Assembly (NCBI RefSeq): GCF_001425235.1
Contig: NZ_LMEA01000011.1
Coordinates: 62,001 to 126,000 of the forward strand
Reading direction: 5' to 3'
Source of the DNA: Devosia sp. Root413D1
GTDB taxonomy: Bacteria > Pseudomonadota > Alphaproteobacteria > Rhizobiales > Devosiaceae
Length of the DNA stretch: 64,000 nucleotides
How positions within the stretch are numbered: position 1 is the first letter of the stretch; each line of letters starts with the position of its first letter. Position numbers and translations under genes: made by a program. Below, piece after piece: positions 1-64,000 of this stretch. Below the pieces are notes generated by a model. The model did not search any database and had not been told where the DNA came from. It saw only the letters and a list, made by a program, of their open reading frames with translations.

Positions 1-1
1 C

Positions 2-877
2 GTCGCCGACCTGTTCGACCTGCAGGATCGCATGGCCGCTGAAGTGGCGAGCGCCATCCAGCCCTCCATTCGCCGCGCCGAAGTCGAGCGGGCGCGCAAG
101 AAGCGTCCGGAGACGCTTGCCGCCTATGACCTGGTGATGCGCTCCCTGCCCCACCTGTGGTCGCATAGCCCCGACGACAACCGCGAGGCCATCGACCTGC
201 TGGCCCGGGCCCTGGCGCTCGAACCGCACTACGGCCTTGCTGCAGCGCTGGCCGCCTGGGCGCACGGCCAGCAGGTCGCCTATAACTGGACGGCGGATTT
301 CGCCGCCGAGCGCCGCACTGCTGGTGCGCTGGTCGAAACCGCCTCGCAGCATGTCGCTGACGATCCAACCGCGTTGACGGCCCTCGCCTCCGCCATGATG
401 ATGCTCGGCGGCGACGTGCGGCAGGCCGCGACCTTCGCTGATCGGGCGCTGGAACTGGACCCGAACCACGCCTGGGCCTGGATGCGCCGCGGCTGGGGCC
501 ACGTCTATCTCGGCAACCCCGAAGACGGCCTTGCTGCCTTCGAGCGCTCGGCGCGGCTCTCGCCGATGGATCCGTTCGCCTTCAACGTGCATCTGGGCAT
601 GGGGTTGGCCAATTTCGCCGCCGGCCGGCCACAGCAGGCCATCGACTGGGCGCAGCGCGCCATGTCGGAGCGCCCCGGCCTCACCTGGCCGCATCGTGAC
701 CTCGCGGTCTACTTCGCACACCAGGGCGATCTGGCGGCGGCCCGCGACGCGCTGGAGCGTTTCCAGCGTGCGCATCCGGATGTCACCCTCGCTTCGATCG
801 GCGATGGACTGCGCTTCATGTACCCGTCATTGCTGGCGCGCTATCTGCAAGGCCTGCAACTGGCCGGATTGCAATAG
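2..877 (+). CDS. TPR-repeat protein, C-terminal part (5' end outside window)
   Basis: The frame is already open at base 2, ahead of the first ATG at 32, so the gene begins outside the window. The first visible residues (VADLFDLQDRMAAEVASAIQ) match the stretch that leads into the TPR region of CadC-type regulators and of class III adenylate cyclases with TPR tails. About 290 residues are visible, and helix pairs with TPR spacing run through most of them (ALALEPHYGLAAALAAWAH, ALELDPNHAWAWMRRGW, SARLSPMDPFAF). No DNA-binding or cyclase domain lies inside the window, so which of the two classes it belongs to cannot be decided. Probably a cytoplasmic regulatory or scaffold protein. A related but shorter protein is at 27152. 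Confidence 0.8.
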   Translation, partial: VADLFDLQDRMAAEVASAIQPSIRRAEVERARKKRPETLAAYDLVMRSLPHLWSHSPDDNREAIDLLARALALEPHYGLAAALAAWAHGQQVAYNWTADFAAERRTAGALVETASQHVADDPTALTALASAMMMLGGDVRQAATFADRALELDPNHAWAWMRRGWGHVYLGNPEDGLAAFERSARLSPMDPFAFNVHLGMGLANFAAGRPQQAIDWAQRAMSERPGLTWPHRDLAVYFAHQGDLAAARDALERFQRAHPDVTLASIGDGLRFMYPSLLARYLQGLQLAGLQ

Positions 878-963
878 GCAACTCGCGGCGCAACTTTATC
901 CATTCCGTAAGCAGTTCACCAACACCGGATCGGCATTGTCGCCTGGGCTTTGGGGGTTTGAGC

Positions 964-1230
964 TTGGATATCCGTCTCGAGAAGCGGCTTTCGCCGCGGC
1001 GTAACACTATTATCGAGGCGACGATCGTCTTCGACGGTGGCCGTACGCGGATCCGTTGCATCATCCGCAACCTGTCGGAGACCGGCGCCAAGCTCGAAGT
1101 AGCATCCGTTACCCGCATCCCCCGCACCTTCGATCTCGTGGTCGACAAGGTTCGCCCGCAGGCCTGCATCGTCATCTGGCGCTCCGTCAAGGAGCTGGGC
1201 GTGCAGTTCCGCGACCCGACAATTCGCTGA
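964..1230 (+). CDS. single-domain PilZ protein
   Basis: A small PilZ protein of about 88 residues, expected to bind cyclic di-GMP in the cytoplasm. The N-terminal arginine motif (KRLSPRR) is followed some 30 residues later by the second signature, NLSETGAKLEV, which corresponds to the D/N-x-S-x-x-G motif of the family. The beta-barrel continues to VQFRD at the end. There is no ATG; TTG codons at 958 and 964 are in frame. I prefer 964 because the GGGGG run at 952-956 is then seven bases upstream. It stands alone, so its output partner is not evident. Confidence 0.82.
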   Translation: MDIRLEKRLSPRRNTIIEATIVFDGGRTRIRCIIRNLSETGAKLEVASVTRIPRTFDLVVDKVRPQACIVIWRSVKELGVQFRDPTIR

Positions 1231-1360
1231 ACCCCGCCTGAACCGCAGGTTCGGAATCCATTCAAAGCCCGCCTCCTATCAGACCGGCCATCGAAGCGGA
1301 CGACACGCTCCGCCTCATCTTCCGCCTTCGGGTGGAATGCCCGTCTAACAGGAGAATAGA

Positions 1361-1660
1361 ATGCAGAAGACTATTGCGCTGGCTCTGCTGGCTGCATCCA
1401 TTGTTGCCTTCCCGGTCGCCACCCCGTCGTTCGCTTTCGACGCCAGCAAGAGCACGCTGTGTGGTCCCGACGCCCCGGAAGGCTACAAGCGCCCGGGCGG
1501 CTACTGCGATACCATCACCGAGAACAAGTCGCTCCTCGAAACCGAGGAAGGCTGCACCCAGTACCTGCCGAGCAGCTTCTTGCTCGGCACCTCGGCCAAG
1601 CCGGTCCTCGTCGCCGAGTACTGCAACGACGACTGGATGCTCCCGCTCGCGGCGGTCTGA
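1361..1660 (+). CDS. small secreted four-cysteine protein, copy 1
   Basis: A 99-residue protein with a classical signal peptide (MQKTIALALLAASIVAFPVA, cleavage probably after SFA near residue 25). The mature part holds four cysteines, two of them bracketing the motif CGPDAPEGYKRPGGYC. The ribosome site AGGAG lies just before the ATG. I do not recognise the family. A paralogue at 2366 shares the signal peptide pattern, the whole CGPDAPEGYKRPGGYC block and the spacing of the last cysteines. It is probably exported to the periplasm, where the cysteines could form two disulfides. Its function is unknown. Confidence 0.75.
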   Translation: MQKTIALALLAASIVAFPVATPSFAFDASKSTLCGPDAPEGYKRPGGYCDTITENKSLLETEEGCTQYLPSSFLLGTSAKPVLVAEYCNDDWMLPLAAV

Positions 1661-1780
1661 GAACTCTCGGGAAGCGGTCTTTGGGCCGCTTCCTCTTTCA
1701 GCCTATTCAAATGCCGTTCATCTGCCCTATCTTAGGTGTGGCAGCACGTTTCGGACACACGTCCCTTGGGGGGACTCGCA

Positions 1781-2137
1781 ATGTCGAGGCATGCATTTTT
1801 CATCGCCGGTGATCGCGTCGTTCACGTCGCAAATCCGTGTGGTGCCGGTTTCCAGTATCAGGCGCAGTCGCACACGCTGCCGCCGCAGGCCCAGGTCGGC
1901 CCGCATCAACACGACGCGGCTGAGACCGTGCTCGTGGTGCAGGAGGGCATGCTCGAGCTGATGGTCAACGGCGCGGCCGGCTATGTCGCCGCCGGATCGT
2001 TCGTCCGCATCCCCGCCAAAGCCTGGTTCGCTTACCGCAGCGTCGGCGACGAGGCCGCCCGCCTGCTCTGCCGCACCGCACCGGCGCAGCCGGCCGGCGA
2101 TGGCTGCAAGATCACTATCCAGATCGCCGCCGCTTAG
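1781..2137 (+). CDS. cupin-domain protein
   Basis: A 118-residue single cupin barrel. The metal-site motif is visible as GPHQHDAAETVLVVQEG, which gives the two histidines and the glutamate of cupin motif 1. The second motif region (GYVAAGSFVRIPAKAWFAYRS) lacks the usual histidine. Translation starts at the ATG at 1781, preceded by a GGGG-rich site at about 1768-1774; an in-frame codon further upstream at 1736 has no such site. The gene lies between the two secreted paralogues and ends in a strong terminator. Cupins of this size are often sugar isomerases or small-molecule sensors; no substrate can be read from the sequence. Confidence 0.72.
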   Translation: MSRHAFFIAGDRVVHVANPCGAGFQYQAQSHTLPPQAQVGPHQHDAAETVLVVQEGMLELMVNGAAGYVAAGSFVRIPAKAWFAYRSVGDEAARLLCRTAPAQPAGDGCKITIQIAAA

Positions 2138-2160
2138 CCTGGCGACCTCTTCTTCGAACC

Positions 2161-2195
2161 AAGGGCCTGTCCGTCTGGACGGGCCCTTTTCGTTT
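2161..2195 (+). terminator. intrinsic terminator after the cupin gene
   Basis: The arms AAGGGCC and GGCCCTT plus inner pairs form a strong hairpin, followed by TTTTCGTTT. It begins 23 bases after the cupin stop codon. Confidence 0.85.
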
Positions 2196-2215
2196 GCCTT
2201 CGATTCCGACCAAAC

Positions 2216-2237
2216 AATCATAAGTCGTATTATGATT
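2216..2237. promoter_or_regulatory. AT-rich perfect inverted repeat, candidate operator
   Basis: Half-sites AATCATAA and TTATGATT are separated by six bases (GTCGTA). It sits in the 170-bp gap between the cupin terminator and the second secreted protein, 129 bp ahead of that start codon. The AT-rich symmetric form is typical of a dimeric repressor site; the regulator is unknown. Confidence 0.45.
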
Positions 2238-2365
2238 CTGAACCGACATTGAATGCCGGGTTCGGCTTCAATTCACGCCGGCCTCATTAAGCCTCTCCAC
2301 ATCGGCGGACGACATGCCCGCTTCCCCCTGCCAGTCCGCTGGCAAATCCGTTCAGGAGAGACGAC

Positions 2366-2650
2366 TTGAAGAAGATCCTTGCCATTGCCCTGCTGCTCGC
2401 AACTTCGGCAGCATTTCCCGTTGCCACCCCGGTGCTCGCCGACTCGAGCACCAATGCGCTGTGCGGCCCCGATGCGCCTGAAGGCTACAAGCGTCCGGGC
2501 GGCTATTGCGAGCAGCTCGACCAGGGCTCGCTGGTCCAGTCCGACGGGGACTGCAACTACGTGATCGAGAGCATGCTGACGATGCTGAAGCCGGGTCAGA
2601 CGATCCTCGTCGCCGAGAACTGCTACTACGAAGTCCCGGTCAAGCTCTGA
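2366..2650 (+). CDS. small secreted four-cysteine protein, copy 2
   Basis: A 94-residue paralogue of the protein at 1361. It starts with TTG; AGGAGA lies seven bases upstream and no ATG gives a full signal peptide. The signal peptide (about residues 1-25, ending in VLA) resembles that of copy 1, including the FPVATP segment. The motif CGPDAPEGYKRPGGYC is identical, and a second cysteine pair follows (DCNY and ENCYYE). The upstream regions of both copies also share a GCGGACGACA stretch, so the duplication seems to have included some 5' DNA. Predicted periplasmic or secreted; function unknown. Confidence 0.75.
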   Translation: MKKILAIALLLATSAAFPVATPVLADSSTNALCGPDAPEGYKRPGGYCEQLDQGSLVQSDGDCNYVIESMLTMLKPGQTILVAENCYYEVPVKL

Positions 2651-2663
2651 CAGCTCAAATGAA

Positions 2664-2698
2664 GGGGGCCGCATCGCTGCGGCCCCTTTCGTATCTTG
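2664..2698 (+). terminator. intrinsic terminator between the secreted protein and thrS
   Basis: A GGGGCCGC / GCGGCCCC hairpin with a short loop is followed by TTTCGTATCTTGTT. It separates the convergent genes at 2366 and thrS and may serve both strands. Confidence 0.8.
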
Positions 2699-4669
2699 TT
2701 ATAGAGCCTGCTGCTTGAGGTCCGGTGGTACGGCCTCCGCCATCAGCTCGACGATCGCGTCGGTTGCGGCGATCACCTTCTGGCCTTCGGTGCCGAGGCG
2801 ACGAACCGATACGGTCCCCTCCTCCGCCTCGCGCTTGCCGACCACGAACATCAGCGGCACCTTTTGCACCGAATGCTCGCGCACCTTGTAGTTGATCTTC
2901 TCGTTGCGCGCGTCGAGCTCGGCCCGGATGCCGCCGGCCTTCAGCCGGTCGACCAGCTTCTGTGCATAGTCGTCGGCGTCCGAGACGATGGTCGCGACCA
3001 CCACCTGAGTGGGCGCCAGCCACATCGGCATCTTGCCGGCATAGTGCTCGATCATCATGCCGATGAAGCGCTCGAGCGAACCGAGGATCGCGCGGTGCAG
3101 CATCACCGCGTACTTCTTGGTCCCGTCCTCGGCGACGTACATGGCGCCCAGCCGCTCCGGCAGCACATAGTCGAGCTGCAGCGTACCGACCTGCCAGGAG
3201 CGCCCAATGGCGTCCTTCAGGTGGAACTCGAGCTTGGGGGCATAGAAGGCGCCCTCGCCCTCGGCGATGACGAAGTCGTAGCCGGTGGCCTTGAGCGCAT
3301 CGCCCAGCGCCTTCTCCGCCGCGTCCCAGCGCTCGATGGTGCCGCCGAACTTCTCCGGCCGCGTTGCGAGCTTGATGACGACATTCTCGAAACCCATGTG
3401 CTCGTACACCGAATACAGCAGGTGGACGAAACGCTCGGTCTCGGCCTGGATCTGCTCCTCGGTGCAGAAGATGTGGGCGTCGTCCTGCGTCATCTGCCGC
3501 ACGCGCAGCAGCCCATGCAGCGCCCCATGCGCTTCGTTACGGTGGCAGCAGCCGAACTCGGCCATGCGGATCGGCAGGTCGCGGTAGCTCTTGATCCCCT
3601 GGTTGAAGATCTGGATGTGGGCCGGGCAGTTCATCGGCTTGAGCGCCATGAGTTCCGCCTTGCCCGACAGCACCGGACCGGTCTCCTCGGTGCCGGGCAC
3701 CTCGTCAGGCACCACGAACATGTTTTCGCGGTACTTGCCCCAGTGCCCCGAGGCCTCCCAGAACTTGGACGACATCAGCTGCGGGGTTTTCACCTCGTTG
3801 TAGCCGTTGGCGTTCACCCGGCGGCGGATATAGGCCTCCATCTGGTTGTAGAGGACATAGCCCTTGGGGTGCCAGAACACCGACCCCTGGGCTTCCTCCT
3901 GCAGATGGAACAGGTCGAGATCCTTGCCGATGCGGCGGTGGTCCCGCTTCTCGGCTTCCTCGATCATGTGCAGGTACTCGTCGAGTTCCTTCTGGCTGGC
4001 AAACGCCGTGCCATAGATGCGGCTCAGCACCGGATTGTTGCTGTCGCCACGCCAATAGGCGCCGGCCACCTTGGTCAGCTTGAACGCCGTCCCGATGTCC
4101 TTGGTCGAGCGCATGTGCGGGCCGCGGCAGAGGTCGAACCACTGGCCCTGCTTGTAGATCTTGATCATCTGGTCGGCCGGAATGGCATCGACCAGCTCGA
4201 CCTTGAAGTTCTCGCCCTTGGCGGCGAACACGCGCTTGGCCTCGTCGCGCGACCACACTTCCTTGGTGAAGGCGGCGCCGCGCGCGATGATCTCGGCCAT
4301 CTTCTTTTCGATGGTGGCGAAATCGTCCTCGCTGAACGGCGTATCGCGCTTGAAGTCGTAGTAGAAGCCGTTCTCGATCACCGGACCGATGGTGACCTGC
4401 GTCTCAGGCCACAGCTCCTGCACCGCCTCGGCAAGCACGTGCGCCGCGTCGTGACGGATCAGCCCGAGCCCATCGGCGCTGTCGCGCATCACGAACTCGA
4501 TCTTGCCGTCTGCCTCGAGCGGATCGGACAGGTCGCTGAGGACCCCGTTCCACTTCATGGCGACCGTCTTCTTGGCGAGGCTTGGGGAGATGCCCTCGAC
4601 CACGGTGGTCCCGGTGGTGCCACGCGCATAGTCGCGTACTGCACCGTCGGGGAACGTCACCTTGATCAT
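2699..4669 (-). CDS. thrS: threonine--tRNA ligase
   Basis: ThrRS charges tRNA-Thr in the cytoplasm. At 656 residues it has the standard bacterial length. The order of domains is: TGS ([20 protein letters not shown]), the editing domain with the HxxxH pair ([10 protein letters not shown], near residue 80), the class II core with zinc ligand NCPAH, motif 2 region [13 protein letters not shown], motif 3 GSLERFIG, and the C-terminal anticodon-binding domain ([10 protein letters not shown] onward). The start at 4669 is chosen because GGAG then lies six bases upstream. An ATG two codons earlier sits directly against the GGAG, and the frame continues 69 codons upstream without homology. Confidence 0.97.
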
Positions 4670-4761
4670 TTTCATCTCCAATGGAAATTGCCGGCGGAAG
4701 TGCCGGCAAGGCGGGGTGTCTAGCATGTGTCGCGGGGCTACGCCAAGCGGACGCGCAAATG

Positions 4762-4787
4762 CGCCCGGGGCGTGCTGGCCCCGGGCG
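4762..4787 (-). terminator. strong GC hairpin downstream of the GlsB-type gene
   Basis: Ten-base arms CGCCCGGGGC and GCCCCGGGCG with a six-base loop lie between the end of the gene at 4824 and the start of thrS. The following U-tract is poor (CATTTGC on the minus strand), so it may be terminator-like only. Confidence 0.55.
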
Positions 4788-4823
4788 ATGTCATCAGTCC
4801 GACCGGGCAGAGGCGGTGGAGCG

Positions 4824-5084
4824 CTAGGTTCGCCGGCTCGATACCGCTCTGCCGATGGCAATAAGGATGCAGGCACCGATCACGCCGGCAATCAGGTAGC
4901 CAAACCAGCCACCGAATGAGATGCCCAACAGCCCGAACACCAGACTGGCGACGATGGCGCCAACGATGCCAAGGATGATGTTCATCACCACGCCGCTGCT
5001 ATTGTTCATGAACCGTCCGGCAAGCCATCCCGCTATGCCGCCGATGATGATCGCCGCAAGCCAACCCACGCCGTCGAAAGCCAT
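4824..5084 (-). CDS. GlsB/YeaQ/YmgE family stress membrane protein
   Basis: An 86-residue inner-membrane protein of the transglycosylase-associated family. Three hydrophobic segments are rich in glycine ([36 protein letters not shown] and [16 protein letters not shown]), with the family's GWLAG and NIILGIVGA signatures. It ends in a short basic tail (SSRRT). Members are induced by general stress in several bacteria and have no established enzyme activity. It appears to be a single-gene unit with a hairpin downstream. Confidence 0.88.
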
Positions 5085-5177
5085 CGCACGTTTTCCTTCT
5101 CGTTAAGTCGCTAGCCAGGCAGAACATTCCGGCTGGCAAGCAATAACGGCGGAGGACGGAAAACGATCCGTGGCGCA

Positions 5178-5489
5178 CTACTTCCAGCGCCCGTAGCTCC
5201 ATGGCGCATACCAGTGCGCGTCCGCCGGCAGCGCCTCCGGTACCGGGTCGTAGCCGTGCGTGCCACCCGGCCGGCACCGGACGATCCGCGCCAGGCCCAT
5301 CCAGCCGCCGGGCCAGAAGCCGTGCCGCCAGATGGCATCGCGGGTGAACTCCGAGCAGCTCGGTGCGTGCCGGCAGGTGCGGCCCATGAACATCGACAGC
5401 GAGTAGCGATAGCCCTGTATCAGCCCGTAGGAGACGAGCTTGAACGGCCAGTCGACAATGCTCCAGAACACCTGGGCGATGCGCTGCAT
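5178..5489 (-). CDS. yidD: membrane protein insertion efficiency factor YidD
   Basis: A 103-residue YidD. The family core is clear: GYRYSLSMFMGRTCRHAPSC with the conserved cysteines, followed by YDPVPEALP. YidD helps YidC insert membrane proteins and sits at the inner membrane through an amphipathic N-terminal helix. The start ATG at 5489 overlaps the stop of the IscU-like gene (TGATG), which implies coupling. Longer versions of this frame would run through the body of that gene and are rejected. It is usually next to rnpA/rpmH; here it is not. Confidence 0.92.
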   Translation of the reverse strand: MQRIAQVFWSIVDWPFKLVSYGLIQGYRYSLSMFMGRTCRHAPSCSEFTRDAIWRHGFWPGGWMGLARIVRCRPGGTHGYDPVPEALPADAHWYAPWSYGRWK

Positions 5490-5941
5490 CAGCCGGCGGC
5501 CGCCACCTGCGGGGCCTCGATCTTGTCCAGTGCCTCGCACACCGCGTCGAACACCAGCAGCGTCGAGGTGTGGCGCGGGCGGTATTCGCGCACCGGCTCG
5601 AGATACTTGAGATCGATCCACTTGGCGCCTGACGGCGGAGGACCATCGGCCTTGAGCATCGCCGTCATCTCGTCGCGTACCCGGCGGAACTCGCTGACCG
5701 GCGTGCCCACCACATGCGTTGCGACCACGGCGGCCGAGGTCTGCCCCAGCGCGCAGGCCTGGATGTCATGGCCGTAGCCGGTGATCACCCCGTCGATGAC
5801 ATTGATATCCACCTCGATGGTCGAGCCGCACACCCGGCTGACCTTGCGAGCGCTGGCATCGGGATCGGTGAGCCGCCCCGGCCTTGGCTGATTGCCGGCG
5901 AGTTCGAGGATCCGGTCCGAATAAAGATCGCTGAGTTCCAT
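5489..5941 (-). CDS. IscU/NifU-like iron-sulfur cluster assembly scaffold
   Basis: A 150-residue IscU-fold protein, beginning MELSDLYSDRILELAGN as alphaproteobacterial members do. Two of the three cluster ligands are visible (SRVCGSTIEV and QACALGQTSA). At the place of the third, the R-x-x-C-x-x-L motif reads RHTSTLLVF, so the cysteine is a serine; another cysteine follows ten residues later (DAVCEAL). The start at 5941 gives the right N-terminus; the open frame above it has no homology. It is cotranscribed with yidD and divergent from folE. A scaffold role is inferred from the fold; the altered ligand makes the chemistry uncertain. Confidence 0.85.
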   Translation of the reverse strand: MELSDLYSDRILELAGNQPRPGRLTDPDASARKVSRVCGSTIEVDINVIDGVITGYGHDIQACALGQTSAAVVATHVVGTPVSEFRRVRDEMTAMLKADGPPPSGAKWIDLKYLEPVREYRPRHTSTLLVFDAVCEALDKIEAPQVAAAG

Positions 5942-6097
5942 CTTTTTCGCGAAACTGTTTCTTGGCCGCTGTCGTTGCCCACCTATATAGTGATGGAGAT
6001 GCAACAAGTCAGCGGCGTCCATCGTCACTGACACCATACCGGGAACCGTGGGGCGACGTATTGCGTCTGTCGCCTGCTATTGACCGAGGAACCAAAG

Positions 6098-6715
6098 ATG
6101 GACGCCAGCGCCAAGCCGCAGCACGTCAAGCTCGTCCCTGAAATCACCCGTCCCAGCCGCGAAGAAGCGGAAGCGGCGGTTCGCACGCTGATCGCCTGGG
6201 CCGGCGACGACCCGACGCGCGAGGGCCTGCTGGAAACCCCGCACCGCGTCGCCAAGGCCTACCGCGAGTTCTTCGCCGGCTATGGCAACGATGCGCGCGA
6301 GGTGCTGCACAAGACCTTCAAGGAAGTCGGCGGCTATGATGACGTCGTGCTGGTGCGCGATATCCCGTTCTCGTCGCATTGCGAGCACCACATGGTGCCG
6401 TTCTTCGGCAAGGTGCACATCGCCTACCTGCCGCATGACGGCGTTGTCGGGCTGTCCAAGCTCGCTCGCCTGGTCGAGGTCTATGCCCGCCGCCTGCAGG
6501 TGCAGGAGAACATGACGGCGCAGATCATCGACGCGGTGAACGAGCACCTCAACCCGCGCGGCGCCGCGGTGATGATCGAAGCCGAGCACATGTGCATGTC
6601 GATGCGCGGCGTGCGCGCCCACGGTGCGCTCACCATCACGCAGCGCTTCACCGGCGTGTTCGCCGAGGACCGTAACGAGCAGGATCGTTTCTTCGCCATG
6701 GTCGGCAAGCGGTGA
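6098..6715 (+). CDS. folE: GTP cyclohydrolase I
   Basis: FolE turns GTP into 7,8-dihydroneopterin triphosphate, the first step of folate (and queuosine) synthesis. The 205-residue protein shows the family signatures: [15 protein letters not shown], the zinc-site segment [15 protein letters not shown], the substrate segment [20 protein letters not shown], and the third zinc ligand region [12 protein letters not shown]. The start at 6098 has GAGGA at a good distance. The gene is divergent from the IscU-like gene, and its leader contains a TATATAGT box that could serve as a -10 element. Confidence 0.96.
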
Positions 6716-6785
6716 CGTCACGCGCAGGGCGCTGACCGCAACCGCGATCAAGTCTGCTATATCTGGGCGGGCATAGGGTGAGCCC

Positions 6786-7628
6786 ATGTCCGCCGTCGCC
6801 AAGACCCTCTGGATCATCGAATCGCGCTTCGGCATGCCGCTGACGCTCGAGGAAATGGCCGTACATGCCGGCGTTTCGCGTTTTCACCTGTCGCGCATCT
6901 TCCCCCAGGTGACCGGCTACTCGATCTCCACCTATCTCCGCGGACGCCGGCTCACCGAAGCGGCGAAGGCGCTGGCCGGCGGCGCCCCCGATATCCTTGG
7001 CGTCGCGCTCGATGCCGGTTACGGCTCGCACGAGGCCTTTACCCGCGCTTTCCGCGCCTTGACCGGCCTGACGCCCGAGGAAGTGCGGCGCCGGCGTCGC
7101 CTCGACGACCTGCCTTTGCTCGAGCCGCTGCGCATGGATCCCGAGGTGCCGGTGGACCTGTGCGCGCCGCGCATCGAGGACCGCGGCCCGATCCGCGTCG
7201 CGGGGCTGGTCGCACGCTATGCCGCGAACGCCGATGCCGGGATCCCGGCGCAGTGGCAGCGCTTCGGCCCCTATGTCGGCAACGTTCCGGGCGAAATCCC
7301 GGGCGTCTATTACGGCCTCTCCGGGCGCTATTTCAGCGAAACCGGCGAGTGCGAGTACATGGCCGCCATGGAGGTGCGCGAGACCGCCGAGCTGCCGCGC
7401 GAGTTCACGCTGGTTACCGTGCCGGCTCAGCGCTACGCCCGCCTCGCCCATCGTGGCCATATCACCACCATCCGCTCGACCATCGAAGCGATCTTTGCCC
7501 AATGGCTGCCGACCTCCGGTTATCGCAAGAAGCACGCGCCCTGGAGCTTCATCGAGTATTACGGACCCGACTTCAACGAGCATACCGGCCTTGGCACGGT
7601 CGAAATCTGGATCGCGCTCGAGGATTGA
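6786..7628 (+). CDS. AraC-family regulator with GyrI-like effector domain
   Basis: A 280-residue regulator of the Rob/SoxS-with-sensor architecture. Residues 1-105 hold two helix-turn-helix units (AVHAGVSRFHLSRIFPQVTG and ALDAGYGSHEAFTRAFRALTG). Residues 125-280 form a GyrI-like small-molecule binding domain, as shown by the AGLVARYA strand and the EYYGPDF and VEIWIAL end. Such proteins typically sense hydrophobic compounds and control efflux or detoxification genes. The likely targets are not adjacent: the next gene is hisI. An isolated GyrI-like domain is encoded at 59409. Confidence 0.9.
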   Translation: MSAVAKTLWIIESRFGMPLTLEEMAVHAGVSRFHLSRIFPQVTGYSISTYLRGRRLTEAAKALAGGAPDILGVALDAGYGSHEAFTRAFRALTGLTPEEVRRRRRLDDLPLLEPLRMDPEVPVDLCAPRIEDRGPIRVAGLVARYAANADAGIPAQWQRFGPYVGNVPGEIPGVYYGLSGRYFSETGECEYMAAMEVRETAELPREFTLVTVPAQRYARLAHRGHITTIRSTIEAIFAQWLPTSGYRKKHAPWSFIEYYGPDFNEHTGLGTVEIWIALED

Positions 7629-7659
7629 GCGCGAGCCCGGTGCGGGATAGAACCCCGCC

Positions 7660-8106
7660 ATGAGCACCACCTTTGCCGACCCCAGCACCCTGGACCATGA
7701 GCAGCGCGACGAGGGCACTGTCTTCGCCCCCAAGTTCGACGCGCACGGTTTGATCACAGCCGTGGCCCAGGAGGCAGGTTCAAACCGTGTCCTGATGGTC
7801 GGCTTCATGAATGCAGAGGCGCTGGCCCGTACTATCGAGAGCGGAGAGGTTCACTACTACTCGCGATCGCGCAAAGCCCTTTGGAAGAAGGGAGAAACGT
7901 CCGGTGAGATCCAGCGAGTGGTGGAACTTTCGGTCGACTGCGACCAGGACGCCATCCTGATGCTGGTCGAGCAGACCGGCCGCGGCGCCGCCTGCCACAC
8001 CGGCCGGAAAAGCTGCTTCTACCGCATCGTCGAAAGCGCCGGGACGCTGCGCCACAGCGGCGAGCCCCGGCTGTTCGATCCGGCTGAGGTCTACAAAGCT
8101 CAGTAA
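7660..8106 (+). CDS. hisI: phosphoribosyl-AMP cyclohydrolase
   Basis: HisI opens the purine ring of phosphoribosyl-AMP, the third step of histidine synthesis. The 148-residue protein is the stand-alone form without the HisE domain. It shows [19 protein letters not shown], the magnesium/zinc motif VDCDQDAIL and the conserved [14 protein letters not shown] segment. It starts at an ATG at 7660 and runs to the edge of the convergent slyX gene, which it overlaps by seven bases. No other histidine genes are in the window, as is common when his genes are scattered. Confidence 0.96.
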
Positions 8107-8321
8107 TGCGGCGGCGGCGGTTCGACCGCCGGCGCCAGCGCCGGATGCGCCTCGACGTCGCGCAGCTGCGAGCCGAGGTTGCTGAGTTCGCGCTTCAGCG
8201 CCTCGATCTGCTTGAAATGCTCGGCCAGCGCCGCGTTCAGTTCCTCGATCGCCTGATCCTGGAAGGCGATCGTCGTCTCCAGCGTGACCATGCGGGCCGT
8301 GAGGTCAGTGATATCGCTCAT
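8100..8321 (-). CDS. slyX: SlyX family protein
   Basis: A 73-residue SlyX protein. A coiled coil covers about residues 5-55 (heptads in [20 protein letters not shown]), and the proline-rich end PPPPHY is the family signature. The biochemical role of SlyX is unknown; the protein is predicted to be cytoplasmic and to self-associate. Its ATG overlaps the stop of the rhomboid gene by four bases (ATGA), so the two are translationally coupled. Confidence 0.9.
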
Positions 8322-9076
8322 TTGCTCTCCTCCTCAGAGGCGGCGGGGCGGCGTTCGAACAGCGGCGTGAGGAACAGGCCGGCGAGGAAGCCGCCCAGGT
8401 GCGCCTGCCAGGCGATGCCAATCGACTGCCCGATCAGCATGGGCAGGAACGGCACCGCTGCGTTGAGCACCAGCCACACCACAATGAAGAAGGCGGCGCG
8501 CTGGTTGCGCATCAGCTCGCCGAGACTCGCCATCCGGCGCCCAAGCACGTGCTCGGCGCCAGTCTCGGGATCGCGCCCGACGATCACCGGCTGGAAGATG
8601 AAGCGGCACGCTACCCCCGTAAGGCCTGCGACGCCACCTGAGGCGCCGATCAGCAGCTGCACTTCCGGCAGCGTCGTTGCGGCGAACGCCGCGGCGCCAA
8701 CCGCGGCGCTCGCGAGGAAGAGAATCACCGTGGCGCGCGGCCCATAGCGACGGGCCACCGGGGTGCCGAAAATGGCCAACCAGGCGCAATTGATTAAAAG
8801 GTGCTCCCATCCCGCATGCAAAAAGGCGTGCGTGAACGGTGTCCAGAGCAGCGGTATCCACCCTCCCTCGAACCCTGCTCCGGGGATGCCGCGAGCCGGG
8901 ATGAAGGCCAGCCAGTAGATGAGCTGGAGGTCCCCTTGTTCGTTAAGAACGAAGGCTCTGGCGAGGTGTACGGCCAACATCAGGCCCAGCAGCGCAGTCA
9001 CCACGCCGGGCAGCAGAATGGCTGGCTGACGACCGTCAGACGTCTGATTTTGTTGGTGATTTCGCTCGTCAGACAT
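8318..9076 (-). CDS. rhomboid family intramembrane serine protease
   Basis: A 252-residue polytopic membrane protein with about six helices. The catalytic serine lies in IGASGGVAGL and the histidine in the last helix segment IAWQAHLGGFLAGL. The upstream helix HAFLHAGWEHLLINCAWLAI carries the conserved H-x-x-x-H/N residues. It would cleave transmembrane substrates within the inner membrane. The start at 9076 is preceded by GGGAG; codons further upstream have no support. Between helices 4 and 5 there is a hydrophilic insert (about residues 155-185). It is coupled to slyX. Confidence 0.92.
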   Translation of the reverse strand: MSDERNHQQNQTSDGRQPAILLPGVVTALLGLMLAVHLARAFVLNEQGDLQLIYWLAFIPARGIPGAGFEGGWIPLLWTPFTHAFLHAGWEHLLINCAWLAIFGTPVARRYGPRATVILFLASAAVGAAAFAATTLPEVQLLIGASGGVAGLTGVACRFIFQPVIVGRDPETGAEHVLGRRMASLGELMRNQRAAFFIVVWLVLNAAVPFLPMLIGQSIGIAWQAHLGGFLAGLFLTPLFERRPAASEEESK

Positions 9077-9262
9077 GAAAACTCCCGGTTTTCCGGGCTT
9101 TGTAGCCCATTCCCCCGACTTATCCACACGGGGCCCGCCGCGTTAACCCTAACAATTGTTTAAGGGCGATTTCCGCTCGGGCTTTTGTCACTCTTGCTGT
9201 TGCGGCGGTCGCCCCTTCTCCGGGACGCGATGCTCGGGGTTTGGGAACAAGGCAAAAAGACT

Positions 9263-9925
9263 ATGCAAAAGGCCAGCACCAAGGCGCTGTTCGACTATTG
9301 GAATGCGCTCCGCGGTTCTCGCAGTGCTCCGGATCGGCGCGATATCGACCCGACCCGAATCCGCTCCGCCCTCGCCAACACCTTTATCCTCGAGCTCAAC
9401 GATTCCAACGAGTTCGATTTCCGCCTCGCCGGCTCGCATCTCTGCTCGGCCTATGCCCGTGAGCTGAAAGGCCGCTCCTTCACGCGTCTGTGGCACGAAC
9501 GTGACCGCGACGCCATCGACACCCTGGTCCGCGCCGTCACCGAGGATCATGCGGTTGCCCTCGTCACCTTTCAGGGCACGACGGCGGTGCACACGCGCCT
9601 GTCGGTCGAGACCATCCTGCTGCCGTTGCGTCACAACGGCAGCACCCAGACGCGCCTGCTCGGCGCCATGACCTCGATCGACGAACCCTATTGGTTCGGC
9701 GTCCAGCCGATCATGGAGCAGCGCATCACGGGCCTGCGGCTGATCTGGCCCGACGACGTGTCGCTCGCCGACATGGCGAGCGATGTCGCGGCCGCCGTGC
9801 CGGCCGAAGACCTGGTTTTTGCCAGCGCCGGAGCAGCCGTCCCTGCCCCGATGAGCGCCACCGTGTTCGGGCGCACCGCCCGCCGTTACGCCCATCTCGC
9901 AGTGATCGACGGCGGCCGGCGGTAA
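9263..9925 (+). CDS. PAS_5-type sensory domain protein
   Basis: A protein of about 220 residues that matches the PAS_5 family of Hyphomicrobiales: it opens with TKALFDYWNALRGSRSAPDR and continues with LANTFILELNDSNEFDFRLAG and CSAYARELKGRSFTRLW. These proteins consist of a single PAS-like fold and a variable C-terminal part, and no output domain is known. I place the start at 9263; in-frame ATG 9230 (MLGVWEQ) and TTG 9185 are alternatives. It stands alone and faces away from the rhomboid gene. Ligand and partner are unknown. Confidence 0.8.
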   Translation: MQKASTKALFDYWNALRGSRSAPDRRDIDPTRIRSALANTFILELNDSNEFDFRLAGSHLCSAYARELKGRSFTRLWHERDRDAIDTLVRAVTEDHAVALVTFQGTTAVHTRLSVETILLPLRHNGSTQTRLLGAMTSIDEPYWFGVQPIMEQRITGLRLIWPDDVSLADMASDVAAAVPAEDLVFASAGAAVPAPMSATVFGRTARRYAHLAVIDGGRR

Positions 9926-9947
9926 AGCGAGATCAGGAAAAAGCCTG

Positions 9948-9965
9948 TCCCCGCGAAGGCGGGGA
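9948..9965. repeat. short palindrome of the CCCCGCGAAnGCGGGG type
   Basis: TCCCCGC and GCGGGGA with a four-base loop, 23 bases after the PAS gene. The core resembles the arms of the larger inverted repeat at 41267 and probably belongs to the same dispersed family. It could also end transcription, but no U-tract follows. Confidence 0.5.
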
Positions 9966-10153
9966 TTGCAGACTTTTCCGCCTCGATCTCGCGACAACCA
10001 AGGACTTGGAGCAGCAGTGCGGTTCAAGGAAACGCAATGCTGCTCCAAAAATCGCCGATTTGGCGCATTGCGCGCCGCAAGCCTTACCTTCGATTAACCA
10101 AGAGCGGACTAGTGTAGGCCAATCAATCGCTTGGCCCCCGGCAGGTCCCTCTG

Positions 10154-10777
10154 ATGCTCACCGACAACGCACGCTCCGCGCGACCTGCCCGCTCGTATGC
10201 GCAGCTGCCGCGCTTCCAGCGCGTCAGGGTCTCACTGCTCGGCCGCTACATGCTTACCGATCGCCGTGAGTTTCCCTGCCAGGTGCTCGAAATGTCGCCG
10301 GGCGACGCTGTGGTGATCGCGCCGATCTCGGGGATCGCCGGCGAACGCGTGATCGCCTACATCGATCATCTCGGCCGCATCGAAGGTGACGTCACCGACG
10401 TCATCGACGGCGGCTTCAAGATGGACATCGTCGCGACCTCGCGTAAGCGCGACAAGATGGCCGCCCAGTTGACCTGGCTCGCCAACAAGGACCTGCTCAA
10501 CCTGCCGGAAGACCGCCGGCACGAGCGCGTGGTGCCCGACAACCGGCACTCCACTGTCGTCCTCGACGATGGCCGCCGCTACAATTGCAAGATCATCGAC
10601 ATCTCGCTCTCGGGTGCCGCGATCGAGCTTGCCGTCCGCCCCGCCATGGGTACGCCGGTGACGCTCGGCCGCATGCGCGCCCGCGTGGTCCGTCATTTCG
10701 GCGACGGCGTCGCGGTCGAGTTCGTCTCAGCCCAGGAAATGCTCACCGTCGTGCAGCAGAACCTGCGGGTCAACTAG
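10154..10777 (+). CDS. tandem PilZ-domain protein
   Basis: A 207-residue protein with two PilZ folds. The first (residues 20-105) begins RFQRVRVSLLGRYMLTDRRE, with basic residues at the usual place but without a clean NxSxxG motif. The second (residues 118-205) has the full set: DRRHERVVPDNR followed by DISLSGAAIEL. Only the second is therefore expected to bind cyclic di-GMP strongly. Double-PilZ proteins of this size are common in Hyphomicrobiales and affect motility or surface properties. The next gene encodes a LapG-like peptidase in the same orientation, 174 bp away. Confidence 0.88.
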   Translation: MLTDNARSARPARSYAQLPRFQRVRVSLLGRYMLTDRREFPCQVLEMSPGDAVVIAPISGIAGERVIAYIDHLGRIEGDVTDVIDGGFKMDIVATSRKRDKMAAQLTWLANKDLLNLPEDRRHERVVPDNRHSTVVLDDGRRYNCKIIDISLSGAAIELAVRPAMGTPVTLGRMRARVVRHFGDGVAVEFVSAQEMLTVVQQNLRVN

Positions 10778-10808
10778 AGCGCTTCGCCGTTTCGTTGCGA
10801 GCGCTCTA
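10775..10808 (+). terminator. hairpin at the end of the tandem PilZ gene
   Basis: TAGAGCGCT at the stop codon pairs with AGCGCTCTA at 10800-10808 (nine-base stem). There is no U-run, so it may instead be a dispersed palindromic unit; AGAGCGCT-type units are frequent in Rhizobiales genomes. Confidence 0.45.
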
Positions 10809-10951
10809 ACCCGCCTCTGATTTCCATCCGCCCCGCTATGCCTAACGAGTCCTCACCAGGACCGTTCGAATTCGCATAAAAACTAGCTTGCAGTTTTTCG
10901 TTCGGGGCAATTCGGCCCCGGCATCGTGGCTTCCGTCAGGGGGCAACCACG

Positions 10952-11578
10952 ATGTTGAAGTTCAAAGGGTTCATCGCAGCGGCAGTCGCAATCGGGATGG
11001 CGGCATTCATTCTCGCCATGCCGGCACATGCCGACCAGGTCGATTTCACCAACCCCGCCTTCGCTCCGGCCGGCGGCATCACCAGCATCCCGGTGGGCGC
11101 CTCCGAGTTCTGCAAGTCGCATCGCAGCGAATGCAAGGCCAACCCGAACGCCGTTGGCGCCATGGCGCTGAACGAGGCCCGCTGGTCTGAGCTGGTGCAG
11201 ATCAACAATGTCGTCAATTCGGCCATCACCGCCATCACCGACGAGGACTATTACAAAGTCGCCGAGTACTGGGCGTACCCCGATGACGGCTATGGCGACT
11301 GCGAAGATTTCGCGCTGGCCAAGCGCAAGGCGCTGATCGCTGCCGGCTGGAACCCGTCGACGCTGCTGGTCACCGTGGTCCGCGAAGCCAAGGGCACCGG
11401 CCATGCCGTGCTGATGGTCCGTACCGACCGTGGCGACCTCGTGCTCGACAACCAGGATGGCCGCATCCTCGTCTGGAACGAGACGCCCTACACCTACTTG
11501 AAGCGCCAGTCGCAGGCCGACGCCGGCCAGTGGGTCGACCTGGTCGATCCCCGCACCACCTTCATTGCGTCGAAGTAA
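10952..11578 (+). CDS. bacterial transglutaminase-like cysteine peptidase, LapG-like
   Basis: A 208-residue exported protein. The signal peptide ends after MPAHA (about residue 27). The catalytic triad of the BTLCP family is visible: cysteine in YGDCEDFALAKR, histidine in GTGHAVLMV and aspartate in LVLDNQ. In Pseudomonas the relative LapG cuts a large adhesin in the periplasm under cyclic di-GMP control. Here neither a LapD-type receptor nor an adhesin is present, but a double-PilZ gene lies immediately upstream. The substrate is unknown. Confidence 0.9.
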   Translation: MLKFKGFIAAAVAIGMAAFILAMPAHADQVDFTNPAFAPAGGITSIPVGASEFCKSHRSECKANPNAVGAMALNEARWSELVQINNVVNSAITAITDEDYYKVAEYWAYPDDGYGDCEDFALAKRKALIAAGWNPSTLLVTVVREAKGTGHAVLMVRTDRGDLVLDNQDGRILVWNETPYTYLKRQSQADAGQWVDLVDPRTTFIASK

Positions 11579-11581
11579 GCG

Positions 11582-12109
11582 TCAGCCGAGCGCAGCCAGC
11601 GCCTCGGCTTCGATGCGCCTTATCCAATCACCCTTGCAGGTGCTGTAGTCGTGCGAGCTGGCGCGATGCTCCTCGAAGCAGTGTCGCTTCACGGCCTCGT
11701 ACTGGGCGGCGAGCTCGGCGTGAGCCACCAGATAATCGCGAAACGCCAGATGTCGCGCGATCGCGGCAGCACCCACCTGGTAGCAATGCAGGTGAACGCG
11801 GCGCTTGCCGGTCTCAGGATCGTCGAGCGTACAAAACCGCCGGCCGGCGAGGCCGTACTCCCCCCACCATCGATACCCCAGTGCCTCCACCTCCAGCCGC
11901 ATGGCATCGAGCGCGTCGAGTGAGCGAACCACGGGGACAATGTCCAGGGTAGGCTTCGCCACGATGCCCGGGATGGCGGTCGATCCGACGTGATGGACGG
12001 CAAGCAGTTCCTCGCCAAGCGTCACGGCAAGCCGCTCGGCTTCCGCCGCCACGGCACTTGCCCAAAGCCGGTCATGCGGCTTCAGCTCGACGGGAACGGG
12101 TGGCGCCAC
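11582..12109 (-). CDS. GrpB family protein (UPF0157)
   Basis: A 175-residue GrpB-type protein with a nucleotidyltransferase-like fold. The signature VHHVGSTAIPGIVAKPTLDI holds the G-S motif and the acidic residue of that fold, and the C-terminal half has HLHCYQVG and the family's AFRDYL and KGDWI segments. In some species GrpB is fused to CoaE; here it is free-standing. Its reaction is not established. It converges with the peptidase gene, leaving only three bases between the stop codons. Confidence 0.88.
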   Translation of the reverse strand: MAPPVPVELKPHDRLWASAVAAEAERLAVTLGEELLAVHHVGSTAIPGIVAKPTLDIVPVVRSLDALDAMRLEVEALGYRWWGEYGLAGRRFCTLDDPETGKRRVHLHCYQVGAAAIARHLAFRDYLVAHAELAAQYEAVKRHCFEEHRASSHDYSTCKGDWIRRIEAEALAALG

Positions 12110-12128
12110 GCGCTGGCCAGCAGCTGGC

Positions 12129-12449
12129 TTACGCCGTCAGCGCGAAATAGGTGCCGACGAACATCAGGCCGGTGATGAAGGCCCAGCCGAAGCCGACGAA
12201 TGCAGCGATCAACGCCGAACTGATCGAGAGTGTACCGTTGCGATCCTGCTGCCAGCCCAGCTGCAGCATGATGATCGGACCACACACGAAGCTCAGTGCC
12301 AGGTAGCCGAGGCCGTGGGCAATGGTCTTGCCGTCATAGCGCAGCACTGCCTGTGCCTTCGCCAGCCACTGATAGAGGTAGGTGCCGACACCGGCGATGG
12401 CGAGCCCAACCGCCATGATCAAGCCTGCCAGCAGCAATTCCCTGAGCAT
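12129..12449 (-). CDS. small integral membrane protein
   Basis: A 106-residue protein with three hydrophobic helices (residues 5-28, 46-66 and 80-104) and almost no soluble part. I do not recognise a named family with confidence; similar short membrane proteins occur across Hyphomicrobiales. It lies 19 bp downstream of the start of the GrpB gene, on the same strand, so the two may be cotranscribed. Divergent from the gene at 12550. Function unknown. Confidence 0.7.
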   Translation of the reverse strand: MLRELLLAGLIMAVGLAIAGVGTYLYQWLAKAQAVLRYDGKTIAHGLGYLALSFVCGPIIMLQLGWQQDRNGTLSISSALIAAFVGFGWAFITGLMFVGTYFALTA

Positions 12450-12549
12450 TCACGCACCCTCTGAATGATCGTCTTAACTCTTTGTTAAGCATATCCAGCG
12501 CCCAGTGGGATGTCACCTGACGCACACAACACTGGTTAATTTGAGAGCG

Positions 12550-13221
12550 ATGGCCCGCGAGGCTCAGGTCCATAGACCCCATCACCACGCGATCGGCTTC
12601 AATCTCGCCGCCATCGCCGTGCTGCTGGCTCTCGTCGGAATCGGCTTTGCCTACCTGATCGACGCCGCTGGCCGCAGCGCCCGAACGCAGGCGCACCGCC
12701 TTGACACTGAGACCACCCTGACCCGCACGCTCGGCGGGCGCGATCTCGAAATTCCGCTATCCTGGTTTCGCTACGAAGAGCAGCGGATCGAAGGCTTTGC
12801 CAAACAGATCGACCTGCGCTTCGAGCTGCCGTTCGGTGTCGACGGACATAGCGAGCCGGTGGATGTGACGCTGCTGCCGCGCAGCCGGGCGCGGCCGAGC
12901 GCAGCCCTGCTCGACGGAGTATATCTCCACCAGTTCCTGCCCGAGCAACTGGCCGGCCCACCGGGTCTCGTGGGCAAGCCTTTGCGGGCCGACGGGGGTT
13001 ATACCGATGAAGTGGTCTGGTACGACCCGCTGTCGGCCGAGCCGTTCGTCGCCAAATGTTCGAAGCCGATTGCCTCGGCGGCGACAGGCCAGTGCCTGAG
13101 GACAGTCTATCTCGGGCCGGGCATCGCGGCGGTCTACGCCTTCCCCGAACCCGCGCTGCAACACTGGCGTGATTTCGACGCGGAACTCACCGCCAGGCTG
13201 GGGCAGATCGGCGCGCTCTGA
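12550..13221 (+). CDS. membrane-anchored hypothetical protein
   Basis: A 223-residue protein with a single N-terminal transmembrane helix (about residues 16-40, FNLAAIAVLLALVGIGFAYL) and a large domain expected in the periplasm. That domain includes ETTLTRTLGGRDLEIPLSWF and two cysteines near the end (AKCSKPIAS, GQCLRTVYL) that could pair. No motif of a known enzyme is visible. The start at 12550 places the helix normally; a frame extension to 12505 exists. Function unknown, but the codon use is ordinary for this genome and the gene looks intact. Confidence 0.68.
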   Translation: MAREAQVHRPHHHAIGFNLAAIAVLLALVGIGFAYLIDAAGRSARTQAHRLDTETTLTRTLGGRDLEIPLSWFRYEEQRIEGFAKQIDLRFELPFGVDGHSEPVDVTLLPRSRARPSAALLDGVYLHQFLPEQLAGPPGLVGKPLRADGGYTDEVVWYDPLSAEPFVAKCSKPIASAATGQCLRTVYLGPGIAAVYAFPEPALQHWRDFDAELTARLGQIGAL

Positions 13222-13244
13222 GGCGCGCGCCGTGCAGGCTCTGC

Positions 13245-13463
13245 TTAGTGGATCTCGTCCAGGTCGACGTCCAGAATAGCCATCTGGAAGTTGTAGGAAC
13301 GATCGCCGTCCTCGTCGTCGACATAGATCAGGCCGAGGAATTCCTCGCCCAGATACACTTCCACGCTGTCGTTCTGCTTGTTGCGCGGGCGGACATCGAT
13401 GTTCCGGTTGCCGAACTTCTGCTGCAGAAACTTCTGGAGCTTGATGATTTCAGGATGGTTCAC
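13245..13463 (-). CDS. DUF3126 family protein
   Basis: A 72-residue protein starting with GTG at 13463, which has AGGAG six bases upstream. It begins NHPEIIKLQKFLQQKFGN and ends with acidic DVDLDEIH, as DUF3126 members do. The family is small, soluble and restricted largely to Alphaproteobacteria, with no known function. It lies directly downstream of cysE on the same strand (145 bp apart), an arrangement that may reflect a shared unit. Confidence 0.88.
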   Translation of the reverse strand: MNHPEIIKLQKFLQQKFGNRNIDVRPRNKQNDSVEVYLGEEFLGLIYVDDEDGDRSYNFQMAILDVDLDEIH

Positions 13464-13607
13464 GGCGGCTCCTTCAAGGGCATTCGCGGGGGTCGATTTG
13501 GGATCGCCACAATAGGCATTGCGCCCCGGCGGGCAATCCCGTGCCGCGCATTTTTCCGCGATGAAGGGCGCAAAAAGTGGCGGAAGCGCCGCCAATCAGC
13601 GGCAGAA

Positions 13608-14432
13608 TCAGCCGGTGAGGTCCTGCACCACGGCCAGTTGATCCATCACGGACGCCGGATGCGGCGTGCCGGCCTCGCCGATGATCCGCGCCGGAACGCC
13701 GGCCACTGTCACCCGCGGCGGCACTTCCTTGACCACCACCGAGCCGGCGCCGATACGCGCGCAGTCGCCCACGCGGATATTGCCCAGCACCACGGCGTGC
13801 GCGCCGATCAGCACGCCATTGCCGATCTTGGGGTGGCGATCTTCCTCGGACTTGCCGGTGCCGCCCAGCGTCACGCCCTGCAGGATCGAGACATTGTCAC
13901 CGATGCTGGCGGTCTCGCCGACCACGAAGCCGGTGGCATGGTCGAGCATGATGCCCTTGCCGATGCGCGCCGCCGGGTTGATATCGACCTGGAACACCGC
14001 GCTCGAGCGGCTCTGCAGATAAAGCGCGAAATCCTTGCGGCCCATCAGCCACAGCGCATGCGCAAAGCGGTGCGTCTGGATGGCGTGAAAACCCTTGAAA
14101 TAGAGGAAGCAATCGACCGCCTTATGCAAGGCGGGATCGCGCTCCAGCGTCGCAGCGAGATCGGCGCGCGACTCGAGCCCGATCTCCGGGTGCGCCTCCT
14201 GCGCCTCGCGGAAGGCCTGGCGGATCAGGTCGGCGGAAACGTCGGGGTGGTCGAGCCGCTCAGCCAGCCGGTGGGCGAGCGCATCTTCGAAGCCGTCGTG
14301 GTTGAGCACGTTGGAATAGAGCAGATTGGTCAGCGACGGTTCGCTGGCCACCACCCGTCGGGCCCCCGAAACCACCGCGTCCCACACCGGGTCCATGGCC
14401 GTGACATTGGCCGTTCTCAAATTCGTGCTCAT
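13608..14432 (-). CDS. cysE: serine O-acetyltransferase
   Basis: CysE acetylates L-serine with acetyl-CoA, the first step of cysteine synthesis. The 274-residue protein has the N-terminal helical domain (DPVWDAVVSGARRVVASEP) and the left-handed beta-helix of hexapeptide repeats (IGKGIMLDHATGFVVGETAS and GVTLGGTGKSEEDRHPKIGN). Catalytic His and Asp lie in LDHATG and FQVDINPAARIG. The start at 14432 has GGAGAG five bases upstream. No sulfur-pathway partner is next to it. Confidence 0.96.
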   Translation of the reverse strand: MSTNLRTANVTAMDPVWDAVVSGARRVVASEPSLTNLLYSNVLNHDGFEDALAHRLAERLDHPDVSADLIRQAFREAQEAHPEIGLESRADLAATLERDPALHKAVDCFLYFKGFHAIQTHRFAHALWLMGRKDFALYLQSRSSAVFQVDINPAARIGKGIMLDHATGFVVGETASIGDNVSILQGVTLGGTGKSEEDRHPKIGNGVLIGAHAVVLGNIRVGDCARIGAGSVVVKEVPPRVTVAGVPARIIGEAGTPHPASVMDQLAVVQDLTG

Positions 14433-14533
14433 AACGCTCTCCATCGGCGGATGCCGATATAAGCCAAAACGTGCTCCGATACCAACCCATAGCGCACAGA
14501 TTGGTTCGCGGGCTCTGAACTCGCGCTGAATGG

Positions 14534-15292
14534 TTACTCCTGGGCGTGCCGCGCGAGGAATTCCAGAGCCGCCGCCTTGAACTGCTTATCGCCCGTGGCG
14601 CGCATGTGATCGCGCCGCTCGATGGTGAAGGCCTCGCCCTGCGGCAGCAGCGCCGCGAGTCCTGCCGCCGAGCCCGCCATGTCGTCGTCGCTGCCCACCG
14701 CCACCAGCACCGGCTGGCTGATACGCCGGACATCGGCCTCGCGCATCGGCTCGCGCGAGTTGACCATGCAGGCGGCGAGCGCCGCGCGGTCCGCCTTGTT
14801 GTGGTCGGCAAAGATGCGGAACTGCCGGCCGGTGCGCCCGGTCACCTGGTCCAGCGACTCGGCGGTCAGCGCCGAGATGATTTCCTCGCTGTCCTCGAGC
14901 CCCGAGATCAGGTTGAGCCCCATGCCGCCCCACACAGCGCAGCTGACCGCGTCCGGATCCTGCAGCATCAGGTAGGCGGCGATGCGGGCGCCCATCGAGT
15001 AGCCCATGATCGGCGCCCTGCCGATGCCGAGGTGGTCCAGCAGCCGCTTGGCGTCCCTCGCCATCTCATGCGCGAAATAAAGCTGCGCGTCATAGAGTTT
15101 TCGCGAAGCGCCATGGCCGCGATTGTCGAAGGTGATCGGCTGGTACCCCGCCTCCACCAGTGTCTCCACCCAGCCCGTATCGATCCAGTTGACCTTCCCC
15201 GACGAGCCGAAGCCGTGGATCAGGAGGATCGGCTTGCCCTCGCCATGCACGTCATAGGCGATGGAAATTCCGGCTGAGCTGAACTGGGGCAA
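14534..15292 (-). CDS. alpha/beta hydrolase
   Basis: A hydrolase of about 252 residues. The oxyanion segment is LLIHGFGSSG, the nucleophile elbow is GYSMGARIAAYL (Ser in G-x-S-x-G), the acid is in VAVGSDDDMAG, and the histidine is probably in ERRDHMRATG. The substrate cannot be predicted; the closest known groups are esterases and 3-oxoadipate-lactonase-like enzymes. No ATG fits the N-terminus. TTG 15292 gives the natural start (PQFSSAGISIAYD) with GAGG upstream; another TTG at 15349 is in frame. Confidence 0.85.
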   Translation of the reverse strand: MPQFSSAGISIAYDVHGEGKPILLIHGFGSSGKVNWIDTGWVETLVEAGYQPITFDNRGHGASRKLYDAQLYFAHEMARDAKRLLDHLGIGRAPIMGYSMGARIAAYLMLQDPDAVSCAVWGGMGLNLISGLEDSEEIISALTAESLDQVTGRTGRQFRIFADHNKADRAALAACMVNSREPMREADVRRISQPVLVAVGSDDDMAGSAAGLAALLPQGEAFTIERRDHMRATGDKQFKAAALEFLARHAQE

Positions 15293-15376
15293 GGGAGCGG
15301 CCTCGTGCGTTGGAGGTCGTGCATAAACCCACGAGGGTGCGCCCCGCAACCACCCACACCTTCGCGGTGCACATCG

Positions 15377-15670
15377 TCACCGTTTGACCGGAAACCGCCC
15401 GTCGATCATCATCTGGCACGGCAGCACGGCATAGTCGTAGAGGTCACCGGTCTTGAGCTCCGTGGCGCGAATGAGCACGAAGTACTCGCCCACCTTCGCG
15501 ATCTTTTTCGGCTTCAACCCAGCCGAGCGAAGAATGCCGAACATCTCCGATTTGGTGGCGCAGCCCAGGTAGTTGCGTTCGACGAAGTTACTCCCGGCTA
15601 CCGCCGGTGACAGGCCCACGGCAGACGACATGGCGACAGCGGCCAGCACCCCGAGAAGCATCTGTTTCAT
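15377..15670 (-). CDS. small exported hypothetical protein
   Basis: A 97-residue protein with a signal peptide (MKQMLLGVLAAVAMSSAVGL, cleavage near PAVAG at about residue 26). The mature part has two cysteines (YLGCATKSE and VLPCQMMID) that may form one disulfide. The start at 15670 is preceded by AGGGA. I do not recognise the family. It is probably periplasmic. It precedes the hydrolase gene on the same strand by some 85 bp, which may be coincidence. Confidence 0.68.
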   Translation of the reverse strand: MKQMLLGVLAAVAMSSAVGLSPAVAGSNFVERNYLGCATKSEMFGILRSAGLKPKKIAKVGEYFVLIRATELKTGDLYDYAVLPCQMMIDGRFPVKR

Positions 15671-15844
15671 TTTTCCCTCATTGCGTTCAACGTGTTGCGA
15701 ACATCGACCGGCAAGGGGTAACAACCCGGACTGAACCCTCGGCCACCAACCTGGTCAGCCCGGGTTCATCGTTCTGCTGCCGCGCTTCCAAATCAGCCGC
15801 GCGTTGGCTATGTTCCGGCCGAATTCGAACCCGAGGACCACCCG

Positions 15845-16090
15845 ATGGCGCACGAGAGCACCCCGCACTTCCACAATACCCAGGGTCTGCCGCGCATCGA
15901 GGTCGGCTCCAAGGAGTTCATGTGCGTCGGCGCCCTGCCCCCGTTCGATCACCCGCACATCTATATCGACATGGGCAAGGACAACGAGACGGTCTGCTCG
16001 TACTGCTCGACGCTCTACGTCTACAATCCGCAGCTGGCGCCCGGCACCTCCGAGCCGCTCTCGGCCGTCTATCACTCCGAAGCCGCCTGA
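15845..16090 (+). CDS. zf-CHCC zinc-finger protein (NDUFS6-like)
   Basis: An 81-residue protein of the family that also includes the mitochondrial complex I accessory subunit NDUFS6. The zinc ligands are C in EFMCVG, H in DHPHIYIDMG, and the pair in VCSYCSTLY. The role in bacteria is not firmly known; an association with respiratory complexes is suggested by homology only. It lies seven bases ahead of the FAD monooxygenase, in the same direction, and the two are probably cotranscribed. Confidence 0.88.
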   Translation: MAHESTPHFHNTQGLPRIEVGSKEFMCVGALPPFDHPHIYIDMGKDNETVCSYCSTLYVYNPQLAPGTSEPLSAVYHSEAA

Positions 16091-16097
16091 TTCCCCG

Positions 16098-17339
16098 ATG
16101 TCCGGCAACGGACGCACCGTCTACATCGCGGGCGCCGGCATTGCCGGCATGACACTGGCGCTGGCGCTGGCCAAGTTCGGCGCCACCGTGGTCGTGCTCG
16201 AGCGTAACACGCAGGTGCAGGAAGTCGGCGCCGGCCTGCAGGTCAGCCCTAACGCGCGGAAAATCCTCAATCGGCTGGGCCTCGACAAGGCGCTGGCTGC
16301 AAAGGCGTTCGAACCCGAGGGCATCGACGTCTATCCCTATGGCGCCAACCAGCCGCTGGTGACGCTGGAGCTCGGCCAGGTGATGGAGCAGCGCTTCGGC
16401 GTGCCCTATACCGTGATGCATCGCGCCGATTTGGCCGAGGTGCTGTACCGGGCCTGCAAGCGCTTCGCCAATATCGACCTGCTGTTCGGCGTGCGGGCCT
16501 ACGATGTGGTGAGCCATTCGCGTGGCGTTTCAGTCACCGTCGATGAGGCCGATGGCAAATCGCGTTCGGCCCGGGCCTTTGCCTTTATCGGCGCCGACGG
16601 CGTCAACTCACGCACCCGCACCGGCGTTCTGATGGGGCCCGAGGCGATCTATTCCGGCATGGTCGCCTGGCGTATCACGCTCGGCCAGTCGGCGCTCGAT
16701 GGCGTGCTGGCGCCGGATCGCACCAGCCTCCTCTGGGGTCCGGGCTATCATGCCGTAACCTACCCGTTACCGCACCGTCACCAGGTCAACGTCGCGCTGT
16801 TCGCCAAATCCAAGGCCGCACGCACCTTTGGCGCCGAGCCGCCCCGCGCCCCGGACCTGCCCTGGGCCGCGCTGAAGAGCCGGCAGTTCGCCGCCATCCG
16901 CGAGGCCGCCGGCGACCAGTGGGGCTATTGGCCGGTCTCCACCATCGCCACGCCGACCTGGTCCGAAGGCGGCGTCGGCCTCATCGGCGATGCCGCGCAT
17001 GCCATGCTGCCGTTCCAGGCGCAGGGCGCTGCGATGGCCATCGAGGACGCCGCCATTCTGGCGCCGCTGCTGATGACCGAAGCCGACGCCGACTCGGCGC
17101 TCCGCCGCTATGCCGCGCTGCGCCAGCCGCGCGTCGAGCGGGTGCGAAAACTCTCCGACTCCAACGGCTTTGCCTTCCACCTGGAGTGGCCATTTACCCT
17201 CGCCCGCAACGCCGTGGTCAAACTGCAGGGGCCACGCGGGCATTTGCAGCGCCTCGACTGGCTCTACGGCTACGACGCCGCGCCCGACCCCGAGGGCCTG
17301 CCCCCTGCGCCGCGCCAGCCACGGTCGGACGTCCACTAA
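16098..17339 (+). CDS. FAD-dependent monooxygenase, UbiH/salicylate hydroxylase type
   Basis: A 413-residue flavoprotein monooxygenase. The dinucleotide fold is at the N-terminus (YIAGAGIAGMTLALALA), the middle motif is ADGVNSRTR, and the flavin-binding motif GLIGDAAHAMLPFQAQGAAM lies near residue 300. Such enzymes hydroxylate aromatic substrates with NAD(P)H and oxygen; the closest class by motif is salicylate or 3-hydroxybenzoate 6-hydroxylase-like. No catabolic genes surround it, so the substrate is open. The frame extends upstream to 15804, but that part is the shadow of the zinc-finger gene. Confidence 0.92.
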   Translation: MSGNGRTVYIAGAGIAGMTLALALAKFGATVVVLERNTQVQEVGAGLQVSPNARKILNRLGLDKALAAKAFEPEGIDVYPYGANQPLVTLELGQVMEQRFGVPYTVMHRADLAEVLYRACKRFANIDLLFGVRAYDVVSHSRGVSVTVDEADGKSRSARAFAFIGADGVNSRTRTGVLMGPEAIYSGMVAWRITLGQSALDGVLAPDRTSLLWGPGYHAVTYPLPHRHQVNVALFAKSKAARTFGAEPPRAPDLPWAALKSRQFAAIREAAGDQWGYWPVSTIATPTWSEGGVGLIGDAAHAMLPFQAQGAAMAIEDAAILAPLLMTEADADSALRRYAALRQPRVERVRKLSDSNGFAFHLEWPFTLARNAVVKLQGPRGHLQRLDWLYGYDAAPDPEGLPPAPRQPRSDVH

Positions 17340-17409
17340 ACCGTTGCCGCTTGCCTTCGTTCGAGGCGATGTGTCAACTGCCGCTCAAAATTGGGAATAA
17401 TCGCCCCGC

Positions 17410-18753
17410 ATGCCTGTTTCTCCGCAATCCAATCTCACGCTCGCCTGCGTGCTCATCACCATCTTCCTGGATATGCTGGGCTACGGCATCATCCTGCCGG
17501 TGCTGCCGCAACTGATCGGCCAGCTCTCGGGCGGCAGCGTTGCGCAGGCCGCGGTGATCGGCGGCTATCTGGTTTTTGCCTATTCGCTGATGCAGTTCCT
17601 GTTCGGCCCGGCGCTCGGCAATCTCTCCGACCGCTTCGGCCGCCGCCCGATCATCCTGATCGCACTGGCCGGCCTCACCATCGACTACACCATCATGGGC
17701 TTTGCCAACTCGATGGTGCTGATCTTTATCGGCCACACCATTGCCGGCATCTCCGGCGCCTCGGTGGCGACAGCAACCGCCTACATCGCCGACATCACTC
17801 CACGTGAGAAACGCGCCCACCGCTTCGGGCTGATCGGCGCCGCCTTCGGCCTCGGCTTCATCTTTGGCCCGGTCATCGGCGGCCTGCTCGGCGAGCTGGG
17901 ACCGCGCTGGCCGTTCTACGCAGCGGCTATTCTCGCCGGCGCCAACCTGCTGTTCGGCTTCTTCGTCCTCCCCGAGAGCCTTGCAAAGGACAAGCGGCGC
18001 AAGTTCGATATCCGCCGCGCCAACCCGTTCGGCGTGCTGTGGAGTTTGAGCAAGAACCCTGTAGTGCTCTGGCTCATGGGTTCGCTGGGCATGTTCGTGC
18101 TCGCCAGCCAGTCTTTCCCCTCGGTGTGGAACTTCTTCACCATCGAAGTGCTGAACTTTTCTTCCGCTCAGATTGGCGTCGCACTTGGGTGTTTCGGCTT
18201 GGGGTTCGCCGCCAGCCAGGCCCTGCTGGTCGGCCTCTTGACCAAGCGGATCGGCGAGTGGTCCACGGTGTTGCTCGGCATGCTCGCTGCCTCGATCGCC
18301 TTTATCGGCACGGCTGCGATCCACTCCGAGATCCCGCTCTACTTCTTCCTGATCTTCGGCTCGCTCGCCGGTGTCGCCGGCCCCGCCATCAACTCGCTGA
18401 TGTCGCGCCAGGTGCCAGACGATGCGCAGGGCGAGCTGCAGGGCGCCATCAACGCGACCAATTCGCTGGCCTCGATTCTTGGGCCCCTGCTGGCAACGCA
18501 GCTGTTCAGCCACTTCACCCAGGCCCAACCCGGCACGCCGGGCTATTTCCCGGGCGCGCCGTTCCTTGGTGCCGGCATCCTGGTGATCGTCGCGGCGCTG
18601 CTCTTTATTTACACGGTGCGCCGCTTCGACCTGATGCATCGCCCGCGCGTGGCGAAGAAGGATCACATCCACGAAATGGGTCAGCCCGGCCAGCAGCAGA
18701 CCCCGCCGCATGACGAGAACGGCGATCCGGTCGAGCGCTCGGCAGGCGAATAG
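17410..18753 (+). CDS. MFS exporter, TetA-like
   Basis: A 447-residue transporter with 12 predicted helices. The TetA/TCR subfamily signature is visible: FLDMLGYGIILPVLPQLI in helix 1, the loop 2-3 motif GNLSDRFGRRPI, and motif C in helix 5 (GLGFIFGPVIGGLLGELG). Chromosomal relatives are common and often do not confer tetracycline resistance. It is an inner-membrane proton antiporter. No tetR-type gene is adjacent, so the expression control and substrate are unclear. A bidirectional terminator follows. Confidence 0.93.
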   Translation: MPVSPQSNLTLACVLITIFLDMLGYGIILPVLPQLIGQLSGGSVAQAAVIGGYLVFAYSLMQFLFGPALGNLSDRFGRRPIILIALAGLTIDYTIMGFANSMVLIFIGHTIAGISGASVATATAYIADITPREKRAHRFGLIGAAFGLGFIFGPVIGGLLGELGPRWPFYAAAILAGANLLFGFFVLPESLAKDKRRKFDIRRANPFGVLWSLSKNPVVLWLMGSLGMFVLASQSFPSVWNFFTIEVLNFSSAQIGVALGCFGLGFAASQALLVGLLTKRIGEWSTVLLGMLAASIAFIGTAAIHSEIPLYFFLIFGSLAGVAGPAINSLMSRQVPDDAQGELQGAINATNSLASILGPLLATQLFSHFTQAQPGTPGYFPGAPFLGAGILVIVAALLFIYTVRRFDLMHRPRVAKKDHIHEMGQPGQQQTPPHDENGDPVERSAGE

Positions 18754-18764
18754 CACAAATGAAA

Positions 18765-18791
18765 ATCCCCGCTTTCGCGGGGATCTTTCTT
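18765..18791 (+). terminator. bidirectional intrinsic terminator
   Basis: ATCCCCGC and GCGGGGAT with a three-base loop, flanked by A-rich sequence on the left and CTTTCTT on the right. It lies between the convergent exporter gene and gnd and can end both transcripts. Confidence 0.85.
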
Positions 18792-18808
18792 GGTGCGGCG
18801 GGTGTTGC

Positions 18809-20227
18809 TTACTTCCCCAGCGTCGACGGCCACTTGCCGTGCTGCTCGCCTTCACGGTCGGTGAGGATGAAGCCGTGCGCACCGAAGAAGTCGCGCTGGC
18901 CCTGCGTCAGGTTGGCCGTGCCCTGCGCCTGGCGGTAGCTATCGAAATAGGCCAGCGAGGCGCTGAGACAGATCAGCGGGAACTCGCCGATCGCCCCTGC
19001 CGCGACGATCTTCCGCAGCGATTTGTGCGCGTCCTGCATGATGGTGACGAAGTCCGGCACCATCAGCAGGTTGGTGGCCTCGCCCTTGGCGTAGGCCGCC
19101 GACATCTGGTCGAGGAAGCGCGAGCGGATGATGCAGCCAGCGCGCCAGATCTTGGCGATGGTGGCGAGCGGCAGGTTCCAGCCGAACTCTTCCGAGGCCT
19201 TCGACAGCACCGCAAAGCCCTGCGCATAGGAAACAATCTTGCCCGCCAGCAGCGCCTTCTCGAGCTCAGCGAGCGATACGTCAGCCTTGCCGGCGGACGG
19301 CTTGCCATAGGCAGCCTCGGCCGCCACTCGCTCTTCCTTCCGCGACGAGATCGAGCGGGCCGCGACGGCGCCCTCGATCGCGGTGGCCGGCACCGCGAGC
19401 TGCTGCGCCGCGATGGCGGTCCAGGTGCCGGTGCCCTTCTGGCCGGCCTTGTCGAGGATCAGCTCGACCAAAGGCTTGCCGGTCCTGGGCTCGATCGCCT
19501 CGAGCACATAGCCGGTGATCTCGATGAGGTAGGAGTTGAGCGGACCCTGGTTCCAGTCCTTGAACACTTCTGCCGCGGCCGCCGGGTTCATCCCCAGCCC
19601 GTCACGCATCACGCCATAGGTTTCGGCGATCATCTGCATGTCGCCATACTCGATGCCGTTGTGGATCATCTTGACGAAGTGGCCCGCGCCGCCTTCGCCG
19701 AGATAGGCGCAGCACGGCTCGCCGTTGAACTTGGCCGAGATCGCCTCGAGGATCGGCTGGGCGTTCTTCCACTGCTGCTCGGGGCCACCCACCATGATCG
19801 ACGGGCCATGGCGCGCACCTTCTTCACCACCGGAAACGCCGATACCGAGAAAGCCGATGCTCTTGGATTTCAGATACTCGTAGCGCCGCTGGCTATCGGT
19901 GTAGAGCGAGTTGCCGCATTCGAGGATGGCGTCGCCCGCTTCGAGATGCGGCAGCAGCTGCTCGATCATCTCGTCGACCGGCTTACCGGCCTTGACCATG
20001 ATGATGATCGAGCGCGGCCGCTTCACCGACTGGATGAACTGCACGAGGTCCGCTTCCGGGACGACCTTCTGATCAAGCCCCTGCTCTTTCGCCATCGCGA
20101 CGAAATCATCGATCTTCGAGGCAGTGCGGTTGTGCACCGCGATGGTGTAGCCGTTCTCGGCGATGTTGAGCGCCAGATTGGAGCCCATTACTGCGAGCCC
20201 GATCAGGCCGATATCGGCAGACGCCAT
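18809..20227 (-). CDS. gnd: 6-phosphogluconate dehydrogenase (decarboxylating)
   Basis: Gnd oxidises 6-phosphogluconate to ribulose 5-phosphate in the pentose phosphate pathway. The 472-residue length is that of the long form. The NADP site is GLIGLAVMGSNLALNIAE, the signature ILDKAGQKGTGTWTAIAA lies near residue 260, and the catalytic segment is VKMIHNGIEYGDMQ. The start at 20227 has GGAG six bases upstream. Divergent from the gluconate 5-dehydrogenase gene, it forms with that gene and gntK a gluconate-handling group. Confidence 0.96.
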   Translation of the reverse strand: MASADIGLIGLAVMGSNLALNIAENGYTIAVHNRTASKIDDFVAMAKEQGLDQKVVPEADLVQFIQSVKRPRSIIIMVKAGKPVDEMIEQLLPHLEAGDAILECGNSLYTDSQRRYEYLKSKSIGFLGIGVSGGEEGARHGPSIMVGGPEQQWKNAQPILEAISAKFNGEPCCAYLGEGGAGHFVKMIHNGIEYGDMQMIAETYGVMRDGLGMNPAAAAEVFKDWNQGPLNSYLIEITGYVLEAIEPRTGKPLVELILDKAGQKGTGTWTAIAAQQLAVPATAIEGAVAARSISSRKEERVAAEAAYGKPSAGKADVSLAELEKALLAGKIVSYAQGFAVLSKASEEFGWNLPLATIAKIWRAGCIIRSRFLDQMSAAYAKGEATNLLMVPDFVTIMQDAHKSLRKIVAAGAIGEFPLICLSASLAYFDSYRQAQGTANLTQGQRDFFGAHGFILTDREGEQHGKWPSTLGK

Positions 20228-20420
20228 CATTATCTCCATTGGGAGTCATTAGGATTTCTTTGCGCGGCTTTTTGGCACGGGCGACGCCCGAATGCCACCC
20301 CATCGGAGACCGGACGCAGCTACGCTGTGCACGTCCCTCACCACGAAGGTCTCTTGGTCTTACCAAGCCGCGCGTCATCTACTAGTCTCGCGCCGCCTGA
20401 GCCTGGGAGGGGCACTGACT

Positions 20421-21194
20421 TTGGACTCGATTTCTCTATTCAATCTGAGCGGCAAGCGCGCTCTGGTCACCGGCTCGAGCCGCGGCATCGGTTTCGGCAT
20501 CGCCGCGGCGCTCGCCGGCGCCGGCGCCGAGGTGATCCTCAACGGCCGCGATCCTGCAGCCCTCGGAGAAGCCGCCGCTCGTCTCGCCGATGACGGCGCG
20601 CTGAACGTCAAGGCGCTGGCCTTCGACGTCACCAGCGAGGACAGCGTCGAGGACGCCATTGCCCACGCCGAGACGGAGATCGGCCCGATCGATATCCTCG
20701 TCAACAATGCCGGCATGCAGCACCGCGCGCCGCTCGAGGAATGGCCGCTCGAAAAGTTCAAGCAGGTCATCGACACCAACCTGACCTCGGCCTTCATCGT
20801 CGGCCGCGCCGTGGCGCGCGGCATGATCGCCCGCAAGCACGGCAAGATCATCAATATCTGCTCGGTGCTGAGCAACTTTGCCCGCACCTCGGTCGTGCCT
20901 TATGCCGCCAGCAAGGCCGCCATCGCCAACCTGACCCGCGGCATGGCGGTCGATTGGTCCAGGCACGGCCTCAACGTCAACGGCATAGCGCCCGGCTACA
21001 TCCGCACCGAGCTCAACGAGGCGCTGCTGAAGAACCAGGAGTTCAACGCCTGGGTCGAAAAGCGCACGCCCATGGGCCGCTGGGGCGAACCCGCCGAACT
21101 GGGCGGCGCCGCCGTCTTCCTTGCCTCCGAGGCTTCCACCTTCGTCAACGGACACATCCTCTATGTCGACGGCGCCTTCACTGCCACCGTTTGA
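20421..21194 (+). CDS. SDR oxidoreductase, probable gluconate 5-dehydrogenase
   Basis: A 257-residue short-chain dehydrogenase. The cofactor motif is ALVTGSSRGIGFGIAAALAG, then NNAG (VNNAGMQHRAP), and the catalytic pair in YAASKAAIANL. The N-terminus LFNLSGKRALVTGSSRGIG and the genomic pairing with gntK and gnd point to gluconate 5-dehydrogenase (5-keto-gluconate reductase). The start is TTG at 20421, eight bases after GGGAGGGG; no ATG gives a sensible N-terminus. gntK overlaps its end. Confidence 0.88.
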   Translation: MDSISLFNLSGKRALVTGSSRGIGFGIAAALAGAGAEVILNGRDPAALGEAAARLADDGALNVKALAFDVTSEDSVEDAIAHAETEIGPIDILVNNAGMQHRAPLEEWPLEKFKQVIDTNLTSAFIVGRAVARGMIARKHGKIINICSVLSNFARTSVVPYAASKAAIANLTRGMAVDWSRHGLNVNGIAPGYIRTELNEALLKNQEFNAWVEKRTPMGRWGEPAELGGAAVFLASEASTFVNGHILYVDGAFTATV

Positions 21195-21723
21195 GAATGC
21201 CCGCATCATCATCGCCATGGGGGTGTCGTCGTCAGGCAAGTCGGCGACCGGCGCGGCCATAGCGCGGCGGCTGCACGCCCCGTTCCTCGACGGCGACGGC
21301 TATCACCCGCCCGCCAACAAGGAAAAGATGCGCAATGGCATCCCGCTCACCGACGCGGACCGCTGGCCCTGGCTGGAGACGCTGGCCGGCGCGCTGCATG
21401 ACGCGGCCGAGCAAAAGGGCGTCGCGGTCGGCGCCTGCTCGTCGCTGAAGCGCGCCTATCGCGATTTCCTCACCGAAAAGGCGGGCGAGCCGATCCTCTT
21501 CGTCTTCCTCGATGGCGACATCGACACCATCCGCAAGCGCATCGAGGCCCGCAACCACGAGTTCATGAGCCCAAAGCTGCTCGACAGCCAGTTTGCGACG
21601 CTAGAGCGCCCCGCCCCGGATGAGAACGTGCTGGCGGTTTCCATCGCAGATCCGATCGAAACCGTGGCCAGCAGGGTGGTCAAGCAACTCGGCCACCTGA
21701 AGGTATTCAAGCGCGGGCAATGA
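21163..21723 (+). CDS. gntK: gluconokinase
   Basis: GntK phosphorylates gluconate to 6-phosphogluconate, the substrate of Gnd encoded next door. The 186-residue protein has the P-loop MGVSSSGKSATG (the more common form has G before the second S), the substrate segment FLDGDGYHPPANKEKMRNGI and the conserved CSSLKRAYRD. I choose the ATG at 21163, which overlaps the upstream gene by 32 bases; the next candidate, ATG 21217, would remove the first beta strand of the P-loop fold. Confidence 0.93.
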   Translation: MSTAPSLPPFENARIIIAMGVSSSGKSATGAAIARRLHAPFLDGDGYHPPANKEKMRNGIPLTDADRWPWLETLAGALHDAAEQKGVAVGACSSLKRAYRDFLTEKAGEPILFVFLDGDIDTIRKRIEARNHEFMSPKLLDSQFATLERPAPDENVLAVSIADPIETVASRVVKQLGHLKVFKRGQ

Positions 21724-21730
21724 CCCTGGC

Positions 21731-22255
21731 CTAGAAACCGAACGAGAACTGCCCGGTCGGCGAAGCAGCCTTTTCCAGCGCCAGCATTTCCATCTTGGCC
21801 CGGACCCCGCCCGGCGAGGAGAAGCCGCCGGTGCGGCCGTCGGCGGCCAGCACCCGGTGGCAGGGAACGATCAGCGGGATCGGGTTGGCGCCCATCGCAG
21901 CGCCCACCGCCCGCGATAGCGCCACGTCGCCGAGCCAGCGGGCGATCGCGCCATAGGTGGTGGTCTCGCCCCAGGCGAGTTCGCGGATATGTTCGTAGAT
22001 GCGGCGGTTGACCTCGGGCACCCGTGACAGGTCGAGCGCAACATCGGCGAAATTGTCGTTCGTCCCCTCGGCATAGGCGAGAATCCGCGCAGCGATCTCC
22101 GACTGACCGCTCGCATCCTCGACGCCCCCGGACTTCTCGAGCCGCGCCCGCATTTCCTCGGGCGTATCGCCCGGCAGGAGCACGCGCGAAATCCCGGCAT
22201 CGGTCCAGCCGATCGCCATGGGTCCCAGAGCCGTGTCGAGCATGCGGTAGTGCAT
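21731..22255 (-). CDS. ogt: methylated-DNA--protein-cysteine methyltransferase
   Basis: A 174-residue suicide repair protein that removes alkyl groups from O6-guanine in DNA. The acceptor cysteine is in IPLIVPCHRVLAADGRTGGF, and the wing segment TTYGAIARWLGDVALSRAVG lies just before. There is no Ada regulatory domain, so it is of the Ogt type. The ATG at 22255 gives a normal N-terminus; the long open frame upstream belongs to the shadow of the TetR gene. It may share a transcript with the TetR gene 44 bp upstream. Confidence 0.92.
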   Translation of the reverse strand: MHYRMLDTALGPMAIGWTDAGISRVLLPGDTPEEMRARLEKSGGVEDASGQSEIAARILAYAEGTNDNFADVALDLSRVPEVNRRIYEHIRELAWGETTTYGAIARWLGDVALSRAVGAAMGANPIPLIVPCHRVLAADGRTGGFSSPGGVRAKMEMLALEKAASPTGQFSFGF

Positions 22256-22299
22256 GAGGCTGAATGTAGTGAGCGTTCGCGGCGGAATGAACCCGAAAA

Positions 22300-22863
22300 C
22301 TACGAAATTCCCGTCGCCGCGAGCCACTCGCGCAGTTCGCGCCTCAGGAATCCGCGCAGCGTCCCCTCGCGCGAGAACCCCCACCACAGCACGGCGCCCT
22401 GCCACTGGCTGGCCATCAGCCGGCCGAGCAACTCCTGCCGCGCCGGATCCTGGCTGAGTCGCCGCCCCAGCGCCTGCGTCATCGCCTTGTTCCACGCGAC
22501 GCCCCGGGCCCGCAGCGCCGGATCGCGAAAGTCCTCGCGCAGCAACAGCAGGCCCTGCGCCGCCTCGTCGCCCGCACCATAACCCGCCGACAGCCGAACC
22601 AGCAGCGCGATCGCCCCTTCCGGATCGACCGCATGGCTCGCATCGGCGCCGGCAACGTTGAGATCGAGCTGATCCCACATCCACAACAGCGCCGCGCGCA
22701 GCAGTGCCTCGCGATTGCCATAACGCTGCACCAGTGTCGCCGGCGACAGGCCGGTGACTGCCGATGCCGAGGCGAAGGTCAGGCCGGCCGGGCCTTCGCG
22801 CGACACCAGCGCAGCGACTGCTTCTACGACATCCTCGTCAGAAATCTTGCGGGGTCTGGACAT
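22300..22863 (-). CDS. TetR family transcriptional repressor
   Basis: A 187-residue repressor with a helix-turn-helix at residues 25-50 (GLTFASASAVTGLSPATLVQ RYG region) and an alpha-helical ligand domain. It is transcribed divergently from the DHFR-like gene at 22930, and a perfect 10+10 inverted repeat lies in the 66-bp space between, nine bases from its own start codon. This is the standard layout for autorepression and for control of the neighbour. The ligand is unknown. Confidence 0.9.
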   Translation of the reverse strand: MSRPRKISDEDVVEAVAALVSREGPAGLTFASASAVTGLSPATLVQRYGNREALLRAALLWMWDQLDLNVAGADASHAVDPEGAIALLVRLSAGYGAGDEAAQGLLLLREDFRDPALRARGVAWNKAMTQALGRRLSQDPARQELLGRLMASQWQGAVLWWGFSREGTLRGFLRRELREWLAATGIS

Positions 22864-22872
22864 GGCTTCCAA

Positions 22873-22894
22873 TATAAACGAATGTTCGTTTATA
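22873..22894. promoter_or_regulatory. TetR operator candidate between the divergent genes
   Basis: Half-sites TATAAACGAA and TTCGTTTATA are perfect inverse copies around a two-base centre (TG). The length of 22 bp and the ACGAA-TTCGT core are typical of TetR-type operators. The right half could overlap the -10 region of either gene. Confidence 0.8.
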
Positions 22895-22929
22895 AAGGCC
22901 TTACAGAAGTGCCAACAAGGAGAATCGTC

Positions 22930-23457
22930 ATGGCCCGTATCGTCGGTTACATCGCTTCGAGCCTCGACGGCTTTATCGCCGACCCTCAGGAGTCCCTCAC
23001 CTGGCTCACCCAGCGCACCGATATGCAGCTGGGTGAGTTCGACTACAACCTGTTCATCAAGCGCATCCGCACCGTGGTGATGGGCCGCGGTACCTATGAC
23101 TGGCTGGTGCGCGAGAATATCCCGTGGCCCTATGGCGAGCAGCGCGTCATCGTCGTCACCTCGCGCCCCCTGCCCGCGCCGATCGGTCAGCTTGAGACCC
23201 GCACCGATATTGATGCGCTGGTCGCCGAACTGCGTGCGCTTGACGACGGCGACGTCTGGATGCTCGGTGGCGGCCAGCTGCAGATGGCGTTCATGGAGCG
23301 CGGCGCACTCGACGAGATCGAGATCTATGTCATCTCGCAACTGCTCGGCGGCGGCTTCCCGCTGTTCCCAGCCACCGGGTTCGAAAAGAGCCTCAAGCTG
23401 CTGTCGTCGAACACGCTCGGCGCCGGCTGCGTGCGGCTGCATTACAGCTTCGAGTAA
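22930..23457 (+). CDS. dihydrofolate reductase family protein (RibD C-terminal-like)
   Basis: A 175-residue protein of the YyaP/DHFR-like family, with the NADPH-fold start ARIVGYIASSLDGFIAD and the segments VVMGRGTYDWL, VIVVTSRPL and DVWMLGGGQL. These proteins resemble the reductase domain of RibD but have no proven substrate in most cases. AGGAG precedes the ATG at 22930. It is presumably repressed by the divergent TetR protein, which implies an inducible detoxification or reduction function. Confidence 0.88.
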   Translation: MARIVGYIASSLDGFIADPQESLTWLTQRTDMQLGEFDYNLFIKRIRTVVMGRGTYDWLVRENIPWPYGEQRVIVVTSRPLPAPIGQLETRTDIDALVAELRALDDGDVWMLGGGQLQMAFMERGALDEIEIYVISQLLGGGFPLFPATGFEKSLKLLSSNTLGAGCVRLHYSFE

Positions 23458-23466
23458 GGCGTCGCC

Positions 23467-23862
23467 CTAGATCGGCTGACTCTCCAGCACGATTTCCCAC
23501 TTGTCGCCGAGCGCGATCTGGATTTCCGAGACGAGGAACGGCAGCAGCGCGTTGAACTCGTTGCGGTCGCGCTCGGAGATCCGCCAGGTCGGGTCGTTCG
23601 GGTTGTCCCAGTTGACCTGCCGGTCGTAGAGCTCGTTGAGCCGCGTCAGCCGGCGGATAATGTCGTTGGAAAAGCCCCAGAAGCCGATCTCGGTGGCGTG
23701 GCCGTCGACGAACAGCGGGGCCAGCCCGTGGCTGACCATGCCGAAATCGACCAGGAACACCACCTGCTTCACCGTGGATCGCGCCCCAGTTTGCCGAGGC
23801 TCCCAAGCCGCTGCCGGCGCCTCGTCCGCCCACGCGACGGATCCTGTCTTGCTCGAGGTCAT
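23467..23862 (-). CDS. hypothetical protein
   Basis: A 131-residue soluble protein that I do not recognise. The middle is well structured in appearance (VKQVVFLVDFGMVSHGLAPL, GFWGFSNDIIRRLTRLNEL), and the end is acidic. No signal peptide or membrane helix. The start at 23862 has GGAGG five bases upstream, which makes it a convincing gene. It converges with the DHFR-like gene, leaving nine bases between the stop codons. Confidence 0.72.
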   Translation of the reverse strand: MTSSKTGSVAWADEAPAAAWEPRQTGARSTVKQVVFLVDFGMVSHGLAPLFVDGHATEIGFWGFSNDIIRRLTRLNELYDRQVNWDNPNDPTWRISERDRNEFNALLPFLVSEIQIALGDKWEIVLESQPI

Positions 23863-23996
23863 AGGACCTCCGCCATGTGCCGGAAATAGGGCGGCACCGC
23901 CCCCGGTCGGAGGCGTGGCCTCCGCTTCGACTCAAGATAGCTCACTGTCTATCGCCCCTCAGATCCGTCCGCAGGGCAAGGTTAGCCAGTTCGTCA

Positions 23997-24023
23997 CTCG
24001 TGGGCAATTTTTGCCCAAACGAG
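23997..24023 (-). terminator. hairpin downstream of the DUF1304 gene
   Basis: GGGCAA and TTGCCC with a TTT loop, extended outward by CTCG and CGAG, begins about 24 bases after the stop codon. No U-run follows on the minus strand, so the terminator reading is tentative. The rest of the 184-bp gap holds nothing I can identify. Confidence 0.4.
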
Positions 24024-24046
24024 TATCTGCCTGCTTGTGCAAAAGC

Positions 24047-24397
24047 TCAGGTGAGCCATACCGCAACCAGCGCCACGACAGCGGGAATTGTCTGTATGAA
24101 CAAGATCTTGCGGCCAACCGTGACCGCCCCGAAGGCACCAGCGACAGCAACGCAGAGCAGGAAGAAGATCTTGATCGGATCGCCGGCCTCACCCAGCCAG
24201 ATGCCCCAGATCAACCCGGCCGCGAGGAACCCGTTGTAGAGTCCCTGGTTGGCGGCGAGCGTCTTCGTCTCGGCAGCGAAGGCCGGCGTCGTGCCGAACG
24301 CCTTCATCCCCTGCGGCTTGTCCCACAGGACCATCTCGAGGATCAGGATGTAGATATGGATGAGGGCGACGACGCCCGTCAGAATGCTGCCGATCAT
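24047..24397 (-). CDS. DUF1304 family membrane protein
   Basis: A 116-residue protein with four transmembrane helices. The family signature in and after helix 1 is clear: ALIHIYILILEMVLWDKP, then AANQGLYNGFLAAGLIWG. DUF1304 proteins are small inner-membrane proteins of unknown function, often next to stress genes. The start at 24397 gives the natural N-terminus (MIGSILTGVV). A terminator separates it from the CsbD gene upstream, so it should have its own promoter. Confidence 0.9.
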   Translation of the reverse strand: MIGSILTGVVALIHIYILILEMVLWDKPQGMKAFGTTPAFAAETKTLAANQGLYNGFLAAGLIWGIWLGEAGDPIKIFFLLCVAVAGAFGAVTVGRKILFIQTIPAVVALVAVWLT

Positions 24398-24433
24398 GCC
24401 CGCGACTCCATGCTGGATGCCCGCAGCGTAATG

Positions 24434-24460
24434 CAAAAAGGCCGCCCGGTGGGCGGCCTT
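24434..24460 (-). terminator. intrinsic terminator of the CsbD gene
   Basis: AAGGCCGCCC and GGGCGGCCTT with a three-base loop are followed on the minus strand by TTTTTGC. It ends the short CsbD transcript before the DUF1304 gene. Confidence 0.88.
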
Positions 24461-24481
24461 CACGCGAGTCGATCCGCCAGC

Positions 24482-24664
24482 TCAGCGCTTGAGCGCGTCG
24501 CGCGCTGCTTCCTTGACCTTGCCGGCGGCCTTCTGGACCGAGCCTTCCACCTTGTCGGCGGCGCCGTCGGCCTGCAGCTTGCGGTCGCCAGTGGCCTTGC
24601 CGATGGCTTCCTTCACATTGCCGCGTGCCTGCTTGGCTGCGCCCTTGATCTCGTCCTTGTGCAT
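24482..24664 (-). CDS. CsbD family stress protein
   Basis: A 60-residue hydrophilic protein with the CsbD pattern of lysine, alanine and glycine-rich repeats (KGAAKQARGNVKEAIGKATG, then KVEGSVQKAAGKVKEAARD). CsbD proteins accumulate in stationary phase and general stress and are largely disordered; their role is not known. A GGAG-type site precedes the ATG at 24664, and a strong terminator follows. It forms a single-gene transcript. Confidence 0.92.
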   Translation of the reverse strand: MHKDEIKGAAKQARGNVKEAIGKATGDRKLQADGAADKVEGSVQKAAGKVKEAARDALKR

Positions 24665-24760
24665 TTCCCGGTCTCCCTGGGGTTGGCGTTCGGGGCGAAT
24701 AATGCAGGCCGGCTGCCAAACGTTCCGGCCGCCGGGCGAATTAACCCGGCGGCCATGATC

Positions 24761-25531
24761 CTACGCCCGCCGATTGGCGTAGACCTTCATCGAACCGGAC
24801 AGGTACTCGGCGAACCCCGGCTCGATCGCCTCATAGCGGGCGATGAAATCGGGGTGCGAGAGATAGAGGTCGGCGAGGCCGGCATAGGCCTCTGGCGGGC
24901 ACGGCCTGCCCCACATCTGAGACACCCACGCCCGATGCCGCTCGAGCAATGGATCGAGGCTGGGTGAGCCCATCGGCAAGCCGCGGCGCAGACCCTCGGC
25001 CAATCCCTGCTCCATGTCGTGCAGCTCCTGGTTGAGCTCAAGCTTTTCGGCTTCCGACAGGCTTTCATACTTGTGCTTGCTGAGCGCGATGCGCTCCGGC
25101 ATGTCGCCACCGTACTGTTCGACCAGCCAGGCCTCGTACTCGGCCTGCTTGTCGGGCGAGATGCCCTTGTACAAATCCGCGTTTCTCATCGCGCGATCTC
25201 CTTCCAGACTGGCGATCGTGCGGTCGATCGTCCGGACAAGTTGGGCATAGCGCTTCGCTTCCTCGTTCAGCCGCTCGCGCTGCAGGCGCAGCGCTTGCAG
25301 TCGGTCGAAGCCCGGCGCATCGAGGATGGCGCCGATCTCTCCCAGCGGGATGCCGAGCTCTCGATGCAGCAGGATCTGCTGCAACCGCAGCAGTTCCTCC
25401 TGTCCGTAGTAGCGATAGCGGTTCTGCCCGGTGAACGCGGGGCGCAGAAGGCCGATCTGGTCGTAGTGGTGCAGCGTCCGGACCGATACCCCAGAAAGCT
25501 TCGCAACCTCTTTGACCGTCAGTGTTTTCAT
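24761..25531 (-). CDS. MerR family regulator with TipAS-type effector domain
   Basis: A 256-residue regulator. Residues 1-70 form the winged helix (LTVKEVAKLSGVSVRTLHHY, DQIGLLRP), residues 75-115 the coiled coil, and residues 120-256 a TipAS antibiotic-recognition domain (YESLSEAEKLELNQ, LADLYLSHPDFIARYEAIEPG). TipA-type proteins bind thiopeptides and other drugs and activate their own promoter. The promoter at 25556-25586 has the 19-bp spacer that MerR activators need. In Caulobacter the relative SkgA controls catalase; no such target is nearby. Confidence 0.92.
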   Translation of the reverse strand: MKTLTVKEVAKLSGVSVRTLHHYDQIGLLRPAFTGQNRYRYYGQEELLRLQQILLHRELGIPLGEIGAILDAPGFDRLQALRLQRERLNEEAKRYAQLVRTIDRTIASLEGDRAMRNADLYKGISPDKQAEYEAWLVEQYGGDMPERIALSKHKYESLSEAEKLELNQELHDMEQGLAEGLRRGLPMGSPSLDPLLERHRAWVSQMWGRPCPPEAYAGLADLYLSHPDFIARYEAIEPGFAEYLSGSMKVYANRRA

Positions 25532-25555
25532 CGCACGCGTTCTCCGCGGGATAAG

Positions 25556-25586
25556 GGGATAGTCCCTGACGCTACGTGAGGGTCAA
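25556..25586 (-). promoter_or_regulatory. MerR-type promoter with 19-bp spacer and operator
   Basis: On the minus strand a -35 box TTGACC (25581-25586) and a -10 box TATCCC (25556-25561) are 19 bp apart. The spacer contains an inverted repeat, CCCTCACG and CGTCAGGG, with a three-base centre and one mismatch. The overlong spacer with internal dyad is the hallmark of promoters remodelled by MerR activators, here most likely autoregulation of the gene at 24761. Confidence 0.78.
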
Positions 25587-25715
25587 TATCGATTTGCGCA
25601 GAAGCTGCGACGCCGAGCTTCACACCGCATCAACCAGCCCTCCCGCTATCCCCGGTAAATGTGGAAACTCGGTATTTCGTCGGCCGTTTCTCCCCGACAG
25701 ACTGGGAGCGCTTTC

Positions 25716-25734
25716 AGCATTTCGGCGAAATGCT
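25716..25734. other. small perfect hairpin upstream of the gene at 25755
   Basis: AGCATTTC and GAAATGCT with a three-base loop, 20 bases ahead of the start codon. It could be an operator or a leader hairpin. The remainder of the 170-bp gap after the MerR promoter shows nothing else. Confidence 0.35.
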
Positions 25735-25754
25735 CCAGACGTCTGCGAGGTGAA

Positions 25755-26117
25755 ATGGCCCAACGGATCGACATTCAAGACCTGCTCATCTGGGCCTTTC
25801 GCCACCAGTCGGTGGAGACGGCGGCCGGGGCCGATCCGGACGCGTTGACGGTCTACTGGGCAGTACTTGCCCTGCCGGTGCCGCACGCCACGGTGATCCG
25901 CCGTTTCGCCCGCGAGGCGCGCCGCCCCGATTGGCACGCTGCCCATACCCGCTGCGTTTCGCTCGACGGCGTCCGCCGGTCGCGCCGGCTCTACACCGAA
26001 TGGGTCCGGGCATTGGTGGTCCTGCAGCGCACGCTCGAAGGCGCGCTCGGTCGCTTCACCGTCACCGGCCCCAGCCTCGACGACCAGCCCTGGCTACGCG
26101 AGCGCCTGCGGGCTTAG
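25755..26117 (+). CDS. hypothetical protein, mainly helical
   Basis: A 120-residue basic protein that begins AQRIDIQDLLIWAFRHQSVE and has mainly helical character, with several tryptophans and arginine pairs (RRFAREARRPDW, RRSRRLYTEWVRAL). GAGG precedes the ATG at 25755. I do not recognise the family; proteins with this beginning occur in Hyphomicrobiales. It ends with a four-base overlap with the convergent gene at 26114. Function unknown. Confidence 0.65.
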   Translation: MAQRIDIQDLLIWAFRHQSVETAAGADPDALTVYWAVLALPVPHATVIRRFAREARRPDWHAAHTRCVSLDGVRRSRRLYTEWVRALVVLQRTLEGALGRFTVTGPSLDDQPWLRERLRA

Positions 26118-26590
26118 CCACACTGCCGCACTAACCGAGACAGCGCGTCCGATGAACCGGTGAGACCGAAGCTGTGGATCGGATAGCGACCGTCGGCATC
26201 GACGACGCTCAGCCCCTCGCCCGACTTCAGCAGCGCTATCAGCGGTCCGTTCGCCGGCACCTCGCTGGCGAACAAGCCATCCATTTCCTGGTAGCTCATC
26301 GACAGCCGCTGGGTAGAGACCCCCACAGTAAAGTCGACATCGGTTACCTCGCCCAGGTCCGTTGACCGCTCGGCGCCCGCTGCGAGGTCATAGCGGATGA
26401 ACACCTCACCGGCCGAGCAGGTGAGGAACAGGTAGGTATCCGGCCGATCCGTGGCGCAGGCAGCGACAGTGAACACCAGTCCGCCCTCGTCCTCCTGTGC
26501 GCCCGCCGTCCAGGTCTCACAGGCCTCCTCGGCCACCGCCGGCACCACCCCTAGCAGCAGGGCGGCCGCGAAAAGCGCCAGCCGCATCAT
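26114..26590 (-). CDS. exported hypothetical protein
   Basis: A 158-residue protein with a signal peptide (MMRLALFAAALLLGVVPAVA, cleavage before EEAC). The mature part has four cysteines (EACETWTAG, VAACATDRP, LTCSAG and VRQCG at the very end), suggesting two disulfides, and a beta-rich pattern somewhat like invasion-associated locus B proteins, though I cannot confirm that. Start codons at 26590 and 26587 are both possible; the first overlaps the stop of the upstream gene. Predicted periplasmic. Function unknown. Confidence 0.7.
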   Translation of the reverse strand: MMRLALFAAALLLGVVPAVAEEACETWTAGAQEDEGGLVFTVAACATDRPDTYLFLTCSAGEVFIRYDLAAGAERSTDLGEVTDVDFTVGVSTQRLSMSYQEMDGLFASEVPANGPLIALLKSGEGLSVVDADGRYPIHSFGLTGSSDALSRLVRQCG

Positions 26591-26874
26591 GGTGCTTCGC
26601 CGAGATAGCTGACCTCGATTCGCTGGAACAGCGGGCCTTCCTTCATGGTGCCGAGCCACTTGTCGAATTCGGCAACATCCTTGAAACCCGCCTTCTTCGC
26701 ATCCGCCTCGGTCACGGCGGATGGCGACATGTCGTCGATCCGGCCGATCTGCAGCAACCCCACCTTGGTCTTCAGCGTCCCGCCCGGCTTCACTGTCGGC
26801 CTGGTCCAGCGTCGGAACTGCAGCGTGACATCGCCGCGCTTGATCGCCTCCAGCACCTCGAGCTTCAGCAGCAT
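26587..26874 (-). CDS. ASCH/PUA-like small protein
   Basis: A 95-residue protein that resembles ASCH-domain proteins: MLLKLEVLEAIKRGDVTLQF followed by RRWTRPTVKPGGTLKTKVG, then IGRIDDMS and a final RIEVSYLG strand. The ASCH fold is linked to RNA or modified-base binding; no activity is proven for this type. GGAGGA lies seven bases ahead of the ATG at 26874. It overlaps the exported-protein gene (ATGATG/TGA), so both are translated from one transcript. Confidence 0.72.
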   Translation of the reverse strand: MLLKLEVLEAIKRGDVTLQFRRWTRPTVKPGGTLKTKVGLLQIGRIDDMSPSAVTEADAKKAGFKDVAEFDKWLGTMKEGPLFQRIEVSYLGEAP

Positions 26875-26893
26875 AGATCTTTCCTCCAAAAGC

Positions 26894-26915
26894 TGGCGCG
26901 GGCGTTAGGGCTCGA
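26894..26915 (+). other. degenerate copy of the tRNA-Leu 3' end (possible attachment-site remnant)
   Basis: Compared with 30644-30665 (CCA end and T-arm of the tRNA-Leu gene, same orientation), 18 of 22 positions are identical by eye. It lies in the 277-bp gap ahead of the TPR gene, so the two copies would bracket the whole TPR-peptide-YcaO-TfuA block. The match is imperfect and no integrase is present, so this may be chance in GC-rich DNA. The rest of the gap 26875-27151 shows no gene I can support. Confidence 0.3.
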
Positions 26916-27151
26916 GATCGAGGACGCTTGCGGAACCCTGCGTCCGAGGGCCCTGCAGAACGTTCCGCCCCTGCCCTTTCAAGCCTTCCGATGTCCGGCG
27001 GGCCGGTGTCAAGGTCGCAGCTCGACGGCTCGAGGACCGCCTGAGCTTTCGGAGCGACGGTTGCGGTGAAGGACTACGCGCTGACCACATCTGGCCGAAA
27101 GCGGCATCGCGAGCAGCTGCCCGAAGCTCGCATCTGTGAACTGGGAGTTGA

Positions 27152-28507
27152 ATGACCTCAGCGATGCCCCAGCAAACTTCATTAGTTGCAGATATCGTCG
27201 TCTCGGTACTTCCGCGCGCAAGAAATAGCGGCTACGGTCAGGACAGGAGACGGCCATTCAATTCAATCGGATTTCCTGATGTGAGAACTGACCTGTCACA
27301 GCCCCCGGGAACAGTTGCAGAACGAACGACCGGCACTATTCCTCGACTTCTGATTGTTCCACCACGCCACAGCTCGCCACTGGTTGACGTACAAGATCAC
27401 AAGATCGCGCTGTCGCTTGTCACAGATGTTACGCTCAGCCTCTGCAGGAGCCACCTCTACGAGGTAATCGCGCCACACTCGGCAATGAAGCTGACGAGCG
27501 GTCCAATCTGGGAAGAGATGCTCCCCGCCGACTACGTCGTTCTGACTGACGTCGTGCTTTGCCAACGAGAGCTGCCATTTGCGTTGATGAGTATCGACGT
27601 GGTCGCAACGGGTCTGGGCCGGCGAATCTACCGCAGTGAAGTCGAGCTGCGCTCGGGTGCGCTGCAAGGCATCCATGACAGTTTTTGCGCAGTACTCGTC
27701 GATAAGATCTGCGGCGAAATCGGCGCCTACGAGTTGCAGCAATACCGACGGACCGGCGCCGCATCGGCATATGTCCACTACCTGATCGCCATGCAACGGC
27801 GGGATCGCAACGATCTCAACTCCTTGCTTCGCGCCCAGAAATCGCTGGAGCGCTCGATCCAGTTGTCGCCGGACTTTGCGCCGGCGCTGGCCCAGCTGGC
27901 GCGAACCAAGACACTGGAGTGGCTGGAGCGCGGCAGCGCGGATCGCACGCTGCTACACGAAGCTCGACATCTGGCGCAGCGCGCTTACGGCTATGAACCG
28001 AACGACAGCGCCAGCCTGCGCGAGATCGGCCACGCCACATTGTACCTGCATGACCTCGCCGGCGCCCGTGAGCTTTTCGAGGCGGCCCATGAGTTCGCCC
28101 CGAACCATGCTGACCTGCTTGTCGACCAGGCAGACGTTCTCACCCACCTGTCCCGGCACGACGAAGCCGAAGCCAAGATCTCGCGGGCTCTTTCCCTCAA
28201 TCCGCTGGCACCGGACGACTATTACTGGATCGCCGGAGCCGTCAGCTTCTTCCGGGGCGAATACCGACAGGCCCTGACGAGATTGTCAGCGATGAAGTCC
28301 CCGGGGCTGGCGCTGCGCCTGATGGCAGCCTCCGCGGCGATGCTGAACGACAAGCAGGCTGCGGCAGCATACCGGGAGCAAGCGTTGGCCCGGGATCCCG
28401 GGTTCACGGTTGAAAAGTGGCAAAGCCTCTATCCGGCCCCCAATCCGGACGACACGGCGCACTATCTCAACGCTTTGCTTTTGGCTGGCTTCTCTCGCCA
28501 CGCCTAA
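27152..28507 (+). CDS. TolB-like/TPR protein at the head of the YcaO-TfuA operon
   Basis: A 451-residue protein without DNA-binding or cyclase domain. Residues 60-190 resemble the TolB/FlgO-like segment of CadC-type proteins (HKIALSLVTDVTLSLCRS, ADYVVLTDVVLC, GLGRRIYRSEVELRSG). From about 200 on it has TPR repeats (SIQLSPDFAPALAQLARTK, AYGYEPNDSASLREIG, AHEFAPNHADLLVDQADVL, ALSLNPLAPDDYYWIAGAV). The ATG has GGGAG five bases upstream. A hand count of 27181-27300 gives 60 G+C in 120, well below neighbouring genes (e.g. 40 of 60 at 6541-6600), which suggests transfer. It lies 54 bp ahead of the peptide gene. A role as regulator or scaffold of that system is inference. Confidence 0.78.
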   Translation: MTSAMPQQTSLVADIVVSVLPRARNSGYGQDRRRPFNSIGFPDVRTDLSQPPGTVAERTTGTIPRLLIVPPRHSSPLVDVQDHKIALSLVTDVTLSLCRSHLYEVIAPHSAMKLTSGPIWEEMLPADYVVLTDVVLCQRELPFALMSIDVVATGLGRRIYRSEVELRSGALQGIHDSFCAVLVDKICGEIGAYELQQYRRTGAASAYVHYLIAMQRRDRNDLNSLLRAQKSLERSIQLSPDFAPALAQLARTKTLEWLERGSADRTLLHEARHLAQRAYGYEPNDSASLREIGHATLYLHDLAGARELFEAAHEFAPNHADLLVDQADVLTHLSRHDEAEAKISRALSLNPLAPDDYYWIAGAVSFFRGEYRQALTRLSAMKSPGLALRLMAASAAMLNDKQAAAAYREQALARDPGFTVEKWQSLYPAPNPDDTAHYLNALLLAGFSRHA

Positions 28508-28531
28508 ACTCTATCTTAATTCGATTGTGGG

Positions 28532-28554
28532 CCTCCTGCGGTGTCATCAGGAGG
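28532..28554 (+). promoter_or_regulatory. hairpin that hides the ribosome site of the peptide gene
   Basis: CCTCCTG (28532-28538) is the perfect complement of CAGGAGG (28548-28554), with a nine-base loop. The right arm contains the AGGAGG that serves the TTG start at 28562. Folding of the RNA would therefore block initiation until it is opened by a ribosome, a protein or temperature. Confidence 0.7.
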
Positions 28555-28561
28555 ATTGCAA

Positions 28562-28657
28562 TTGAACACTTCATCCGCTTCGCCGAAGATCGCCCAGGTT
28601 GCCAAGGCCCTGCCGGCTCTGCCCCGCATTCCCAGCCGCAAGTTCTTCCGGCAGTAA
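28562..28657 (+). CDS. 31-residue basic peptide, candidate RiPP precursor
   Basis: A short gene starting with TTG, seven bases after a full AGGAGG, and ending three bases before the YcaO start. The peptide begins MNTSSASPK and ends IPSRKFFRQ. It has six Lys/Arg and no acidic residue or cysteine, with a Ser/Thr-rich first third and an Ala/Leu/Pro-rich middle. The perfect ribosome site, the lack of a separate site for the YcaO gene and the tight spacing argue that it is translated and coupled to YcaO. A precursor for YcaO-TfuA modification is the best reading; a mere leader peptide for coupled translation is the alternative. Confidence 0.62.
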   Translation: MNTSSASPKIAQVAKALPALPRIPSRKFFRQ

Positions 28658-28660
28658 TCG

Positions 28661-29857
28661 GTGGACGGCGCCGTTTCGACGCCGTCAAGCTGGTTTGAGT
28701 ATGGCGAACGCAATACGCCGGCCGCGCTGACCGTTGAGCGATTGCGGCCGCATCTTGCCTCGCTCGGCATCACCCGACTGGCGCGCCAGACTGGCCTCGA
28801 CCGTATTGGCATCCCCTGCTTCTCAGCCATTCGGCCCGCTGGACTGACGCTTAGCGTCAGCCAGGGAAAGGGGCGCGACGATGCCAGCGCCATGGCATCG
28901 GCGCTGATGGAGGCCGCCGAGTTCACCATTGCCGAGCGATCGGAAGTCCCTTCGCGGCTTGCCACTGCCGATGCCCTTCGGCTGGCCGGCGAGAGCTACT
29001 ACGATGCGGCCCGCCTCTTGCCACCCGATCGCCCGCTGCCCACCGGCGCGCCGATCCGCTGGCTGCAGGGAAGCAGTTGGCCCCACAATGAGCCCCTCTG
29101 GATCCCCCGCGACGCCCTGACGATCGGCGAGGACGCCGCCGACCTGCCGGAAGTTGGCCGCAGCACCAACGGCCTCGCCTCGGGCAACACCACTGAGGAA
29201 GCGCTGTTTCACGCCATCTGCGAGCTGGTGGAGCGAGACGCCACCTCCCTGTGGTCACTCCTCCCCGACGCCGCGAGGCTCGCGACGGAGTTCCCGATCG
29301 AGGCCGTGGATGATGCCGTGATCAGGGCATTCGGCAAACAGATAGGGGATGCCGACCTCGAGCTTCGGCTGTTCGACCAGACCACGAACCTCGGCGTTCC
29401 GTGCGTCATGGCAGTGATCAGCGAGCGTGCCTCCGACACCGCCAGATTGTTCGATATCGCCGCCGGCTATGGCTGCCACCCGACTGGCACCCGCGCCATT
29501 GGCCGCGCCATCACCGAAGCGGCGCAGACCAGAATTACCAACATCGCGGGCGGTCGGGACGATTTCCTGCCCGCCGAGTATTTCGAGCAGGCAGACGAGT
29601 CGATCGCGTTCCTGGAGCATCCTGGCCCAGGCGAGGCGCGCCCCCCCGCTTGGCTGCCCCCTGATACGCCATTGCCGCAATTGCTCGAGCAGTTGGCGGA
29701 GCGCATTGGGCCGACCGCCGAGATCGTCTGGAGCGAACTGGGCGGTGCCCCCTACGGCATCTCAGTGGTGCGGGCGCTTTCTGCGGTGCTCGAGGACAGG
29801 GAAACCAACGTCAACTGGTCACCTGGTCGGCGGGCGCTCGAGGTGCTGGCGCTATGA
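28661..29857 (+). CDS. YcaO-domain cyclodehydratase/thioamidation enzyme
   Basis: A 398-residue YcaO protein, which activates a peptide amide with ATP. ATP and magnesium motifs are present: SQGKGRDDASAMASALME (residues 67-84), the glutamates of TTEEALFHAICELVERDA (178-194), and GCHPTGTRAIGRAITEAAQT (271-290). The C-terminus (RRALEVLAL) lacks the PxPxP tail typical of azoline-forming YcaO enzymes, and a TfuA gene follows with an ATGA overlap. That pairing is known from thioamide-forming systems. Start is GTG at 28661; there is no good ribosome site of its own, so coupling to the peptide gene is likely. Confidence 0.92.
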   Translation: MDGAVSTPSSWFEYGERNTPAALTVERLRPHLASLGITRLARQTGLDRIGIPCFSAIRPAGLTLSVSQGKGRDDASAMASALMEAAEFTIAERSEVPSRLATADALRLAGESYYDAARLLPPDRPLPTGAPIRWLQGSSWPHNEPLWIPRDALTIGEDAADLPEVGRSTNGLASGNTTEEALFHAICELVERDATSLWSLLPDAARLATEFPIEAVDDAVIRAFGKQIGDADLELRLFDQTTNLGVPCVMAVISERASDTARLFDIAAGYGCHPTGTRAIGRAITEAAQTRITNIAGGRDDFLPAEYFEQADESIAFLEHPGPGEARPPAWLPPDTPLPQLLEQLAERIGPTAEIVWSELGGAPYGISVVRALSAVLEDRETNVNWSPGRRALEVLAL

Positions 29858-30549
29858 GGGTGCTGTTCGTCGGGCCATCGCTTTACGGCGAAACGCCGGA
29901 TCTGGCGGGTATCTCGATCCGCCCGCCGGCAAAGCAGGGAGACATCGCCCAAGCCGTCCTCGACGGCGCCGAGGCCATCGGCCTGGTTGATGGTTTTTTC
30001 GATGCCGTGGCGGCGCCGTGGCACAAGGAAATCCTCTTCGCCCTCGCACGCGGGGTGACCATGCTCGGATCATCCTCGATGGGGGCGCTTCGTGCGGCCG
30101 AATGCGCGGCGTTCGGCATGGTTCCCATCGGCGAAATTGCCCAGGCGTACTACAGCGGGGCTCTCGACGATGATGCCGCGGTCGCGATTTCCCACGGCCC
30201 CGAAGAACTCGGCTACCCTCCGTTGACCGAGCCGCTGGTCAACGTAAAGCCGACGCTCGATCGATTGCGCCACCGGCAACTTATCTCCGAGGCGGAACAG
30301 CTGCGCATCTGGGACCGAGCCTGTCGGCTCTATTTCAAGGACCGCCCGCTGGAAGCGCTGCTCCCCCCAGACGAGCGCCAGGAAATCCTTGCCGCCTATC
30401 GCGAGCACCGGGTCAACCGCAAGGCCGAGGACGCGCTGCTGCTGATCGCCGAGCTGAAGCGCAGCACCGTACGCGGCAGCCCGCCCTCGGTAGAGCCGCA
30501 GCATCCTTCGTTCTTTTCCAGGCACATCCTCCCTGGCATGCTCGGGTGA
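29854..30549 (+). CDS. TfuA-like protein
   Basis: A 231-residue TfuA-domain protein (family named after the trifolitoxin locus of Rhizobium). The conserved blocks are all visible: VGPSLYG at the start, RPPAKQGDIAQAVLDGAEAI (23-42), APWHKEILFALARGV (54-68) and GSSSMGALRAAECAAFGMV (72-90). TfuA proteins assist YcaO enzymes, probably by delivering sulfide in backbone thioamide formation. It overlaps the YcaO gene by four bases. After it comes a 94-bp gap and then the tRNA-Leu gene on the other strand. No transporter or protease gene is in the cluster. Confidence 0.92.
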   Translation: MRVLFVGPSLYGETPDLAGISIRPPAKQGDIAQAVLDGAEAIGLVDGFFDAVAAPWHKEILFALARGVTMLGSSSMGALRAAECAAFGMVPIGEIAQAYYSGALDDDAAVAISHGPEELGYPPLTEPLVNVKPTLDRLRHRQLISEAEQLRIWDRACRLYFKDRPLEALLPPDERQEILAAYREHRVNRKAEDALLLIAELKRSTVRGSPPSVEPQHPSFFSRHILPGMLG

Positions 30550-30643
30550 CGCCAGTTGCGTTCAACGAGCGAGACATCAGGCCCACGGTCAGCCACACTG
30601 CCCCACCGGCTCAACGGCCATGCGGATGATTCCGATCTTTGAG

Positions 30644-30729
30644 TGGTGCGGGCGGTGGGACTCGAACCCACACGGGGATACCCCCTCCGGATTTTAAGTC
30701 CGGTATGTCTACCATTCCATCACGCCCGC
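30644..30729 (-). tRNA. tRNA-Leu (anticodon UAA)
   Basis: The 86-base cloverleaf reads GCGGGCG at the 5' end and CGCCCGC plus ACCA at the 3' end, so CCA is encoded. The anticodon stem CCGGA/TCCGG carries the loop CTTAAAA, giving anticodon TAA. A long variable arm (GGGG-TAT-CCCC) fits a class II leucine tRNA, and the T arm GTGGG-TTCGAGT-CCCAC is normal. Its 3' end points towards the TfuA gene. Confidence 0.95.
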
Positions 30730-30816
30730 GGCCGCTGAGCACTGCCACATCGGCTCGGACACTGACAACCACACAATTTGCCGCCATAGTCATTGGCGGC
30801 AGAAGGAGAGTGCACC

Positions 30817-31698
30817 GTGCCCAACGCGCGACCGAACCTGGTCGGAGTCAACATCTACGGCGGCCTTGGGAACCAGATGTTCCAGTACGCGGCCGGGTTG
30901 ACCCTGTCGGAGCGACTCGGGACGGAGCTGTGTTTCGACATCCGCCACTACGAGCGCAGGGATCGCGGCGACCGCCGGCTGGGCCTGCGCGACTTTGGCA
31001 TCGAGCTGCAATCGGCGCGGGTGCCGCCATTCAAGATCGGCCGCCGAATCGGCGCCGCGCTGCGGCTGTTGCCCAACCCCTTCCGCGGCGGCTCACGACT
31101 CGTCAGCATCGAGGGGTTTGATCCACGGTTTTTCGAGTTGAAGGCCCCCGCCGCCTTGTCCGGCTTCTTCCAATCCTGGCACTATTTCGAAGGGCACGAG
31201 GCATCGGTTCGCCGGGCATTCGACGTGCAACGGCTCGCAACGCCGCGAACCGCCGAACTCGCCGCCGAGATCGCGGCGGCGAAAAACCCTGTCGCCGTCC
31301 ATATCCGGCGTGGCGATTACACTGACTCGCCCGAGACGATTGCCTTCTTCGGTCTGCTCCATGCCGACCACTATTTCAGGGCGAAATCCGCCCTGGAAGC
31401 GAGAGTGGAGGAGCCCACCTACTTCCTGTTCAGCGACGATGTCGACATCGCAAAAGCCGAACTGGCAGGCTGGCCGGGGTTGCGGCCGGTGACCGGCTTC
31501 TCGGCCTACGAGGATATGTTCCTCATGTCCTCGTGCCGGCACTTCATCATCGCGAACTCGACCTTCAGCTGGTGGGCCGCGTGGCTTGGCGCCGCGCCGG
31601 ACAAGCTGGTTATCGGGCCCCAGCAGTGGTTCGGGCCGGACTATCCGTATCCGGTCGATCCGACCGATCGCTCGCCGCCGGGCTGGCTTCTGGTCTGA
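30817..31698 (+). CDS. family 11 glycosyltransferase (alpha-1,2-fucosyltransferase type)
   Basis: A 293-residue GT11 enzyme. The N-terminal motif GGLGNQMFQYAAGLTLSERL and the donor-binding motif VAVHIRRGDY are diagnostic, and the later segment SRHFIIANSTFSWWAAWLG-like (SSCRHFIIANSTFSWWAA) completes the family pattern. GT11 members transfer fucose from GDP-fucose to surface glycans or lipopolysaccharide. The start is GTG at 30817 with AAGGAGAG six bases upstream. No other polysaccharide gene surrounds it, so the acceptor is unknown; the place next to a tRNA suggests acquisition. Confidence 0.92.
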   Translation: MPNARPNLVGVNIYGGLGNQMFQYAAGLTLSERLGTELCFDIRHYERRDRGDRRLGLRDFGIELQSARVPPFKIGRRIGAALRLLPNPFRGGSRLVSIEGFDPRFFELKAPAALSGFFQSWHYFEGHEASVRRAFDVQRLATPRTAELAAEIAAAKNPVAVHIRRGDYTDSPETIAFFGLLHADHYFRAKSALEARVEEPTYFLFSDDVDIAKAELAGWPGLRPVTGFSAYEDMFLMSSCRHFIIANSTFSWWAAWLGAAPDKLVIGPQQWFGPDYPYPVDPTDRSPPGWLLV

Positions 31699-31799
31699 AC
31701 CGTCAGTCATCGAGACTCATTGCGTGCCGTAAACCCTGACATCAGCCGTCAGGGTCGGTGCACTATCCCTGTCGCTCCAACCTGGCACAGGAGGCCGAC

Positions 31800-32165
31800 A
31801 TGCAGTTCATCGACCGCTACCCCATCACCGTCACGGACCAGTTCATCGCCTGCCGTGATTTCTGGGCCAGGCACCTGAGCTTTTCGGTGATCTTCGAGAA
31901 CGAGTGGTTCGTGCTGATGCAGGCCGATGGCGCCAGCATCGCCTTCATGTCGCCCAGCCACCCGTCGTGGCCGCCGGGCCCCGAGGGCTACACCGCCGGC
32001 ACCAGCATGGAGCTCGAGGTGCAGGACGCCGCGGCGGCGTTGGAAGAGGTTCGCGCCACCGGCAAGGAACCCGACTACCCGTTGACCGACGAACCCTTCG
32101 GCCAGCGCCGCTTCAGCCTGAAGGACCCGTCTGGTCTCTGGATCAACGTGGTGCAGCAGCTTTAG
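31800..32165 (+). CDS. VOC (glyoxalase/bleomycin resistance) family protein
   Basis: A 121-residue protein with the paired beta-alpha-beta-beta-beta folds of the VOC superfamily: YPITVTDQFIACRDFWARHL, then FENEWFVLMQADGASIAF, and in the second half VQDAAAALEEVR and FSLKDPSGLWINVVQ. Metal ligands of the family are only partly present. AGGAGG precedes the ATG at 31800. Substrates of such proteins range from methylglyoxal adducts to antibiotics; nothing here decides. It converges with a frameshifted gene four bases downstream. Confidence 0.87.
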   Translation: MQFIDRYPITVTDQFIACRDFWARHLSFSVIFENEWFVLMQADGASIAFMSPSHPSWPPGPEGYTAGTSMELEVQDAAAALEEVRATGKEPDYPLTDEPFGQRRFSLKDPSGLWINVVQQL

Positions 32166-32168
32166 CTG

Positions 32169-32548
32169 CTACACAGAGCCGAGCGGCTTGTAGTCAATCG
32201 ATCCCTCTAGCAACTCGGCGCGGTCTATCCTGCCACCGCTCCAGTATCGAAACTCGAGCGGGGCATATGTGCCCGAAAGTTCCAGTTCATACTCGATCGT
32301 ATCGAGGACCGAGTACCGATCCTCTTGGCGATTGTGGACGATGACGAGCGGTCGTTGACCAGGTCATCAGCGAACGCCCAAGCCACTTGCTCGGGAGTTC
32401 GCCCCTTGGCGTCGAACATATCGGGGTGCTGGTGCCAATCCGACTCTTCGAAACCAAACGCCAGGCTACCATCATCATACCGCTCGATGCGGATGTGGAG
32501 GAGGCCGTCAGGACTTGTGCGGCGATCAAGAACCTCCGCCCCAGTCAT
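32169..32548 (-). pseudogene. hypothetical gene broken by a single frameshift
   Basis: The frame from ATG 32548 gives a natural-looking sequence for about 66 residues (LLHIRIERYDDGSLAFGFEE, TPEQVAWAFADDLVND) and then turns into serine-rich nonsense ending at 32225. Reading one base back at about 32335-32362 restores a convincing protein: PLVIVHNRQEDRYSVLDTIE, then YELELSGTYAPLEFRYWSGG, to a TAG at 32169-32171. The loss of one base in CAACGACCGCTC explains it; sequencing error or programmed -1 shifting are alternatives. The start lies two bases after the gpt stop codon. The family is unknown to me. Confidence 0.72.
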
Positions 32549-32550
32549 GA

Positions 32551-33048
32551 TCAGTCCGTGGCGCCGGAGATCGGCGGCACATAGGCCACGTCGAGATCCC
32601 ACGGGAAGAAGATCCAGGTGTCCTGGCTTACTTCGGTGATGAAGGTGTCGACCATCTCGCGGCCCTTCGGCTTGGCATAGACAGTGGCGAAATGCGCGCC
32701 GGGGAGCATGTCGCGCACCACGCGCGCCGTGGCTCCGGTATCTACCAGGTCGTCGACGATCAGGATCTTGCCGCCATTGCGGGCCTTTTCCAGCAGCTCC
32801 GGGGCGATTGGCTTCAGCACCTTGATGCCGCTCTGGTTCTGATGGTCGTAGCTCTTCACCGCGACGCTCTCGACCACCCGAATGTTCAGCTCGCGCGCCA
32901 CGATCGCAGCCGGCACCAGGCCACCGCGGGTGATCGCCACCAGCGCATCGAACGGCCCAAGCGCCTGCAGCCGCCAGGCAAGCGCCCGGCTGTCGCGGTG
33001 GAACTGGTCCCAGGTGACTGGGAAAGATTTCTGCTGGGTCTGGTTCAC
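32551..33048 (-). CDS. gpt: xanthine phosphoribosyltransferase
   Basis: A 165-residue purine salvage enzyme that joins xanthine or guanine to PRPP. The PRPP loop is [18 protein letters not shown], with [19 protein letters not shown] near the N-terminus, and the family end DTWIFFPWD is present. Length and motifs match Gpt rather than HPRT. It is followed by the frameshifted gene on the same strand and preceded by the CinA-type gene 62 bp upstream. Confidence 0.95.
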
Positions 33049-33110
33049 TTGCTTCTCCTGGACGGCCCGGCCGCCTCGATCTCAAACGGGGGCCCCTGCG
33101 GGCCGGAAAC

Positions 33111-33884
33111 TCAGTAGGCCTCGACTTCCGTCGAAAGCCCGGCAGCGCGATGCGCCTCGGCGACCATCTCGCGCACCCGGCCGGCGGCCTCGGCGAGCCG
33201 CGCCTCGTCGGACGAGCGCAGCACCAGCTCGGTCATCACGAAAGTCTGCCCCATCTGCGGGTAGCTGCCCATCTTTACATCGGGGAACTCGTCCTGGATG
33301 CGGCCAAGCGGACCACCAATGCTGCCCTCGCCCACGCCGCACCGGATGGTGATCGATTTCACCTTCTTGCCGCCCTGCAAGGTCGGCGCGATCGCCTCGA
33401 GCATGGCCAGCATGATCTTGGGTACGCCGGCCATGACGTGGACATTGCCGATGCGGAAGCCCGGCGCGGCGCTCACCGAGTTGACGATCAGCGTTCCGCC
33501 TTCGGGAATTCGCGCCATGCGCAGCCGCGCCTCGTTGACCTCGGTGCCGGTCTGCTTCCAGCGCGCTTCCAGCATGGCGCGCGCCTCGTCGTTGATCGGC
33601 AGCTTGACACCGAACGCTTTGGCGATGGCGTCGGCGGTGATGTCGTCATGCGTCGGCCCGATGCCGCCGGTAGTGAAAACGTAGGTGTAGCGCGCCCGTA
33701 CGGCGTTCACCGCGGCGATGATATCGTCCTCGACGTCGGAAACGACGCGCACTTCCCTGAGTTCGATCCCGAGCTCGGTGCAGAAATCCGCCGTCGCGCC
33801 GATGTTCACATCCTTAGTCCGGCCGGACAGGATTTCATCGCCGATGACAACGAGGGCGGCGGTAACGGCTTCGGGCGATGGCAT
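33111..33884 (-). CDS. CinA-type molybdopterin-binding domain protein
   Basis: A 257-residue protein consisting of the MoCF/CinA N-terminal domain. The signature GDEILSGRTKDVNIGATADF, then FTTGGIGPTHDDITADAIAK and MAGVPKIMLAML are visible. The deamidase half of full-length CinA is absent; such short forms are frequent in Alphaproteobacteria. In CinA the domain has ADP-ribose pyrophosphatase activity. The start at 33884 (MPSPEAVTAALVVIGDEI) is preferred over a 40-codon upstream extension. Divergent from map. Confidence 0.9.
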   Translation of the reverse strand: MPSPEAVTAALVVIGDEILSGRTKDVNIGATADFCTELGIELREVRVVSDVEDDIIAAVNAVRARYTYVFTTGGIGPTHDDITADAIAKAFGVKLPINDEARAMLEARWKQTGTEVNEARLRMARIPEGGTLIVNSVSAAPGFRIGNVHVMAGVPKIMLAMLEAIAPTLQGGKKVKSITIRCGVGEGSIGGPLGRIQDEFPDVKMGSYPQMGQTFVMTELVLRSSDEARLAEAAGRVREMVAEAHRAAGLSTEVEAY

Positions 33885-34054
33885 GGTGGCCCCGGATTTG
33901 CGAGGCACAATGCATTGCCTCACCAAAGCCCGAAAGGTCAAGCAATCCGGCGGGTCATCGGTGCCGGTGCCCACAGTATTGCCGTGGGCTGGCAACGCCA
34001 ACACACTTCCAATCCTGGGCCCGAACGCCTACTTTCGTTTCGAACGGAGCTGCC

Positions 34055-34885
34055 ATGATCACCTACGTCGAAGCCGAAACCAAAAGCCGCCGCACCTCGG
34101 GTGTCATCCCGCTGCACGGCGAAGCGGGCTTCAACGGCATGCGCAAGGCCGGTCGCCTGACCGCCGAAGCGCTCGACCTGCTGGTCGATGCGGTGAAGCC
34201 CGGCGTCACCACCGCGGCGCTAGATCGGCTCGCCTACGAGTTCGCCCGGGATCACAACGCGATCCCGGCAACGCTGTTCTACAAGGGCTACCGCCACTCG
34301 ATCTGCACTTCGATCAACCACGTCGTCTGCCACGGCATCCCCGAGGAGCGGCCGTTGCGTGAAGGCGACATCGTCAACATCGACCTGACCTTGATCGTCG
34401 ACGGCTGGTACGGCGACAGCTCGCGCATGTACCCGGTCGGCGAGATCAGCCGTAAGGCCGAGCGCCTGATCGACGTCACCTATGCCGGCCTCGCCGCCGG
34501 TATCGCTGCGGCCAAGGCAGGCGCCACCACCGGCGATATCGGCGCCGCCATCCAGGCGCTGGCGGAAGCCGAGCGGATGAGCGTAGTGCGCGATTTCGTC
34601 GGCCACGGCGTGGGGCAACTGTTCCACGACGAGCCCAACATCATGCATTTCGGCGTGCCGGGCACCGGTGTGCCGCTGAAGCCCGGCATGATCTTCACCA
34701 TCGAGCCGATGATCAATCTGGGCCGCCCGCACGTCAAAATCCTCGCCGATGGCTGGACCGCGGTAACCCGCGACCGCACGCTCTCGGCCCAGGCCGAACA
34801 CTCTATCGGCATCACCGAGACCGGCGTCGAGATCTTCACCTCCTCGCCGCGGGGGCTGTTCAACCCGCTCGATGCCCGTCGCTGA
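34055..34885 (+). CDS. map: methionine aminopeptidase, type I
   Basis: Map removes the initiator methionine from nascent proteins. The 276-residue enzyme has all metal ligands: the aspartates in NIDLTLIVDGWYGDSSRMY, the histidine in DFVGHGVGQLFHDEP, and the glutamates in FTIEPM and AEHSIGITETG. The catalytic histidine is in SINHVVCHGIP. It starts at the ATG at 34055 with GGAG six bases before. The radC gene follows after three bases, so both are on one transcript. Confidence 0.96.
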   Translation: MITYVEAETKSRRTSGVIPLHGEAGFNGMRKAGRLTAEALDLLVDAVKPGVTTAALDRLAYEFARDHNAIPATLFYKGYRHSICTSINHVVCHGIPEERPLREGDIVNIDLTLIVDGWYGDSSRMYPVGEISRKAERLIDVTYAGLAAGIAAAKAGATTGDIGAAIQALAEAERMSVVRDFVGHGVGQLFHDEPNIMHFGVPGTGVPLKPGMIFTIEPMINLGRPHVKILADGWTAVTRDRTLSAQAEHSIGITETGVEIFTSSPRGLFNPLDARR

Positions 34886-34888
34886 CCG

Positions 34889-35611
34889 ATGAGCGAGGGG
34901 GAGAAGCCATCGCCGGATGGACTCGGCGAGGCGGCTCCGCCCCACTATCTCGGCCATCGCGAACGTGCCCGGCAGCGGTTTCTCCAACTCGGCGAGCAAC
35001 ACATCGAGGATTACGAGCTGCTGGAGCTGATCCTGCAGATCGTCATCCCGCGCAAGGATACCAAGCCGCTCGCCAAGGAGCTTATCAGAGCGTTCGGCTC
35101 ATTTTCCGGCGTGTTCTCAGCCACCCCGCAGCAGCTCGACGAGATCAAAGGCCTCGGGCTGGTCTCGGCCACCAACCTCAAGATCATCCAGGCCGCCGCC
35201 CAGCGCTTCGCGCGCGATCGCATGGTGCCGGACATGCCGGTCCTCAACTCATGGAGCACGCTGATCGATTATTGCCGCGCCCAGATGGCGTTCAACGATA
35301 TCGAGCAGTTCCGCATCCTCTTCCTCGACAAAAAGAACCGCCTGATCGCCGACGAAGTGCAGCAGACCGGCACGGTCGACCACGCCCCGGTCTATCCGCG
35401 TGAAGTGATCAAGCGCTCGCTGGAACTGAGCGCCAGCGCGCTGATCCTGGTGCACAACCACCCCTCGGGCGATCCAACGCCTTCGCAGGCGGACGTTGAG
35501 ATGACCCTGAGGATCAACGACGTCGCCCGGCCGCTGGGGATTACGGTGCACGACCACATCATCATCGGAAAGTCGGGCCACGCATCGATGAAGGGGCTGA
35601 AGCTCATCTGA
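34889..35611 (+). CDS. radC: RadC-type DNA repair protein
   Basis: A 240-residue RadC protein. The N-terminal helix-hairpin-helix region ([20 protein letters not shown]) is followed by the MPN/JAB metalloprotease-like domain with its full motif [14 protein letters not shown] near residue 190. Despite the name, the role of RadC in repair is doubtful; the domain suggests a nuclease or isopeptidase-like activity. It lies three bases after map, an association found throughout the Hyphomicrobiales, and its end overlaps the convergent exporter gene by eight bases. Confidence 0.95.
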
Positions 35612-37001
35612 CGGTTCGTCCCAGCGTGCCGATCACCAGCGCTGCAACGAGCAGAACCGCGGCGACGGCGAACGTGATGTGCATCCCGCCCGCGACCGCG
35701 TCCGCAGATGCCGTCGTGATATCCGCCGCCGCCGACCCGAACGCGAACACCGCCCCCATCACGGACGCTCCGGTGATCAGACCGAGATTGCGTGACAAGT
35801 TGAGCATCCCCGAGACGACGCCCCGCTCGCCGGCGCCAGCAGCCATCATGACCCCGCTGTTATTGGCCGCCTGAAACAGCTGATAGCCCGGCGTCAGGAC
35901 GACCATGGCAGCAATATAGCCGGCGACACCGAACGCCACCGGAATCGCAGCGAGCCCAACCACGCCGGCCACCATCGCGACGAGCCCGACGATGACCATC
36001 AGTCGCGCGCCGAGGCGGTCGACCATCCGCCCCGCCAGCACGCCACTCAGCGCCGAAACGACTGGGCCAACCGACATCGCGATGCCAACCAGTGCGGCGT
36101 CGAGCCCCAGCGCATGGGACAGATAGAACGGCCCGACCACCAGCGTCGCCATCATTACCGTCGACACCAATGCACTCATGGCGAGGCTGGCGCCGAGTCC
36201 AGACCGGTGGAGCATCGCCGGCCGGATCAATGGCGACGCGGCTTTCGTCTCGGCCAGCAAGAAGACCCCCACTCCGAACCCGGCAGCTGCCAGCAGGGCG
36301 ATATTGAGCGACCCGAAGTTCCCCCGCCCGATGGTCATGGCCAGGGCATATGCCGCCAGCGTCATGGCGAGCAGCAGGGTACCCACCCCGTCGAAGCCGC
36401 CCCGCCGCACTGTCGCAGCGCGGCCATCGACCGGGAGGCAGCAGTACGCGAGGACGAACGCCACCAGACCGAGCGGGACGTTGACCAGGAAGATTGCCCG
36501 CCAGTCGAACCCGGCAATCAGCAGACCACCAAGCGAGGGGCCGAGCGCCGTACCGACAGCCGACATGGTCCCGAGCAACCCCATGGCCCTGCCCGTCTGC
36601 GCCTTCGCCACCGTATCCCCGACAAATGCCATCGCCAGCGCCATCATGATGGCAGCGCCGAGCCCCTGTAACGCCCGGGCGGCGACCAGCAGGGACAGGC
36701 TGGGGGCTGCACCGCAGGCCACTGAGGCAATGGTGAACAGCGCAATCCCGCCCAGCAGCAGGCGCCGACGGCCGATGATGTCACCAAGCCGTCCCACGCT
36801 GACGATCAGGGTTGTGATGGCGAGCAGGTAGGCCAAGACGATCCACTGCACATCCTGGAACGAGGCATCGAGCGCCTCGGCCATTGTCGGCAACCCGACA
36901 TTGGCAATGCTGGTACCAAGTGAGGACAGCAGCATCGCCAGCGACAGCGCGGCGAGGGCCAATCCGGGGCCTCGTACCGCGGCACGAATATCAGAACGCA
37001 T
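35604..37001 (-). CDS. MFS drug exporter, DHA2-like
   Basis: A 465-residue transporter of the EmrB/QacA-like type with about 14 hydrophobic segments. The helix 1 motif is [18 protein letters not shown], the loop 2-3 motif [16 protein letters not shown], and motif C lies in [20 protein letters not shown]. It would expel drugs or metabolites by proton antiport. The gene is divergent from a LysR gene with a 108-bp space, which makes control by that regulator likely. No membrane-fusion protein is nearby, so it probably acts alone in the inner membrane. Confidence 0.93.
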
Positions 37002-37109
37002 CAGGCTCTCCTTGGTCAGCCCTGACTAGTTCTTTCCCTGGCATGGCGGAACACGCAGCATTTGCACTTCATTCGTGCGCTCAACGCCACATCACTATAG
37101 AGTCGGCGC

Positions 37110-38018
37110 ATGTCGACGCCCGATCTCAACCTGCTCGTCACCCTCGATGTGCTCCTCGCTGAAGGCAGCGTGGCGCGCGCGGCCCGCCGGTTGCGCCTCA
37201 GCCCATCGGCAATGAGTCGGGCCCTGGCGCGATTGCGCGAGACCACCGGCGATCCGCTGCTGGTGCGGGCCGGTCGCGGCCTCGTGCCGACGCCGCGGGC
37301 GCTCGAACTCCGCGAGCGGGTCAGTCAGTTGGTGGGGGATGCGCAGGCGGTGCTGCGGCCGCAGGAGATGCTCGACCTCACGCGGTTGGATCGAACCTTC
37401 ACGTTGCGAAGCAGCGACGGTTTCGTGGAGAACTTCGGACCAGAGCTCATTGCTCGCGTCAACCGAGAGGCGCCGGGCGTGCGGCTGTGGTTCGTGCAGA
37501 AAGCCGAAAAAGCAACCGGATCGTTACGCGATGGCAGCATCGACCTTGAAACCGGTGTGGTGGACCAGACGGCCGGGCCGGAGGTGCGGGCGGTCGCCCT
37601 GTTCCGAGACCGCTTCATCGGGGTCGTCAGGACGGGTCACCCACTGAGCGAGGCGGAGATCACGCCTGCCAGCTACGCTACCGGCCGACACGTTCATGCC
37701 TCGCGGCGCGGCCTCGGCAAGGGCTTGGTCGACGAAGCGTTGGAACAGCTTGGCTTGCAGCGCGAGATCGTTGCGATCGTCGCCGGCTTCGCAGCCGCTC
37801 TGGCTCTGGCACGTGCCTCGGAGCTGATCGCCACAGTTCCTGAGCGCCACACCGGAAATCTGCGTGCCGGAATGACCAGCTTTCAACTGCCGGTCGCCGT
37901 ACCGGGGATCACAGTGTCATTGCTCTGGCATCCGCGACTGGATGCAGATCCGGCGCATCGCTGGTTGCGGAGCTGTGTCCGCGACATCTGCGCCGGACGA
38001 AGCAACGTGTCGGTCTAG
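37110..38018 (+). CDS. LysR family transcriptional regulator
   Basis: A 302-residue LysR protein. The winged helix-turn-helix is at residues 4-62 (LLVTLDVLLAEGSVARAARR, LRLSPSAMSRALARLRETTG), and the rest is a periplasmic-binding-like effector domain. The sequence after the first domain (TFTLRSSDGFVENFGPELIA) resembles regulators of multidrug exporters and of the NodD/SyrM branch. The divergent MFS gene is the natural target. A TATAGA box at about 37097 may be the -10 element of its own promoter. Confidence 0.92.
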   Translation: MSTPDLNLLVTLDVLLAEGSVARAARRLRLSPSAMSRALARLRETTGDPLLVRAGRGLVPTPRALELRERVSQLVGDAQAVLRPQEMLDLTRLDRTFTLRSSDGFVENFGPELIARVNREAPGVRLWFVQKAEKATGSLRDGSIDLETGVVDQTAGPEVRAVALFRDRFIGVVRTGHPLSEAEITPASYATGRHVHASRRGLGKGLVDEALEQLGLQREIVAIVAGFAAALALARASELIATVPERHTGNLRAGMTSFQLPVAVPGITVSLLWHPRLDADPAHRWLRSCVRDICAGRSNVSV

Positions 38019-39238
38019 TCTGACGCCTCAGGCACCGGGGCCGCGCTCCTGGCGGCCAGCATCCGCCCGCGAACCGCTTTCACCACGCCCATTACCGCCT
38101 TGTTGGCCTTGAGCTTCTGCCGCAGCACCTGCCAGCCGAAGTGCCCCTTGGCGGCAACCGCGCCCAACGTCGTCAGCGGCACGTAGTGCTGGCGCACCGG
38201 CAGCTTGAGGTTGCACCAGTGGCGCTTCTCGTCGGTGAAGCCGGCGCCCATGTCGAAGACACGGTAGCCGGCATCGAACACCGTCTGCATCACCCGCAGC
38301 AGGCACTGCTTGCCTGGCGAGCCGGTCTGGATCGTCGCGTCGTCGCTCATCGACGAGATGAGGCAGAACAGCCGCTCGCCATGCGCAATATTGTAGCGCA
38401 CCGCGACGATCTCGCCATTGAGCCGCAGCACATGCAGGCGCACATCGATGCCGGCCGCCGACGACAGCGTCGCGTCGTAGAATGCCCGTACGCCTGGCTC
38501 GGCAAACGGATCCGGCACGCCCATGGCGACGAAGCGCGCCGCGCGCTGGCGGAACATCACCTCGAGGATCGGCAGGGCCTCCGGGCCACCACGCACCTCC
38601 TCGAACTCCACCTGCCCCAGCGCCTCGAGCCGCTCGCCCTGCTGGCGATCGTGCTTGCGGCGCGATTTCGAGCGCTGCGTGGTGTTGGCATCGTCCCAGC
38701 TCGCGAACTGCGCCCGATAGAGCGTCTCCGCCTCGATCGTCTGGCCGAGCTCGGCGAAGATGTCGACGCCCCCGACGAACAGCTGCGGCACCGATTTCAG
38801 GTAGATCAGGTCGGCGCCATCGAGCCGCTCCAGCATCGCCGACCACAGCGCCGCCCGCTCGACCGAGCCGAGCGTCGCGAGCCGCGCCGCATCGACCAGT
38901 GGCGCGTTGCAGCCGACATGGGCCCCTGGAAACCACGACAGCAGCCGTACCCCTTTGACGCGCCGCCGCCACAGCGGCAGCAGCGCCACCGGCTCGCCGT
39001 CGAAGGCGGCCGTCAGGTAGAACTGGTCGGCCTCGGCAATGCCGAACGCATTGACCCAGGCACGGGTGAAGGCGGCGCTCTGGCCGGGCGACTCGATCTG
39101 GCCGTCTTCCAGTGCCGCCCAGGTCGCCGCGACCTCGTCGATCCGATGCGCCAGCTGCACCGTCGCCACCGGCACCACGGTCAGGCGCTGGCGCTGCGGC
39201 CGCGGCGGCGTATCTTCTGCATAGGCTTCGAGAGCCAT
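38015..39238 (-). CDS. GNAT acyltransferase of the CelD/BcsL type
   Basis: A 407-residue protein with a double GNAT fold, the type called cellulose biosynthesis protein CelD in Agrobacterium. Recognisable blocks are FTRAWVNAFGIAEADQFYLT, PLWRRRVKGVRLLSWFPG and the second-fold segment FCLISSMSDD with GSPGKQCLLRVMQTVFDAGY. Such proteins acylate envelope polysaccharides or sugars using an acyl-CoA. The start at 39238 has GAGG upstream; an ATG six codons earlier is in frame. No cellulose synthase is near, so the substrate is open. Confidence 0.87.
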   Translation of the reverse strand: MALEAYAEDTPPRPQRQRLTVVPVATVQLAHRIDEVAATWAALEDGQIESPGQSAAFTRAWVNAFGIAEADQFYLTAAFDGEPVALLPLWRRRVKGVRLLSWFPGAHVGCNAPLVDAARLATLGSVERAALWSAMLERLDGADLIYLKSVPQLFVGGVDIFAELGQTIEAETLYRAQFASWDDANTTQRSKSRRKHDRQQGERLEALGQVEFEEVRGGPEALPILEVMFRQRAARFVAMGVPDPFAEPGVRAFYDATLSSAAGIDVRLHVLRLNGEIVAVRYNIAHGERLFCLISSMSDDATIQTGSPGKQCLLRVMQTVFDAGYRVFDMGAGFTDEKRHWCNLKLPVRQHYVPLTTLGAVAAKGHFGWQVLRQKLKANKAVMGVVKAVRGRMLAARSAAPVPEASD

Positions 39239-39355
39239 CGTCGCATCCTCGTCCAAGGTTGCGGCGACTATCGCGAGCGGCAGTGAATGGGCTGTTGACG
39301 GAACCGTGATCGATCGGTTCGGCGTCAGATTTCGGCAGCGACGGTTAAGCCGCGC

Positions 39356-40093
39356 TTACCCGAATTGCTGCAGAACCGGGAAGGTCTCGAGGAACCAGTA
39401 GGAAATGCGGGTGAACTGCCCGGTGAGGAACAAGAGCCCAGTAACCACCAACAGCGCCCCCATCACCTTCTCGACCATCCCCAGGTGCTTCTTGAAGCCG
39501 GAAAAGAAGGTGAGGAACGGTCCGATGGCGATACCGGCGAGCAGGAACGGCACGCCCAGCCCGAGCGAGTAGAGCCCGAGCAACGCGGCGCCATCGAGCG
39601 CCGTTTCCTTGGTCGAGGCCACTGCCAGGATCGCCGCCAGCACCGGCCCGATGCACGGCGTCCAGCCGACGGCGAAAGCCAGCCCGAGCAGGAACCCGCC
39701 GACCGGGCCACTGGCCACACCCGGACCATTGTGGCGCAACTGCCGGTCGAGGAAGGCGATCCGGTAGACGCCGAGGAAGTGCAGCCCCATGGCGATGATG
39801 AACAGCCCGGCGATCGGCGTGATGATCGGCAGCGCCTGGCGGAAGGCCTGCCCGAACGCCGTCGCCGTGGCGCCGAACAGGATGAAGACGATCGAGAACC
39901 CGGCGATGAAGAACAGCGAGGTGAAGACGCTCTTCCGCCAGATCACTCCAGCTGTGGCGCCATCGTCACGCAGCTGGTCGAAGCTCGCGCCGCTCATATA
40001 GGTGAGGTAGGGCGGCACCAGCGGCAGCACGCACGGGCTGAGGAAACTCAGCACCCCTGCCCCAAACACCAGCCAGAACGAAAACCCGTCCAT
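39356..40093 (-). CDS. ccdA: cytochrome c biogenesis protein CcdA
   Basis: A 245-residue membrane protein with six helices that carries electrons from cytoplasmic thioredoxin to the periplasm. The two reactive cysteines are in LSFLSPCVLPLVPPYLTY and FAVGWTPCIGPVLAAIL, at the expected places in helices 1 and 4. The ATG at 40093 has GGAGG four bases upstream; one codon earlier is also possible. Other cytochrome c maturation genes are absent from the window. Confidence 0.94.
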   Translation of the reverse strand: MDGFSFWLVFGAGVLSFLSPCVLPLVPPYLTYMSGASFDQLRDDGATAGVIWRKSVFTSLFFIAGFSIVFILFGATATAFGQAFRQALPIITPIAGLFIIAMGLHFLGVYRIAFLDRQLRHNGPGVASGPVGGFLLGLAFAVGWTPCIGPVLAAILAVASTKETALDGAALLGLYSLGLGVPFLLAGIAIGPFLTFFSGFKKHLGMVEKVMGALLVVTGLLFLTGQFTRISYWFLETFPVLQQFG

Positions 40094-40251
40094 CATGCCT
40101 CCGACAAATCGCGCGAAGTCATAGCCGGTTCGGGGCCGAAGGCAATGCGACGGGCCGCCGCTCGCTCTGATGTGAAGCAGCCCCTGCAAAACTTGACTGA
40201 CGACATCATCTTTAATCTATTGCCGCCCGATAATGCTTTGAGGGATTTGAG

Positions 40252-41232
40252 ATGAAACTGCTGCTTGCAACGCTGTCCCTGCTCGTCACCCTGGTCGCGC
40301 CCGCCCTGGCGCAGGATTTCCCGGTGACCGTCGCGCATATCTACGGCACCACCACGGTCCCGGCGAAGCCGCAGCGCGTCGTCTCGGTCGGCATGCACGA
40401 GCAGGATTTCCTCTATGCCCTCGGCATCGCGCCGGTCGGGGTGAAGGAGTGGTGGGGCGAACACCCCTATGCCACCTGGCCCTGGGCCGAGGCAGCCCGC
40501 AAAGCCCTCAACGCCACCCCCGAGGTGATGACCGCCGACGGCATCAACATCGAGTGGGTCGCCGCGCAGCGCCCCGACCTGATCATCGCCATCTACGTCA
40601 CCATGGACGAGGCGATGTACCGGAACCTGTCGAAGATCGCGCCGGTGGTGGTGACGCCGGCCGGCTACCAGCACTGGGGTGCTCCGTGGCAGGCGGAACT
40701 GACCATCATCGACCAGGCGACCTCGGGCAACACCACGAAGTCGGATGCCATCGTCAAGTCGTTCGCTGACCGCTATGCCGCCGTTCGCGCCGAGTACCCC
40801 CAACTTGCCGGTAAGACCGGCACCAACCTTTACCTGAGGGAAGACGGCAGCTTCGACGCCTGGAGCAGCAATGACCTCGCCAGCAAGTTCCTGATCGAAC
40901 TCGGCCTCAGCTTCCCGGCTGAACTCGACAAGCTGGCCCAGCCCGACAACCGCATCACCGTCAGCCCCGAATTCATCGAGCTGCTCGACATGGACGTAGC
41001 GATCTGGCCCGCCGACAATGCCGAGATCCAGCACAAGGTCGAAGCCATGAGCCTCTATCAAGGCCTGAAGCTCGCCACCGAGGGCCGCTCGATCTGGCTC
41101 GACGACGGCGCTGGCCTCGCCAGCGCCGCGATGAGCTGGCAGACGCCATTGTCGCTCGGCTACCTGCTCGACCTGCTGCCGCCCAAGCTCGCGGCGGCGC
41201 TGGACGGCGATCCGGTTACGGCTGTTCCGTAA
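40252..41232 (+). CDS. iron-siderophore ABC transporter substrate-binding protein
   Basis: A 326-residue periplasmic binding protein of the FecB/FepB class. The signal peptide ends after LVAPALA (residue 20). The first lobe reads [20 protein letters not shown], which matches ferric-siderophore binders, followed by [20 protein letters not shown]. The second lobe begins at [13 protein letters not shown]. No permease or ATPase gene is next to it, so it must use a transporter encoded elsewhere. The AT-rich 50 bp upstream could hold an iron-responsive site, which I could not assign. Confidence 0.9.
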
Positions 41233-41266
41233 TTGGATCGAACCACCAAGTATGCCTAGAATTCGG

Positions 41267-41346
41267 TGTCATCCCTGCGAAAGCAGGGACCCATCCGTCA
41301 GCCCGTGCTGGCTGCAAGTTGGGTCCCTGCTTTCGCAGGGATGACA
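41267..41346. repeat. 27-bp perfect inverted repeat (dispersed palindromic element)
   Basis: The arms at 41267-41293 and 41320-41346 are exact inverse copies (core TCCCTGCGAAAGCAGGGA) around a 26-base centre. Each arm is itself a small hairpin. This is the form of the intergenic palindromic elements scattered through many alphaproteobacterial genomes. It lies between the binding-protein gene and rpe, and can also act as a transcription barrier. Confidence 0.88.
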
Positions 41347-41405
41347 TCGAGGTTGGGGCGGGGTATCAGCCACGTAAGCAACCCGCTTTTGCCCGACGAG
41401 GCCCC

Positions 41406-42083
41406 ATGTCCCGCCCGATCCGCATCGCGCCTTCTATCCTGTCCGCCGATTTCACCCGGCTCGGCGACGAGATTCGCGCCATCGATGCGGGCGGCGCCGA
41501 CTACATCCATGTCGATGTGATGGATGGGCACTTCGTCCCCAACATCACCATCGGCCCGCTGATCGTCTCGGCCATCCGACCGCTCACCAAAAAGCTCATC
41601 GACGTCCACCTGATGATCGCCCCGGCGGACCCCTATCTCGGCGCCTTCGCCAGGGCCGGCGCTGACTCGATCACCGTGCATGCCGAGGCCGGCCCGCATT
41701 TGCACCGCTCGCTGCAGGCGATCAGCGCCGAAGGCAAGCGTGCCGGCGTCGCCATCAACCCGGCCACCCCGGTTTCCGCCATCGAGCACGTTATCGGCGA
41801 TGTCGACCTGGTGCTGGTGATGAGCGTCAACCCCGGCTTCGGCGGACAGAAGTTCATCCCCGAGAGCCTGAACAAGATCCGGCAGGTGCGTGCGCTGATC
41901 GGCAATCGCCCGATCGACCTCCAGGTCGATGGCGGCGTAACCGAGCACAATGCCAAGGCCCTCGCCGATGCCGGCGCCGACCTCTATGTCGCCGGCACCT
42001 CGGTATTTGCCGGCAACGACCCAAAAACCTATGCCGGCCGCATCGCGGCCATCCGCAACGCCGCTACCGCCGTTACCGCGTAA
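41406..42083 (+). CDS. rpe: ribulose-phosphate 3-epimerase
   Basis: Rpe interconverts ribulose 5-phosphate and xylulose 5-phosphate in the pentose phosphate pathway. The 225-residue TIM barrel has [17 protein letters not shown], the metal-site segment [16 protein letters not shown], and [14 protein letters not shown], followed by [20 protein letters not shown]. It starts at the ATG at 41406, just after the palindromic element. purB follows after 34 bases on the same strand. It links functionally with gnd at 18809. Confidence 0.96.
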
Positions 42084-42117
42084 CGTATCGATTACGCGAA
42101 CAAAGAGCCATAAGCCC

Positions 42118-43439
<1,322 letters not shown>

Positions 43440-43440
<1 letters not shown>

Positions 43441-43862
43441 TGGCGGTCGTCTACGCGCGCGAAGCTGCCCTGCCCGTCGACGACTATATCGACGTGGTCG
43501 GCCACAGCGCGCTCGGAGCGACCCGGCCGATCAATGATCGCGACCGCATCGCCGCAATGATCGAGGGCGCCGACCTGATCGTCAGCGCCCGCCTCGACGG
43601 TCGCTGCGTCGGCCTTGCCCGTTGCCTCACCGATTTCGCCTGGGTCGCCTATTGCGGCGATCTCGCCGTGCACGACGATTTCCAGGGCCGCGGCATCGGC
43701 AAGGGCCTGCTTGAGGCCTGCCGCGAGCACTTGGGCGACGGCGTCGGTATGGGGCTGCTCTCTGTTCCCGGCGCGGTCGGCTTTTACGACAAACACGGGC
43801 CGTCGGTGGATCTCCACCCCTATGGCCACGCCTACTTCATGAACCGAAAGCGCGGCTTATGA
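43440..43862 (+). CDS. GNAT family N-acetyltransferase
   Basis: A 140-residue acetyltransferase. The acetyl-CoA binding motif A reads LAVHDDFQGRGIGKGLLEAC, and the strand before it is VAYCGDL. The last part (PGAVGFYDKHG) completes the fold. The start at 43440 overlaps the purB stop; a GTG one codon earlier is in frame. The next gene overlaps it by four bases, so purB, this gene and the hydrolase form one coupled unit. The substrate is unknown. Confidence 0.9.
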
Positions 43863-44407
43863 GAATTGCGGACGCAGACATCCTGATCCTGCCCGGGCTC
43901 GGCAATTCCGGCGCAGGCCACTGGCAGCGCCGCTGGGCTGATCGCTTCTCCACCGGCCGCATCGTCGAGCAGGACGAGTGGGATGACCCGGATCTGCGCG
44001 ACTGGACCGCCGCGATCGTCGAAGCGGTAGAAGCCGCCGAGCGACCCGTGGTGCTGATTGCCCATTCGCTGGCCGTCTCGGCGCTGGTGCATGCCGCGCC
44101 GCGCTTTCCAGCCGGCAAGGTCAAGGGCGCCCTCCTCGTCTCGCCGCCCGATCACGAAGGGCCCGGCTTCCCGCGCGAAGGCCGCAGCTTCGACAACGTG
44201 CCGACCGACCCGCTGCCCTTCCCCTCGCTGTTGGTGGTCTCGACCAACGACAGCTACGTCTCCCCCAACCGCGCCGCCGATATGGCCACCGCCTGGGGCT
44301 CCGAACTGCACTTTGCCGGCGAAGCCGGCCACATCAACCTCGCCTCCGGCCATGGCCCCTGGCCCGAGGGCTTGTTGATGTTCACCCGCCTGATGCAGCG
44401 GATCTAG
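43859..44407 (+). CDS. RBBP9/YdeN family serine hydrolase
   Basis: A 182-residue alpha/beta hydrolase of the RBBP9 type, which has a short fold without cap. The nucleophile is in VLIAHSLAVSALVHAA, the acid in VVSTNDSYVSPNRAAD, and the histidine in AGHINLASGHGPWPEG. The opening ADILILPGLGNSGAGHWQRR is the family signature. Natural substrates are not known. It is translated in coupling with the GNAT gene (ATGA overlap). Confidence 0.92.
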   Translation: MRIADADILILPGLGNSGAGHWQRRWADRFSTGRIVEQDEWDDPDLRDWTAAIVEAVEAAERPVVLIAHSLAVSALVHAAPRFPAGKVKGALLVSPPDHEGPGFPREGRSFDNVPTDPLPFPSLLVVSTNDSYVSPNRAADMATAWGSELHFAGEAGHINLASGHGPWPEGLLMFTRLMQRI

Positions 44408-44452
44408 CTGCGCGTAGTTGCGAATGATTCGCATCTGCGATAACTTCGCTGG

Positions 44453-44860
44453 ATGTGGCCGTTCCTGACTGATCCGCCCTCGTTCGTCCAACTGGTCGTG
44501 CTGATCAGCAGCCTGATCGTCGGCCTGTCTCACATCTTGCAGCCGGCACTTTGGGGCGAGTACTTCGCCGACCTCCGCGCCCGTGGCCGCGCCGGGCTGG
44601 TGAGCAAGATCATGCAGGTCGAGCTGTGGTCGGCGTTGCTGATCGTCAGCCTGCACCAAGTATGGGCGGGTCCGGCGATCGTCGTCACCATATATGGCTG
44701 GTTGCTGCTGTTGAAGGTGACCATCGGGTTGACCCTGCCCAACCTCGGCATGGCGTCGATGGGCATCCCCGAGCGGGCTCCCAGAAGCTTCATACCGGCC
44801 GGCGTGCTGATGCTGGCAATCGGCGCCGCAGCGGGCGCCGCACTGTTCTGGCCGACCTGA
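44453..44860 (+). CDS. small integral membrane protein
   Basis: A 135-residue protein with four hydrophobic helices (about residues 11-30, 56-73, 76-95 and 112-133). The first loop is charged (YFADLRARGRAGLVSKIM). I do not recognise a named family. The ATG at 44453 has no strong ribosome site, so the start is somewhat uncertain. It converges with the META-domain gene three bases downstream. Function unknown. Confidence 0.72.
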   Translation: MWPFLTDPPSFVQLVVLISSLIVGLSHILQPALWGEYFADLRARGRAGLVSKIMQVELWSALLIVSLHQVWAGPAIVVTIYGWLLLLKVTIGLTLPNLGMASMGIPERAPRSFIPAGVLMLAIGAAAGAALFWPT

Positions 44861-44863
44861 CCG

Positions 44864-45625
44864 CTACATCGCCGAGAACTGCGCTACCACCTTGCCTGCG
44901 GCGTCGCTGAGGAACAGCTTCTTCTGCTCGGCATCGATCCGGTAGGTGCGGGTGTCGGCAAGCGCGGCGTGGAGCTTCATTTCCTGGTCCATCGCGGCTT
45001 CGGTGCAGGCCATCATGGTCGAGGCCAGATCGCCGAAGCTGATCTTGTCACCGTCGATCGTAGCGCTGCCGCTGAAGCGGTTGCAGCCGCCATTGCCGGA
45101 GACCTTGCCGTCCGCGGCGATCTCCAGTGTGGTCTGCAGGTTGTCGATCACCCCGCCGCCATTGATGTCCTCGGCCAGCCACGCGCCGGCCAGCGGCAGC
45201 GTCGCAGCTTCGCTGCTCGCGACGCGCTGCACCAGCAGCTCGACGCCGGCGGCCTGCGGATCGAACGTGTGGCGCTCTGTGGTGGTGAACATCAACTCGT
45301 CGCCCGCGGTGATGCTGGCCCGCCAGGCATAGGTGCGCCCGGCCTCGATCTGCGCCGGATCATAGTCGATGCTGAAGGCGGTGGGGCTGGTGCTCGCTGG
45401 CACGCTGGTTTCTGCAATCACTCTGGCCGGCGCGTCGGCAAGCGACACATCCTCGAGCCGCACCGTCGCCACGGCGCCCTCGGGCAACAGCATCCGCTCG
45501 CGATAGACGACGTTGCCGGTGATCGTCGCGCCGTCGGCCAGTGCAACGCCGGCGATCGAGGCCAGCATCACGCCGGCAATCAGCGCCATGGCAGGGCGCC
45601 GGCCCATGAGCAGTGTGCTTTCCAT
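44864..45625 (-). CDS. exported YbaY-like and META domain protein
   Basis: A 253-residue envelope protein. A signal peptide or anchor at residues 10-31 (MALIAGVMLASIAGVALA) is followed by a YbaY/lipoprotein-like beta domain (TITGNVVYRERMLLPEGAVA, residues 33-130), then a META (HslJ-like) domain with the signature GNGGCNRFSGSATIDGDKI. HslJ relatives are linked to heat shock and novobiocin tolerance. There is no lipobox cysteine. The start at 45625 has AGGAGG six bases upstream. Confidence 0.88.
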   Translation of the reverse strand: MESTLLMGRRPAMALIAGVMLASIAGVALADGATITGNVVYRERMLLPEGAVATVRLEDVSLADAPARVIAETSVPASTSPTAFSIDYDPAQIEAGRTYAWRASITAGDELMFTTTERHTFDPQAAGVELLVQRVASSEAATLPLAGAWLAEDINGGGVIDNLQTTLEIAADGKVSGNGGCNRFSGSATIDGDKISFGDLASTMMACTEAAMDQEMKLHAALADTRTYRIDAEQKKLFLSDAAGKVVAQFSAM

Positions 45626-45723
45626 CTCGATCCTCCTGCGGAGGTCAAGACAAAACGCCTCGCGCCTATGGGGCGCAAGGCACAAATCCGGACGATGGTT
45701 TCGGGTGGCTTACCGGGAGGGTA

Positions 45724-46047
45724 TCAACCCTCGTTGAGCACCTGGTCGCGCGCCACGGGGACGAGCTCCGCCATCTTCTGGCGAATCATGTCGTCGGACA
45801 CCGAAGCGCCCTTGGCCTTCAGGTCGCCCGAGATCTTGCGGAACACGTCCTCGTCGCCGGCTTCCTCGAAGTCGGAAGCCACAACTTCGGCAGCGTACTG
45901 CTTGGCGTGCTCTTCGCTCAGGCCCATATGCTCGGCGGCCCACAGCCCCAGCAGCTTGTTGCGACGCGCCTCAGCCTTGAAGCGCAGTTCCGAGTCGTGA
46001 GCAAACTTCGCTTCCTGACCCTTTTCGCGATCGTTGAATCCCGACAT
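45724..46047 (-). CDS. DUF1476 protein, ATP synthase zeta-type inhibitor
   Basis: A 107-residue helical protein of the DUF1476 family. The start MSGFNDREKGQEAKFAHDSE and the segment RFKAEARRNKLLGLWAAEHM are characteristic. In Paracoccus the homologue is the zeta subunit, which blocks ATP hydrolysis by F1 through its N-terminal helix; in other Alphaproteobacteria the effect is weaker. The protein is cytoplasmic. The 283-bp space to purC, in the other direction, must hold both promoters. Confidence 0.92.
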   Translation of the reverse strand: MSGFNDREKGQEAKFAHDSELRFKAEARRNKLLGLWAAEHMGLSEEHAKQYAAEVVASDFEEAGDEDVFRKISGDLKAKGASVSDDMIRQKMAELVPVARDQVLNEG

Positions 46048-46330
46048 CTACGCTCTCCGCAAATCTGCCCGGCAGTCGGGCGCCCTCGATGGGTTTGCAC
46101 ATAAGCTGGACCGCCAGCCAAATCAACGGGTGGCGGTCGCGGCATTTGGTCAATCCGATCAACGATCCACGGCGCCATTGGATGCGCGTGAAGCGCCGGC
46201 ATCCCCCAATTTGGTGAGTTCGGCGCGACGTGCCACTCGGTTCCGCCGGCGGTGAAAGAGCTTGCATTAGGCTGCCATTCTGGCGCATGAACGCCGCAAT
46301 TCCCTACATTGTCCGAGAGGCAGGGCTCAT

Positions 46331-47095
46331 ATGAACCGTCGCCGCAAAATCTATGACGGCAAGGCCAAGACGCTCTACGAGGGCCCGGAGCCCGGGACGC
46401 TGATCCAGTACTTCAAAGACGACGCCACGGCCGGTAACGGCGCGCGCCACGAGATCATCGATGGCAAGGGCGTCCTGAACAACCGGATCTCCGAGTACAT
46501 CTTCACCAAGCTGAACGGCCTGGGCATTCCGACCCACTTCATCCGCCGGCTCAACATGCGCGAGCAGCTGATCAAGGAAGTGGAGATCATCCCGCTCGAG
46601 ATCATCGTGCGCAATGTCGCGGCCGGTTCGCTGGTGAAGCGCCTCGGCCTCGAGCCGGGCACCCAGCTGCCGCGCTCGATCATCGAGTTCTGCTACAAGG
46701 ACGACGCGCTCGGCGACCCGATGGTGTCGGAAGAGCACATCACCGCTTTCGGCTGGGCGACGCCGCAGGAGCTCGACGACATCATGGCGCTGGCCATCCG
46801 CGTCAACGACTTCCTCACCGGCCTGTTCATGGGCGTCGGCATCCAACTCGTCGACTTCAAGATCGAGTGTGGCCGCCTCTATGACGGCGACCTGATGCGG
46901 GTCGTCCTGGCCGACGAGATCAGCCCGGACAACTGCCGCCTGTGGGACATCAAGACCCGCAACAAGCTCGACAAGGATCGCTTCCGCGAGAACCTCGGCG
47001 GGCTGGTCGATGCCTACCGCGAAGTGGCGCAGCGCCTCGGTATTCTTGTGGAAACCGACAACGCGTTGACCACCGGCCCGCGACTCGTGCAATAG
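46331..47095 (+). CDS. purC: phosphoribosylaminoimidazole-succinocarboxamide synthase
   Basis: PurC joins CAIR and aspartate to give SAICAR in purine synthesis. The 254-residue protein has the family motifs [49 protein letters not shown] and [15 protein letters not shown]. It starts with ATG at 46331. purS follows 104 bp downstream in the same direction, as in the related order purC-purS-purQ-purL. Confidence 0.97.
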
Positions 47096-47199
47096 CCGCC
47101 CCGGAGCGTGGCCAGGAAAGGTTGCAAACCTTTCCGGTTCGACCGCGCGACCACTGAAAATGCAGGGTATTACCCCCTGCCCTGTTTCGGGAATTTTCG

Positions 47200-47442
47200 A
47201 TGAAAGCCCGCGTCACCGTCACGCTCAAATCCGGCGTCCTCGACCCCCAGGGTCAGGCCATCCAGGGCTCGCTGAAGAGCCTCGGCTTTTCCGGCGTCGG
47301 TGCCGTACGGCAGGGAAAAGTGTTCGACGTCGAGCTGGGTGAATCCGATTTGTCACAGGCCGAGGCTAATGTCCGGGCGATGTGCGAGAAGCTCTTGGCG
47401 AACACCGTCATCGAAAACTACACGATAGAAATCACGCCTTAA
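47200..47442 (+). CDS. purS: FGAM synthase subunit PurS
   Basis: An 80-residue protein that bridges PurQ and PurL in the three-part formylglycinamidine ribonucleotide synthase. It begins KARVTVTLKSGVLDPQGQAI and ends NTVIENYTIEIT, both diagnostic. The presence of PurS agrees with the short PurL (743 residues) found at 54480. PurQ would be expected directly downstream but is displaced by 1.95 kb of other genes. Confidence 0.96.
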   Translation: MKARVTVTLKSGVLDPQGQAIQGSLKSLGFSGVGAVRQGKVFDVELGESDLSQAEANVRAMCEKLLANTVIENYTIEITP

Positions 47443-47456
47443 GATTCACCGCTTAT

Positions 47457-47491
47457 GGTACGGGCCGCTCGCGTAACCCTGAGCCTGTACC
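47457..47491 (+). promoter_or_regulatory. nine-pair hairpin after purS, ahead of a micro-protein gene
   Basis: GGTACGGGC and GCCTGTACC pair over nine positions with one G-U, around a 17-base loop. No U-tract follows, so it is not a standard terminator. It ends 17 bases ahead of the first 27-codon gene and could control its translation or separate it from purS. Confidence 0.4.
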
Positions 47492-47508
47492 AGTAAAAGA
47501 CCGCCCCG

Positions 47509-47592
47509 ATGCTCAAGACATTCTCCCTGTCGATTGCCTTCTTCCTCGCGCTCGGCCTGCTTTTCGCCGCCTACGCGTCGGTCCCCGTCTGA
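47509..47592 (+). CDS. 27-residue membrane micro-protein, copy 1
   Basis: A tiny gene (27 codons plus TGA). The peptide starts MLKTFSLSIAFFLALG and forms one transmembrane helix (about residues 7-24) with a lysine at position 3 and a short outer end (ASVPV). A second gene of the same length at 47984 encodes a clear paralogue with the shared frame M-KTFSLS--FF---G-L-A. That conservation argues that both are real. The ribosome site is weak (no GGAG within 12 bases). Presumably an inner-membrane peptide; function unknown. Confidence 0.6.
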   Translation: MLKTFSLSIAFFLALGLLFAAYASVPV

Positions 47593-47602
47593 GGCGTAAG
47601 CC

Positions 47603-47830
47603 TTAGCGTTTTTCGGCAGCGCCGCGGCTCGCCTCGTACCATCGAGAGCGCTTGCGGCGGCGCGCTGCCGCCGCCTTCCACTCGGTGTCATCGGCGGATG
47701 GGCACCAGGCGTGCCCCATATCGGCATAGGCAGACCGGCTTAGACTTTGGTCGCGTGACGCGGATGCCACAACGTGGCCGCCGCCACTTTTTCGCCGCCC
47801 CGCGCTCACCGAATAGGCGCACCGTCGCAT
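47603..47830 (-). CDS. possible 75-residue basic protein
   Basis: A short frame on the minus strand inside the 391-bp gap between the two micro-protein genes. GGAGG lies five bases ahead of the ATG at 47830. The peptide is rich in serine, alanine and arginine, with two cysteines (MRRCAYSVS and GHAWCPSADD) and a basic end (RRRKRSRWYEASRG). No family is recognised, and GC-rich DNA readily gives such frames. The rest of the gap, 47831-47983, holds no other feature I can support. Confidence 0.35.
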   Translation of the reverse strand: MRRCAYSVSAGRRKSGGGHVVASASRDQSLSRSAYADMGHAWCPSADDTEWKAAAARRRKRSRWYEASRGAAEKR

Positions 47831-47983
47831 CACACCCTCCAATTAACCGTGCTGGTTCAGACTCCATTCAGCCATAGGGGCGCATTGGAGCCATGCACGG
47901 GCCGTGACTATTAGGGTCCCGCGAACCGACCTAAACACCGCCCTGACCTAAGCGCAGTTTCGCGCTGCCGACCGATATCGAAA

Positions 47984-48067
47984 ATGATCAAGACCTTCTC
48001 GCTCTCTGCCCTGTTCTTCATGACCATCGGCGTCCTGCTCGCCACCCACCTGTCGCTGCCGCTCTGA
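47984..48067 (+). CDS. 27-residue membrane micro-protein, copy 2
   Basis: Paralogue of the gene at 47509 with exactly the same length. It begins MIKTFSLSALFFMTIG and has one predicted helix (residues 7-24) and the end SLPL. Identities with copy 1 lie at M1, K3-S8, F11-F12, G16, L18 and A20, while codons differ, which suggests selection at the protein level. It lies 147 bp ahead of the acyltransferase gene in the same direction. The ribosome site is weak. Function unknown. Confidence 0.6.
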   Translation: MIKTFSLSALFFMTIGVLLATHLSLPL

Positions 48068-48214
48068 CACTGGCAGCGCGGCGGGCCGGCGGGCCCGCAG
48101 CTCGATAAATCTTTAGTTATTAAGCACTTGGCTTAAGCCTAAGTGCAGGCATTTCGTCCCAGATGCGATCCCAGGCGTTACAACGCGCGGGACGCGCCCC
48201 GGGAGCCCCAGAGA

Positions 48215-49300
48215 ATGCCGACTGCAGCCAACCGTCTCGATTGGGTAGATGCCGCCAAGGGCCTCTCCATCATCCTCGTGGTGATGATGCATTCGGCCTA
48301 CGGCGTCGGCGAAGACCTGAACGGCACCGGCGTCCTGCATTACATCATCGGCTGGGCCACCCCGTTCCGCATGCCGGAGTTTTTCCTGATCTCCGGCCTG
48401 TTCCTCGGGCAGGTGATCGCACGTCCCTGGGCCGCCTATGCCGATCGCCGGATTGTCCACTATCTCTATTTCTATGCGCTCTGGGCCGTGCTGCAGATCG
48501 TCTTCAAGGTCGGTCTCGGCACCGGCGACTTCGCTGCCGTCGGCAGCCAGATCCTCTGGGCCATCGTCGAACCCTACGGCGTTCTGTGGTTCATCTACAT
48601 GCTGGCGGTCTACTCGCTGGTGACCAAGCTGCTCTTCAGCTGCAAGGTGCCGCACTGGCTGGCGCTTGCTGCAGCCGCCGGGCTGCAGATCTTCCCGGTC
48701 ACATCAGGCATCGCCCTGGTCGACCACTTCGCGGCCTATTTCGTCTACTTCTACGCCGGCTATGCCTTCGCGCCGCTGGTGTTCCGCATCATTGCCGCGG
48801 CGCAGGGGCAGGTGCTCTGGGCTGCGCTGGCGCTCGTGGCCTATGCCTTCATCGAGGGCTTCCTGGTGTTCGGCGGCGGCTCGGAACTGCACCCGCGCGG
48901 CATCACCATGGGCTATGCCGCCCTGCCCGTGCTGCACCTGGCGCTCGGTTTCGTCGGCTCGCTCGCGGTCTGCCTCACCGCGGCGCTGTTGATCAGGCTG
49001 CCATGGATGGGCTGGCTGCGCTGGCTCGGCGAGCACTCGATCGTCGTCTATCTCAGCTTCTCGATCCCGATGGCCGCGAGCCGCACCCTGCTGGAGAGCA
49101 CCGGCCTGATCCCCGACGTCAGCACCGTCAGCGTCATCGTGATGACCATCGCCCTGCTGTCGCCGCTGGTGCTCTACTGGCTGATCGAGAAGACCGGCTG
49201 GGGCAGGTTCCTGTTCGAGCGCCCGGCCTGGGCCCACATCCCCGGCACGCCCGGCAGCCGCAGCACCATCAAGCCGGCTGCGGTGCTCCCGGCCGAGTAA
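48215..49300 (+). CDS. acyltransferase family 3 membrane protein
   Basis: A 361-residue membrane protein with about ten helices. The family opens with [20 protein letters not shown], where the final histidine is the likely catalytic residue, followed by [20 protein letters not shown]. Members acylate surface sugars, lipopolysaccharide or osmoregulated glucans, or export small acyl groups. The ATG at 48215 gives the proper N-terminus. It lies between purS and purQ without any link to purine synthesis. Confidence 0.92.
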
Positions 49301-49395
49301 GCCACAGCCGATCGGGCGGAACTGCGGTTCCGCCCTTGCTTTTGCCACCAAGACCTGACCAAAGGATCGGCATCCCGCATCTGGAGCTGCTGCCG

Positions 49396-50061
49396 ATGAA
49401 AGCCGCCGTCGTCGTGTTCCCCGGTCTCAACCGTGATCGCGACATGATCGCGGCCCTCACCAAGATCGGCGGCGAGGCGCCGGCGATCGTCTGGCACAAG
49501 GATGCGGAGATCCCCAAGGTCGACCTGATCGTCATCCCCGGCGGCTTCTCTTATGGCGACTACCTGCGCGTCGGCGCCATTGCAGCGCGCTCCCCGGCCA
49601 TGGACACCATCCGCGAGCGCGCGGCACAGGGCGTCAAAGTGATGGGCGTCTGCAACGGCTTCCAGATCCTCAGCGAGGCCGGCCTCGTCCCCGGCGTGCT
49701 GATGCGCAACGCCTCGCTGAAGTTCGTCTGTCGCGAAGTGAAGCTCTCGGTCGAGAATGCCACCACCGCTTTCACCAGCGGCTACGCCCAGGGCCAGGTG
49801 ATCCGCTGCCCGGTCGCCCACCACGATGGCAACTACTTCGCCGACGCCGAGACGCTGGCTGCCGTCGAAGGCAATGGCCAGGTGGCGTTCCGCTATGCCG
49901 AGGGCACCAACCCGAACGGCTCGCTCAACGATATCGCCGGCGTGTTCAACGATAAGAAGAACGTCCTCGGCCTGATGCCGCACCCCGAGAACCTGATCGA
50001 GACCGCGCATGGCGGCACGGACGGCAGGCAACTGTTCGCGGCGTTGCTCGAAGCTGCCTAA
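49396..50061 (+). CDS. purQ: FGAM synthase subunit PurQ (glutamine amidotransferase)
   Basis: PurQ frees ammonia from glutamine and passes it to PurL. The 221-residue class I amidotransferase has the nucleophile in [16 protein letters not shown] and the histidine and glutamate in [11 protein letters not shown]. The start [17 protein letters not shown] is typical of the alphaproteobacterial form. It is separated from purS by three unrelated genes and from purL by five. Confidence 0.97.
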
Positions 50062-50160
50062 GCGGTAACCCACAGGTCACGAATGTTGACTTGATCGCCT
50101 TGCACTCCAGTGCGAGGAATCGTCTCGTTGCGGCGCTGGCTCGAGCCCGGGAGAGGGACG

Positions 50161-51567
50161 ATGCGTTGGCGACTGAGAGAGGCTGGCCTGGCGCCGGCGG
50201 TCTTGTCCTTCTTTCTGGCGATGATGATGGGCGGCCTAGCCGTCCTTTTTGTTTTCGCCGGCAGCGCCTCGGCCCAGGGGCCGTATCTCGAGATGATCGA
50301 GATCGTGCCGGATGACCCCGGCAACGATCCGCGCTGGGGCGTCGCAGACGGGCACATCTCGATCGAGGACGCTCAGTACAAGACTTATCAGGCCGACTAC
50401 ACCTGGACGCCGCCACCACGCACCAGCGACGGCGCCGGCTTTACGGTCAACATGACCATCGAGGGCAAGGCAACGCCGAATCGCATCTATGCGGGCATCG
50501 GCATGAACAGCCCCACGGGTGGCTTTGAGTTCGACAAGGACCCGGCCAGCGCCGACGTGTCGGTGCCCGACGCACAACAGGGCGGGTCCGAAAGCCGGAC
50601 GAACTCGATTTCGGTCCATGTTACGCCGTCGCCGACACTCGCCGACGGTTCGACCATCGAGCTCAGAATCGGAGCGTTTTACGGCTATGGCGTCACCTAT
50701 CGCTATCGCGTCTCGGCGACCGACACGGGCGGTGGTGGCGGCGGCGGAGGCGGTGGAGGAGGCGGTCCGGATGAAGGCCCGCTGATGGTCACCGTCGATT
50801 GCCCGACCGAGATCGTCATCGGGCAGCTGCCCAGCCTCAACTGCCACCTGCTGATCAGCGGCTACCGTCGCAACACCGCCGATCCCGTCGAGGTGCTGGT
50901 CCCCAACATGCTCGACCAGTTCGGCAACCACGCCAACGGCATCCAGGTCGTCGATCTCGACGGCGCGCAGGATGTGTTCAACTGGGTCGGGACCTATAGC
51001 TGGGGCTTCTTCGTCTATGCCTGCCAGGCACCCAACATCGGAGCGAACTGCTACAACAACGTCGCCGTGCCGGGCCCGGCCAGTATCCCGGTGATCGTGC
51101 AGCAGAAGGGATTGCAGCCGGTCAACCTGCTGCTCAACTTCAACGTGGTCGGCAAGGGCGGCGGCCAGCTGGGCGGCGTGGGTCAGGAAGTGCGGATCGG
51201 CAGCCGGTGGATCGCCAGCGCGTTCCTCAACAATGAGACCGGCCAGCCCACCAGCACCACCATCCTGCTCGACTGGCTGAGTGCCCGCTGGACCCTTGAT
51301 CCGGTGGAGGGCGGCTATGTCCGTATCCATAGCGTCTGGAAGCCCGACGAGTACCTGCATGTCGAGAACGGCTATCTCGCGGTGGGGCCGATCCAGCCCG
51401 AGTGGCAATCGGCGATGTGGCAGATGGAGCCGAGCGGCGGTGGCTACTACGTGCGCTTCCGCAACGTCTGGCAGGCCGACGCCTACCTCAATGTCGAAAG
51501 CGGCGCGCTGGCGATCAGCCCGATCGGGCAGGATTGGTTGAGCGCCGACTGGTGGCTGCTGCGCTAG
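50161..51567 (+). CDS. secreted protein with glycine linker and beta-trefoil-like C-terminus
   Basis: A 468-residue exported protein. A signal peptide (residues 13-39, ending AGSASA) is followed by a beta-rich domain to about residue 190, a run of 13 glycines at about 193-205, a second beta domain (DCPTEIVIGQLPSLNCHLLI onward) with cysteine pairs, and a C-terminal half with two repeats of about 47 residues: GGYVRIHSVWKPDEYLHVEN and GGYYVRFRNVWQADAYLNVE, each ending in W-S-A-x-W. These resemble ricin-type beta-trefoil units and suggest carbohydrate binding. The start at 50161 has GAGAGGG upstream. No enzyme motif is visible. Confidence 0.82.
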   Translation: MRWRLREAGLAPAVLSFFLAMMMGGLAVLFVFAGSASAQGPYLEMIEIVPDDPGNDPRWGVADGHISIEDAQYKTYQADYTWTPPPRTSDGAGFTVNMTIEGKATPNRIYAGIGMNSPTGGFEFDKDPASADVSVPDAQQGGSESRTNSISVHVTPSPTLADGSTIELRIGAFYGYGVTYRYRVSATDTGGGGGGGGGGGGGPDEGPLMVTVDCPTEIVIGQLPSLNCHLLISGYRRNTADPVEVLVPNMLDQFGNHANGIQVVDLDGAQDVFNWVGTYSWGFFVYACQAPNIGANCYNNVAVPGPASIPVIVQQKGLQPVNLLLNFNVVGKGGGQLGGVGQEVRIGSRWIASAFLNNETGQPTSTTILLDWLSARWTLDPVEGGYVRIHSVWKPDEYLHVENGYLAVGPIQPEWQSAMWQMEPSGGGYYVRFRNVWQADAYLNVESGALAISPIGQDWLSADWWLLR

Positions 51568-51706
51568 CGGAAAAACTGCTCGGGCGCTCTGGCGATAGCG
51601 CCGGGGCGCGCCCTACCCTCGCGACCGCGGTCCAACTTGCGATGGCGGATCGCCGCGACGCGCTCTAGTCTCAGCTCATTGCAACGATTTCTGCTGAGAT
51701 TGCCAA

Positions 51707-52354
51707 TTGCGGATATTGCTCGCCTGGGCCGCGATCCTTGCCGGCGCTGCCGGCCTTGCGCTCGACTGGTCGGCCATCTTCCCGTCAGTGATGACCGTTT
51801 CGACGACCAATCTGGTGGCGCGGTCGTTCCCCGACGCGTTCATCTACTTCTGGACCTACTTCACCCACCTGACCAACCTGTGGCTGCTGCTGACCTACGC
51901 CGCCGTGCTGTCAGGCTGGAACTGGCTTGGCTGGTTCCGCCGGCCGGTGATCATGGCCTCAGCGGCCGCCTTCATCACGCTGGTAATGCTCTACTACCAC
52001 TTCATGCTGGCCCCGACGCTGCAGCTCGAAGGGGCGCTCGGCATCGCCACCTGGTTGCTCCACTATGTCGCGCCAATCCTCTACCTCGTCTGGTGGGCCC
52101 TGTTCGCGCCGCATGGCGTGCTGCGCTTCCAGCATATCGGGCTGATGCTGCTGCCGGGCATCGGCTATGCGGCCTGGGTTCTGCTGCGCGGCGCCGTGGT
52201 CCACGAGTACCCCTATGATATTCTCGATGCCGGCAAGTTCGGCTATGGCGGGGTGGCGATCGGCGTTGCCGTGCTGCTGGTTGCCGTCAGCATCTTTTCC
52301 GTGATCATTGTCTGGGGCGATCGCGTTTTGGCGCAGAGGGGGAAACCGGCATGA
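51707..52354 (+). CDS. Pr6Pr family membrane protein, copy 1
   Basis: A 215-residue protein with six hydrophobic helices of the Pr6Pr/FAR-17a-like type. Diagnostic parts are FWTYFTHLTNLWLLLTYAAV, LLHYVAPILYLVWWALFAPH and LLRGAVVHEYPYDILDAGKF. The family has no established function in bacteria. The start is TTG at 51707 with a modest site before it. It overlaps the next gene, a paralogue, by four bases (ATGA). Confidence 0.85.
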   Translation: MRILLAWAAILAGAAGLALDWSAIFPSVMTVSTTNLVARSFPDAFIYFWTYFTHLTNLWLLLTYAAVLSGWNWLGWFRRPVIMASAAAFITLVMLYYHFMLAPTLQLEGALGIATWLLHYVAPILYLVWWALFAPHGVLRFQHIGLMLLPGIGYAAWVLLRGAVVHEYPYDILDAGKFGYGGVAIGVAVLLVAVSIFSVIIVWGDRVLAQRGKPA

Positions 52355-52989
52355 CGCTACGAACGGTGTTGCTGTGGTTCGGCGCCATCGCCGGGCCGAT
52401 TACCCTGCTGGCGCGCACCTGGCTGACGCTGACCAGCCGGCTTGAGAGCGGCGACAACCTGGTCGGGGCGCTGGCCTTTCTGTTCACCTTCTTCACCGTG
52501 CTCACCAACCTGATGATGGCGCTCTGCTACGTTGCGGCGGTGACCAGCTGGGGTTGGCTCGGCTGGTGGAACCGCCCCTTCGCCCGCGGGCTGACGGTCG
52601 GCTCGATCGTCATGGTGTCGGTCTACTACATCTTCTTTCTGTCGGGCCTCGAGTCCTTCACCGGCATCGACAACGTCCTCAACATCTACATGCACTACCT
52701 GGCGCCATGGCTGTTCGTGCTGTGGTGGCTGCTGACACCCGAGCACGGCGCGCTGCGCTTCGCCGACGTGCCGAAGATGCTGCTTTATCCCCTCCTCTAC
52801 GTCATCGTGGTGATGCTCCGCGGCGCGCTGGTGCACGAGTACCCCTACCCCATCCTCAACGTCGATAAGCTGGGTTACGGCCAGGTCGCCGTCGGCTGCC
52901 TGGGCATGCTGATCGGCTTCGTCGCGATCTATGCGCTGACCGTCGCCGTCGACCGCTGGCTCGGCGGCCGGCAGCCGGCGCGAGTCTGA
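52351..52989 (+). CDS. Pr6Pr family membrane protein, copy 2
   Basis: A 212-residue paralogue of the preceding protein with the same six-helix layout: TFFTVLTNLMMALCYVAAV, MHYLAPWLFVLWWLLTPEHG and LRGALVHEYPYPILNVDKLG align directly with copy 1. Tandem, translationally coupled copies suggest that they form a hetero-oligomer, though this is inference. At its end the sequence CGAGTCTGAYGCCT occurs twice in direct repeat (52981 and 52999). Confidence 0.85.
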   Translation: MTLRTVLLWFGAIAGPITLLARTWLTLTSRLESGDNLVGALAFLFTFFTVLTNLMMALCYVAAVTSWGWLGWWNRPFARGLTVGSIVMVSVYYIFFLSGLESFTGIDNVLNIYMHYLAPWLFVLWWLLTPEHGALRFADVPKMLLYPLLYVIVVMLRGALVHEYPYPILNVDKLGYGQVAVGCLGMLIGFVAIYALTVAVDRWLGGRQPARV

Positions 52990-53067
52990 TGCCTGGCTCG
53001 AGTCTGACGCCTTGTTTGTGACACTCGCTCGCCCCTAAGCTCGCCCTTTCATCGGGGCGGTAAGTCC

Positions 53068-53943
53068 ATGAGTTTCGAGTGGTCGCGGGACGATGTCACC
53101 GTGGGTGACGGGTTCCTGCGTATAGCGCGTGAGCAGATCGGCAAGGCCATTGCCGGCGCCGAGAACGGCCAGGAGTCGCCCGAAAGGCGAGTGCACGAGG
53201 CCCGCCGGCGCTGTAAGAAACTGCGCGCCCTGTTCCGCCTGGTCCGCCCGGGCTTCGCCGGTTATGCCACCGAAGACGCATTCGTTCGCGACGCCTCTCG
53301 CGGTCTTGCCGCCGCCCGTGACATGCGGGTCACCCAGCAGACCTATATCGAACTGATGGCCTGGGCCCACCGGCCGGTGCCACCCCTTGCTTCCGACGCG
53401 TCCGGTCACGATGGTGAGGTGGAGGCCCTGCGGAGCTTCGCCGATCAGATGCGCGAACTCGATCGCCGCAGCCACCACTGGCGGCTCGAGCGGATCGACC
53501 TCGACACCCTCGCTGCCGGCCTCAAGCACACCTACCGCCGCGGCCGCCACACCGGCCGCGAGGCCAATCGGCGCCGTACCGACGAGGCCTTCCACGAGTG
53601 GCGCAAGTACAGCAAGTATCATTGGAACCAGCTCGGCCTGCTCGAAGGCTGTGCGGGCGAAATCCTCCCCGCCGCCCATAAGTGCGCTGGCGACCTCGCC
53701 GATCATTTGGGGCTGCACCACGACCTTGCGGTGCTGCAGGACCTGTTGCGTACCGCGCCGGCAGAGCTCGGCCCGGATATTGACGTGGGGTTTGCGATTG
53801 ATGCGGCAGACCGCCGGCAGGCCGAGATCGAGTCGAGGATCGCCAATCTTGGCCGGCAGGTCTTCGCCGAAAAACCTAAAGCCCTGAAGGCGCGCTTCTC
53901 CGCTTATTTCGAGGGCTGGATGCGACGCGAGGCCGCCGAGTAA
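53068..53943 (+). CDS. CHAD domain protein
   Basis: A 291-residue helical CHAD protein. The basic, polyphosphate-binding helices are clear: ERRVHEARRRCKKLRALFRL near residue 40 and HEWRKYSKYHWNQLGLLEGC near residue 175, each with the conserved histidine and lysine/arginine pattern. CHAD domains bind inorganic polyphosphate. The next gene encodes a CYTH enzyme and overlaps its stop by one base. In many bacteria the two domains are fused in one protein; here they are split. Confidence 0.93.
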   Translation: MSFEWSRDDVTVGDGFLRIAREQIGKAIAGAENGQESPERRVHEARRRCKKLRALFRLVRPGFAGYATEDAFVRDASRGLAAARDMRVTQQTYIELMAWAHRPVPPLASDASGHDGEVEALRSFADQMRELDRRSHHWRLERIDLDTLAAGLKHTYRRGRHTGREANRRRTDEAFHEWRKYSKYHWNQLGLLEGCAGEILPAAHKCAGDLADHLGLHHDLAVLQDLLRTAPAELGPDIDVGFAIDAADRRQAEIESRIANLGRQVFAEKPKALKARFSAYFEGWMRREAAE

Positions 53944-54410
53944 TGGGTATCGAGATCGAGCGGAAATACCTCATCGCCAGTGCCGGCTGGCGCGACCTTG
54001 TGACCGCCACCCAACTGCTGCGCCAGGGCTACCTCACCGCCGGCAGCGGCGTCACCGTACGCGTACGGACCGTCGATGACCGGCTCGGCTACATCACGAT
54101 CAAGAGCGGCGGCTCGGCTCTCGCCCGCGCCGAGTTCGAGTACGAAGTGCCGATCGCCGACGCACGGCAGATGCTGGGTTACGTCCGCGGCGCGCAGATC
54201 GAGAAGCTGCGACATCTCCTCGACCTGCCCGACGGTGATTGGGTGGTCGATGAATTCCAGGGCCGGCACGCCGGCCTGCTGATCGCCGAAGTCGAGCTCG
54301 AATCCCCGACCCGCAAGCTCGACCTGCCCGACTGGCTCGGCGACGAGGTCACCGGCGACCCGCAATACTACAATTCCAGCCTTGCCATGCTGGTCGGCGG
54401 GGAAATCTGA
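53943..54410 (+). CDS. CYTH domain protein, probable inorganic triphosphatase
   Basis: A 155-residue CYTH protein with the signature MGIEIERKYLI, which binds metal. Further tunnel residues follow: the arginines of VTVRVRTVDDRLGYITIKSG, the charged strand RAEFEYEVPI, and the acidic strand LIAEVELES. Stand-alone bacterial members mostly hydrolyse tripolyphosphate; adenylate cyclase activity is known only in a few. Coupling with the CHAD gene supports a role in polyphosphate metabolism. Confidence 0.92.
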   Translation: MGIEIERKYLIASAGWRDLVTATQLLRQGYLTAGSGVTVRVRTVDDRLGYITIKSGGSALARAEFEYEVPIADARQMLGYVRGAQIEKLRHLLDLPDGDWVVDEFQGRHAGLLIAEVELESPTRKLDLPDWLGDEVTGDPQYYNSSLAMLVGGEI

Positions 54411-54479
54411 GGCATTTGTGGTGTCCCCCGCGAGTCGTATCCGCTATAGCGAACGCCAGCGGATCAGGGCCGGAATCGG

Positions 54480-56711
<2,232 letters not shown>

Positions 56712-56728
56712 AGCACCCGACTGATGGA

Positions 56729-56852
56729 GACGGCCCCCTCCCGGCCTCCCCCATGAAGGGGGAGGTGAAGAGTCGAGGCCCTGTCTTCGATCGCGCCAGG
56801 TGAACCGGCAGGGCACCTCCCCCTTTAAGGGGGAGGATGGGAGGGGGCCGTC
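56729..56852. repeat. 124-bp palindromic repeat element after purL
   Basis: The outer arms GACGGCCCCCTCCC and GGGAGGGGGCCGTC are perfect inverse copies of 14 bases. Inside each, a second hairpin of CCTCCCCC and GGGGGAGG type occurs (56744-56765 and 56815-56836). It is made from the same C-rich building blocks as the repeats at 57809 and 58226 and probably belongs to the same dispersed family. Confidence 0.85.
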
Positions 56853-56948
56853 TGCCTCAACGACGCGCAATGCCAAATTCGTGACCGGGTGTAACATTCC
56901 GCCCCGTCCGTGCGTATATAGAGCGCATCCCAAATAATGGAGACCATC

Positions 56949-57461
56949 ATGACGACCACTGAGCGGGCGGTTCTGGCTGGCGGGTGTTTCTGGGGCGCGC
57001 AGGAGCTGCTGCGCCACAAGGACGGGATTATCTCCACCCGTGTCGGCTACTCGGGCGATGACGGCTTCGCCAATGCCACCTATCGCAGCCACGGTGACCA
57101 TGCCGAGGCGGTCGAGATCAATTTCGATCCGAGCCGCATCAGCTATCGCGACATCCTGGAGTTCTTCTTCCAGATCCACGATCCCTCGACCAGGAACCGG
57201 CAGGGCAACGATGTCGGTCGCGCCTATCGTTCTGCGATCTTCTATGAGAACGCCGAGCAGAAGGCCGTGGCCGAGGACACCATCAAGGACGTCGACGCCT
57301 CCGGCCTGTGGCCTGGCAAGGTCGTGACCGAGCTGCAGCCGGTCGGCCCGTTCTGGGAGGCCGAGCCCGAGCATCAGGACTATCTGCAGCGCATCCCCAA
57401 CGGTTACACCTGCCACTGGGTGCGGCCCAACTGGAAGCTGCCCAAGCGCCAGGCGGCCTGA
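56949..57461 (+). CDS. msrA: peptide-methionine (S)-S-oxide reductase
   Basis: MsrA repairs oxidised methionine in proteins. The 170-residue enzyme has the catalytic cysteine in [20 protein letters not shown] and the family segments [19 protein letters not shown] and [20 protein letters not shown]. The resolving cysteine near the end is in [11 protein letters not shown]. The start at 56949 has GGAG seven bases upstream. A strong terminator follows the gene, so it is not cotranscribed with bolA. Confidence 0.96.
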
Positions 57462-57484
57462 CCGGAACGATCTCAGAAAACCAA

Positions 57485-57515
57485 ACGGGCGCCGGGAAAC
57501 CGGCGCCCGTCTCGT
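57485..57515 (+). terminator. intrinsic terminator after msrA
   Basis: ACGGGCGCCGG and CCGGCGCCCGT form an 11-base stem with a GAAA loop, 24 bases after the stop codon, followed by CTCGTT. The stem is very strong, the U-tract short. Confidence 0.8.
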
Positions 57516-57574
57516 TGAACGCCCCTCTGCCGCATGCCATATCTCAGGTGGGCTCAACTACCGGGAGACATGTC

Positions 57575-57808
57575 ATGGGCATGGCCGCTAACGAAATCGA
57601 ACGCCGCATCCTCAAGGCCCTTCCGGACGCCATCGTCGAGATTCGCGATCTCGCCGGCGACGGCGATCACTACGCAGCAACGGTCACCTCCGAAGCTTTC
57701 CGCGGCAAGACCCGCGTCCAGCAGCACCAGATGGTCAACGCCGCGTTTGGCGAAGACATGGGGACGGTGCTGCATTCTCTGGCGCTACAGACGAAAGCGC
57801 CGGATTAG
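57575..57808 (+). CDS. BolA family protein
   Basis: A 77-residue BolA/YrbA-type protein. The class II KH-like fold shows in LPDAIVEIRDLAGDGDHYAA, with the conserved GDGDHY, and in RVQQHQMVNAAFGEDMGTVL, with the histidine used for iron-sulfur cluster sharing. BolA proteins work with monothiol glutaredoxins, and grxD lies 1.2 kb downstream. In relatives the two genes are neighbours; here a DUF559 cassette and a HAD gene stand between them. GGGAG precedes the ATG at 57575. Confidence 0.93.
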   Translation: MGMAANEIERRILKALPDAIVEIRDLAGDGDHYAATVTSEAFRGKTRVQQHQMVNAAFGEDMGTVLHSLALQTKAPD

Positions 57809-57874
57809 TCCCCCTTATCCTCCCCCGCGTGGCGGGGGAGGGGGACCAGCCGAAGGCTGGTGGAGGGGGGAGCC
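57809..57874. repeat. left copy of a 60-bp inverted repeat flanking the DUF559 gene
   Basis: It begins directly after the bolA stop codon. It contains two nested hairpins, CCTCCCCCGC/GCGGGGGAGG and ACCAGCC/GGCTGGT, and ends GGAGGGGGGAGCC. Read in reverse complement, the copy at 58226 matches it along nearly its full length. Its end supplies the ribosome site of the DUF559 gene. Confidence 0.85.
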
Positions 57875-57878
57875 AATC

Positions 57879-58295
57879 GTGCGGGCATCATCCAAAAGCT
57901 ATAGCAGCGCCAAGCGCATGCGACGCGACATGCCCTTGCCCGAGGTCATCCTCTGGCAGCTGCTCCGCGGCGGCAAGGTCCACGGCCTCCGCTTCCGCCG
58001 ACAGCACCCAGTGGGACCGTTCGTCCTCGACTTCTACTGCGCCGAACGGAAGCTGGCGATCGAGGTAGACGGTCGCGCCCACGACAACACCGAACGCGTT
58101 GGGCAGGACGAGCGACGAACCATGTGGCTGAACAATCAGGGGATTCGAGTTATCCGCTTCATGGCGAGCGACATTCTCGACCCCGAGGCACTTGAAGCCG
58201 TCGCGGTGAGCATCCGAGAGACCGCGGCCCCCTCCACCGGCTTCGCCGGTCCCCCTCCCCCGCCCCGCGGGGGAGGATCAGGGGGCTCACCATGA
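57879..58295 (+). CDS. DUF559 endonuclease-like protein inside inverted repeats
   Basis: A 138-residue protein of the DUF559 family, which has a PD-(D/E)XK/Vsr-like nuclease fold. The core reads LPEVILWQLLRGGKVHGLRF, then PVGPFVLDFYCAERKLAIEV with D, E in the order of the active site, and VDGRAHDN and VIRFMASDIL. The start is GTG at 57879; its ribosome site GGAGGGGGGAG is part of the left repeat. The last 25 residues (STGFAGPPPPPRGGG) are translated from the right repeat. It overlaps the HAD gene by four bases. Its biological role and mobility are unknown. Confidence 0.85.
   Translation: MRASSKSYSSAKRMRRDMPLPEVILWQLLRGGKVHGLRFRRQHPVGPFVLDFYCAERKLAIEVDGRAHDNTERVGQDERRTMWLNNQGIRVIRFMASDILDPEALEAVAVSIRETAAPSTGFAGPPPPPRGGGSGGSP
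58226..58287. repeat. right copy of the inverted repeat flanking the DUF559 gene
   Basis: Inverse copy of 57809-57874, differing mainly in the inner hairpin (ACCGGC/GCCGGT instead of ACCAGCC/GGCTGGT). It lies inside the 3' end of the DUF559 reading frame and stops five bases ahead of the HAD start codon. Confidence 0.85.
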
Positions 58296-58927
58296 CCCGC
58301 ATCGTCCTCTTCGACGTCGATGGCGTGCTCGTGCACGGCTATCATGCCCGCCCGGAAAAGCAGATCCGTTGGGATGAGAACCTGCTCGCCGACCTCGGTG
58401 TCGACCCCGAGCGGTTCAAGAGCGAGTTCATCTACGACATCTTCATCAAGAAGGTGATCGTCGGGCAGATGTCGCTGCTCGAGGCGCTGGATCGTACCCT
58501 GCCCGGCCTCGGCTATCGCGGCCCCAGCATGGCCTTTGCAGGCTACTGGCTGAGCCACGACAGCAACGTCAACCAGCCGCTGCTCGATGTGGTGGCGCAA
58601 CTCAAGACCGTCGGCACGACGCTTTACCTCGCCACCAACCAGGAACACATGCGGGCCCAGTGGCTATGGCAGCAGCTGAAGTTCGGCGAGCTGTTCGAGG
58701 ACATGTTCCACTCCGCCCGGATCGGCCACGCCAAGCCGGCAAAACCCTATTTCGACTGGGTAAGCAACCGCCTCGGCCGACAGGCCGAGCCGCCGCTGTT
58801 TTTCGACGACCGCGAGGACATCGTGAAGGCCGCCCGCGCCCACGGCTGGGAGGCGGTGCAGTACGAGGGACTCGAGGATGTCACCGGCCATCCCTGGATC
58901 GCGCAGCGGCTAAGCATCGTCAAATGA
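58292..58927 (+). CDS. HAD superfamily hydrolase
   Basis: A 211-residue HAD hydrolase. Motif I is VLFDVDGVLVHGYH, with the second aspartate of the D-x-D pair; motif II is LYLATN; the lysine of motif III is in HAKPAKPYFDW; motif IV is LFFDDREDIV. A helical cap lies at about residues 20-95. Substrates are probably sugar phosphates or nucleotides, but none can be assigned. The ATG overlaps the DUF559 stop codon, so its own promoter is likely disturbed or replaced by the cassette. Confidence 0.9.
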   Translation: MTRIVLFDVDGVLVHGYHARPEKQIRWDENLLADLGVDPERFKSEFIYDIFIKKVIVGQMSLLEALDRTLPGLGYRGPSMAFAGYWLSHDSNVNQPLLDVVAQLKTVGTTLYLATNQEHMRAQWLWQQLKFGELFEDMFHSARIGHAKPAKPYFDWVSNRLGRQAEPPLFFDDREDIVKAARAHGWEAVQYEGLEDVTGHPWIAQRLSIVK

Positions 58928-59014
58928 CGATGAGCACCTCGACAGCGCCGCATTGCAGGACTATTTACGAGAGAGAGCGGAGCCGGCATCCTCCCCGGCC
59001 TGAAAGGCATGCAT

Positions 59015-59350
59015 ATGAGCGACATCAACGCACTGATCGACGAGCAGGTGAAGAATAACGACGTGTTCCTCTATATGAAGGGCACGCCGGATTTCCCGAT
59101 GTGCGGCTTCTCCGGCCGCGTGGTGCAGATTCTCGGCTATCTCGGCGTCGACTATCAGAGCGCCAATGTGCTGGAGAACCAGGACCTGCGCGAGGGCATC
59201 AAGGCCTACGCCAACTGGCCGACCATCCCGCAGCTCTACATCAAGGGCGAGTTCGTCGGCGGCGCCGACATCGTCACCGAGATGTTCCAGGCGGGCGAAC
59301 TGCAATCGCACCTCGCCGATAAGGGCATCGCGGTCAAGCAGACCGCCTGA
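59015..59350 (+). CDS. grxD: monothiol glutaredoxin Grx4 type
   Basis: A 111-residue glutaredoxin of the CGFS type, which binds a [2Fe-2S] cluster with glutathione and partners BolA. The active site is PMCGFSGRVVQIL, followed by the glutathione-binding motifs WPTIPQLYIKGEFVGGADIV. The start at 59015 has AAAGG seven bases upstream; an ATG two codons earlier is in frame. A bidirectional terminator follows. Confidence 0.95.
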   Translation: MSDINALIDEQVKNNDVFLYMKGTPDFPMCGFSGRVVQILGYLGVDYQSANVLENQDLREGIKAYANWPTIPQLYIKGEFVGGADIVTEMFQAGELQSHLADKGIAVKQTA

Positions 59351-59371
59351 CGCCAGTCACGGACCGATGGC

Positions 59372-59405
59372 AAAAAAGGCCGCGTCTTCGGACGCGGCCT
59401 TTTTG
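59372..59405 (+). terminator. bidirectional intrinsic terminator
   Basis: AAGGCCGCGTC and GACGCGGCCTT form an 11-base stem with a TTCG loop, preceded by an A-run and followed by TTTT. It serves grxD and the convergent gene at 59409. Confidence 0.92.
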
Positions 59406-59408
59406 CGT

Positions 59409-59867
59409 TCAGTAGTCCAGCCCGAACTGGATCTCGATCCGGTGGTACCTCCCGCCCTGACCGGCCCACTGGTGGTAGATCTCGCGGCTTTCCCCGGAGA
59501 AGACGTGTCGGGATGCCTCGATCGCCGCCACCAGCGGCGCGTACCCCTCAGTGAACAACGTCCGCATCGAGCCCTGATGCATCGCGCTCGCCACCATGAT
59601 CGGTTCAAGGTGGGCAACCGCGAACGGCCCATCATAGCCATCGGCGCGGCGCACCGGGCGGCAGAAGCGAAGCTCGAATTCGGTCTTGCTGTCCCTGGGC
59701 AGATTGCGCGCCACGAATACCCACGGCCCGGCGATTTCCAGCCCGCTGCGCGCGATTTCGGCATCGAGCTGTCCGGTAATCTCTGGGCTGACCTGCTTGA
59801 TCGCTGCAATAGTGAGCCGCCGGCTGGTGCTGAGCACCACCATTGCTTCGGTTTCCTTGATGTCCAT
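59409..59867 (-). CDS. stand-alone GyrI-like effector-binding protein
   Basis: A 152-residue protein with the GyrI-like/SOUL-type small-molecule binding fold and no DNA-binding domain. It shows the duplicated beta-alpha pattern of the family: GPWVFVARNLPRDSKTEFEL, then GYDGPFAVAHLEPIMVASAM and HQGSMRTLFTEGYAPLVAAI. Free-standing members can bind drugs or inhibit gyrase. The ATG at 59867 has GGAGG six bases upstream. It resembles the C-terminal domain of the AraC-type protein at 6786 only in overall class. Confidence 0.82.
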   Translation of the reverse strand: MDIKETEAMVVLSTSRRLTIAAIKQVSPEITGQLDAEIARSGLEIAGPWVFVARNLPRDSKTEFELRFCRPVRRADGYDGPFAVAHLEPIMVASAMHQGSMRTLFTEGYAPLVAAIEASRHVFSGESREIYHQWAGQGGRYHRIEIQFGLDY

Positions 59868-59985
59868 CATCGCCCTCCCGGTCGCGGTAAAGCTGATGCG
59901 CGCTCAGTTTCCGGGCAAGCCGAATGCTGGAAAATCCTTCCGCTCGAGGGGGTAGTCCGATGGCGGGAAAGAAATAGTCTTGCGT

Positions 59986-60300
59986 TCAGGCCGAGCGGCG
60001 CAGCACCACACTCGCCTCGTGCGCCGGAACATCCGCTGCGAACCGCAGTTCACGCAGCGGCCGCACGCGACGGGTGGCTTCGGCATAGAGCGGGTGCGCC
60101 TTGTAGGCAGCCAGGGCCGCTTCGTCAGCAAACTCGGCATAGACCACCACATCGACGTCGTTGCCGAACTGGTCGACCTTGCTGTTCCGCGTCACCTCGA
60201 AATGCAGCGCGTGCGGGATCTGGCCCAGCAGATTCAGTCCCTCGACCACGGCGTCGAGATTGGCTGGCTTGGCGGTAAAGAAGACGATATGGCGGATCAC
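59986..60300 (-). CDS. Dabb (stress-responsive alpha/beta barrel) family protein
   Basis: A 104-residue protein with the dimeric alpha-beta barrel pattern: MIRHIVFFTAKPANLDAVVE, HFEVTRNSKVD, VVVYAEFADEAALAAYKAHP. Such proteins include cyclases and heme-degrading relatives as well as stress proteins; no active site can be assigned here. It starts at 60300 and has about 115 bp between it and the gene downstream. The 193-bp space to the MFS gene at 60494 contains a T-A-rich pair of GTAAAAGTACGTGTAAGTAC, which looks symmetric but is unassigned. Confidence 0.88.
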   Translation of the reverse strand: MIRHIVFFTAKPANLDAVVEGLNLLGQIPHALHFEVTRNSKVDQFGNDVDVVVYAEFADEAALAAYKAHPLYAEATRRVRPLRELRFAADVPAHEASVVLRRSA

Positions 60301-60493
60301 GAGGCGAAGCTCCGTTGCTGCACCGCATATAGTCCTCCCCGATCGCCAGACAACTGCGGCATGAGGCCACGATCACGCAACGTGATGGCTGGCATAAGCA
60401 AAATGCGTTTCCAGCGAGGCCCGCCCGGAGTGTAAAAGTACGTGTAAGTACACGCTCTCCCTCCCTGCCCCACCTCCTCTGAGTCCTCCCGCC

Positions 60494-61726
60494 ATGTCCT
60501 CGATCACCGCCACCCGCTCTGCGGCGACGCCGCTTATTGCGCTGATCATCTGCGGCTGCATCATCGCGGCGGTGACCAATGGCATCCGCACCAGCTTTGG
60601 TCTTCTGACCCTGCCGATGACGTCGGACCTCGGCCTGACCCGCGAAGCCTGGGGCATGGCGATGGCCATCCAGAACCTCGCCTGGGGTATTGCCCAGCCG
60701 TTCGCCGGCGGTCTCGCCGATCGTTACGGCACGGCCAAGGTGATCATCGGCGGCCTGTTGATCTATGCGGCAGGTCTCGCGCTGATGGTGGTCTCGCCCA
60801 CCGGCTCGATGCTCAACCTCACGGCGGGCGTGATCACCGGGGTCGGCATCGCCACCTCGTCCTTCTCCATCGTGATGATCGCCTTCGGTCGCCGTGTGCC
60901 GCAGGAAAAGCGCAGCCTGGTTTTCGGCGTCGCCACCGCGGCCTCATCATTCGGCCAGTTCGCCTTCGCGCCGATCGGACAGGCCTTCATCAGCAATTTC
61001 GGCTGGCAGAGCGCTCTCATCTACGCCGCCGCCATCCTGGCGCTGGTGATCCCGCTGACCTTCGCGCTACGCGGCCGCACCGAGCGCGCCGCCGGCCAAG
61101 CCGATCTCAAGTTCATGGAAGCGCTGAGCCGCGCCTGGGGGTTCGGGTCCTACCGCCTCCTGGTCGTCGGCTTTTTCGTCTGCGGCTTCCACCTCGCCTT
61201 CGTCAACGTCCACATGCCCGCTTATCTGGTGCAGTGCGGCCTGTCTCCGGAAGTCGGCAGTTGGGCCATCGCGGTGATCGGGCTGTTCAATATCGTCGGC
61301 TCGCTCACCGCCGGCTATCTGGGCGGTCGTCTCCCCAAGCAGCTGCTGCTCGCTTCGATCTACTTCAGCCGCGCCGTGGCCATTGGCCTGTTCGTGCTGT
61401 TCCCGGTCACCGAGATCAGCGCCTACATCTTCGCCGCCGCGATGGGCCTGCTGTGGCTCTCCACCGTGCCGCTGACGGCCGGGCTGGTGACGCTGTTCTT
61501 CGGCGCCCGCTACATGGGGATGCTCTATGGCGTTGCCTTCTTCAGCCACCAGTTGGGCTCGTTCGTCGGGGTGTGGCTGGGTGGCTTCGTCTACGATCAC
61601 ACCGGCTCCTACAGCATCGTATGGTACCTGGGGATCCTCCTCGGGCTCGCGTCGGCGGCCATTCACCTGCCGATCCGCGAACTCGGAGCCCAGTCGTTCC
61701 AGCTGAGGCAAGCTCCTTCCAGCTAA
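60494..61726 (+). CDS. MFS transporter, monocarboxylate/YbfB-like
   Basis: A 410-residue transporter with 12 helices. Motif A is QPFAGGLADRYGTAKVIIGG, and the opening IIAAVTNGIRTSFGLLTLPM with the helix 5 segment ATAASSFGQFAFAPIGQAFI matches the group of monocarboxylate- and oxalate-type permeases in Proteobacteria. The substrate is unknown. It is 118 bp ahead of a second, unrelated MFS gene in the same direction. Confidence 0.92.
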   Translation: MSSITATRSAATPLIALIICGCIIAAVTNGIRTSFGLLTLPMTSDLGLTREAWGMAMAIQNLAWGIAQPFAGGLADRYGTAKVIIGGLLIYAAGLALMVVSPTGSMLNLTAGVITGVGIATSSFSIVMIAFGRRVPQEKRSLVFGVATAASSFGQFAFAPIGQAFISNFGWQSALIYAAAILALVIPLTFALRGRTERAAGQADLKFMEALSRAWGFGSYRLLVVGFFVCGFHLAFVNVHMPAYLVQCGLSPEVGSWAIAVIGLFNIVGSLTAGYLGGRLPKQLLLASIYFSRAVAIGLFVLFPVTEISAYIFAAAMGLLWLSTVPLTAGLVTLFFGARYMGMLYGVAFFSHQLGSFVGVWLGGFVYDHTGSYSIVWYLGILLGLASAAIHLPIRELGAQSFQLRQAPSS

Positions 61727-61844
61727 GACTCGACAATAGCCTCAGCCTCTCGAAAGTATTGATCACCCGCGGGTTGCCAAAGGCCGGAGATGCGCGCATC
61801 TTCCCGGCCTTTCCGGCCGTCCCACGGCCATTTCTGAGCAAACA

Positions 61845-63098
61845 ATGTCCGATACATCGCCGACCACGCGGGACCTCTCCCGCGTTGAATTCATTATCCT
61901 TGTTGCAGGGCTGATGGCGCTCAACGCGCTGGCCATCGACGTCATGCTGCCGGCGCTGCCCTATATGGGCGAAGCATTCGGCATCAGCCACGAGAACGAG
62001 CGGCAGTTCGTCGTCGGCGTCTACATGTTCGGCTTCGGCATTGCCCAGCTCGCCTTCGGCCCACTCACCGACCGCTTCGGCCGCCGCGGCCCGCTGCTGG
62101 TCGGCCTCGCCATCTACCTGATCTGCGCCTTTGCCGCGACCTTCGCCCCCACTTTCGGGGCGCTGCTGGCGCTGCGCTTCGTCCAGGGCATGGGCGCTGC
62201 CGGCACCCGCGTCATCGCCACGGCCGTGGTGCGCGACAAGTTCTCCGGCCGCGAGATGGCCGAGATCATGTCGCTGACCTTCATGGTGTTCATGGCCATC
62301 CCGATCCTTGCGCCGGGCATCGGGCAACTGATCCTCCTGGCCGGCCCCTGGCAGTATATCTTCCTGTTCATGGGCGGCCTCGCGACGGCGATCAGCCTCT
62401 GGGCCTTCTTCCGCCTGCCCGAGACCATGCACCCCGAATACCGGCGCCCGCTCAGCTTCGGCTCGATCGTCGACGGTTTCCGCATCGTCGTCACCAACCG
62501 GGTGGCGCTGTTCTATGGCCTCGCCGGCACCTTCCTGTTCGGCGCCATGTTCGGCTTCATCTCAGCGAGCCAGCAGATCTTCGTCGAGATCTATGGCCTC
62601 GGGCCGTACTTCCCGGTGGCCTTTGCCGCCATGGCCGGCACCATCGCCGTCGCCCAGTTCATCAACTCGCGCGTCGTACGCCGCTTCGGCATGCGCCGCC
62701 TCAGCCACACCGCGGCGCTGGTCTATCTCGGCACCGCCGCCATCCTGGTGGCCGTGGCGCTGATGGGCCCGGTGCCGTTCCCGGTATTTTTCGGGTTGCT
62801 GATGGTGATCCAGTTCTTCTTCGGCTGGGCCGCGTCGAACATGAACTCGCTGTCGATGGAGCCGCTCGGCAACGTCGCCGGCACCGCCGCCTCGGTCTTC
62901 GGTTTCACCCAGACGGTCGGCGGCGCCTTGATCGGCACCTATATCGGCCAGCATTTCAACGGCACGATCGTCCCCAACGCGCTCGGCTACGCCACCATGG
63001 GCGCCCTGGTGCTGGTCTCAATCCTCATCGCCGAGAAGGGCAAGCTGTTCGGCGTCAGCCCGCAATACGAGACGCATCACGACGACGGCGGGCACTAG
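61845..63098 (+). CDS. MFS multidrug exporter, Bcr/CflA type
   Basis: A 417-residue exporter of the Bcr/CflA subfamily. Signatures are ALNALAIDVMLPALPYMGEA in helix 1, GPLTDRFGRRGPLLVGLAIY after helix 2, and RFVQGMGAAGTRVIATAVVR in helix 4, followed by motif C PILAPGIGQLILL. Such proteins expel bicyclomycin, chloramphenicol or sulfonamides in other species. A histidine/aspartate-rich tail (THHDDGGH) could bind metal. No regulator is adjacent. Confidence 0.93.
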   Translation: MSDTSPTTRDLSRVEFIILVAGLMALNALAIDVMLPALPYMGEAFGISHENERQFVVGVYMFGFGIAQLAFGPLTDRFGRRGPLLVGLAIYLICAFAATFAPTFGALLALRFVQGMGAAGTRVIATAVVRDKFSGREMAEIMSLTFMVFMAIPILAPGIGQLILLAGPWQYIFLFMGGLATAISLWAFFRLPETMHPEYRRPLSFGSIVDGFRIVVTNRVALFYGLAGTFLFGAMFGFISASQQIFVEIYGLGPYFPVAFAAMAGTIAVAQFINSRVVRRFGMRRLSHTAALVYLGTAAILVAVALMGPVPFPVFFGLLMVIQFFFGWAASNMNSLSMEPLGNVAGTAASVFGFTQTVGGALIGTYIGQHFNGTIVPNALGYATMGALVLVSILIAEKGKLFGVSPQYETHHDDGGH

Positions 63099-63140
63099 TC
63101 TAGCGCTTTCTGCCGAGCTGTCTGCACAAGCCTTGCGCTC

Positions 63141-63160
63141 CCCTCCCCTTGCGAGGAGGG
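63141..63160. repeat. short C/G hairpin between convergent genes
   Basis: CCCTCC and GGAGGG with an eight-base loop lie in the 81-bp space between the exporter and the methyltransferase gene. The C-rich arms resemble the units of the repeats at 56729 and 57809; it may be a decayed single copy or a weak terminator. Confidence 0.4.
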
Positions 63161-63179
63161 AATCAAAACTGGCCTGCAC

Positions 63180-63899
63180 TCAGCCGTTCTTACGCCCCAC
63201 GAAGATGGTCCAGCCGAGCATCGGCCGAATGATCCGCTGGTAGTGCATCCAGTCGTCGCGGCTCTTCTGCAGCACCTCGGCGTGGTCCCGGTGGTTCGGG
63301 TTGTCGCGCGCCCACATCAGCGTCGCGTGCCGCTGGTGGCTCTGGTAGCGCTCGTAGTCGGCGTCCGACGCGCTGATCGTTGCTGAGACCTCGGCGCCGT
63401 GGCGCTCCATCACCCCCATCATGCTGACCGTGTCGGGCGGCAGGATATCGCCCTTCGGCACCGCCGGTGGATGCCTGAGGACGGTCGTTCCGAGCACCAG
63501 CGACCCACCGGGTTTCGCGGCGGTGGCCATCCATTCGAGCGCCGACGGCACGTCGCCGAGCGAGGCTGCCGCGCCGAGGCAAAGCACCACGTCGTAGGAC
63601 GCCGGCTCTATCTTGAAACCCTTCACCGACGCATTGTGGAAGGTCAGCTGGCCGCGGGCCGGGGTCTTCCGGCGCGCCGCTTCAAGAAACCGCGCGTTGA
63701 TGTCGATGCCGACGCCCTGGATGGCGAATTTCTCCGCCCAGTGCCGCATCAGCCAGGCCTTGCCGCAGCCCATGTCGAGGACACTCATCCCATCGCGGAT
63801 GGAACAGTAATCGTCGAGCAGCCGCAGCTTCCGATCGGTAATCGGGTTCTGGATTTCGACTTCGCGATCGGCGATCGCCCAGTAGTTCAGCTGGTCCAA
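63180..63899 (-). CDS. class I SAM-dependent methyltransferase
   Basis: A 239-residue methyltransferase. The SAM-binding motif I is MSVLDMGCGKAWLMRHWAEK, motif II holds GVGIDINARFLEAAR, and later segments are DVVLCLGAAASLGDV and AKPGGSLVLGTTVL. The acceptor is unknown; the fold resembles ubiquinone/tocopherol-type small-molecule enzymes. The start is TTG at 63899, seven bases after GGAG. Upstream on the minus strand, TATAGT at about 63934 may be a -10 box. The last 100 bases of the window contain no other gene. Confidence 0.9.
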   Translation of the reverse strand: MDQLNYWAIADREVEIQNPITDRKLRLLDDYCSIRDGMSVLDMGCGKAWLMRHWAEKFAIQGVGIDINARFLEAARRKTPARGQLTFHNASVKGFKIEPASYDVVLCLGAAASLGDVPSALEWMATAAKPGGSLVLGTTVLRHPPAVPKGDILPPDTVSMMGVMERHGAEVSATISASDADYERYQSHQRHATLMWARDNPNHRDHAEVLQKSRDDWMHYQRIIRPMLGWTIFVGRKNG

Positions 63900-64000
63900 A
63901 CCGCGTCTCCCCTCGACGGATCAGACCCTCACTATAGCGTAAACACCTCTGAGCGCAGTAAATTCCAGGTATCGCGATCACTCGCAATTAGTAGCCCACC

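What the first reader, a model, noticed from the sequence alone, without database searches (positions are those of the whole stretch)
28508..30549. Candidate new RiPP system: 31-residue basic peptide coupled to YcaO and TfuA
Seen in the sequence: a TTG-started 31-codon gene with a perfect AGGAGG, ending three bases before a YcaO gene that lacks its own ribosome site, which in turn overlaps a TfuA gene by four bases. YcaO-TfuA pairs are known to form backbone thioamides (thioviridamide group, methyl-coenzyme M reductase glycine) and TfuA is named after trifolitoxin. This YcaO lacks the C-terminal PxPxP tail of azoline-forming enzymes. The peptide has no cysteine, which also argues against thiazoline formation, and has six basic and no acidic residues. 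No transporter, protease or dehydrogenase is present, so the cluster is minimal and unlike the described classes. That the peptide is the substrate is inference.
Basis: partly seen in the sequence, partly recalled or inferred. Interest (0 to 1): 0.9.

Follow-up and report, generated by a model that had tools for sequence, protein, structure and literature searches.

The report
Hairpin-locked peptide beside YcaO and TfuA
A few soil bacteria carry a four-gene set that most likely makes a small sulfur-modified peptide; the peptide's start signal can be folded away in the messenger RNA, and the protein encoded in front of it looks like a gene regulator that has lost its DNA-binding half.

Summary
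In detail: a 31-codon TTG ORF (28562-28657) ends three bases before ycaO, which overlaps tfuA by four. It is a real gene: the motif PRIPSRKFF is invariant in 5 of 19 genomes of the genus, the same five that carry the close YcaO, adjacent each time, with silent codon changes; the N-terminus varies (31-63 aa). No other genome among 136 of the family or 397 of the order has it. Best reading: a RiPP precursor thioamidated by YcaO-TfuA. (1) The unit is four genes: a TPR gene precedes the peptide; a homologue is upstream in 33 of 40 fetched YcaO loci, where other, unrelated small ORFs (some with tandem repeats) take the peptide's place. (2) Elsewhere that gene encodes a 619-670 aa protein, BTAD (SARP-like) where scanned; in this clade the N-terminal half is gone, yet the rest stays under purifying selection. 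(3) Ribosome site and start codon are paired in an 18-pair hairpin, in four of five genomes, with compensatory changes. YcaO-TfuA RiPPs are known (797 precursor families published), so this is a new variant of a known kind. Chemistry, peptide function and TPR role are inferred.

The parts
27152..28507 (+). TPR gene, first gene of the cassette; matches the C-terminal part of longer BTAD-type proteins in other loci. The start codon is uncertain (first in-frame start taken).
   Evidence: TPR families in Pfam, no BTAD; homologue upstream of YcaO in 33 of 40 fetched whole-genome loci; dN/dS 0.11-0.20 within the clade
28520..28566 (+). RNA hairpin, 18 pairs (some G-U), whose 3' arm holds the ribosome site and the TTG start
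28549..28554 (+). AGGAGG ribosome site of the peptide, inside the hairpin
28562..28657 (+). 31-codon precursor peptide gene (TTG start)
28607..28654 (+). 16-residue C-terminal candidate core ALPALPRIPSRKFFRQ; PRIPSRKFF (28622-28648) invariant in five genomes
28661..29857 (+). ycaO (GTG start, no ribosome site of its own)
   Evidence: Pfam PF02624 2.8e-51; profile match to MJ1094, 3.6e-27
29854..30549 (+). tfuA
   Evidence: Pfam PF07812 3.9e-37; PDB 6xp8, 1.6e-28

Best explanation
A four-gene RiPP-type cassette: TPR protein, precursor peptide, YcaO, TfuA. Shown: gene order; a peptide whose C-terminal core is under protein-level selection; its exclusive occurrence with this YcaO clade in the genomes searched; a possible hairpin over its ribosome site and start; loss of the BTAD half in a TPR protein that is still constrained. 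Inferred: YcaO activates a backbone amide of the core with ATP and TfuA helps deliver sulfide, giving a thioamide. The first site to test is the invariant Pro-Arg bond, because thiovarsolins carry their thioamide between Pro and Arg. Cellular peptidases would free the core. Translation of the precursor is held off by the hairpin until an unknown signal opens it, and YcaO is probably translated by reinitiation after the peptide stop. The precursor has no leader like the one shared by some sister precursors, so recognition must rest on the core or on the TPR protein.
For: Co-occurrence in 5 of 5 genomes with this YcaO and 0 of the other 14 of the genus, 5 of 136 of the family. PRIPSRKFF invariant while 5 of its 9 codons vary silently; window against D. 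insulae 2 silent and 0 replacing changes in the core. At the same place in other cassettes lie small ORFs, three of those with a TPR gene holding tandem repeats (L042, L043, L045), as expected of multi-core precursors. YcaO and TfuA resemble the McrA-thioamidating pair. Thiovarsolins: Pro-Arg thioamide, three genes sufficient (PMC6511847). Hairpin.
Against: No chemistry can be shown here. The core has no significant similarity to any of 16 other precursors tested. The family is young: one clade, five genomes. A conserved C-terminal end next to a stop codon would also fit a ribosome-arrest leader. In the fifth genome (MAG 337R) the hairpin is weak (z -0.6) and the start is open (0.43). Covariation beats slid controls but only weakly beats shuffles (18 to 78 of 500 reach the observed values). 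TfuA of D. insulae is seen only in part, at a contig end.
Confidence: 0.7

Rival explanations
1. The ORF is a regulatory leader peptide: its conserved C-terminal end stalls or couples the ribosome and so controls ycaO-tfuA, and the enzymes act on another substrate.
For: Short ORF three bases before ycaO, which lacks a ribosome site; conservation at the C-terminal end only; start locked in a hairpin.
Against: In sister cassettes the same place holds 47-237 aa ORFs, some with tandem repeats, not plausible as stallers. In MAG 337R the ORF is 63 aa and ends further from ycaO with the core kept.
Confidence: 0.1
2. YcaO-TfuA modify a cellular protein, as with McrA, and the peptide is incidental or a cofactor of the pair.
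For: Best NCBIfam matches of both proteins are the McrA-thioamidation equivalogs; a ribosomal protein is thioamidated by a YcaO in other Pseudomonadota (PMC13063428, listing and passages).
Against: Scores far below the cut-offs (164.3 of 365; 140.5 of 235.2 bits). Precursor-like ORFs change from clade to clade while the enzymes persist.
Confidence: 0.08
3. The pair makes an azoline or another dehydrated ring at the core's Ser instead of a thioamide.
For: YcaO enzymes as a class do both (recalled); the core has one invariant Ser.
Against: No Cys in the core; no other gene family (ORFs of 90 aa or more) common to most of 13 cassettes, so no conserved E1/RRE or dehydrogenase partner; no PxPxP end; TfuA present.
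Confidence: 0.07

Closest known systems
Thiovarsolins (varA, varY, varT and others; PMC6511847)
   Same: Small precursor with adjacent YcaO and TfuA; these three genes are sufficient for thiovarsolin B; no specific protease; a Pro-Arg in the core
   Different: Here a single core, no repeats; no heme-oxygenase-like, ligase, amidinotransferase or MFS genes in the unit; a TPR gene and a hairpin instead; alphaproteobacterial
McrA thioglycine YcaO-TfuA (TIGR03266, NF033432; PMC5589413)
   Same: Homologous enzyme pair; solved YcaO MJ1094 and TfuA 6xp8 align
   Different: Scores far below both equivalog cut-offs; substrate there is a large protein with thioamidated Gly465
TfuA-related clusters of Rhizobium and kin (PMC8120280; L079, L080, L082)
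   Same: Small ORF, YcaO, TfuA, and in L079, L080 and L082 an upstream homologue of the TPR gene
   Different: There the first gene is full length (622-667 aa); the small ORFs are unrelated to this one
Trifolitoxin
   Same: tfuA takes its name from it (PMC4603692 reference list)
   Different: An azole-modified peptide (PMC9670871, abstract in a listing); the core here has no Cys

Membership tests
TfuA-related (thioamidated) RiPP clusters | Adjacent YcaO and TfuA genes | tested here: met
   Pfam above cut-off for both; four-base overlap
TfuA-related (thioamidated) RiPP clusters | YcaO ATP-binding motifs with the Met, His and Ala preferred in TfuA-associated YcaO | tested here: met
   M83, H184 and A288 stand in the stretches aligned with MJ1094; matching them to the paper's Met-84, His-188, Ala-305 (PMC8120280) is by eye
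TfuA-related (thioamidated) RiPP clusters | Precursor peptide with conserved core beside the pair | tested here: met
   5 of 5 genomes with this YcaO
TfuA-related (thioamidated) RiPP clusters | Thioamide in the product | not testable with these tools
   Needs mass spectrometry
Thiovarsolin family | Repeated APR/GPR cores | tested here: not met
   One core; one LPR, no repeat
McrA thioglycine equivalogs | Score above NCBIfam cut-off | tested here: not met
   164.3 of 365 and 140.5 of 235.2 bits
Azol(in)e-forming clusters (trifolitoxin and kin) | Cys/Ser/Thr-rich core with E1/RRE or dehydrogenase partner and PxPxP end (recalled) | tested here: not met
   No Cys, one Ser in the core, no PxPxP; no such gene family shared by most of 13 cassettes, ORFs of 90 aa or more
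BTAD (SARP-like) regulators | BTAD domain PF03704 | tested here: not met
   None in the window's TPR protein (E limit 0.001) or L058 (limit 0.01); above cut-off in L051 and L079, just below in L053; N-halves of five homologues find nothing in the window, L046, L048, L049, L058

The most novel reading that the evidence does not exclude
A leaderless thioamide RiPP in which substrate recognition has passed from a leader peptide to a TPR protein that arose from a SARP-type regulator by loss of its DNA-binding half, with the precursor kept silent by a start-codon hairpin, perhaps because the cationic, proline-rich peptide harms its own cell.
Probability: 0.2. Interest if true: 0.8.

Novelty: new variant of a known kind. 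Interest (0 to 1): 0.6.

Why it matters
PMC8120280 (2021) says that all YcaO-TfuA thioamide RiPPs known then came from Actinobacteria, although 70% of unique predicted clusters are proteobacterial. A compact cassette with one 16-residue candidate core, no recognisable leader and three partners is a direct test of whether such clusters make thioamides. Sister cassettes in the same genus, with other precursors and full-length first genes, are natural controls for what the TPR half and the leader do. A start-locking hairpin on a RiPP precursor would add a layer of control worth looking for elsewhere.

Tried and rejected
Kinship of the window core to other precursors: 16 shuffle tests, best p 0.029 (L039) and 0.044 (L037), not significant for 16 tests; L006, similar by eye, p 0.118. 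An aromatic pair near the C-terminus in 12 of 21 precursors (H and M allowed) was noticed after the fact, without a control, and is not used.

A leader common to all other cassettes: not borne out. Taking L013's leader as query, 5 of 15 other sister precursors match better than shuffles at p <= 0.005 (L010, L019, L038, L039, L082) and 10 do not; the window and L005 do not either. So lacking this leader is not unique to the window clade.

Start-locking hairpins as a rule for all cassettes: SD mostly paired (unpaired probability about 0.25 or less) in 9 of 34 precursors against 9 of 78 control starts. Five of the nine are the window clade and the control starts are machine-picked, so the hairpin is claimed for the window clade only.

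Terminator reading of the hairpin: the scan found no terminator there and no sigma-70-like promoter in 26850-30700. Rfam: one chance hit on the other strand (P17, E 1.2, 11.9 of 45 bits). Curated families for five precursors: none above cut-off (a viral-domain hit of 21.3 against 27 bits is read as chance).

Structure of the TPR protein: never obtained, the machine was busy on every try.

Full report
WHAT IS THERE. On the + strand lie a TPR gene (27152-28507), the 31-codon TTG ORF (28562-28657), ycaO (28661-29857) and tfuA (29854-30549), then tRNA-Leu(taa) on the other strand. YcaO and TfuA are secure by Pfam and by solved relatives, MJ1094 (3.6e-27) and 6xp8 (1.6e-28).

THE PEPTIDE IS A GENE. 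Of the 19 genus genomes held, five have a close YcaO (E <= 1e-120). A degenerate pattern for PRIPSRKFF, searched without reference to YcaO, hits the same five, once each, beside that YcaO; the reversed control pattern hits none. In 136 family genomes it is again only these five. In 397 order genomes it is only the window's own (that even sample does not contain the other four). The peptides are 31, 31, 33, 35 and 63 aa. PRIPSRKFF never changes although 5 of its 9 codons vary silently. In the 16-residue core the window and D. insulae differ by 2 silent and 0 replacing changes; pairs with MAG 337R show 4.5-5.5 replacing changes, outside PRIPSRKFF. The N-terminus varies by substitution and insertion. 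A tree of 48 YcaO proteins puts the five in one clade (100/100); its nearest neighbours are not resolved.

THE UNIT IS FOUR GENES. Of 40 YcaO loci fetched from whole genomes (three weaker hits were not fetched), a homologue of the TPR gene lies directly upstream in 33; it is not found in L009 (contig ends after 112 bases), L021, L023, L024, L025, L027 and L044. In Devosiaceae it is 28 of 29. A small ORF lies between it and ycaO in the same 28 (27 by script; L040's by reading). Outside the window clade these ORFs are unrelated to this peptide. A group of peptides starting MRYVIIG or the like shares a leader with some others (5 of 15 tested at p <= 0.005). Tandem repeats run through the ORF in L043 (42 bases x 6.5), L045 (153 x 3.6) and L042 (72 x 3.3), all with a TPR gene upstream, and in L023 (42 x 3.5), where none was found. 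Repeated cores are known from thiovarsolins. Among 13 compared neighbourhoods (ORFs of 90 aa or more) the only families present in all were TPR, YcaO and TfuA; the next groups are antisense or alternative-frame ORFs over them. Smaller genes would be missed. The window's genome has a second cassette with a 72-aa MRYVIIG precursor and a 652-aa first gene (L030/L050); G003, G011 and G014 also have two matches, G005 one.

A REGULATOR THAT LOST A HALF. In ten other loci examined the first gene encodes 619-670 aa; L081 differs (589 aa, opposite strand). Three were scanned: BTAD is above cut-off in L079 (1.7e-13) and L051 (2.1e-8), just below in L053 (21.0 of 22.1 bits). The public annotation of L079 is 'BTAD domain-containing putative transcriptional regulator'. 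In the window clade the ORFs are 412-507 aa and start shortly before the TPR part; starts are uncertain. Five N-halves searched by tblastn find nothing at E <= 1 in the window, L046, L048, L049 or L058, two 45-46-residue chance hits (E 0.27, 0.45) in L047, and the control L050 every time. The remaining part has dN/dS 0.11-0.20, against 0.12-0.21 for YcaO and 0.15-0.24 for TfuA, so it is useful without the lost half. Peptide binding is my inference; a precedent is that the TPR domain of E. coli YcaO 'might also contribute' to substrate binding (PMC13063428, passage). Loss of the half and absence of the leader fall in one clade: a single event, not a correlation.

A LOCKED START. The bases before the peptide can form a hairpin (28520-28566, 18 pairs) whose 3' arm holds AGGAGG and the TTG start. 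Window -20.8 kcal/mol, z -2.0; D. insulae z -2.2; Devosia sp. 66-14 z -3.0; G014 -33.5 kcal/mol, z -5.9; MAG 337R z -0.6. On the alignment 90.9% of 88 cells pair (slid controls 34-50%) and three pairs changed on both sides; with five sequences the shuffle control is weak (18 of 500 for cells paired, 73-78 of 500 for the covariation measures). SD mostly paired and start fully paired: 4 of 5 clade members, against 3 of 78 machine-picked control starts. Of 28 AGGAGG sites on both strands of the window one is closed at both places (the script did not print which, but gives 0.001 for both here). No Rfam family at the site. What opens the hairpin is unknown.

MECHANISM. YcaO-TfuA make the thioamide of McrA Gly465 (PMC5589413, abstract and passages) and of thiovarsolins, where it lies between Pro and Arg and three genes are sufficient (PMC6511847, passages and one section). 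A thiocarboxylated carrier and TfuA as sulfide supply is taken from a passage of PMC13063428. The core here has one invariant Pro-Arg and no Cys, and no partner for azoline formation is shared by the cassettes, so thioamidation is the best guess. Function of the product is open; its basic, proline-rich make-up recalls proline-rich antimicrobial peptides (recalled, not tested).

KNOWN OR NEW. The kind is known: 613 cluster families and 797 precursor families (PMC8120280; abstract, passages, and the whole results section). Searches of the held library: RIPSRKFF 0 papers; TfuA with Devosia 0; TfuA with BTAD 0; YcaO, SARP and TfuA 0; TfuA, tetratricopeptide and YcaO one, on E. coli YcaO. Other listings. 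Only open-licence papers are held and supplements could not be read, so the peptide may be among the 797 families. As far as seen, the peptide family, the half-lost regulator and the hairpin are not described.

Noticed in passing
window 30793-31698: A glycosyl transferase family 11 gene (PF01531, 7.4e-24) lies between tRNA-Leu and a glyoxalase-like gene. G014 (L048), otherwise syntenic here with the same tRNA-Leu after tfuA, has no match to it between them.
   Followed up: partly
L047 and L049 against the window neighbourhood: In Devosia sp. 66-14 and MAG 337R the cassette sits in a different place: apart from cassette genes only a 30% match was shared, while D. insulae and G014 share neighbours with the window. 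It may move.
   Followed up: partly
L043, L045, L042, L023 upstream of YcaO: Small ORFs with in-frame tandem repeats (such as AAHILYGADTR and RSDAASHHYFPNRG) that look like multi-core RiPP precursors of their own.
   Followed up: partly
L080 5763-11365 (Rhizobium rhizogenes plasmid pC5.7c): Two YcaO genes on one stretch, each with a small ORF shortly before it; the second small ORF has imperfect repeats.
   Followed up: no
window 32-877: Part of another TPR-like protein at the window's left edge that resembles the C-terminal part of such regulators by eye.
   Followed up: no
L002 1-240 (G003 contig 72): D. insulae tfuA is cut by the contig end and matches at only 68% over 75 aa while its YcaO matches at 93%; the contig end may be poor sequence.
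   Followed up: no
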